IMG/VR virus record: IMGVR_UViG_3300025933_000007
Coordinates: 1-27,675 of that record
Length of the DNA: 27,675 bases
Source of the DNA: a virus
Strand: one strand, 5' to 3'
The notes under the pieces are model-generated. The model was not told where the DNA came from and did no database searches. It saw nothing but the letters and a program-made list of their open reading frames with translations. A program made the translations under genes and the position numbers. Numbering within the stretch: position 1 is the stretch's first letter; each line of letters opens with the position of its first letter. Below are positions 1 to 27,675 of the stretch, in pieces.

Positions 1-106
1 CCTGCTGATAGGTGACGCCTTCATCCTGGATGATGGTGCGGACCTGATCGATCACCGGATCTTTGGTGCGAAAGTTATATGATTTGTAGAATTTGACCTT
101 GGTCAC
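1..106 (-). CDS. N-terminal fragment of a small HTH-like phage protein (cut by window edge)
   Basis: Thirty-five codons are readable from a GTG start at 106-104, which overlaps the stop of the preceding gene (GTGA). The N-terminus reads MTKVKFYKSYNFRTKDPV, followed by a helix-like stretch and ending at ..DEGVTYQQ. This resembles the opening of short Xre-like DNA-binding proteins of alphaproteobacterial phages, where a helix-turn-helix follows. The helix-turn-helix itself would lie beyond the window, so the assignment rests on resemblance of the first 35 residues only. It is the most distal gene of the leftward operon seen here. It could act as an additional regulator, but that is inference. 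Confidence 0.5.
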   Translation of the reverse strand, partial: MTKVKFYKSYNFRTKDPVIDQVRTIIQDEGVTYQQ

Positions 107-456
107 TTAGCACCTCCCGCCGGAAACAGTTTGTCACCCTTGTGTTTAATGAGTCCTTTGTCCTTGCTGCGCGAGACACCCGCATAGAAGCTGGCAGACG
201 GCAAACCGGCCCTCTCCCAGTGCTCGCGTAAATCCTGGTACAGGATTCCAGGGTTCTTCTCGACAAGGGCCTTGAGGAACTCCTGTTGATTGATCTTGTA
301 CCTGTTATACTTGCCATTCGGCTTGCTGGGCCGCTCATCGGCATCAACGATGGGCCCGATCTCATCGATCCTCCCACCGAGCTTCTTGAGCACCAGCAGG
401 GCATCGTAGACTTGTGCTGATGCAATTCGCGCCACTATTCGCATTTGTTTCGTCAC
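103..456 (-). CDS. Hypothetical early protein, possible winged-helix fold (117 aa)
   Basis: The GTG start at 456-454 overlaps the TGA stop of the HNH gene (GTGA) and has an AAAGGA ribosome site about 6 nt upstream. This is preferred to the longer ORF from 519, which would overlap the HNH gene by 67 nt. The product is basic. Its second half (residues ~55-110) alternates helices and a short turn, ending with a GLIKHKGDKLFPAG strand-like tail, which is compatible with a winged-helix DNA-binding unit. No family was recognised. It sits between the HNH nuclease and the HTH-like fragment in one overlapping operon, so translation is probably coupled. Confidence 0.7.
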   Translation of the reverse strand: MTKQMRIVARIASAQVYDALLVLKKLGGRIDEIGPIVDADERPSKPNGKYNRYKINQQEFLKALVEKNPGILYQDLREHWERAGLPSASFYAGVSRSKDKGLIKHKGDKLFPAGGAK

Positions 457-791
457 GGGTTTTTTCCTTTCCCAAAACCTTTGATAACGACCTTCACGCC
501 GCTCATGCGGCCTTTCCATTTCGGCTGCCTTGTGTTGGCTCGCTTCTCCTCTATACGTTTCGCCTTGTCGATGCCGCCGCGCTGCGCATCGGTGATCTCC
601 TTATGACACTTGGGGCATAGCACGCGGCAGTTCTGCAACGAATTGTCGCCGCCCAGGGCCGCCGCTCTTCTGTGATCGTACTCTGGACGACGACCCCCGA
701 AAGCCTGGGTGCAGATCTCGCATTTGCCCCCGGCGCGCTGCCACGCGGCTTCACGGGTTTCTTTGCTGAATTCGGCGCGATCTGTTCTCAT
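453..791 (-). CDS. HNH endonuclease
   Basis: A 112-residue protein with a complete HNH signature. It has a Cys pair C24-x2-C27, the YDH motif with D39-H40 as the metal and catalytic site, N50 and N54, then C59-x2-C62 followed by H63. The four cysteines would form the zinc knuckle that frames the beta-beta-alpha-metal nuclease fold. Family knowledge: phage HNH proteins nick or cut double-stranded DNA, acting in packaging, in homing or against host DNA. Here it lies downstream of the recombination genes, not beside the terminase, so a recombination or host-directed role is as likely as packaging. The C-terminal tail from residue ~75 is very basic. No strong ribosome site precedes the ATG. Confidence 0.9.
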   Translation of the reverse strand: MRTDRAEFSKETREAAWQRAGGKCEICTQAFGGRRPEYDHRRAAALGGDNSLQNCRVLCPKCHKEITDAQRGGIDKAKRIEEKRANTRQPKWKGRMSGVKVVIKGFGKGKNP

Positions 792-806
792 GTGAGGGTC
801 ACACTA

Positions 807-1289
807 TTACAAGTGCCGCCGGTCGGCCAACAATTTTTGCGCGACCTCAAGCACGTCTTGTTTCGACTTCTCGAATTCGGTCTTTTTCATCGCTCGCATG
901 CTCTGGCTCAGTGCCCGCCAGATGGTCACCTGGGTGCCGATCACTTCGCAGATCACGTAAGTGTCTAATTCGGAAATGAAGCTTGCAGCCTCCAGGGCTT
1001 CAGCATTGGTCCGGAAGTGCATCTTGCGCTGTGTGCAATAGCCTGCCTTGATCAGGCAGTACTTGCGCAGGTGGTCCATCGACGGGAAATCCTCGGCCAG
1101 GGATTCCGGCAGCGTCTGCCAGTAATCCGTCAGCTGAGCGAAGTAGTGATTATGGCTGGCGCGCGAGCGGTCGGAGATCTCCTCGACCTCGACCACTTCG
1201 CCCTTGCCATACAGCTTATCCATCCGTTTGGCGTGATAGAGTGAGGCGGTCTGAAAATTGCCGTCGCCCAGGTAAATGAGCGGTATCAT
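807..1289 (-). CDS. Conserved phage protein, DUF1367-like (160 aa)
   Basis: The start overlaps the stop of the exonuclease gene (ATGA), indicating translational coupling. The core contains SHNHYFAQLTDYW (residues ~45-57), then FPSMDHLRKYCLIKAGYC, and near the end a SQSMRAMKK..EF motif. This order (His-aromatic motif, HLRK, then SxSxRAM) recalls hypothetical phage proteins of the DUF1367 type often found near recombination genes. The assignment is from memory of family pattern and is tentative. Its function is unknown. Its place directly after exonuclease and annealing genes suggests an accessory in DNA recombination or processing. Confidence 0.75.
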   Translation of the reverse strand: MIPLIYLGDGNFQTASLYHAKRMDKLYGKGEVVEVEEISDRSRASHNHYFAQLTDYWQTLPESLAEDFPSMDHLRKYCLIKAGYCTQRKMHFRTNAEALEAASFISELDTYVICEVIGTQVTIWRALSQSMRAMKKTEFEKSKQDVLEVAQKLLADRRHL

Positions 1290-1921
1290 CCGTAACGCTC
1301 CTTGAGCGTCCCGACGATCTCGGCCACGCCATCGAGGAAAGTCTCGACCTCGTGCTCCATGACCTTGATGATGTTGTCATCGCGCTCGAAGCGCTGCATC
1401 CAGAAGCGCATGGTGGCGGGCAGGCGCGGATCGTAGGAGACGAAATCGCACCATTGCCTGCCGGTGCAGGCCATTTGCCACTGCATCTGTTTGCGATACT
1501 TCCCGTCGATCTCGCCGCTGAGAAGGGTTTGAATGTGGGTAGCGCTGTTCGGGCACTTCGCCTCGATCAGACCCAACCCGCCGACGAGACCGTCTGGACT
1601 GGCATGGGTGAAGGGAATTCTCGGATGGCGAACGAGCCCGACCGACTTGACCTCATTGCCAGAGATGAACTCGTAATTGGCCAGGGCTTCGGATTCCGTT
1701 TCCTTGCCCCACTGCATGGCCGGACTGGTATAGGTCTCGACCGGCATCCCGGTGATGCGCTCGATCACCAGAAGGGCCTCCAGATTGGCGCGCGAGGCTC
1801 CCCAGCCGGTTTTGGTGCGGGCCAGGGCCTCGTGGATCTGGGAAGCGCCCAGGCTCCCAGCGCGCGCCTGATGCCATTCTGGCGTACCCTGGATTAAGTC
1901 AATAAAGTTGTCATTTGCCAT
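1286..1921 (-). CDS. YqaJ/lambda-type phage exonuclease
   Basis: A 211-residue member of the YqaJ viral recombinase family, a PD-(D/E)xK 5'-3' exonuclease that makes 3' overhangs for annealing. Visible motifs are QGTPEWHQARAGSLGAS at residues 11-27, WGKETE at 71-76, SPDG with D110, then LIEAKCP with E120 and K122 (the D-ExK active site), and a downstream QMQWQMACTG helix. The ATG at 1921 is chosen over the longer ORF because it lies inside the last codons of the ERF gene with a GAGG site about 8 nt upstream. Its partner is the ERF annealing protein immediately upstream; together they form a two-component single-strand-annealing recombination module. Confidence 0.93.
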   Translation of the reverse strand: MANDNFIDLIQGTPEWHQARAGSLGASQIHEALARTKTGWGASRANLEALLVIERITGMPVETYTSPAMQWGKETESEALANYEFISGNEVKSVGLVRHPRIPFTHASPDGLVGGLGLIEAKCPNSATHIQTLLSGEIDGKYRKQMQWQMACTGRQWCDFVSYDPRLPATMRFWMQRFERDDNIIKVMEHEVETFLDGVAEIVGTLKERYG

Positions 1922-2699
1922 TGGCGGTAGCCTCAATGCGGCGGATCAGCTTGGCTTTGGCATCGAGGAATTCGGCGCGCGTAAGCTCGTCAAGATTGGT
2001 CCGGTTGTAGGACTTACAAACAAGTTCCTCGACGGCATTGCCTTGCGTGATCAGCTTGCGAAGCTCGTCATATTCGGCTTCGTTGATCAGCACCTCGCCC
2101 GGCTTGGGCGGCTTGCCGACCAGCTGGGCATCGTCATCCCTGGCCGCCGCGAGCCCCAGGACGGCTTTCAGCGTATAGCGCTCCAGATAGGTGGCGGTCG
2201 AACCCAGGGCCTGTACGGGGTTCTTGGAGCCGCTGGTGTCGTGCCCGGCGGTGAGGGTGGCGCGCCGGGAACCGCCTTGGACATGCTCCAGCACGCAGGT
2301 GATGGTGAGCATCATGCCATCGACCTTGGGCTCGAATGAATAGCTCAGACCATGCCGGGCCAGGATGGGATCGACATATTCGGCAATCTTGGCCAGATCC
2401 TCGAAAGCATATTCGGTGCGCTCGCCGGTTCGCCTGGAATCAAACCCGGCCGTCTCGGTCTTGCGGATGGGCTTGATCTCGGCCCTGGCGGCGCCGAAGG
2501 CGGCAATGAAGGCCTTGCGGGCCTCGTTCGCCTCATAGCGCTCCTGCAGGTCCATCATGTCCTTCAGGATCTCAGGGGTGGCGCCATCGCGCAGGGCCTG
2601 GGTGATGGCGGCAAGCGGCCCGGCGGGGCGAAGCTCAGACATCGGCGGCTGATTCCACAGGGGCACGCCCATGGTGGCGGATGCAGGTATGTCAGTCAT
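1911..2699 (-). CDS. erf: ERF-family single-strand annealing protein
   Basis: A 262-residue protein with the ERF superfamily signature: an N-terminal helical region with LQERYEANEARKAF (~51-64), a conserved YAFEDLAKI (~97-105), and a C-terminal core GSTATYLERYTLKAVLGLAA (166-185) followed by DDDA (188-191). Family knowledge: ERF proteins, known from P22, bind single-stranded DNA as rings and pair complementary strands, circularising or recombining phage DNA. The ATG overlaps the stop of the preceding 53-codon gene (ATGA) and is served by a GGAGG site within it. The next gene downstream is the exonuclease, as expected for this pair. Confidence 0.93.
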   Translation of the reverse strand: MTDIPASATMGVPLWNQPPMSELRPAGPLAAITQALRDGATPEILKDMMDLQERYEANEARKAFIAAFGAARAEIKPIRKTETAGFDSRRTGERTEYAFEDLAKIAEYVDPILARHGLSYSFEPKVDGMMLTITCVLEHVQGGSRRATLTAGHDTSGSKNPVQALGSTATYLERYTLKAVLGLAAARDDDAQLVGKPPKPGEVLINEAEYDELRKLITQGNAVEELVCKSYNRTNLDELTRAEFLDAKAKLIRRIEATANGK

Positions 2700-2857
2700 G
2701 GTTTTTCCTCCATGTTAAGTTGACGAGCAGCTTCCTCCGCCTCTCCGCGAGTGCTGAAATAGTCGTAAGGACCAGCATAGTCGTCTTCATCATCTGTGTG
2801 CCAGATCGTATAGGCGACGACCTTGATAACGCGGAACTTGGATTGTTTCTTGGTCAT
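2696..2857 (-). CDS. Small acidic hypothetical protein (53 aa)
   Basis: A short gene with a good AAAGGA ribosome site, ending in an ATGA overlap with the ERF start; its last codons supply the GGAGG site for ERF. The product starts MTKKQSKFRVIKVVAYTIW, continues with a run of acidic residues (DDEDDY), then a helix TRGEAEEAARQLN. The beta-then-helix layout with EAEEAARQLN is typical of small phage proteins of unknown role. No family was recognised. Support comes from the ribosome site, tight packing and strand consistency with the operon. Confidence 0.72.
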   Translation of the reverse strand: MTKKQSKFRVIKVVAYTIWHTDDEDDYAGPYDYFSTRGEAEEAARQLNMEEKP

Positions 2858-2874
2858 GGAATTTTCCTTTCCGA

Positions 2875-3018
2875 TTAGCGGCCACTGAAAGTGGCGATTA
2901 CCAGATAGAGGACGCCGAAAGCGATTGCGGTATTACCCCAGGATGCGTTAGTCCAGTCAGCGAAGGTAAAACAACTGCCGAAGGCATCCGGCGTTGCTAA
3001 GCATTGTGCGATGGTCAT
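2875..3018 (-). CDS. Small single-pass membrane protein (47 aa)
   Basis: The start (ATG 3018) overlaps the methyltransferase stop (ATGA) and is preceded by a strong GGAGG at good spacing. The 47-residue product has one hydrophobic segment near the C-terminus (NTAIAFGVLYLVIATF, ~28-43) followed by a short GR tail, with two cysteines in the N-terminal half. This suggests a one-span inner-membrane protein. Its function is unknown; small early membrane proteins in phages can act in superinfection exclusion or host takeover, but nothing here proves that. Confidence 0.7.
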   Translation of the reverse strand: MTIAQCLATPDAFGSCFTFADWTNASWGNTAIAFGVLYLVIATFSGR

Positions 3019-3530
3019 GGTTTTCCTCCATTGTTGCAGTGATGAAGCAGGGTGCCACCCGCGTGCGTTGCATCGAAACGGCACCATGCATAGCTCTCCT
3101 TTCCCTTGTTCTTGGTCTCTGGGAACCAGCGCAAGCGGCCGATGACGACAACATCGCTGCAAGTCGGCATGAACGGCTTTGCCTGTTGTGTCGCGATCCA
3201 GTCGAATTCGAGCAGCAGCCATGTCGGCGCGATCTTCTGGAAGTGATCGATGAGCCGGTGCATCAATTCGCGAGTGTAGGGCGGATTGGTGATGATGGCG
3301 TCGACCTCGCCATAGCTGTCGAACGCAAGAGCGTCCTTGCCGAAGCGGATATCGCCAAAGTAAACGCATCGCAGGCCGACCGCCTCCAGGTGCCGGACCA
3401 GGGCACCGTCGCCACAGCAAGGTTCAGCAAAGGCGTTGATGCCGTTCAGATGCGGAATCAGCGGAACCACTGCATCCCATTGCGTGACATAGAAGTCGGC
3501 TGCGATGCGTTCGAAGTTACTGCGTTTGCC
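3015..3530 (-). CDS. DNA methyltransferase, adenine-type (NPPY)
   Basis: A class I SAM-dependent methyltransferase. Motif I is FAEPCCGDGALVRHLE (residues ~35-50, AEPxxGxG binding SAM); motif IV is TNPPY (82-86), the catalytic motif of N6-adenine or N4-cytosine DNA methylases. The start is set at TTG 3530 because the conserved N-terminal block GKRSNFERIAADFY begins directly after it and a GGGGG stretch lies 7 nt upstream. An ATG at 3584 would overlap the upstream gene by 68 nt. At 171 residues it lacks an obvious target-recognition domain and no cognate endonuclease is adjacent, so it is an orphan. It may modify phage DNA against restriction or regulate phage genes. Confidence 0.88.
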   Translation of the reverse strand, partial: GKRSNFERIAADFYVTQWDAVVPLIPHLNGINAFAEPCCGDGALVRHLEAVGLRCVYFGDIRFGKDALAFDSYGEVDAIITNPPYTRELMHRLIDHFQKIAPTWLLLEFDWIATQQAKPFMPTCSDVVVIGRLRWFPETKNKGKESYAWCRFDATHAGGTLLHHCNNGGKP

Positions 3531-3900
3531 CAACGGCGCGCCCCCAGTCGATCTCGCCGGTCTCAGCGAAATGACGCAATACACTGGCGGCCTGCTTCGC
3601 GCTCGCGTGCTTAGCCCGCTCAGAGACTGGCGTGAACAGTCGCTGACTGTCGTTCCAGTCCAGGCCCAGCCATTTGCTTGCCGTCGTGGCGTAATTGCTG
3701 CTGTGGCGGGGGCGTACTCCCATCATGCGGCAAGCATGCCCGGCGATGCAGGTGTCCCAATGCATCATGTTGAAGCTGTCGTTAAACAGGCGGTATTCGC
3801 GGTCGCGCTCTTCGAGGTTTTCGAGACGGTCGGCCAGGGCGTGCAAGTCCTCCTTGTTGCGCGGCGTGACATGGGTGTCGGAACTCTGGTCGTAGGGCAT
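3517..3900 (-). CDS. Conserved hypothetical phage protein (127 aa)
   Basis: The start at ATG 3900 follows a good GGAG site inside a leader resembling several others in this genome; the longer ORF from 3927 adds only unsupported residues. The centre reads FNMMHWDTCIAGHACRMMG (~40-58), and the C-terminus has AASVLRHFAETGEIDW. I know similar arrangements (DSCIAGHA..., then a T-x-x-AAxVLRHLAETGEVDW ending) from Rhizobiales phages and genomes, but have no function for them. It is the first gene after the promoter and dyad at 3919-3955 and overlaps the methyltransferase gene by 14 nt. Confidence 0.8.
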   Translation of the reverse strand: MPYDQSSDTHVTPRNKEDLHALADRLENLEERDREYRLFNDSFNMMHWDTCIAGHACRMMGVRPRHSSNYATTASKWLGLDWNDSQRLFTPVSERAKHASAKQAASVLRHFAETGEIDWGRAVGQTQ

Positions 3901-3918
3901 CGGTTTCTCCTTTCCGTT

Positions 3919-3933
3919 ACAAGACATCTTTGT
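3919..3933. promoter_or_regulatory. Operator-like dyad, site A
   Basis: ACAAG-acatc-TTTGT, one mismatch from the ACAAG-N5-CTTGT dyad shared with sites B, C and D; flanking T and A extend the symmetry to 17 bp. It lies 19 nt before the ATG at 3900. A leftward -35 box TTGACT occurs at 3955-3950, and the likely -10 (TACAAA at 3934-3929, or AAAGAT at 3931-3926) overlaps the dyad. Promoter spacing here (15 or 18) is less good than at the other sites. Confidence 0.5.
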
Positions 3934-3951
3934 AGGCTAGGCTTGGCAAAG

Positions 3952-4299
3952 TCAACGAAACACATAGACCGGCGTGCTTCTGGCGTGCGATTTTGGGGTC
4001 CGCATCTGATCCATTGCCCCCGTCATGACCAGGATATTCTGCTCAATGGCCAATCTGATCAGTCGGCCCCAGGCATTGTGATGCGTGGGCAGGCCGATGA
4101 CCGGAGTCAAAGCGAGGCGGATCTCTTCGCCGGTCGCGCCATTGTGAAAGCGGTCTTTCAGCCGGGGCATCAGCCGCAGTCCCTGGATCATCCATTCCAC
4201 ATTGTTGGCCCCGACCCGCGCCATTCCCCGGTCGCGTTCGGCGCGCGCACTGGTGTAGCCAAACAGGTCAGGGCCATCCGGGGGTTTTCGCTTCACCAT
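3952..4299 (-). CDS. Conserved hypothetical protein (115 aa)
   Basis: The ATG overlaps the end of the small membrane-protein gene. The N-terminus is basic, followed by a helical stretch. A conserved-looking C-terminal half reads TPVIGLPTHHNAWGRLIRL (~71-89) and then a SHARSTPVYVF ending. This layout (GxPxHxNAWG, small helical core, SHAR.xPVxx) recurs in phage hypothetical proteins near replication or recombination genes. It is compatible with a small DNA-binding winged helix, but no function is known to me. The stop lies directly against the -35 box of the next transcription start (3950-3955). Confidence 0.75.
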   Translation of the reverse strand: MVKRKPPDGPDLFGYTSARAERDRGMARVGANNVEWMIQGLRLMPRLKDRFHNGATGEEIRLALTPVIGLPTHHNAWGRLIRLAIEQNILVMTGAMDQMRTPKSHARSTPVYVFR

Positions 4300-4391
4300 G
4301 TCGCGATCACCTGCATCCCGGCGATGGTGGCGCTGACGATGACGAGGGTGGTAAAAGCCCAGACCAGCAGAACCTGAAACATGCCATGCAC
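4293..4391 (-). CDS. Very small membrane protein (32 aa)
   Basis: An open frame with a GTG start at 4391 (an ATG at 4382 is possible) and a GGGAG site 7 nt upstream, ending in a short overlap with the next gene. After a short N-terminus nearly the whole product is one hydrophobic segment (MFQVLLVWAFTTLVIVSATI, ~4-23). The signal for coding is the ribosome site, the overlap and the membrane segment; there is no recognised family. It lies downstream of a strong hairpin (4414-4431), so its translation may depend on readthrough or processing. Confidence 0.6.
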   Translation of the reverse strand: MHGMFQVLLVWAFTTLVIVSATIAGMQVIATW

Positions 4392-4413
4392 GATAGCTCT
4401 CCCTTATTGTGAT

Positions 4414-4431
4414 GGGGGGCCGAAGCCCCCC
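4414..4431 (-). terminator. GC hairpin with UUCG tetraloop (attenuator or processing site)
   Basis: On the minus-strand transcript this is a perfect 7-bp stem GGGGGGC / GCCCCCC closed by a C(UUCG)G tetraloop, 8 nt after the stop of the DUF6011-like gene. There is no run of U after it, so it is not a classical intrinsic terminator. It may protect the upstream message 3' end or reduce expression of downstream genes. Confidence 0.5.
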
Positions 4432-4438
4432 GGTTACC

Positions 4439-4999
4439 TTACAAGCCCCAGTTTTGAGCGCATATGGGGCCGATGCCGTTCGCGATGCTGACCGGGTCGG
4501 TCAACTCCCGGCCGCAGCACGAGCACTGTCCGGTGCGCTTGCCGTAGTCCTGGGCGGCCTTCGACGGATTGGCGGCGATGACCTTCAGGGCGTCGAGAAT
4601 GCCGTCCTGGACGGTGCTGACCGGGTGCCAGACGCCGCTGAGGAGCTTGCCCTGGTACTCCTTGCGCGAGGCGGTCTTGACGTATAGGGCGCCCGGATTC
4701 TTGCCGCTCGCCTTGGCCGGGGTGATGATCACGCCCTCAGCCCGGTAAGCCATCTTGTTCAGGCCTGCCGCCATCGCGGCTTCGAACATCTTGTGGATGG
4801 GGGCCATGTCGAGGGGCGCGGCGCCGACGACATCGGCATGCGCCTTGCGGGCGGCGCACTTTTCCATCATGGAGCGGGCAGCAGCCTCCTGGCGCGGGGT
4901 CAGCGAACCGTAGTTCTCCCAGGCCGCGACCAAGGAATTGGCGAAGCTGGACCAGGAAGAGGCGCCGACGAGGAAGGTGTAGAGGGGGGATGCAGACAT
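4439..4999 (-). CDS. DUF6011-like zinc-finger protein (186 aa)
   Basis: The ATG at 4999 has a GGAG site 8 nt upstream and is preferred to 5053. The C-terminus carries a compact cysteine motif, TGQCSCCGRELTDP then SIANGIGPICAQNWG (residues ~155-185). This is the TGxCxxCGRxL...SxxxGIGPxC pattern of the DUF6011 zinc-binding domain found in many phage and plasmid proteins. The preceding ~150 residues are alpha-rich with a basic central part. Function is unknown; a treble-clef-like metal site suggests nucleic-acid or protein binding. It is the first gene behind the best promoter of the leftward operon (TTGACC-N17-TATATG) and its embedded dyad. Confidence 0.85.
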   Translation of the reverse strand: MSASPLYTFLVGASSWSSFANSLVAAWENYGSLTPRQEAAARSMMEKCAARKAHADVVGAAPLDMAPIHKMFEAAMAAGLNKMAYRAEGVIITPAKASGKNPGALYVKTASRKEYQGKLLSGVWHPVSTVQDGILDALKVIAANPSKAAQDYGKRTGQCSCCGRELTDPVSIANGIGPICAQNWGL

Positions 5000-5024
5000 T
5001 GGGTTTCTCCTTGCCAATGACCAA

Positions 5025-5053
5025 CATATATACAAGGGGGACTTGTGGGTCAA
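5025..5053 (-). promoter_or_regulatory. Sigma-70 type leftward promoter with operator dyad in its spacer (site B)
   Basis: On the minus strand, -35 TTGACC (5053-5048), a 17-nt spacer, and -10 TATATG (5030-5025), close to consensus and 25 nt before the ATG at 4999. The spacer holds a perfect inverted repeat ACAAG-N5-CTTGT at 5032-5046. A repressor bound there would cover both promoter boxes. An outer G/C inverted repeat (5036-5060) surrounds it. Confidence 0.75.
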
Positions 5054-5067
5054 GCCCCCCCCGTAAA

Positions 5068-5301
5068 TTATTCTTGCGGGGCGTCGGCCTCCAGCTGGTC
5101 GGCAATCTCGCCCAGCTGGGCGGCAAGATCCTCCAGCTGGTCGGCGTTTATCCGCAGCTGCAGGGCCTTGCCCAGGGCGGCGAAGTCAGCCTTGCCGCTC
5201 TTCAGCCGCTCATGCAGCTGCGCGATGGCCTCGGCCGCGATCTGAGGCATTTCCCAATCCTCGGCCTCCTCGATATCGGCAATCAGTCGTTCCAGTTTCA
5301 T
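5068..5301 (-). CDS. Acidic helical hypothetical protein (77 aa)
   Basis: The ATG is preceded by GGAG at 7 nt. The sequence is almost entirely helix-forming with heptad-like leucines (LGKALQLRINADQLEDLAAQ, ~43-62) and a high Glu/Asp content, suggesting a small coiled-coil. No family was recognised. It ends just before the promoter at 5025-5053, so it is the last gene of the leftward unit that begins at 6447, unless transcription continues through. Confidence 0.7.
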   Translation of the reverse strand: MKLERLIADIEEAEDWEMPQIAAEAIAQLHERLKSGKADFAALGKALQLRINADQLEDLAAQLGEIADQLEADAPQE

Positions 5302-5318
5302 GCACGTTCTCCTTCTGG

Positions 5319-5519
5319 TTAAGCGTGACCGGCAGGGCCGGAATAAGTGTCATTGCCCTGCCTGTAGGTATCGATGACCCACAGCACCCGTTTTTCGGAT
5401 TCCGCGACCGGATTGGCGACGATGATGGCGCCACAGCCGCACAGGATGTGGTGCTTCTGGACCTCCAGCAGTTCGTGCTGGTGGTCGCAGAAGGCGCATT
5501 CGATGATCATCTTTTTCAC
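5319..5519 (-). CDS. Small zinc-ribbon-like protein (66 aa)
   Basis: The GTG start overlaps the stop of the upstream gene (GTGA), with GAGG 7 nt upstream. The N-terminal half has C8-x2-C11, then a C-G-C near residues 28-30 (IECAFCDHQHEL ... HHILCGCGAI), which looks like a compact zinc ribbon. The remainder is a short beta-rich tail (RVLWVIDTYRQG). No family was assigned. Metal binding is inferred from cysteine spacing only. Confidence 0.72.
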   Translation of the reverse strand: MKKMIIECAFCDHQHELLEVQKHHILCGCGAIIVANPVAESEKRVLWVIDTYRQGNDTYSGPAGHA

Positions 5520-5725
5520 GGCATGACCTCGATCTCATAGTCGCGCATCTCGTCGGCGGTGAGCGGGCGATCCGTCTTGAACTCGCCAAACGGCAAGGCC
5601 GGATCGTAGGGAAGGTCGTAACGCACCACCCTCAGATAGGTCGGCGCCTTCACAAGCTCCCAGCCCAGGCCGCGCGGCAGCGTAAAGCTGCTCGCCGGGC
5701 GATACTTCATGCGGTAGGTGGTCAT
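5516..5725 (-). CDS. Hypothetical protein (69 aa)
   Basis: The ATG overlaps the preceding stop (ATGA), with GGAG about 9 nt upstream. The product begins MTTYRMKYRPASSF and ends DEMRDYEIEVMP; it is aromatic and proline rich with no recognised motif. Coding support is positional: translational coupling on both sides and a good ribosome site. Confidence 0.68.
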   Translation of the reverse strand: MTTYRMKYRPASSFTLPRGLGWELVKAPTYLRVVRYDLPYDPALPFGEFKTDRPLTADEMRDYEIEVMP

Positions 5726-6027
5726 GGCTTGGTTCTCCAGGCGTTCAATTCGGTGTGGAAGCGCGCGGGCACCTGGGCGACATCGGAATCACCGGCATCG
5801 GTGAAAAACGCAGGCAAGGCATTGTCGACCACATAGGCCCAGGAGCGGCAGAGAAGGCCGTCCACGTCGTTGCCGCGATCCCGCACCAGGACGAGCCGGA
5901 TGTTGGTCTCGCCCGCGTGGCGTTCCAGGAGCGGCGCCAATCGCTCGTCGTGGTCGTGGTCGAGGATGTCGCCAGTCTCGGGATCGACAGTCTCGATGTC
6001 CCATTCGAAGATGATCCGGCTTCCCAT
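5722..6027 (-). CDS. Acidic hypothetical protein (101 aa)
   Basis: The start follows a GGAGGGC stretch overlapping the end of the upstream gene. The product is acidic with an Asp/His-rich segment (DILDHDHDERL, ~20-30) and a RLVLVRDRGNDVDGL strand-like region. No family was recognised. The Asp/His cluster could bind metal, but it does not match a known active site. The gene is embedded in a run of short coupled early genes. Confidence 0.7.
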   Translation of the reverse strand: MGSRIIFEWDIETVDPETGDILDHDHDERLAPLLERHAGETNIRLVLVRDRGNDVDGLLCRSWAYVVDNALPAFFTDAGDSDVAQVPARFHTELNAWRTKP

Positions 6028-6030
6028 CGC

Positions 6031-6447
6031 TCAGCCCTCCTTCTTGGGGACGCGCACGACCAGGACGGCCGGGACGATCTCGTGGTGGACGCCGAGACCG
6101 GCGGCATTCGCCCAGCCGATACGCTTGCTCAATTCAGCCTGGGCCAGCTGCAAGCTGCCCGAGAATCCGATGATGCGACCAAGGCGCCATGCATGGGTGT
6201 AGTCGCGGTGACTGGCCGAGCTACGCTTACTGACGGTGCCGTCAGACCAGCGTGCCTCATACTTGAGCGGCGGCGCCCGGCGGGTGGCGACAAGGGCCTC
6301 GCCCGCGAGTTCAGGATAGCGCTGGACGGCGGCCAGGACGGCGGCTTCCTCGCTGACCGCCTTGACCGACGCGACATGGGAATACTGGCCATGGAACAGC
6401 GGGGCGCCGGGAGCGGTGCGGACATCAAACTTGTAAAGACGGGCCAT
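6031..6447 (-). CDS. First gene of leftward early operon, hypothetical (138 aa)
   Basis: The ATG at 6447 is chosen for its AAAGGA site in the repeated leader; the ORF from 6492 would run through the operator. The product starts MARLYKFDVRTAPGAPLFHG and contains an EEAAVLAAVQRYPEL helix, then a basic middle (KRSSASHRDYTHAWR) and a VPAVLVVRVPKKEG tail. The start of the sequence resembles small proteins that present a beta strand then a helix, but no function is known. It is transcribed from the promoter at 6483-6511 and is the gene most directly under the dyad operator of the divergent region. Confidence 0.75.
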   Translation of the reverse strand: MARLYKFDVRTAPGAPLFHGQYSHVASVKAVSEEAAVLAAVQRYPELAGEALVATRRAPPLKYEARWSDGTVSKRSSASHRDYTHAWRLGRIIGFSGSLQLAQAELSKRIGWANAAGLGVHHEIVPAVLVVRVPKKEG

Positions 6448-6482
6448 CGGTTTTTCCTTTCGAGTGGCGGGGTGACCATCCC

Positions 6483-6511
6483 CATCTAACAAGCCGCGCT
6501 TGTATTTGCAA
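6483..6511 (-). promoter_or_regulatory. Leftward early promoter with operator dyad (site C)
   Basis: On the minus strand, -35 TTGCAA (6511-6506), a 17-nt spacer and -10 TAGATG (6488-6483), 36 nt before the ATG at 6447. The spacer contains the perfect dyad ACAAG-N5-CTTGT at 6489-6503. A 29-nt block (6487-6515) is repeated with two changes at 24513-24541. The -10 is weak by itself, so promoter identity leans on the conserved geometry. Confidence 0.65.
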
Positions 6512-6532
6512 GAGGGTTGTGCAATAATTTAT

Positions 6533-6561
6533 TTGTCCTTTTCCGTGTACAAGCTTACATG
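6533..6561 (+). promoter_or_regulatory. Candidate rightward promoter for the regulator gene
   Basis: TTGTCC (6533-6538), a 17-nt spacer, then TACATG (6556-6561), about 40 nt before the TTG start at 6602. The spacer contains a single ACAAG half-site, not a full dyad. A later TTGACG at 6567 is too close to the ribosome site to be its -35. Strength is uncertain. Confidence 0.4.
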
Positions 6562-6601
6562 GTGGATTGACGACAGGTTATTTTGCGTATAGGAGGCAGA
6601 A

Positions 6602-6904
6602 TTGAGTAGTAAGCATCAACATTTCGTCCAGAAGGCCATCGACATCCTGGGCAGTCAGACCGCCCTGGCCAAGGCCCTCGGAATCTCGCAGCAGGGTATC
6701 TCTTATCTGCTGCGGCATACCAGCAAGCCGACCGCCGAAATGTCACTGCGGATTGAGAAGGTCACGAAGGGCAAGGTTACCCGGTCTCAGCTACGGCCGG
6801 ATCTGTATGGCGGCTACAAGAAGAAGCCAAAGAGACCAGACGGCGACAGCACCAGTAATGCGTCACAGTCGTCTGCAGCTGCCGGTGAGGGCGTCACCCA
6901 GTAG
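6602..6904 (+). CDS. Cro/YdaS-like HTH transcriptional regulator
   Basis: A 100-residue DNA-binding protein starting at TTG 6602 behind a perfect GGAGG at 5 nt; no ATG fits. A helix-turn-helix spans residues ~16-45 (GSQTALAKALGISQQGISYL then a basic wing KPTAEMSLRIEKVTKGKVTR), followed by SQLRPDLY. That is the hallmark of Cro/YdaS-type regulators, whose tail commonly reads ..GKVTRxxLRPDLYP. The last ~30 residues are Ser/Lys rich and probably disordered. Its position at the divergent control region makes it the best visible candidate to bind the ACAAG-N5-CTTGT dyads. It lacks a CI-type protease domain, so it may be Cro-like, with the maintenance repressor elsewhere. Confidence 0.88.
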   Translation: MSSKHQHFVQKAIDILGSQTALAKALGISQQGISYLLRHTSKPTAEMSLRIEKVTKGKVTRSQLRPDLYGGYKKKPKRPDGDSTSNASQSSAAAGEGVTQ

Positions 6905-6944
6905 GCTATCACCCCTACTCACTACCCTCTCCCTCACCGGCAGC
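6878..6944 (+). terminator. Long stem spanning the regulator stop codon
   Basis: A perfect 14-bp inverted repeat (6878-6891 with 6931-6944) encloses the stop codon and an inner 6-bp stem (6900-6905 with 6914-6919). The following bases are GCCCCTTTCAG, with no long U tract, so it may be a Rho-assisted terminator, a message-stabilising 3' end or an attenuator for the downstream genes. Confidence 0.45.
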
Positions 6945-6969
6945 GCCCCTTTCAGTGTGGTGAGGACTC

Positions 6970-7197
6970 ATGAAGATGAAGATGATCATGGCGCGGCTGA
7001 AAGGCGGCGCCATCATCATGTATGAGCACAGCCAGGAATCCGGTCATGGCCGCTACAGCATCGACGGAAGGCTGCTCACGAAGCGTCAGATTGCAATTCT
7101 GAAACAGCGCCACAAGCTGCAGCCGAATGGCGATTTTCTCGACTTCTCAGGTAATGACTTACCGCAATCATGGAGCTTACATGGCGACAAGCGTTGA
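6970..7197 (+). CDS. Small basic hypothetical protein (75 aa)
   Basis: The ATG follows GAGG at 4 nt; further in-frame methionines at codons 3, 5 and 7 leave the exact start open. The product has a hydrophobic patch (GGAIIMYEH), then HGRYSIDGRLLTKRQIAILK, a basic helix that could bind nucleic acid. No family was recognised. It lies between the regulator and the replication genes and overlaps the next gene by 17 nt. Confidence 0.62.
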   Translation: MKMKMIMARLKGGAIIMYEHSQESGHGRYSIDGRLLTKRQIAILKQRHKLQPNGDFLDFSGNDLPQSWSLHGDKR

Positions 7198-7387
7198 CTG
7201 TGGGTTATGTCAGTCCTCCTACCATTATCGCGGCAGAAAAATCTGTGGATTGCATGGGATGTCCACTCCCTTCGCCCGCGCCGATGTGACACTGTGTGGA
7301 CCTGACGCGCGCGATTTCCGGGCGCTGGGTGAAGGGTCCGACAATGTCAAAAATCGAAAGGCTAAAGAGCCTGGGGCTGACGGCTGA
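7181..7387 (+). CDS. Small cysteine-rich protein (68 aa)
   Basis: The ATG at 7181 has GGAG 5 nt upstream; the longer ORF from 7127 lacks a site. The product has DCGLCQ (C-x2-C at ~7-10), then KICGLHG, then TLCG, giving four cysteines and two histidines in about 35 residues, suggestive of a zinc knuckle. It overlaps the following replication gene by 44 nt, which is more than usual here, so confidence is moderate. No family was recognised. Confidence 0.55.
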   Translation: MATSVDCGLCQSSYHYRGRKICGLHGMSTPFARADVTLCGPDARDFRALGEGSDNVKNRKAKEPGADG

Positions 7388-7970
7388 GCAGTTCCAGGTG
7401 GTGATGGAGGTTGTAGCAGAGGCGGAATCCTGGAAGGCCGAGCGGCTGGCGAAGGGAGCGGCCCGGCAAGCTCGATACTGGAAGGGGAAGCAACGTCATC
7501 TGACGTCACTGACGTCAGTCGCAATAGAGATTCCCTCCAATGTTATACCCCTCAATAGAGGGAAAGAAGAAAAGGAAGGGAAGAACCTCCCTATAGTGGG
7601 CGGCGACCCTGACGTCAGTCTGACGTCAGATTTCAAGGCCTTCTGGCAAACCTATCCCAAACGGGCCGGGAACAGCCGCCGCAAAGCCGCCTTTGCCGCC
7701 TTCAAGGCAGCGCTCAAGCATACTTCCGCTCAAGAGATCGTTGCCGGGGCTGCCCGTTATGCGGCGTATTGCGATGGGGAAGAAAAGACCGGCACGCCGT
7801 TTGTGCAGCAGGCCGGGAATTGGCTCAAAGATCATGCATGGGAGGAAACCTATGAGCGTAGGCAGACGAAACGAGAATTCAGGGAAGCCATCGGCCGGGA
7901 GGAAGATGGCGAGTGCAGCGGCGAGGGCTATATTGGCCCGCTATACAGCTGGCGAGAACGCATCGAATGA
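7344..7970 (+). CDS. O-like phage replication initiator
   Basis: A 208-residue protein. The start at ATG 7344 has GAAGGG 7 nt upstream and the product begins MSKIERLKSLGLTAEQF, a common opening of alphaproteobacterial phage replication proteins. After a basic helix (AARQARYWKGK) there is a low-complexity linker, then a C-terminal domain FKAFWQTYPKRAGNSRRKAA (~94-113) with a later TPFVQQAGNWLKDHAWEE. This FWxxYPxR...A..W(L)....W pattern is typical of the helicase-interacting domains of replisome organisers. The DNA coding for the linker holds four TGACGTCA octamers, mirroring the placement of the lambda origin inside O. Assignment is by pattern, not by database search. Confidence 0.75.
   Translation: MSKIERLKSLGLTAEQFQVVMEVVAEAESWKAERLAKGAARQARYWKGKQRHLTSLTSVAIEIPSNVIPLNRGKEEKEGKNLPIVGGDPDVSLTSDFKAFWQTYPKRAGNSRRKAAFAAFKAALKHTSAQEIVAGAARYAAYCDGEEKTGTPFVQQAGNWLKDHAWEETYERRQTKREFREAIGREEDGECSGEGYIGPLYSWRERIE
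7492..7628. other. Predicted replication origin: TGACGTCA iterons inside the O-like gene
   Basis: Perfect TGACGTCA octamers lie at 7501-7508, 7510-7517, 7610-7617 and 7621-7628; a degenerate copy (AACGTCAT) is at 7492-7499. They form two clusters with 9-11 bp periodicity. Between them is an AT- and purine-rich stretch, with a CCCTC-AATA-GAGGG inverted repeat at 7549-7562. The lambda-like logic (initiator gene containing iterons next to an easily melted region) supports an origin; this is inference. Confidence 0.6.
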
Positions 7971-8598
7971 TTTTTTCCTGGAGCTAGTCGGAATCCTTCA
8001 GGAGCAGACGCCGATCATGGTCGATATGATCCAAGACCGCTACATGGGGGTCACCGCCAAGCATCCGCACTACATCCCGTCAATCGGTGAAGTGGTGGCG
8101 CTGATTGATCACTTCCAGGCCGAGATCGATATCGCGACAGAAAGGGCGCTTAAGGATTACCACAATAGACCCTACACGGGTGATCCTGATGCGCCATGGG
8201 CTCCGCAAAAGCGGGGCGAGCCGCGCTATGCCTATCTGCAGCGCAAATATGCTCACCGCATCAAGGTGGAGTACAAATCAACAGAAGGCATGGCATTGCG
8301 AAATTACTACCGCGCCAAGGCTGGGCACGAGCCACCGAATTATCCGCATGGGTACTTTTATTTCGAGCCGTCAGCCATCGACATTGCTGTTCAATGGGAT
8401 CAGGAGAATAAGCGGGAATCCGCGCCCCGACCGCCCTTCCGGCCCTTCCCGAAGCTCTGGGAGGCCTTCGTGGACGAGCCTGACCTCCTGGACCCCCAGA
8501 AGAATCTCCTCACCTTCGCCCAATTATTCGATGCCTCGCGCGCCCTGGCGACACGCGGCAAGGATGCGGCGCGCACCATACTGGATCCAGGCCGATGA
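7852..8598 (+). CDS. Replication-associated protein, P-like helicase-loader candidate (248 aa)
   Basis: The ATG at 7852 has an excellent GGAGG at 6 nt, giving a 119-nt overlap with the O-like gene; an internal ATG at 7906 would shorten it. A helical part (FFLELVGILQEQTPIMVDMI, ~35-54) leads to AKHPHYIPSIGEVVALIDHF (~64-83). That resembles the ..FLPSxGxFVxWC segment of phage replication proteins P, which load the host DnaB helicase. The C-terminal half is aromatic and basic (RYAYLQRKYAHRIKVEY; YPHGYFYFEP) and unlike proteins I recognise. Adjacent to an O-like gene, the loader role is plausible but not shown. Confidence 0.72.
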   Translation: MSVGRRNENSGKPSAGRKMASAAARAILARYTAGENASNDFFLELVGILQEQTPIMVDMIQDRYMGVTAKHPHYIPSIGEVVALIDHFQAEIDIATERALKDYHNRPYTGDPDAPWAPQKRGEPRYAYLQRKYAHRIKVEYKSTEGMALRNYYRAKAGHEPPNYPHGYFYFEPSAIDIAVQWDQENKRESAPRPPFRPFPKLWEAFVDEPDLLDPQKNLLTFAQLFDASRALATRGKDAARTILDPGR

Positions 8599-8744
8599 AC
8601 ATGGCTGACGGTTTATACCAAGTGACCACCAGCTATCTATGCGCCGGGTATGTCATCGAGAACGGCAAGCTGACCGCGTGCGCGCCAATCTTGCGCAAGC
8701 GTTTCAGCTATTGGGCAACCATCGCGAGGTTTATCTGTCGATGA
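8595..8744 (+). CDS. Small conserved phage protein (49 aa)
   Basis: The start ATG 8595 overlaps the previous stop (ATGA); a second ATG at 8601 gives 47 residues. The product contains YQVTTSYLCAGYVIENGKLT (~8-27) and ends in APILRKRFSYWATIARFICR. This matches a familiar short phage protein type whose core is xxVTTxYLCAGxVxxxGxV...APILR; its function is unknown to me. It ends in an ATGA overlap with the next gene. Confidence 0.75.
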   Translation: MNMADGLYQVTTSYLCAGYVIENGKLTACAPILRKRFSYWATIARFICR

Positions 8745-9010
8745 AATTCATTCGCAATCCCAAGCCGGTGACGGCGCAGCGTTCACGCGCCCGTCATCTT
8801 GCCCACAAGCGCAAGGCCAAGCCCGCCCCGCCGCCGCCCGATGAGGTTTCGCTATTGCTCGATCATCTGATTGAGGCTATGGGACGTTTGTCACCAGGGG
8901 CACTTGTCGATTATCTGCAGTGGAGGAAAACCCATGTCGAGAATAGACATCGAGCGCGCCGAGTGGTCGGAGATCCTGAAACTGACAAAACAGCTGATGG
9001 GGCAACTTGA
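8741..9010 (+). CDS. Small basic/proline-rich hypothetical protein (89 aa)
   Basis: The ATG overlaps the preceding stop. Residues 1-35 are very basic and end in a proline run (RARHLAHKRKAKPAPPPPDE); an amphipathic helix VSLLLDHLIEAMGRLSPGAL follows. The last ~25 codons overlap the next gene by 77 nt and are Arg-rich without recognised structure. The C-terminus is the least certain part. No family was recognised. Confidence 0.55.
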   Translation: MKFIRNPKPVTAQRSRARHLAHKRKAKPAPPPPDEVSLLLDHLIEAMGRLSPGALVDYLQWRKTHVENRHRARRVVGDPETDKTADGAT

Positions 9011-9176
9011 TGAGTTTATCGACCTTTGCCTCGATGAGGGTGATATCAAGGAGGCCCTACATTGGGCGTCCTTTGAGACCCAGATTAAGGCGCATGTACC
9101 GCTGATCGAGGAGCTAGCGCGGCTGCAGGAACTCCACAAGCTCGTGGAGGAGCCGGAATCCGACCACGACAGTTGA
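8934..9176 (+). CDS. Small helical acidic protein (80 aa)
   Basis: The ATG at 8934 follows GGAGGAAAACCC, the initiation leader repeated in this genome. The product is helical and acidic, SRIDIERAEWSEILKLTKQL then EFIDLCLDEGDIKEALHWAS, and ends with a leucine-rich helix ELARLQELHKLVEE. It could form a helical hairpin or dimer. The function is unknown. Confidence 0.75.
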   Translation: MSRIDIERAEWSEILKLTKQLMGQLDEFIDLCLDEGDIKEALHWASFETQIKAHVPLIEELARLQELHKLVEEPESDHDS

Positions 9177-9207
9177 TCCGTATGCCCCTTGAGATTATTA
9201 AGGGCTT

Positions 9208-9702
9208 ATGGGCAAAGAGCGCTGGTATGTGGTGATGACCAGGGCATCGGCAGAATGGCAGACCCATCGCGAGATTCTCACTACCGGCCTGCAATGCTTC
9301 TACCCGATGACCGTGGCAACAGGGCGCCGGGGCCGATGGTCTCAGGGCGTCGTTCGCCCACAGTTCCCAGGTTACTTGTTCCTCGGCCTGGGAGAAGGCG
9401 AGACGGTTGACCGGGTAAGGCGGCTGACCGGGGTGCGTGACTTCCTGCGGACCGCAGGCTCCATGGTGGTGATGCCCCCGGCTCAGTTGGAAAGGTGTCG
9501 AACAGTGTGTGACGAGCGCTTCAAGGACAGCTTCCCGAAGCTGAACAAACAGACCACGGTGAAGCCGGGAGACTGGACCACGATTCCGAGTGGACCTTTC
9601 AAGGGCGTGCCGGTCGAGGTCAAGGCGATTGACAAGCGGGGCCGGATCAGCGCATCAATCGGCAACCTGGAGGTTACCTTCCAGACTTGTGCTGCACCCT
9701 GA
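9208..9702 (+). CDS. Phage-encoded NusG/RfaH-family transcription elongation factor
   Basis: A 164-residue protein with NusG architecture. The NGN domain opens with RWYVVMTRASAEW (5-17), has RPQFPGYLFLGL (50-61, the conserved PxFPGYxF), and GVRDFLR (75-81). A linker leads to a KOW domain: VKPGDWTTIPSGPFKGVPVE (118-137), AIDKRGRISASIG and a final strand. Family knowledge: NGN binds the RNA polymerase clamp and suppresses pausing or termination; specialised paralogues act on chosen operons through DNA or RNA signals. It is the third gene before a ~410-nt structured, gene-free region ahead of the terminase genes, so a late-gene antiterminator role is likely but inferred. The ribosome site is AAGGG at a short 3-nt spacing. 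Confidence 0.88.
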   Translation: MGKERWYVVMTRASAEWQTHREILTTGLQCFYPMTVATGRRGRWSQGVVRPQFPGYLFLGLGEGETVDRVRRLTGVRDFLRTAGSMVVMPPAQLERCRTVCDERFKDSFPKLNKQTTVKPGDWTTIPSGPFKGVPVEVKAIDKRGRISASIGNLEVTFQTCAAP

Positions 9703-9747
9703 AAGTGCACCGCGCTGTGCGAAGCTTGAGCAGGAAAGGCTTGAGAC

Positions 9748-9969
9748 ATGACGAGATCCGAGTTCATCACCGAATATTTGAGACGCGAGGGCCTGCCCGA
9801 CAGTTGTCGGACTGTCACCGGATTCAAGACCCGTGAATTCGAGCGTGTTGCGCTGCCGTGCAACTGCGGACTGCCGGAATGCACCGGCTGGGCCATGGTG
9901 CCGCCTTACGATGCCCGTAAGCACGAAAAGGTGTTCGGCATGGGTCAGATGATGGGCCTTGTGTCCTGA
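9748..9969 (+). CDS. Small zinc-motif protein (73 aa)
   Basis: The ATG follows AAAGG at ~8 nt. The central segment LPCNCGLPECTGWAMVPP (~36-53) has a C-x-C-x4-C cluster, suggestive of a metal knuckle, and the N-terminus is a short amphipathic helix SEFITEYLRREGLPDS. The ending is methionine-rich. No family was recognised. It overlaps the next gene by one base (TGATG). Confidence 0.68.
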   Translation: MTRSEFITEYLRREGLPDSCRTVTGFKTREFERVALPCNCGLPECTGWAMVPPYDARKHEKVFGMGQMMGLVS

Positions 9970-10274
9970 TGGCGCAGACCTCGCCCACCTGGAAGCTGGT
10001 CAATGTGCTCGATGAGCCCGGCGGTAGCCAATGGGTCAACATGTATTACATAGTGCGGATGCGGCCGACACCGCGAGGCACGGTTCTGTTTTTTGCGGAT
10101 GCCACCCGCACCATGGTGGAAGGGACACCGGACAATCTGGTGCCCGCTTACGACCCGGTGGTTCAGCCTTTGCCTGCCGCTCTTCCAGAGCAGCTGCCTT
10201 GGGAGAGCACTTGGAATCCCGAGACCCCTGGTGAGGCGGATTTCGCCGTCCCGCCGGACATCGGTCCACAATAG
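9969..10274 (+). CDS. Hypothetical protein (101 aa)
   Basis: The ATG shares a base with the previous stop. The first half is beta-like (WKLVNVLDEPGGSQWVNMYY; GTVLFFADATRTMVEGTP), resembling a small SH3-like or barrel fold; the last 35 residues are proline-rich and probably flexible. No family was recognised. It is the last coding gene before the structured region that precedes the packaging genes. Confidence 0.7.
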   Translation: MAQTSPTWKLVNVLDEPGGSQWVNMYYIVRMRPTPRGTVLFFADATRTMVEGTPDNLVPAYDPVVQPLPAALPEQLPWESTWNPETPGEADFAVPPDIGPQ

Positions 10275-10687
10275 TGGATCAATGCTAGCCTCATCAGGGA
10301 CTACCTTTCGCACCGGAGATTCACCTCCCCAGTGCGGAAAAGCCCGGCGAGTGAGGCCCTTTTCCTCACCGCACCAAGCTCTTCGCGGTGCTTGGCAGGT
10401 GTTCCGGGGACCGTAAGGCCCGGATGGGCATCCTCGCCGGGTGCAATTTCATCACCAGCCCAGAACTGGTGAAACGGCCGGAGCCGGGATCGCCTAACCC
10501 AGTAAGTGCCCCTCACTTGGGTAAGCCGCACATGCCCCGGTTCCGGCCTAACCCTTCGATCCGCTACCCTGGAGCGCAACGCCAGCAGGTAGGGCTCGAG
10601 CCCTGGGGGCGGCCAAATCCCCCGCGTGCATTGGACCGTCTCAGGTTCAGCCGCTCCCAGGGATTTTTACGTGAGGTTAATTTACAA
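10275..10687 (+). ncRNA. Unclassified structured RNA or long structured leader upstream of terminase
   Basis: About 410 nt without a credible gene. Stems on the plus strand include: 10332-10337/10369-10374 with nested 10352-10356/10364-10368; 10374-10379/10390-10395; 10404-10408/10419-10423; 10452-10458/10466-10472 (7 bp); 10504-10508/10514-10518 with outer 10497-10500/10519-10522; 10564-10568/10588-10592; palindrome 10592-10603; and 10605-10609/10619-10623 (G5/C5). A long-range helix 10567-10576/10652-10662, with one bulge, closes the last domain just before AUUUUU. GGAAAAG 10336-10342 can instead pair CUUUUCC 10359-10365. No tRNA, intron or named riboswitch was recognised. It may be a leader acted on by the NusG-like protein, a separate ncRNA, or packaging-site DNA. 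Confidence 0.5.
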
Positions 10688-11104
10688 ATGCCGCGCGGCA
10701 AGCCATTTGCCCACCCACGGCGCAACAGCCCAGGTCGCCCCAAGGGTGCGGTCAGCAAGGTCACCTACGACATCCGCATGATCGCCCAGGAGTACACCCC
10801 GGACGCGGTCAAGCTCCTCTGGAGCATCGCCAACAAGCCCAAGACACCGGCCGTGGCCAAGATCCTGGCCATCCGCGAGATCCTCGACCGGGCGCACGGC
10901 AAGTCCATCCAGCCCCTCACCAACGGCACCAATGGCGCGGGCGTCATCGTGGAGCTAATCACTTTTGCAGATGCCCTTAGACGCCCCGCAATTGAGCACC
11001 AGCGGCCGGAAGCGGATCACCCTACCCGCAATGGGGTGGACGCCGAGACCGTATCAGGCGCCCCTCTGGGAGTACCTGGAGACGGGCGGCAAGAGGGCGA
11101 TTGA
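10688..11104 (+). CDS. Terminase small subunit-like protein
   Basis: A 138-residue protein starting at ATG 10688, with a GAGG 11 nt upstream. It opens with a basic arm containing GRPKGAVSKVTYDIR (~16-30), then a helix pair (DAVKLLWSIANKPKTPAVAK; AIREILDRAHGKSIQP). This GRPKGxxxKxT..R...(A)xxLL...A..K..LDRxYGK layout is common in proteins encoded directly before terminase large subunits. Known role: recognise the packaging site and regulate the large subunit. The last ~45 residues overlap the large-subunit gene and look like frame-shared tail. No clear HTH can be named, so the function rests on context plus pattern. Confidence 0.72.
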   Translation: MPRGKPFAHPRRNSPGRPKGAVSKVTYDIRMIAQEYTPDAVKLLWSIANKPKTPAVAKILAIREILDRAHGKSIQPLTNGTNGAGVIVELITFADALRRPAIEHQRPEADHPTRNGVDAETVSGAPLGVPGDGRQEGD

Positions 11105-12380
11105 GGTCGCCCATCGGCGCTGGGGCAAGGACGAGATCGCCCTGCACTGGGCGGCCATGGCGGCGCATCGCCGGGTCGGCAACTACTGGCATTGCCTGCC
11201 CGAGTTCGCCCAGGCCAGGAAGGCGATCTGGACGGCGATCAATCCGCACACCGGGCGGCGCCGCATTGACGAGGCTTTCCCGCTCGAATTGCGGGCCAAT
11301 ACCAATGATCATGAGATGTTTCTGCGGCTGCTGAACGGCAGCACCTTTCAGGTCATCGGCTCAGATAATTACGAGACCCTGGTGGGAACCCCGCCAGCGG
11401 GAATCGTGTTCAGCGAATGGGCCAGGGCGAACCCTTCCGCCTGGGCTTATCTGGCACCAATCTTGGTGGAGAATGGCGGCTGGGCGGTCTTTATCACCAC
11501 ACCGCTCGGCCGCAACCACGCCCTGCACACGCTGAACCTGGGGCGCGCGACGCCCGACTGGTTCGCGGAGGTCTCGACGGTCGAGGATTCCGGAGCGATA
11601 CCTCTCGAGGTTGTAGAAGAGCAACGTCGGGAGTATCACCATATCTATGGCGAGGATGCCGGTGACGCACTTATACAACAAGAGTTCTGGTGCTCGTTCG
11701 AAGCGGCCATATTGGGTTCGTATTACGGCAAGCTCATCGTCCAGGCCGAACGCCAGGGCCGCATCACCCGAGTGGCATACGACCCAGCCCTACCTGTCCA
11801 TACCGCCTGGGATCTCGGTAAGGGCGCAAATATGGCAATCTGGTGCTGGCAGATCACCGGCAATGAGATACGGGTGCTGTGGTCGATCAACGGCGCTCAT
11901 GATGAGGTGATCCCCGACTGCGTCGCCAAGCTCAACCGCCTGCCGGTCACGACCTGGGGCTATGACTACGTGCCCCATGACGCCAAGGTGCTGGAGCTTG
12001 GCACCCGCAAGACCAGGGTCGAGGCATTCGGTGACCTGGGCCGCAAGCCGCAGCTGGTGCCGGAGCACCGGGTCGAGGACGGAATCCATGCCGCAAGGCA
12101 GGCGCTGCCGGTGTGCTGGTTCGATGAGGAAGGGTGCCGCGAAGGCCTGGAGGCCTTGCGCCAGTACCGGGCCGCCTGGGACCCGGACAAGCGGGTGTTC
12201 CGCAACATCCCTGAGCATGATTTCTCCAGCCACTATGCCGATGCGTTCAGGTATCTGGCGATGTCCTGGCGCCGGATCAAAGCCGATCCGCCGCCGAAGC
12301 CCAGGGGCCGGACGATTCACGAAATGACGCTCGATGAGGCGTGGAAGCTCCGCGAGCCCGAGCGGCCGGGCAGGATATAA
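10971..12380 (+). CDS. terL: Terminase large subunit
   Basis: A packaging motor of ~469 residues. The ATPase domain has the conserved entry WTPRPYQAPLWEYLETGGKR, Walker A-like HRRWGKDE (~49-56) and a Walker B-like GIVFSEWA (~144-151, with Ser preceding the catalytic Glu), then the coupling motif FITTPLGRNH. The RNase H-like nuclease domain shows HTAWDLGKG (first Asp), DYVPHDAK and HYADAFRYL (last Asp). The best start is uncertain: ATG 10971 keeps the conserved ITLP block; TTG 10965 and ATG 11031 are alternatives. It overlaps the small-subunit gene by 134 nt with this start. It translocates DNA into the prohead through the portal encoded next. Confidence 0.95.
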   Translation: MPLDAPQLSTSGRKRITLPAMGWTPRPYQAPLWEYLETGGKRAIEVAHRRWGKDEIALHWAAMAAHRRVGNYWHCLPEFAQARKAIWTAINPHTGRRRIDEAFPLELRANTNDHEMFLRLLNGSTFQVIGSDNYETLVGTPPAGIVFSEWARANPSAWAYLAPILVENGGWAVFITTPLGRNHALHTLNLGRATPDWFAEVSTVEDSGAIPLEVVEEQRREYHHIYGEDAGDALIQQEFWCSFEAAILGSYYGKLIVQAERQGRITRVAYDPALPVHTAWDLGKGANMAIWCWQITGNEIRVLWSINGAHDEVIPDCVAKLNRLPVTTWGYDYVPHDAKVLELGTRKTRVEAFGDLGRKPQLVPEHRVEDGIHAARQALPVCWFDEEGCREGLEALRQYRAAWDPDKRVFRNIPEHDFSSHYADAFRYLAMSWRRIKADPPPKPRGRTIHEMTLDEAWKLREPERPGRI

Positions 12381-12414
12381 TTCAACTTCTCGAGAGCCGA
12401 CCAGGATATAATTC
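12371..12414 (+). repeat. Direct repeat CAGGATATAATTC, two copies
   Basis: CAGGATATAATTC occurs at 12371-12383 and 12402-12414 (31-bp period), across the terL stop and the gap before the portal gene. Each copy contains TATAAT, a perfect -10 hexamer, but no good -35 box lies 16-18 nt upstream of either. It may be a duplicated promoter element, a binding site or a slippage product. Confidence 0.5.
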
Positions 12415-12468
12415 CCGGCAACCCAATCCGAAAAATCCGGGTTCTTGGCAACCAGGGACGAAAATCGC

Positions 12469-14673
12469 ATGTACGACGACAACCCCAACAACGAGCCATC
12501 GGCTCCGAAGAACAGCGCTGACCTGCAGCGCAAGTGGCTGAAGAATATCGAGACGGCCGAGAAGTATTTCCGCGACTGGTTCGAGAAGTCGGACAAGATC
12601 ATCAAGCTTTACCGCAAGACCAGCGCCACGACTTCTTCGAAGCGGGCCTTCGCGATGCTGTGGGCCAACACTGAAGTCATGAAGCCGGTCGTCTATTCGC
12701 AGACGCCGCAGCCTGCGGTCGGCCGACGTTTCAAGGACCGCGATCCGGCGGGCAAGACGGCGTCCGAGATCCTGGAACGCGCTGCGGCCTACCAGTTCGA
12801 TCTCAATGGCGTTGACCGGACGATCAAGAATGCCCGCGACGACATGCTGCTGCCAGGGCGCGGCGTGGTGTGGGTGCGCTTCGTCAAGGACGGCACCCTG
12901 GCGTTCGACTATGTGAACTGGCGGGATTTTCTGCACTCCCCGGCGCGCAACTGGCCGGAGGTGACCTGGGTCGCCAAGCGCACGTGGTTCGGCAAGGAGC
13001 AGATCAAGAAGCGGTTCGGCATCGAGGGCGCTAAGCTGGCCAAGCTGTCGCCGGATTCCGTGCCCCGGTCGAGCGGCATGACCGACGACGAACGCAAGGC
13101 GCTGGAAGGCAAGTATGCCATCTGGGAGATTTGGGACCGGACGCAGGAGAAGGTGATTTTTCTCACGCCATCGAGCGATGAGACATTGGAGATCATCGAT
13201 CCCTATCTGACGCTGACCGACTTCTGGCCGATGCCGGAGCCGATCTATGCGACGATGACGACCGACAGCATGGTCCCGGTGCCGGACTATCAGTATTACC
13301 AGGATCAGGCGGAAGAGATCGACGATCTCACCCGGCGCATATCGAGCCTGACGGATTCACTGAAAGTTGTCGGCTTCTACCCACGCGGCCAGGAGGATTC
13401 GGCGGCCATCGAGAAGGCCCTGGAGCCGGGCGTCGAGAACCGCATGATCGGGGTGGAATCCTGGGCGGCATTTGCCGAGAAGGGCGGCGGCAAGGCCATC
13501 ATCTTCCTGCCCATCGACATGGTCGTGGCCGTGATCCAGGCCTGCGTCGAGCTTCGCCAGCAGCTGATCCAGGACGTCTACCAGATCACCGGCATCAGCG
13601 ACATCATGCGCGGGGCGACGGACCCCAACGAGACGCTGGGCGCCCAGCAGCTGAAGGCGCAGACCGGCAGTGTGCGGGTGCGCGGTCGGCAGCAGGAGGT
13701 GCAACGCTTCGCCAGGGACATCACCAAGATCTCCTGCGAGGTCATGGCGGAAAAGTTCTCGCCACAGACCTTGATGGTGATGACCAATTACAACACCCAG
13801 GAGAACGCCACACCGGAGAAGGTGCAAGAGATCGAAGCGGCGATGCAGTTGCTGCAGAACGACCAGCTGCGCGACTTCCGCATCGATGTCGAGACCGACA
13901 GCACCATCCAGCCCGACGAGCAGGCCGACAAGGAGGCCAGGGTCGAATTCCTCACTGCCGTGGGCGGGTTTATCCAGCAGGCGATGCCGGTGGCGCAGGC
14001 GATGCCAGCGCTGCTGCCGATGATTGGCGAGTTCATGCGCTTCATGGTGCGCGGATTCCGCGCCGGGTCGCAGCTGGAGGACGTAATCGACAAGACAGTC
14101 GATCAGATGCAGCAGCAGGCCGAGCAGGCAGCACAGCAGCCGCCGCAGCCGCCGCCGGAGCAGCAGAAGGCCGAGGCCGATATCGAGGCCAAGAAGGCGG
14201 TGAGCGCGGTCGATCTGCAGCATACGGAAGCGAAGAACAAACTGGAGCTTCAGCAGATGCAGCAGAAGCATGATGCCGAGATGGCGCGGGGTGCTGCGGC
14301 GCACCAGCAGACGCTGCAGCAGGGCGAGCAGGCCAATAACGCCAAGCTGCGGGCCGGGCGGAATGAGGCGATTTTATCGCTCGCTGCTAAAGGAAACGGC
14401 AAAATTCCGCCGGAAATGGCAGAAGGGGCCGAACCGCCCCCCGATCCGATCTCGGAGATCGCCACCGCCGTCACTGCTGCGATGCAGCAGGTGGCGCAGA
14501 TCATCGACCAGGGCAACCAGCAGCTGGCACAGCTGCTGATGCAGAGCAATCAGCAGATGGCACAGTTGATCACGGCGCCGAAGAGCATCACGACACCGGA
14601 CGGCCGGACCTACACAGCGCAACCGCAGATCGTTGGAGGAGAGCAGAATGGCGCTAGCAACCCGAATTTCTAA
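12469..14673 (+). CDS. Portal protein (734 aa)
   Basis: A large protein directly after terL, close in size to the P22 portal (725 residues). The N-terminal half has the alpha/beta portal core, with ERAAAYQFDLNGVDRTIKNA (~105-124) and DMLLPGRGVVWVRF; the middle holds PIYATMTTDSMVPVPDYQYY and VYQITGISDIMRGAT (~372-386), a segment typical of the stem/wing region. The C-terminal ~200 residues are Gln/Glu/Ala rich with long coiled-coil potential, as in the P22 barrel. The start at ATG 12469 is preferred to TTG 12445, though its AGGGA site is distant. It forms the dodecameric DNA entry ring. Confidence 0.9.
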   Translation: MYDDNPNNEPSAPKNSADLQRKWLKNIETAEKYFRDWFEKSDKIIKLYRKTSATTSSKRAFAMLWANTEVMKPVVYSQTPQPAVGRRFKDRDPAGKTASEILERAAAYQFDLNGVDRTIKNARDDMLLPGRGVVWVRFVKDGTLAFDYVNWRDFLHSPARNWPEVTWVAKRTWFGKEQIKKRFGIEGAKLAKLSPDSVPRSSGMTDDERKALEGKYAIWEIWDRTQEKVIFLTPSSDETLEIIDPYLTLTDFWPMPEPIYATMTTDSMVPVPDYQYYQDQAEEIDDLTRRISSLTDSLKVVGFYPRGQEDSAAIEKALEPGVENRMIGVESWAAFAEKGGGKAIIFLPIDMVVAVIQACVELRQQLIQDVYQITGISDIMRGATDPNETLGAQQLKAQTGSVRVRGRQQEVQRFARDITKISCEVMAEKFSPQTLMVMTNYNTQENATPEKVQEIEAAMQLLQNDQLRDFRIDVETDSTIQPDEQADKEARVEFLTAVGGFIQQAMPVAQAMPALLPMIGEFMRFMVRGFRAGSQLEDVIDKTVDQMQQQAEQAAQQPPQPPPEQQKAEADIEAKKAVSAVDLQHTEAKNKLELQQMQQKHDAEMARGAAAHQQTLQQGEQANNAKLRAGRNEAILSLAAKGNGKIPPEMAEGAEPPPDPISEIATAVTAAMQQVAQIIDQGNQQLAQLLMQSNQQMAQLITAPKSITTPDGRTYTAQPQIVGGEQNGASNPNF

Positions 14674-15073
14674 TGCTGCCGCTAAGGCGGCGTGCGATGC
14701 CATCGTCGATCTGTGCGATGTCGGCGGCGCTGGCAAGCTGCGCATCTATGACGGCACCCAGCCGACCGATGCCGATACGGCAATCGGTGCGCAAGTCAAG
14801 CTGGCTGAGTTGACGCTTGGCAACCCGGCATTCGGGGCGGCGGCTGATGCCAATCCTGGCGGCCGGGCGACGGCCAATGCTGTCACGGCGGACACCAGTG
14901 CCGACGCCACCGGCACGGCGACATGGTTCCGGGTCGTCAACTTCTCTGGCGTGACCTTGTGGGATGGTTCGGTGGGGACATCGGGCGCCGACATGAATCT
15001 CAACAGCGTGTCGATCACCCTGGGCGCCAATGTCAGCATCTCATCGTGGACCTTCACTGTTCCAGAAACATGA
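14648..15073 (+). CDS. Small virion-associated protein (141 aa)
   Basis: The ATG at 14648 has GGAG 8 nt upstream inside the end of the portal gene (26-nt overlap). The sequence is small-residue and Thr/Ala rich: GGAGKLRIYDGTQPTDADT (~27-45), LAELTLGNPAFGAA, TADTSADATGTATWFRVVNF and a C-terminal NVSISSWTFTVPE strand. This pattern (LxIYxGTQP...LxNPAFGA...DTSADATGTAxWFR) is familiar from proteins in the structural modules of many phages. It is probably a beta-sandwich virion component; its exact role is unknown. Confidence 0.82.
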   Translation: MALATRISNAAAKAACDAIVDLCDVGGAGKLRIYDGTQPTDADTAIGAQVKLAELTLGNPAFGAAADANPGGRATANAVTADTSADATGTATWFRVVNFSGVTLWDGSVGTSGADMNLNSVSITLGANVSISSWTFTVPET

Positions 15074-15077
15074 TTAG

Positions 15078-18047
15078 ATGGCCCTCAGTTTCCGCGCTGT
15101 CAGTGCCGTTACGCAGGTTCTGTCCGGCGACATAACACTTGTCGAACCGACCGGCGCGGCGACTGGCGACCTGCTCGTTGCGGTCATTGCCTACCGGTCG
15201 AATGCCGCCTTCGCGCTGCCAGCGGGCTGGACATCTGTTGCGGAAGAGAACCAAGGCGACATCCAGACGGTAGCGGCGGGCATATCGTCGATCAAAGTCG
15301 CCTATATGGTGCGCGGCGCAACGGCGCCGAGCTATCTGTTCACCCGCACCGGCGGTGATGTGGCGCGCGGCAGTGTCGCCGCCTATCAGCCGACACTGGG
15401 CGGGGTTCCGACGCTCGACAGCGTAAGCTCGACGACGATGGGCGCTAGTGGTGGCGTCCTGACGCTGCCCAGCATCACCACGACGAATGCCGGATGCGTG
15501 ATCATCGGCTGCATGTCGGGCGTGCGCGGCAATGCCAGCCCGAACTGGTCATTGCAGGCGAATGCCACCGATCCGACGACGCATGCTGAGCGCCAGGACA
15601 CATCATCGACTGGCGGCGCCGATCTGTCGAGTTCGATCTCGGATGCGCCGCAGGCGGTGCCGGGGGCGACAGGGGCGTTTACCGCGACCTGCGTATTCAG
15701 TGGCCGCCATTGCGGCGCCCTGGTGGCGTTCTATGAAGTCATCGGGAATTTTCCGACTATCGTCAATGCGGTGACGACGACCACCAGCACCACGTCGCAC
15801 GTTATCAATCTACCGCCCGGCATGGTGGCCGGGAATATGTGCATCGTTCAGTTTCTTCCTGGCACTACCGCATCTGTCGTTACATGGCCGGGTGGCTGGA
15901 CCGTGTTAGCCGCCACCACAACGGCACCCTCGACGCATTTCGCCTATCGCATCATTGACGGGACTGAAGGCGCGACAATAACGGTTTCGTCTAGTGTAGG
16001 CACAACGGGCTGTGCCATTGCGAATCATATCAGAGACGCACATCTAACACAGACACCGGAAATTCTGGAGGGTTCTGTGGCGGGTGGAGCGGGCAGCGCC
16101 AATCCGCCTGCATTGACAGCAAGCTGGGGGGCGGAGGCAAATCTGTGGATTGCGGCACAATCCAGCACCAATCAAAATGTGGTGACGGGCAACCCCGCTG
16201 GCTACACGCTTTTCCCAATCTTCGAGAACACTGGGGGGAGCATCGCGACGGCTGGTCGTACTTTAATTGCTGCCACGGATGATCCCGGTCTTTTTACGTT
16301 TGGCGGCACAGCGAACCGGCGCGGAACAACCCTGGTTCTCCGGCCCGCAACAACGGGTGCTTATGTTCCTGGCGACTTTCCGATCATTGCCGATTACGTC
16401 GGCACGTCGGACACGACAGCATCAGTACCGCATACGGTGGCATTGCCGACTGGTATAGTCGCAGGCGACCTCTGTCTTGTTATTGCAACAAGTCAAGGAG
16501 CTATATCTTGGACATTTCCTGCCGGATGGACAGAAATCCTTGACTCAGGAGGACAACCGACTTTTGGTGCTGCCTATCGTATCTGTGACGGTTCTGAAGG
16601 GGCATCGATCACTGTCACGCTGAGTGCCTCGAACTCCATGAATGCCTTGGTCTACAGGATCACAGGCGCCCATCAGGTAACACCTCCTGAAACGGCAGTA
16701 GTTGCTCCTGCCACAGCTACATCGAGCAATCCGCCAGCTTTAACGCCTGCCGGTTGGAACCCGGAAAAAACCTTATGGCTCGCTGCGTCTTCTGGTGATG
16801 GGACTGTTACGCCGACTGCCTATCCGACTGGATATACATATCATCAGACAACACAAGGCGGCGGAGCTACCGGTGGTCTTGCTGTCGGCGCTTTGCAGCA
16901 ACTGGCCTTAACACAGGATCCCAGCGTATTTACTTATGCCGCCAGCACGATCCGGCGCGCAGTAACAATAGCAATCAGACCGGCACCGCAAACGGCGGCA
17001 CCGGTCACCGGCACCATCGCGCAGACTACCGGAATCACGGCGCAAGACGCCTCCGGCACGGTGACGGCAGCGCCAGCGATCACCGGCACGGTCGCGCAGA
17101 CCCTGGCGCCTGCTCAGCAGGCGGCAAGCGGCATGGTTACGGCAGCGGCAGCGGTTACCGGCACGATTGTGCAGGCCATTACGCGGGCTGCACAGGCACT
17201 TTCCGGCACCGTCACGGCAGCACCGGCCATCACCGGAACCGCCGCCCAGACCCTGTCCCCGGCCCAGCAATCGGCATCGGGCACAGTGACCGCAGCGGCG
17301 GCCATCAGCGGCACGGTCGTCCAGGCGATAACAAGAGCGGCCCAGGCGGCCAGCGGTACAGTAACGGCGGCTCCGGCCGTCACCGGCACGGTTGTCCAGA
17401 CGCTGTCACCGGCTCAGCAGGCAGCGACCGGCAGTGTGGCGTCAGCCGGGGCGATCATCGGCCAGATCGACCAGACGATCACCCGAGCGGCGCAAGCCCT
17501 GGCCGGGACGGTAACGGCGGCCCCGGCGGTTACCGGGACCATCGTCCAGGCCATCAGCCGAGCCCAGCAGGCCGCTACCGGCACGATGACCCCGTTCACG
17601 TCGATGACGGGCATCATCGCCCAGACGGCGCCGAGCGCCACCCAGGCCGCCGTGGGCACGGTGGGCGGCGTGATCCCGGATCAGCCGGTCAGGGGCGGCG
17701 GCTTCGCCAACTGGTCAACGGCGGTCGAGAAGAAGCTCCGCAAGAAGCAGAAGGAGCGGAATCGCGAGCGCATCGAGCTTCGCGAGATCCTGGAGCGGGC
17801 TTTCCGGGGCGAACCCGAAGATATCGAGATCGCGGCCGAGGACATGACCGATGTCCTGGCTATCGTCACCGACACGTTGTCGGAGCCTGATATCGGAGGA
17901 TTGCGCGCCGAATTACAAGTGGTAGAAGTAGCCTTGCGACAGGCTCTTGCTGCCCAGGAATATGAGCGGCAGATCGAGATGCAACGTCTCGATGCCATGA
18001 TGGCGGCCATCCAGGAAGAGGAAGCGATAGTATCGCTATTGGCATGA
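15078..18047 (+). CDS. Large repeat-containing virion or tail appendage protein (989 aa)
   Basis: Three parts. Residues 1-636 hold three ~200-residue beta-rich modules, each with a GD/GNxx(V/I)..PxGWT motif (LPAGWTSV, WPGGWTVL, FPAGWTEIL). Modules 2 and 3 are evident duplicates, sharing AYRI.DG(T/S)EGA(T/S)ITV and NPPALT..W....LW(I/L)AA. Residues 643-867 are nine 25-residue repeats of the form VTGTIVQ-x-LSPAQQAASGTVTAAPA, alternating between a PAQQ and a RAAQ type. Residues ~875-989 are basic then acidic helix, a likely oligomerising coiled coil. Such architecture fits a fibre, whisker or decoration extending from the virion; the receptor role is inference. Module 3 DNA is markedly poorer in GC than the repeat DNA. 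Confidence 0.82.
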   Translation: MALSFRAVSAVTQVLSGDITLVEPTGAATGDLLVAVIAYRSNAAFALPAGWTSVAEENQGDIQTVAAGISSIKVAYMVRGATAPSYLFTRTGGDVARGSVAAYQPTLGGVPTLDSVSSTTMGASGGVLTLPSITTTNAGCVIIGCMSGVRGNASPNWSLQANATDPTTHAERQDTSSTGGADLSSSISDAPQAVPGATGAFTATCVFSGRHCGALVAFYEVIGNFPTIVNAVTTTTSTTSHVINLPPGMVAGNMCIVQFLPGTTASVVTWPGGWTVLAATTTAPSTHFAYRIIDGTEGATITVSSSVGTTGCAIANHIRDAHLTQTPEILEGSVAGGAGSANPPALTASWGAEANLWIAAQSSTNQNVVTGNPAGYTLFPIFENTGGSIATAGRTLIAATDDPGLFTFGGTANRRGTTLVLRPATTGAYVPGDFPIIADYVGTSDTTASVPHTVALPTGIVAGDLCLVIATSQGAISWTFPAGWTEILDSGGQPTFGAAYRICDGSEGASITVTLSASNSMNALVYRITGAHQVTPPETAVVAPATATSSNPPALTPAGWNPEKTLWLAASSGDGTVTPTAYPTGYTYHQTTQGGGATGGLAVGALQQLALTQDPSVFTYAASTIRRAVTIAIRPAPQTAAPVTGTIAQTTGITAQDASGTVTAAPAITGTVAQTLAPAQQAASGMVTAAAAVTGTIVQAITRAAQALSGTVTAAPAITGTAAQTLSPAQQSASGTVTAAAAISGTVVQAITRAAQAASGTVTAAPAVTGTVVQTLSPAQQAATGSVASAGAIIGQIDQTITRAAQALAGTVTAAPAVTGTIVQAISRAQQAATGTMTPFTSMTGIIAQTAPSATQAAVGTVGGVIPDQPVRGGGFANWSTAVEKKLRKKQKERNRERIELREILERAFRGEPEDIEIAAEDMTDVLAIVTDTLSEPDIGGLRAELQVVEVALRQALAAQEYERQIEMQRLDAMMAAIQEEEAIVSLLA
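17004..17678 (+). repeat. Nine tandem 75-bp coding repeats
   Basis: Nine in-frame 25-codon units encode (V/I)TGT..Q-(T/A)(L/I)-(S/T)(P/R)A(Q/A)Q-A-(S/T)G(T/M)VTAA-A, with odd and even units alternating, so the higher-order period is about 150 bp. The last unit is degenerate. The region is about 72% GC in the part counted (17461-17580). Confidence 0.85.
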
Positions 18048-18286
18048 TGAGAGCAGCAGTTGTCCGAACATTGATCGATCTGGGGCTTGAGCACGACGAG
18101 GCGACGAAGATCGCTTCCGAGTTGCAGAGTAAGCTCGATGCGGCGGTGCTGGCGCGCAATGCGGCGGCCAGGAACACCCAGCATTGGAACGAGGAGTATG
18201 AACGCCTGGATTCCAAGGTGAAGCAGCTGGAGGCTACGCTGGTTGAAGAGCAGGCGGTGCCGCTGCATACGGTCGGAACGAAATGA
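18044..18286 (+). CDS. Small coiled-coil protein (80 aa)
   Basis: The ATG overlaps the stop of the appendage gene (ATGATGA). The product is helical with heptad-like spacing: EHDEATKIASELQSKLDAAV (~16-35) and DSKVKQLEATLVEEQ. It probably forms a dimeric or trimeric coiled coil and, by tight coupling, may work with the appendage protein, for example as a chaperone or attachment factor. No family was recognised. Confidence 0.7.
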   Translation: MMRAAVVRTLIDLGLEHDEATKIASELQSKLDAAVLARNAAARNTQHWNEEYERLDSKVKQLEATLVEEQAVPLHTVGTK

Positions 18287-18324
18287 TTTAGCCGTGCAGA
18301 CCATTCAACCCAAAGGGAGATCCC

Positions 18325-18783
18325 ATGACACAGCCTTTTCTCGCCTGGATTACCCCGCTCGCCAGCGGGGGATCACCTGAACACCCGATTGCTCCGCAAC
18401 CTCCTGGTATTTGGCCTTCACCGGGACACCCGTCGCATCCCATTGCGCCGGGTGGTTCTCCTCCTGGCATCTGGCCATCGCCCGGCCATCCTTCGCATCC
18501 GATTGCTCCGGGCGGCCCGCCTCCAGGCTTCTGGGGCGGCGCACCGCTGCCGACGCCGACGCCTCCCATCGTCCTGCCGCCTTACGTGGAAGGTGGACCG
18601 CCGGTCGGCATCTGGCCGAATCCTGGCCATCCATCGCACCCCATCGTGCTGCCAGAACCACCCGAGGCGCCACCGGAAACCGGTGAAGGCGGCGGCAAGC
18701 CACCGCCACCCGAGGGCGGCTGGGGCTATCATCCACAATATGGCTGGGGTTATTTCCCGGTCGGATCACCGACCCCGAAATAG
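18325..18783 (+). CDS. Pro/Gly/His-rich repeat protein (152 aa)
   Basis: The ATG follows GGGAG at good spacing. After MTQPFLAWITPLASGG the protein is built on a 20-residue unit PPGIWPSPGHPSHPIAPGG(S/P), seen twice in tandem (codons 18400-18519) and once more as PVGIWPNPGHPSHPIVLPEP (18598-18657). It ends in Gly/Trp/Tyr repeats (GGWGYHPQYGWGYFPVG). It is low complexity with no membrane segment. Similar GIWP.PGHP.HPI proteins occur in structural regions of phages, but the role is unknown. The His and Trp content could suit surface adhesion or metal binding; that is speculation. Confidence 0.78.
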   Translation: MTQPFLAWITPLASGGSPEHPIAPQPPGIWPSPGHPSHPIAPGGSPPGIWPSPGHPSHPIAPGGPPPGFWGGAPLPTPTPPIVLPPYVEGGPPVGIWPNPGHPSHPIVLPEPPEAPPETGEGGGKPPPPEGGWGYHPQYGWGYFPVGSPTPK

Positions 18784-18792
18784 GAGACCATC

Positions 18793-19041
18793 ATGCAGCA
18801 AGGTGTGCGCCAGGGCGTCCTGAGATCAGGCACCAGTGAACGTTTCGATTACAACGGTGATTGGATGTACCGCGCTGCAGCTGTCGGAATCTCAACAGGC
18901 GACTTTAACGGTCGCCTGTTGGCCTGGATCAACTTCCGTTATGGCCAGAACTATGCTGATCTGCCCGGTGCCATGGCCTACATGGCTAGTGTCAATGGTG
19001 CAACAAACTTCTCGAGCATGGGAACGTTTGTGCTGACCTAG
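18793..19041 (+). CDS. Hypothetical protein (82 aa)
   Basis: The ATG has GGAG at ~7 nt. The sequence is soluble and mixed alpha/beta: SERFDYNGDWMYRAAAVGIS (~15-34), GRLLAWINFRYGQNYADLPG, ending SSMGTFVLT. No family was recognised. Its TAG stop is shared through a CTAG with the stop of the convergent antisense gene. Position suggests a virion or tail-related small protein. Confidence 0.68.
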   Translation: MQQGVRQGVLRSGTSERFDYNGDWMYRAAAVGISTGDFNGRLLAWINFRYGQNYADLPGAMAYMASVNGATNFSSMGTFVLT

Positions 19042-19400
19042 ACCATCCAATGTGGTGGCAGCGGGATCTCAGCCCCGGTCGGCCGCCACAGATGCAGCGT
19101 ATACGGATGCACATCGATGTGCTCCGCACTCGTCACATGCAGCTGCATCACCGCCTCGTCATCCTTGAAGAACATCCGCTTGATGTGATCCATCTCCTTC
19201 CAGGTCGGGCAGCGATCCTTGAGGGACACCGAGACATGTTCCCAGCCATCGCCAGTCGCGGCAATGACCTTCAGCGTGGCGAACTGGTACGGCACAGTGA
19301 ACGCGCCACAGGTCTCGTCGCCATAATTGCCATAATGGTTCCTGACTTCTTCGCTGCGCTCACGAAGCTTGTCAATTTTACTCTCGTACAAATCACGCAT
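19038..19400 (-). CDS. DUF7694-like protein encoded antisense to the structural operon (120 aa)
   Basis: The ATG at 19400 follows GGAGGAAAACCAC; the frame from 19436 lacks a site. A conserved-looking core reads GDGWEHVSVSLKDRCPTWKE (~50-69), then MDHIKRMFFKDDEAVMQLHV, HPYTLHLWRPTGAEIPLPP and a short end. This GW(D/E)HVSVS...RCP.W.EM..IK..FF...VxQxH...HPYxLHLWRP pattern corresponds to my memory of a phage-borne domain (DUF7694); the name is tentative. Its function is unknown. As a single antisense gene among late genes with its own promoter (19422-19450), it has the layout of a moron, expressed independently of the lytic programme. Confidence 0.82.
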   Translation of the reverse strand: MRDLYESKIDKLRERSEEVRNHYGNYGDETCGAFTVPYQFATLKVIAATGDGWEHVSVSLKDRCPTWKEMDHIKRMFFKDDEAVMQLHVTSAEHIDVHPYTLHLWRPTGAEIPLPPHWMV

Positions 19401-19421
19401 GTGGTTTTCCTCCAGACGGTG

Positions 19422-19450
19422 ATCACACCATGACATCCAAAATCAGTCAA
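19422..19450 (-). promoter_or_regulatory. Promoter for the antisense DUF7694-like gene
   Basis: On the minus strand TTGACT (19450-19445), a 17-nt spacer and TGTGAT (19427-19422), 22 nt before the ATG at 19400. It lies inside the 5' end of the divergent plus-strand gene. No ACAAG-N5-CTTGT dyad is present, so control would differ from the early and 24-kb leftward units. Confidence 0.55.
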
Positions 19451-20152
19451 TTGCCGCTCGCCTCCGCTGTGGCGAGCACCGACATCATGGAAATAACCGT
19501 GAATCCGGCGACCAGCCCGGCCTCGCGCAAGGTCGCCCTCACCACCCTGGCGACGAGCATCGGCGGCATCCCAGAGGCGCCCGCTGACGGCCAGACCTAC
19601 ACGCGCCGGGGCTCGACCAAGCTGTGGGTCGTGCTGCCGGTCAGCGAGCCCGCCATCAGCGCCGGGACCACCCTGCAGTACTGGCGCGGCGACAAAAGCT
19701 TCCAGACGCTCGACAAGATCGCGGTCGGCCTCGCCAATGTCGACAACACCTCAGATGCGGCCAAGCCGGTCTCGACCGCCACCCAGACCGCCCTCGATGC
19801 TCACACCGCCGCCATCGCCGCCTGCGAGCCGCTGGGCAAGTACATCGCCCTGAATGACCAGACCGGCACCGCCTACACCTTCGCGGCAGCTGACGCGGGC
19901 AAGCTGGTTTCCGGCGCCAATGCGGCGGCGATCACCTGGACTATACCGCCCAACACCTCGATCCCCATGGTTATCGGCACCAAGATCGACTGCTGGCAGA
20001 AGGGCGCCGGTCAGATCACCTTCGCGCCGGGCGCGGGCGTCACCATCCGGTCGGTCGGCGGCAAGCTCAAGCTGACGGCGCAGTATTCCGCCGCCAGCCT
20101 GACGAAAGTGAACACCGACGAGTGGCTGCTGTTCGGGGACATCGCGCCGTGA
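19430..20152 (+). CDS. Tail fibre-like protein (240 aa)
   Basis: The N-terminus MTSKISQLPLASAVASTDIM resembles the start of many phage fibre proteins. A characteristic fibre segment follows, SFQTLDKIAVGLANVDNTSD then AKPVSTATQTALDAHTAA (~90-129), the KxxVGLxNVDNTSDxxKPVSxATQxAL motif found in T4-type and podoviral tail fibres. The C-terminal domain is beta-rich (ITFAPGAGVTIRSVGGKLKL). The ribosome site is weak. It is short for a full fibre and may be a connector or a knob-bearing fragment with a partner encoded next. Confidence 0.82.
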   Translation: MTSKISQLPLASAVASTDIMEITVNPATSPASRKVALTTLATSIGGIPEAPADGQTYTRRGSTKLWVVLPVSEPAISAGTTLQYWRGDKSFQTLDKIAVGLANVDNTSDAAKPVSTATQTALDAHTAAIAACEPLGKYIALNDQTGTAYTFAAADAGKLVSGANAAAITWTIPPNTSIPMVIGTKIDCWQKGAGQITFAPGAGVTIRSVGGKLKLTAQYSAASLTKVNTDEWLLFGDIAP

Positions 20153-20868
20153 GGCCTATCGGTTTCTATGGCGGCACCACGGTCCTGCCGCAGCTGGTGA
20201 CGACGATCACCGCCGTGGGCGCGAATATTCCGGCCGGATCTGGCAGCGGCCTGCTGCAGGCCGGGGACTACATGCTGCTCTTCGAAAGCCCCAGCGATAC
20301 GAACAGCATGGGCGTGGCAACGCCAGCGGCGGGCTTCACGGTGATGGGAAGCTCCGACCAGATGTCGCATTCCTTCGCGGGCGATCCGCGCGAATTCTGC
20401 CGGGTCGGGCAGTGGTGGAAAAAGCTGGCGGCAGGCGACATCACAGGCGGCAATACTGCCGCCGCCATCGCCTGCTATGGCGTGGGCGCCAGCGGCACCT
20501 CGCGCATCGGCATGATCTTCCGGGTGCCAGGGACCACGACATGCGCGAACTCGACCAAGCTCCTGGCCGTCACCGATGGCACCAATGACCTCAACCAGAC
20601 TGTGGAGCACTCGCTGGTGCCGACCGGCCGGTCCTATGTCGGGCTGACCATCATCCGCATGTCGGCCAGCTACATCACCTTCACCGGGGATGGGACGGTT
20701 GTTCGGAATCCGCTGCTGTCCGGCACCACCACCACGTCGAACCTGGGCGAGCATCAAGTCAGGTGGCGGGCGGGGGTCGGCCCGAAGGCCAACACCAATT
20801 CGTTTGTGTCGCCCAATGGCACCATCTGGAACCGGCTCGACACCATGATCGTGACCTTCATCCCATGA
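20149..20868 (+). CDS. Hypothetical virion/fibre-tip protein (239 aa)
   Basis: The GTG start at 20149 overlaps the previous stop (GTGA); an ATG at 20122 would add nine unsupported residues. The product starts MRPIGFYGGTTVLPQLVTTI and is beta-rich and glycine/threonine-rich throughout, with GLLQAGDYMLLFESPSDTNS (~35-54) and TGRSYVGLTIIRMSASYITF. It is probably a beta-sandwich receptor-binding or tip protein working with the upstream fibre-like protein. No family was recognised, so the role is inferred from neighbours and composition. Confidence 0.72.
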   Translation: MRPIGFYGGTTVLPQLVTTITAVGANIPAGSGSGLLQAGDYMLLFESPSDTNSMGVATPAAGFTVMGSSDQMSHSFAGDPREFCRVGQWWKKLAAGDITGGNTAAAIACYGVGASGTSRIGMIFRVPGTTTCANSTKLLAVTDGTNDLNQTVEHSLVPTGRSYVGLTIIRMSASYITFTGDGTVVRNPLLSGTTTTSNLGEHQVRWRAGVGPKANTNSFVSPNGTIWNRLDTMIVTFIP

Positions 20869-21140
20869 CCGTTATCATGAGAATCCGGCACGGCGTCAGG
20901 GGCGATCCGGGAGGAAAGAGCGATTTCGTCCCTACCCCCCAGGTCATCCGCGACCACCTGGATGACATCGCCTCACCCATCGACGGTAAGCCCCAAAGCT
21001 CGAAAAGGGCTTACTACCGGCAGCTGCGGCAGGCCGGATGCGAGATCAACCCGGAATCCACGGTGAAAGACAGCAACCGGCCCGCGCACGACACGTCCGG
21101 CCTCAAGGCCGAGATCGCGCGGGCTCTCAAGGGAGAATAA
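20865..21140 (+). CDS. Small phage protein upstream of the scaffold gene (91 aa)
   Basis: The ATG overlaps the previous stop (ATGA). The product contains GDPGGKSDFVPTPQVIRDHL and ASPIDGKPQSSKRAYYRQLR, then QAGCEI. A segment of the form xSxIDGKxxxSxxxYxxxLRxxGCE is common in short proteins just before capsid genes in several podophages. Its function is not known to me. It could be a DNA- or head-binding accessory. Confidence 0.75.
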   Translation: MTVIMRIRHGVRGDPGGKSDFVPTPQVIRDHLDDIASPIDGKPQSSKRAYYRQLRQAGCEINPESTVKDSNRPAHDTSGLKAEIARALKGE

Positions 21141-21153
21141 AGGATTTTAAATC

Positions 21154-22227
21154 ATGGCAGACCCTGAGATCCCCGGCGGCGCCACCCCGGCACCGGCCGA
21201 TGACCTGCGCTCGACCCTGGAAGCGGCGTTTGCCGCCGATGCGGAGCCCCAGGAGGGCGTTTCCGAGATTCCGGGTGCTGAGCAGCCTCCCCCGGTCCCG
21301 ACCGACCCTGCAGCCCGCCCCAGGGACGAGCAGGGCAGGTTCACCGCCCGTCAGCAGGCCGAGCAGGTGGCGCGCGAGGCCCAGCAGGCCATCCGCTCGC
21401 CCCAGCCAGGGCAACAGGGGCAACCTGGGCAACAGGCGCCAGCAGTCCCGGTAGGGCCGCCGCCGGGCTGGTCGGTGGCCAGCAAGGCCGCCTTCGACAA
21501 GCTCCCGGAGCCGGTGAAGGCCGACATCCAGAAGCGCGAGACCGAGATCGCGCAGGGCTTCGCCAAGCTCGCTGAATACAAGCCGCTCGACGCCTGGATC
21601 GACATGGCGCGGCAGCAGCAAACCACATTGCCCGAGGCGCTGGAGCGCTACGTGGCCGCCGAGAACCTGCTAGAGGCACAACCTATCAATGGGATTCTGT
21701 GGCTCTGTCAGCGCTACCAAGTGCATCCCGCCCAGCTGTTACAGGCGATTCAAGGCGAAGCCGGTGGACCTCAACCACCGCAGCAGAGCCCCCTCGATCC
21801 TGTCTATGGGCAACTCCAGGCCTTGCATGGCCGCCTGAACGAGTTCGAACAGGAAAAGGAGCGTCAACTGGACCAGCAGGCCTACAACGAGATGGAACAG
21901 TTTCGCGCCGATCCGCAGAACCGATATTTTGAGAATGTGCGCTACGACATGGGGCGCCGCATGAAGTTTGCCGACCTCAACGGCGAAGTCATGGACCTCC
22001 AACAGGCTTACGACGAGGCTTGCTGGGCACATCCCGAGATCCGCCAGCTGCTTATCAATGAGCGGCAGGCACAGGCGACAGCACAGCGCCGCACCCAATC
22101 GAACGGGTTAGCGGCCAAGGGTCTGCCACCCGGCTCGCCCATTGCCGGTGGAACGCTGAGCAATGAGCAGCCTGCCGCAACCCTGCGCGAGGAGATCATG
22201 CGATCATTCAATGCCTCGCGCGTTTAA
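21154..22227 (+). CDS. Scaffolding protein (357 aa)
   Basis: Directly before the major capsid gene. The N-terminus is acidic and disordered, with the frequent RDEQGRFTARQQ motif (~57-68); a Gln/Pro/Gly linker leads to PPPGWSVASKAAFDKLPEPV (~102-121) and KADIQKRETEIAQGFAKL, a pattern I associate with scaffold proteins of alphaproteobacterial podophages. A long helical middle (LHGRLNEFEQEKERQLDQQA) and a helical C-terminus with a basic end follow, suited to capsid-protein binding. It assembles the prohead and leaves before or during packaging. Confidence 0.86.
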   Translation: MADPEIPGGATPAPADDLRSTLEAAFAADAEPQEGVSEIPGAEQPPPVPTDPAARPRDEQGRFTARQQAEQVAREAQQAIRSPQPGQQGQPGQQAPAVPVGPPPGWSVASKAAFDKLPEPVKADIQKRETEIAQGFAKLAEYKPLDAWIDMARQQQTTLPEALERYVAAENLLEAQPINGILWLCQRYQVHPAQLLQAIQGEAGGPQPPQQSPLDPVYGQLQALHGRLNEFEQEKERQLDQQAYNEMEQFRADPQNRYFENVRYDMGRRMKFADLNGEVMDLQQAYDEACWAHPEIRQLLINERQAQATAQRRTQSNGLAAKGLPPGSPIAGGTLSNEQPAATLREEIMRSFNASRV

Positions 22228-22240
22228 GGAGTGAACCAAC

Positions 22241-23212
22241 ATGGCTTCGCCAAATCTGAGCGAGATCATCACGACCACACTCCGCAATCGTACCGGCAAG
22301 CTGGCCGACAACGTGACGAAAAATAACGCGATCCTGCTCAAGCTTTCGGGCAAGGGCCGTGTTAAACCTGCGTCAGGCGGTCGGACCATCGTGCAGGAAC
22401 TCGAATATGCGGAAAATGGCACGTTCATGTATTACAGCGGCTACGAGCCCCTGAACGTGTCAACGTCAGATGTCATCACGGCGGCTGAGTACGACTGGAA
22501 ACAGGCGGCGGTCGCGGTGACCATCTCAGGCCTGGAGCAGCTGCAGAATGCGTCGGATGAGAAGGTCATCGACCTTCTGGAATCCCGCATCGGCAATGCC
22601 GAGAAAACCATGTCCAACCAGATCTCGGTTGGTCTGTATGGCGACGGCACCGGGTCGAGCGGCAAGGCTATCGGCGGCCTGCAGCTGCTGGTGGCTGACA
22701 CGCCGACGAGCGGCACGGTGGGCGGCATCAGCCGTCTCACCTACACGTTCTGGCGTAACTATAGCTTCGATGCCACGACTGACGGCACCGCAGCTGCGAC
22801 CAGCGCCAACATCACGTCCTACATGAACCGTGTCTACCTCGCAACAGCGAGGGGCAGGGATCATCCGGACCTGATCATCGCTGACAACAACTACTACAGG
22901 CTCTATCTGGAATCCTTGCAGACGATCCAGAGGGTCACCAATACGGAGCTTGCCGCTGCAGGCTTCGACAACCTGAAATATATGGGGGCTGATGTCGTCT
23001 ATGATGGCGGCATCGGTGGCGGTTGCCCCGCCAACCACATGTATTTCCTCAACACCGATTACATCTACTACCGGCCGCACTCGGCCAGGAACATGGTGCC
23101 CATCGGCGGCGAGCGCATGAACACCAACCAGGATGCAATTGTGAAACTAATTGGTTGGGCGGGCAACATGACCCTGTCAAACGCGATGCTGCAGGGCATC
23201 CTCAAGGATTAA
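22241..23212 (+). CDS. Major capsid protein (323 aa)
   Basis: The ATG follows GGAG at ~8 nt. Soluble alpha/beta protein beginning ASPNLSEIITTTLRNRTGKL. It includes a likely E-loop/N-arm region (FMYYSGYEPLNVSTSDVITA), a spine-helix candidate (LLESRIGNAEKTMSNQISVG) and P-domain-like strands (HPDLIIADNNYYRLYLESLQ). It ends with DAIVKLIGWAGNMTLSNAML. Size, order after the scaffold and the ending pattern support a HK97-fold coat protein. It is followed by a small decoration-like gene and a terminator hairpin. Confidence 0.9.
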   Translation: MASPNLSEIITTTLRNRTGKLADNVTKNNAILLKLSGKGRVKPASGGRTIVQELEYAENGTFMYYSGYEPLNVSTSDVITAAEYDWKQAAVAVTISGLEQLQNASDEKVIDLLESRIGNAEKTMSNQISVGLYGDGTGSSGKAIGGLQLLVADTPTSGTVGGISRLTYTFWRNYSFDATTDGTAAATSANITSYMNRVYLATARGRDHPDLIIADNNYYRLYLESLQTIQRVTNTELAAAGFDNLKYMGADVVYDGGIGGGCPANHMYFLNTDYIYYRPHSARNMVPIGGERMNTNQDAIVKLIGWAGNMTLSNAMLQGILKD

Positions 23213-23226
23213 GAAAGGAGGATATC

Positions 23227-23538
23227 ATGACCAACGTCTCACCGAGCGCACGTTCGCCTGTTTTGGGCGTCGGGCCATTGTCGGACATCTATAACGCGAC
23301 GGATTCCGGGTTCAATCAGATCTCGCCCGGCACCATCGTTCGCGCCATGAACGGCAAGAACTACATGTTCGTGCAGGCATCGGCAGGCATTGCCGATGAT
23401 ACGGCGGCGATTGTCACTGTGGGGGGTACGCCAGCGGCGCCGACCTTCACGGCGGCAGGAGGCGCTGGAGCCTGGACGACACGGTCGGGGGCAGTCACCA
23501 CCGGCCAGCGCTTCTGGATCGAAGCGAACGCAATCTAA
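23227..23538 (+). CDS. Head decoration-like protein (103 aa)
   Basis: The ATG has a near-perfect AGGAGG at 5 nt, implying strong translation as for a high-copy virion protein. The product is beta-rich and small-residue-rich: SPVLGVGPLSDIYNATDSGF (~9-28), GTIVRAMNGKNYMFVQASAG and a GQRFWIEANAI ending. Location just after the capsid gene and size suit a cement or head-decoration protein. No family was confirmed. Confidence 0.75.
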   Translation: MTNVSPSARSPVLGVGPLSDIYNATDSGFNQISPGTIVRAMNGKNYMFVQASAGIADDTAAIVTVGGTPAAPTFTAAGGAGAWTTRSGAVTTGQRFWIEANAI

Positions 23539-23571
23539 GCTGCTTTCTCCTCCCTTGGAGCAGCAGAAACT

Positions 23572-23598
23572 GGCGGGGCGCGAGCCCCGCCTATTTTC
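23572..23598 (+). terminator. Intrinsic terminator after the capsid genes, also at the end of the antisense cluster
   Basis: GGCGGGGC (23572-23579), GCGA tetraloop, GCCCCGCC (23584-23591) form an 8-bp perfect stem, followed on the plus strand by TATTTTC. It lies 33 nt after the decoration-gene stop and directly beyond the stop of the convergent gene at 23597, so it can end transcripts from both sides, with the better U tract on the plus strand. Confidence 0.75.
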
Positions 23599-23908
23599 AG
23601 TCCATGCGGGAGATTTCGAAGGTGCCGTCCTTCTGGACGATCACCACCCAGGCATGGGGATAGATGAGGATAAGCTCGTCACGCAGCGTGGTCATGGCCA
23701 GGGGTTTCAGCGGCGGATCGCCGGGATAAGCGATGACGCAGCCATCGGGATTCAGCGACCACTTCTCCATGGGGCGCCAGCCGCCACCATGGGCATAGTT
23801 GCTGTCGAATTGTTCGGCCGCCGGGCGGTCGTCATCCTCACTGAGGAAGGACGGAACCTCCCCGATCATGTCGGGGTGGGTGCCGGGTCTTACTTGCCAG
23901 ATCATCAT
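23597..23908 (-). CDS. Hypothetical protein, antisense cluster gene 4 (103 aa)
   Basis: The ATG at 23908 (or 23905) has GGAG 9 nt upstream; the frame from 23926 adds a lysine-rich start without support. The product begins MMIWQVRPGTHPDMIGEVPS, has HGGGWRPMEKWSLNPDGCVI (~41-60), then a beta-rich end with HAWVVIVQKDGTFEISRMD. It is a compact acidic/aromatic protein with no recognised family. It is the last of four antisense genes driven from 24509-24537. Confidence 0.72.
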   Translation of the reverse strand: MMIWQVRPGTHPDMIGEVPSFLSEDDDRPAAEQFDSNYAHGGGWRPMEKWSLNPDGCVIAYPGDPPLKPLAMTTLRDELILIYPHAWVVIVQKDGTFEISRMD

Positions 23909-23922
23909 GGTGATTTTCTCCT

Positions 23923-24141
23923 TCACCGGTTGGGATCGTAGTTGTCGAGTTTATGCACTGAGGCGGTAATAGCTCCCTTCTGGGCTTTGCTTCTCTTGGA
24001 GCGGTTGCAGTAGGCCTTCCGCCCGAGGATCTCGGCCAGCAGCTGCTCATCGATCTCGAACTCGACCGCGACAAAGATGGCTACACGGGTCTCCGGGTCC
24101 ATCATTCTGATGACGCGGTTGATGTGAGTCATGTCCTTCAC
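23923..24141 (-). CDS. Small basic hypothetical protein, antisense cluster gene 3 (72 aa)
   Basis: The GTG at 24141 overlaps the preceding stop (GTGA) with GAGG 7 nt upstream; ATG 24132 is the alternative. A short helical half (VIRMMDPETRVAIFVAVEFE, ~10-29) leads to a very basic segment RKAYCNRSKRSKAQKG, then a short tail ending NYDPNR. The basic stretch could bind nucleic acid. No family was recognised. Confidence 0.7.
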   Translation of the reverse strand: MKDMTHINRVIRMMDPETRVAIFVAVEFEIDEQLLAEILGRKAYCNRSKRSKAQKGAITASVHKLDNYDPNR

Positions 24142-24308
24142 TTGCTGACCTCGCGGTTTTCGAGATCTTCCTCCGTCGCCTCAGCGAACAGATCGATATA
24201 GAGGCCGTCCATGTATTTCTTGACGGGCAGCGGGATGTTGCCATCGGGAAAGCGGCGCTCGATGGCGGCGACGAAGCGCAGGTAGGTGGCGAGGGGGGTG
24301 GCTTTCAT
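24138..24308 (-). CDS. Small hypothetical protein, antisense cluster gene 2 (56 aa)
   Basis: The ATG at 24308 has GGAGG at 6 nt, overlapping the end of the upstream gene; the frame from 24383 would overlap it by 74 nt. The product starts MKATPLATYLRFVAAIERRF and continues with IPLPVKKYMDGLYIDLFAEA, ending acidic. It looks like a small helical protein. No family was recognised. Confidence 0.7.
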   Translation of the reverse strand: MKATPLATYLRFVAAIERRFPDGNIPLPVKKYMDGLYIDLFAEATEEDLENREVSK

Positions 24309-24309
24309 C

Positions 24310-24474
24310 TCAGACCTCCACCGCCCAAGCCTGGGCGACCGAGAAGCCGAACTGCGGGCCTTCAGCAATGGCGCGGAGGACACCAGCTTCGGGATGGCGA
24401 ACCCAGTGAAAGGCCAGGATTTCGTCGCCTTCCTTGGTCTTGATCCAGATGGCGTAGGTGGGGCGGGTGGTCAT
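24310..24474 (-). CDS. Small hypothetical protein, antisense cluster gene 1 (54 aa)
   Basis: The ATG at 24474 follows AGAGGAAAAACCG, nearly identical to the leader of the early gene at 6447. The product MTTRPTYAIWIKTKEGDEIL continues LAFHWVRHPEAGVLRAIAEG and ends in a short hydrophobic helix. A beta-beta-alpha layout is likely. No family was recognised. It is the promoter-proximal gene of the antisense cluster under the dyad operator at 24515-24529. Confidence 0.7.
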   Translation of the reverse strand: MTTRPTYAIWIKTKEGDEILAFHWVRHPEAGVLRAIAEGPQFGFSVAQAWAVEV

Positions 24475-24508
24475 CGGTTTTTCCTCTCGATGGGTTGACA
24501 ATGATCAC

Positions 24509-24537
24509 TAGATAACAAGCGGCGCTTGTATTTACAA
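24509..24537 (-). promoter_or_regulatory. Leftward promoter with operator dyad upstream of the antisense cluster (site D)
   Basis: On the minus strand TTGTAA (24537-24532), a 17-nt spacer and TATCTA (24514-24509), 35 nt before the ATG at 24474. The spacer carries the perfect dyad ACAAG-N5-CTTGT (24515-24529). The surrounding 29 nt (24513-24541) match site C (6487-6515) at 27 positions. A second symmetric pair CTTGTA/TACAAG overlaps at 24525-24538. Confidence 0.7.
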
Positions 24538-24546
24538 GAGGTATTT

Positions 24547-25254
24547 ATGCTCGACCCCACAGATTTTTCGCAGATTGAATCCGAGATGATGAACCGGCAC
24601 CAGCGCCGGTCAGAACTCAATCTCCGCTTCTATACCGATGCCATTGAAAACAAGACGCAATCCCTAGAAGCCGGACGGCCGATCTACATGCAGATCGACT
24701 TCGTGGCCATCAATGTCCCAGGCTCGCGCGATGAGGTCATCCGCAAGGTCGATGCCGAAATAAAGCAGCGTTTTGGACCCCAGTATGAGCATTGGAAAAA
24801 GACCCAGGAGCAGCCGACCGAAGGCCAGCCGCTCGACATGGTGCCCTGGCTCAACGTCGCCCAAATCCGCGAATTGCAGGCCCTCAACATCAAGAGCCTG
24901 GAGCAGCTGGCGGGCTTGAGCGACACCGCCATCCAACACATCGGCATGGGCGGCCACGACCTCAGAAAGAAGGCCCAGGCCTACATGGCCAGCGCCACCG
25001 GGTCGGCCGAGGTGCAGCGCCTCATCACCCGGATCTCCGAGCTAGAGCGCGAGAATGGCCGCCTGCAGGATGTCGTCAAACAGATCAACCAGCGCTATGA
25101 GGCGCTGGTCGAGCAGACGAGGGCCCCGATTCCGGTTACTACTGTAGCACCAGCGCCAGCCGCACCGGCATCCGAGCCTCGTTACGACATCGCGGAGTTG
25201 ATCCGCGCTGAAGTAGCCAAAGCCCTACAACCAAAGGAGCCTGACCATGAATGA
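24547..25254 (+). CDS. Hypothetical virion-region protein with HhH-like and coiled-coil parts (235 aa)
   Basis: The ATG at 24547 has GAGG 5 nt upstream. N-terminal third: SQIESEMMNRHQRRSELNLR and a beta-rich IYMQIDFVAINVPGSRDEVI. Middle: IRELQALNIKSLEQLAGLSD (~104-123) followed by TAIQHIGMGGHDLRKKAQAY, a helix-hairpin-helix-like motif. Then a coiled coil (ITRISELERENGRLQDVVKQ), a Pro/Ala linker and a short C-terminal helix. I recall similar proteins near capsid genes in alphaproteobacterial podophages but without a function. It overlaps the next gene by 8 nt and probably shares its transcript. Confidence 0.78.
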   Translation: MLDPTDFSQIESEMMNRHQRRSELNLRFYTDAIENKTQSLEAGRPIYMQIDFVAINVPGSRDEVIRKVDAEIKQRFGPQYEHWKKTQEQPTEGQPLDMVPWLNVAQIRELQALNIKSLEQLAGLSDTAIQHIGMGGHDLRKKAQAYMASATGSAEVQRLITRISELERENGRLQDVVKQINQRYEALVEQTRAPIPVTTVAPAPAAPASEPRYDIAELIRAEVAKALQPKEPDHE

Positions 25255-25600
25255 ACGTAATGCAGTCTTTACAGTCGGACCAAGGTTCTTCGTCGGAGAA
25301 GACGGCAAACTCATGTTCGAGAACGTGATCGACGGCGGCAATGTCGTCGGCCCGCGCGAGGCGACGGAAGAGGACAAGGAGAAGTTTGCCGAGGCCCTGA
25401 AGAACATGGCACCGGCCGCCAAGTCCGATGTCGAAGAGGCCCGGCGCAAGCTAGCCGAGCTTGAGAAAGCCGCCTCCGCTGCGGCGACGGGTGCTACGGC
25501 AGCGAAGGCCGCGACCGACAAGGCCGCCGCCGACAAGAAGGCCGCCGCCGATAAGGCCGCGAAGGAAGCCGCCGACAAAAAAGCAGCGGCCAAGAAGTAA
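25247..25600 (+). CDS. Ala/Lys-rich tailed protein (117 aa)
   Basis: The ATG overlaps the previous stop region (ATGAATGA). Residues 1-45 are a small beta region (NAVFTVGPRFFVGEDGKLMF ... DGGNVVGPREATEED), then a charged helix, then a C-terminal ~45 residues of Ala/Lys/Asp repeats (AADKKAAADKAAKEAADKK) that form a long charged helix. The tail resembles histone-like or TolA-like repeats and may bind DNA or scaffold components. No family was recognised. Confidence 0.72.
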   Translation: MNERNAVFTVGPRFFVGEDGKLMFENVIDGGNVVGPREATEEDKEKFAEALKNMAPAAKSDVEEARRKLAELEKAASAAATGATAAKAATDKAAADKKAAADKAAKEAADKKAAAKK

Positions 25601-25608
25601 TCGTGTCG

Positions 25609-25634
25609 CCGGTTTCCTCACATGAGGAAACCGG
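25609..25634 (+). repeat. Perfect 11-bp hairpin between genes
   Basis: CCGGTTTCCTC (25609-25619), loop ACAT, GAGGAAACCGG (25624-25634). It lies in the 53-nt gap before the adaptor-like gene, with no U tract after it on either strand, so it suits a processing or stability element rather than an intrinsic terminator. It ends 19 nt before the next ATG. Confidence 0.7.
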
Positions 25635-25653
25635 AATCTCTCCGGGGAATCCC

Positions 25654-26451
25654 ATGACATTGCTGACCATCGTTCAAGCCGCCACTATGGCGATCAATCT
25701 GCCGCGCCCGGTCTCGGTCATGGGTTCGACGGACCCGCAGGTCATGACCCTGCTGCAGCTGGCCCAGAATTCCGGCCGCGATCTGGCACGCGAATGGCCG
25801 TGGCAGAAGCTGACGGTCAGACGGACCTTCAATGCCCTGGCGCAAATCGAGCAGTCGGGCGAACCGCCAGCCGATTACGATAGGTTCGCGGTGGCGCAGC
25901 GCATCTGGGATCAGACCCGGCGCACATGGCTGGTCGGCCCTCTCAACCCGGATGAATGGGATCAGGTGCTGACCGCGCCGGTCGCCACCTATCCGAGCAA
26001 ATGGTGCATGCTGGGCGGGGTGATCCAGATCTATCCGATTCCGGTCCCCAGCGATCAGTTCACCTACACCTACATCACCGAAAACTGGGTGCGGGCAGGC
26101 GACAGCAGCGGCGCCGGGTTCGAGCGCATCACTGAGGATGGCGTGTCCCGCCTGACCGAGGATGCCCCGACCGGAGCCAGCACATTCAGCGTCCAGGCCC
26201 TGACGACCGGCACCAGCCGCCCGGCCTGGGCCAATGATAGTGATGTGGCCCTGATTCCGGAGCGGCTATTGGAATATGCACTGATCTGGAGATGGAAGCA
26301 GGCCAAGGGCTTGGATTACGCGGAAGACATGACAACCTACGAGCGCGAGCGTGAGAAGGCGCAGGCCAGGGATCGCGGCCCGCGCACCATCAACACCACC
26401 GCGCCGCCACCCTTTCCCGACAACTTCTTCCCCAGCCTCATCAATTACTGA
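25654..26451 (+). CDS. Head-tail adaptor-like protein (265 aa)
   Basis: The ATG at 25654 is chosen because homologous-looking proteins start MTLLTIVQA..., with GGGGAATCCC as a weak site. The N-terminus is helical, INLPRPVSVMGSTDPQVMTL (~13-32) then LAQNSGRDLAREWPWQKLTV. The centre has WLVGPLNPDEWDQVL and IQIYPIPVPSDQFTYTYITE, and the C-terminus a RLLEYALIWRWKQAKGLDYA helix. This pattern is common for gp4-like adaptor proteins of podophages, which bind the portal ring after packaging; the assignment is by pattern and position. Confidence 0.78.
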   Translation: MTLLTIVQAATMAINLPRPVSVMGSTDPQVMTLLQLAQNSGRDLAREWPWQKLTVRRTFNALAQIEQSGEPPADYDRFAVAQRIWDQTRRTWLVGPLNPDEWDQVLTAPVATYPSKWCMLGGVIQIYPIPVPSDQFTYTYITENWVRAGDSSGAGFERITEDGVSRLTEDAPTGASTFSVQALTTGTSRPAWANDSDVALIPERLLEYALIWRWKQAKGLDYAEDMTTYEREREKAQARDRGPRTINTTAPPPFPDNFFPSLINY

Positions 26452-26453
26452 CC

Positions 26454-27675
26454 ATGCGCAAAGCCCTTCGCGCCAATCCGAATAAGACGCCGCCGACCAG
26501 GACGGTGCAGGAGGCATCGCCGGTCAAAGGCTGGATGAGCCAAAAAAACTTCGCGGATGCTGACCCGCAATCGGCGGTCATCCTGCGCAACATGTTTCCG
26601 GAAGCCGACGCCGTCAGGGTGCGGCGCGGCTGCATCAAGCATGCCTACGGCCTGGGCGGCATTGTCGAGACGCTGATGACCTACACGTCGGCAAGCGCCA
26701 GCAAGCTGTTCGCCGCTGCCGCCGGTAACATCTACGATGTCACGGCGGGAGGTGCGGCCGGTGCTCCCGTGGTTACCGGCGCCGCCGGGGCCTACTGGGA
26801 AAGCGTCATGTTCGCCACTCCGGCCGGGCAATTCCTGGTGATCTGCAATGGCACCAATGGCGTGCGGACCTACAACAGCACGGCGGGCTGGCAGGATCAG
26901 ACGGCGGCGATCACCGGCACATCGGGTGCTGTCAATGATTTCGTCTATGTGACTTCGCACAAGAAGCGGCTCTGGTTCGTTCCCCTGGCCTCGACGGATC
27001 TCTGGTATCTGCCGACTGAAAGCATCTCTGGTGTGGCGGTGAAATTTCCGGTCGGCGCGCAGCTGAAGCTGGGCGGCTACATCGTCGCCGTCGAAACGTG
27101 GTCGGTCGATGCGGGTGACGGGATGGACGACCTACTAGTGGTTGTCTCCAGCGAAGGCGAGCTTATCGTCTATTCAGGCACCGACCCCTCGACCGCCAAC
27201 ACCTGGAGCATGATTGGCGTCTATGTCGGCGGTCAGCCCATCGGACGCCGCTCTCTGTTCCGGGTCGGTGGTGATCTCCTGGTCGTCAACGAGGATGGCG
27301 TGCTGCCGATCTCGACCGCGATCAAAGTGGACCGCGCCGTCGCCGGTCAGAAGTCCATCACCGCTAACATCCGCCAGGACTATGTCGATGCGGTGCGCCG
27401 CGCGCGCTACCTGCAGGGCTGGCAGATTGTCGTTCATCCGCTGCAGAACCTTGCTCTTCTCAATGTTCCAGGCTCTGGCTCCACACCGACCCAGCAGTTT
27501 GCGTTCAATACTACAACAGGCGCCTGGGGACAATATATCGGCTGGAACGCCTCATCGTGGAGTTCATTCGAGGACGGCATTTATTTCGGCGCCGAAAATG
27601 AAGTGTTTCGCGCCGAATATGGCGGCAACGACAACACCGTGCCGATCATGATCGAGGCGCTGCCTGCCTTCTCAC
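26454..27675 (+). CDS. Tail/DNA-stabilisation protein, gp10-like (partial, cut by window edge)
   Basis: About 407 codons from ATG 26454, two bases after the previous stop, running off the window end. After a basic start it shows SPVKGWMSQKNFADADPQSA (~22-41), ILRNMFPEADAVRVRRGCIK and AYGLGGIVETLMTYTSASAS, then repeating beta motifs such as KLFAAAAGNIYDVTAGGA and LIVYSGTDPSTANTWSMIGV. This GW..(R).A.xxMxPxxAxxLxNxFPxxxxVxxRxGxxxHAxGLGGxVETL signature belongs to podoviral tail proteins with a beta-propeller-like body, comparable to P22 gp10 or T7 gp12 nozzle proteins. It would seal the portal-adaptor complex and form the short tail. Confidence 0.82.
   Translation, partial: MRKALRANPNKTPPTRTVQEASPVKGWMSQKNFADADPQSAVILRNMFPEADAVRVRRGCIKHAYGLGGIVETLMTYTSASASKLFAAAAGNIYDVTAGGAAGAPVVTGAAGAYWESVMFATPAGQFLVICNGTNGVRTYNSTAGWQDQTAAITGTSGAVNDFVYVTSHKKRLWFVPLASTDLWYLPTESISGVAVKFPVGAQLKLGGYIVAVETWSVDAGDGMDDLLVVVSSEGELIVYSGTDPSTANTWSMIGVYVGGQPIGRRSLFRVGGDLLVVNEDGVLPISTAIKVDRAVAGQKSITANIRQDYVDAVRRARYLQGWQIVVHPLQNLALLNVPGSGSTPTQQFAFNTTTGAWGQYIGWNASSWSSFEDGIYFGAENEVFRAEYGGNDNTVPIMIEALPAFS

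Follow-up and report, generated by a model that had tools for sequence, protein, structure and literature searches.

Most of what is known of late-gene control in phages concerns sigma factors, phage polymerases and Q. RfaH and LoaP are the only specialised NusG proteins whose choice of target is understood in detail (PMC7819879, PMC12691694). LoaP is a NusG paralogue of Bacillus velezensis that serves the dfn and mln operons, whose leaders contain a hairpin, which is required, and a terminator (PMC12691694). The ops element of RfaH, GGCGGTAGCGTG, matches the consensus pause (PMC5995543), and Q loads at a DNA site via a sigma-dependent pause at the late promoter (PMC7171158). A published description of phage NusG paralogues associated with late leaders was not found in the literature searched, outside which many subscription journals lie.

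The window, which is the whole stretch of DNA analysed here, is a virus fragment of 27,675 bases from IMG/VR that originates from a soil metagenome. Its YqaJ exonuclease and Erf recombination genes are oriented leftward, and a rightward operon begins at approximately 6.6 kb with a small ORF (6602-6904), which by position and sequence we take to be a putative Cro-like regulator, followed by the replication initiator. This operon closes with a NusG gene, two small genes and a gene-free leader, after which the genes for the small terminase, large terminase, portal, tail and head all lie on the + strand to the end of the window. The features of this region are as follows, where L001 and L013 are related viral contigs:

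9208..9702, + strand: NusG paralogue of 164 aa with NGN and KOW domains, candidate late antiterminator (PF02357, phrog_6386, AlphaFold/Foldseek, tree)
9748..9969, + strand: conserved small gene that encodes 73 aa, including a CNCGLPECTGW motif rich in Cys (ORF list; homologous stretch at the same place in L013)
9969..10274, + strand: second small gene, 101 aa, its start overlapping the preceding stop (counterpart in L013)
10275..10687, + strand: gene-free late-operon leader, 413 nt (fold z = -5.3; indels relative to L001)
10342..10442, + strand: three-way-junction RNA of about 100 nt (same fold in the window, L001 and L013; compensated pairs)
10367..10401, + strand: P2 hairpin (leader alignment; pair counts)
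10403..10424, + strand: P3 hairpin, UCCGGG-GA-CC-GNRA-GG-CCYGGA
10601..10670, + strand: terminator-like hairpin and tail, with 13-bp arms and a 36-nt loop, then AUUUUUAC, just 5' of terS
10688..11104, + strand: terS, small terminase-like, first gene of the late operon (phrog_15261, 7.4e-15; position before terL)
10974..12380, + strand: terL, large terminase subunit, about 51% identical to phage terminases
12445..14673, + strand: portal protein (phrog_12082, 1.3e-191)
22241-23212, + strand: major head protein

The initial annotation had described an NGN and KOW protein at 9208-9702, two short genes, a gene-free, hairpin-rich stretch of about 410 nt and co-directional late genes 3' of it; each of these elements is present, and the coordinates it gave are right. 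The anatomy suggests a late-gene switch, because the phage carries a NusG of its own, followed by a folded RNA and a terminator-like hairpin ahead of the late genes. The Cys-rich protein encoded between nusG and the leader (9748-9969) could be a partner of NusG or could bind zinc.

The protein encoded at 9208-9702 matches Pfam NusG (PF02357, 1.8e-11, residues 5-96) and is a member of phrog_6386 (1.7e-16), whose name, "transcription antiterminator", is an annotation for which neither a target nor a leader signal is described. The AlphaFold model of the protein, based on phage relatives (mean pLDDT 79), presents the NGN fold and a C-terminal beta barrel. The top structural matches of this model in Foldseek are NusG and RfaH in polymerase complexes, and the LoaP-RNA complex 8f5g is also among the matches, while by profile the protein is not closer to LoaP (1.6e-12) than to NusG (6e-24). 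In a tree, the housekeeping NusGs from six genomes of Alphaproteobacteria make up a single clade (100/99). Outside it, the NusGs of the window and L013 join each other (100/100) and share a long branch, with deep branches of the tree uncertain. This marks the window protein as a paralogue rather than a recent capture of the host NusG. Only NusG families were matched in Pfam and PHROGs, with no match to Q families, and tblastn against named phages retrieved no match. Other phage NusG paralogues (L054, L082, L030 and L069) seem to retain NGN, with no recognisable KOW domain.

The leader (10275-10687) folds at -193 kcal/mol, and 0/100 shuffles are as stable; the fold is slightly more extreme in the sense than in the antisense direction (z -4.35). 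The leader contains no terminase-like frame, and indels relative to L001 exclude conservation of any reading frame. Scanning 8600-11200 with Rfam 15 gave no meaningful match to a curated RNA family, and neither the leader DNA among named phages nor the RNA element among plasmids found a match. Folded separately, the window, L001 and L013 give the same three-way junction of helices P1, P2 and P3. The closing helix P1 pairs 10342-10359 with 10426-10442, and an unpaired UUUUCCU (10360-10366) lies between P1 and P2. The phages that keep this shape have NusG proteins 53-99% identical to that of the window (L013 53%, L001 99%).

The leaders of the window and L001 are near-identical, and their few differences fall largely in the P2 hairpin and the P3 tetraloop. 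In P2, AA/UU in the window becomes UC/GA in L001, a compensatory change of both arms. The loop of P3 is GUAA in the window, GAGA in L001 and GCAA in L013, three versions of GNRA, and its 2-nt GA bulge is conserved. P3 is the only long noncoding stretch common to the window and L013; P1 of L013 is a 12-bp helix of different sequence, reached by 5/2000 shuffles. In L013, the P3 region lies within a 92-aa ORF; a coding reading was discarded for the window clade, given the 1- and 2-nt indels in L001 and the lack of a conserved protein context.

Covariation in the leader, which the initial annotation had proposed to look for, is present: in an alignment of three distinct sequences fitted to the structure, 10 pairs are changed on both sides, with 4.3 expected and 0/500 shuffles as high. 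In this model-fitted alignment 96% of cells pair, and slid controls give 0 or 1 two-sided changes. A covariance model recovered the four known cases in 128 loci (L013 at E 2e-10) and nothing else significant among them, and the RNA model had no match in 385 genomes of one class, a set with no positive control genome. These changes also bear on the idea that the leader serves primarily as a cos or pac site for DNA packaging, next to terS, and that the NusG gene is a mere neighbor. The leader is gene-free and starts about 400 bp before terS, and lambda-type phages have their cos sites in gene-free DNA directly before terS. However, the GNRA swaps and the paired changes in two arms fit RNA rather than duplex DNA, the RNA module is kept between lineages whose terS-adjacent sequence is unalignable, and the core hairpin tracks the NusG type, which makes a primarily packaging function quite improbable.

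Among the 2.9 million viral contigs searched, three IMG/VR contigs contain P3 in its exact pattern, and a search with the alignment of the window and L013 NusGs returns the same three. Counting the window, RNA and NusG type occur together in 4/4 cases, which represent only two independent lineages; within this range, the gene and leader co-occur as the initial annotation would have them. The RNA might nevertheless act in cis on the late operon, as an attenuator or a regulator of translation that host factors or ribosomes read independently of the phage NusG, which would act elsewhere, perhaps in the early operon or on host transcription. The position of the terminator-like hairpin directly 5' of the terS ribosome-binding site would suit such a role, and the put RNAs of HK022, which need no phage protein (PMC9378689), provide a precedent. 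The strict co-occurrence of RNA and NusG type and the presence of a different element in another NusG clade (described below) argue against this explanation, which we consider unlikely.

Downstream of the three-way junction, the hairpin at 10601-10662 is followed by AUUUUU, and its score is equalled by 0/300 shuffled leaders. The hairpin has a long loop and is unlisted by a simple terminator scan with loops of 3-8 nt. No clear terminator is found between the RNA and terS in L013, so in that phage the barrier may depend on Rho or lie further away.

The best and simplest reading of this locus, with a probability of roughly 0.6, is late antitermination based on NusG, with leader signals that are specific to each clade. 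The NusG-type late antitermination that the initial annotation had proposed here is partly supported. The specialised NusG paralogue would act as the late antiterminator of the phage, expressed from the last part of the rightward early operon, the slot that Q occupies in lambda-type phages. Polymerases entering the leader would transcribe the three-way-junction RNA, and P3, GNRA-capped and GA-bulged, may recruit the NusG paralogue as the UNCG hairpin recruits Bacillus LoaP. The modified polymerase would then pass the terminator at 10601-10670 and proceed through a late operon of at least 17 kb. P3 is the putative binding site and the hairpin a presumed working terminator; readthrough would be protein dependent, and recruitment and pausing are likewise presumed.

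The arrangement resembles that of LoaP, also a NusG paralogue with NGN and KOW domains, in that a small leader hairpin precedes an intrinsic terminator and a long operon. In the window, P3 precedes the terminator-like hairpin, which has no clear counterpart in L013. LoaP differs in its lone UNCG hairpin and in serving antibiotic operons of Firmicutes, whereas the window has a GNRA hairpin with a GA bulge set in a three-way junction, without the UNCG feature, and its phage is related to phages and prophages of Proteobacteria. As with RfaH and ops, a specialised NusG paralogue would be loaded at a leader element, but an ops-like pause is absent from the window leader and present in the sister clade. 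RfaH is encoded apart from its targets. Its KOW domain is helical and autoinhibited, whereas that of the window NusG is predicted as a beta barrel in one AlphaFold model, though the protein may still switch fold. As both the UNCG and the ops features fail here, the window protein appears to be a new variant among specialised NusG paralogues.

Lambda Q has the same genome slot, at the end of the rightward early operon and before the late genes, and the same proposed job. However, it is unrelated to the window NusG, and whereas Q loads at a late promoter, a scan of the + strand over 6400-11100 detected no sigma-70-like promoter. The put element of HK022 is also a structured leader RNA thought to modify polymerase, but it acts without a phage protein, whereas the core hairpin of the window always accompanies the NusG type. 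The anatomy of the locus suggests a switch unlike N and Q, the textbook antiterminators of phages. Loading of a NusG-type factor at the late leader, if confirmed, would be a further solution to late-gene control and would supply natural pairs of NusG paralogue and target signal.

The position of NusG genes was surveyed with terL, and not NusG, as the query, to avoid bias. Of the terminase-related loci that extend 3 kb or more upstream, 12/78 contain a NusG paralogue. With shorter loci included, 16/16 NusG matches fall at 0.8-2.4 kb upstream of terL, all of them in the orientation of terL, and no other part of the loci contains one. NusG was undetected in the other 66/78 relatives, which implies that a late region of this type can work without it; for 107 proteins that occupy this slot in relatives lacking NusG, the top-ranking Pfam and PHROGs families include no Q-type family. 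The isolated Bradyrhizobium phage ppBjS10J-1, a prophage of Bradyrhizobium japonicum S10J with NusG WAX24484.1, has the same gene order as the window, and Labrenzia phage vB_LagS-V1 has a weak NusG-like gene just before the terminase on a circular record.

A sister NusG clade, formed by the Bradyrhizobium phage and its relatives, shares the element [G]CAAATCAG-N10-CAT-N5-CGGCCGGT-N-TTTCACCCGCCGGGNGGCTTGTGTCC after nusG. A scan for its core retrieved 20 viral contigs, 15 of which carry NusG upstream, with the element 77-261 nt after the end of nusG. The remaining contigs end within 440 nt upstream, except L140, where the element (1462-1483) is preceded by 1461 nt with no detectable NusG and followed by a strong terminator-like hairpin. 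Downstream of the element, a clear intrinsic terminator is present in 11/21 loci tested (matched by at most 1/40 shuffles), usually 24-60 nt after the element; in L003 the terminator lies at about 6302-6341. The sister-clade GGGNGGCTTGTG and ops have GG at positions 1-2 and TG at positions 11-12 in common. A helix of GGCCGGU and ACCCGCC with a single mismatch could also form and would end some 11 nt ahead of the presumed pause site. On this sequence likeness, GGGNGGCTTGTG may be a pause. The pause pattern GGN6TGYG is absent from the leaders of the window, L001 and L013, and an apparent similarity between a P1 strand of the window and the reversed sister element was judged to be chance. No match to the element was found in the 385 genomes of one class, again with no positive control genome included. 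The flanks retrieved for several sister-clade phages contain no related terminase; the protein and the element may therefore move together as a cassette.

These data also bear on whether phage NusG could be a decoy or competitor of host NusG that blocks Rho or transcription-translation coupling and has no specific leader. The NusG family binds RNA polymerase at a shared site, and phages are silenced by Rho (PMC7819879), but a general inhibitor needs neither a single pre-terminase slot in deeply diverged phages nor noncoding elements specific to each clade, and a decoy function is highly improbable. NusG-based late antitermination may extend further: phage NusG paralogues could be widespread, undescribed late antiterminators whose recruitment signals differ by clade, a GNRA three-way junction in one and a pause-like element with a terminator in the other. 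This generalization is tentative and falls somewhat short of even odds. If true, one protein family would have evolved both RNA-reading and pause- or DNA-reading recruitment inside phages. The phage NusG clades offer separable signals, and ppBjS10J-1 comes from a cultured host.

In the sister clade (L003, 6190-6370, and L135-L154), the conserved noncoding module after nusG contains CAAATCAG, CGGCCGGT and TTTCACCCGCCGGGNGGCTTGTGTCC, often with a GTTTCCTCCCTAGACT-like stretch and a terminator in whose loop CCCCCA tends to occur. Other NusG lineages of phages, deeply diverged and without the rest of this module, have CAAATCAG at most 15 nt after nusG, either as such or as the reverse complement within a hairpin (L015 at ~2327, L082 at ~4748 and L055 at ~3925). 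Just before terS, L013 (5500-5790) and the end region of L132 have repeated TTGACGCTACGTCCATGAA units and a perfect inverted repeat, and in this lineage the repeats are possibly an operator or promoter array. Finally, four copies of CTGACGTCA lie at 7499-7628 of the window, in two pairs 100 nt apart within the replication-initiator ORF, and are likely an iteron origin, as lambda has within its O gene.
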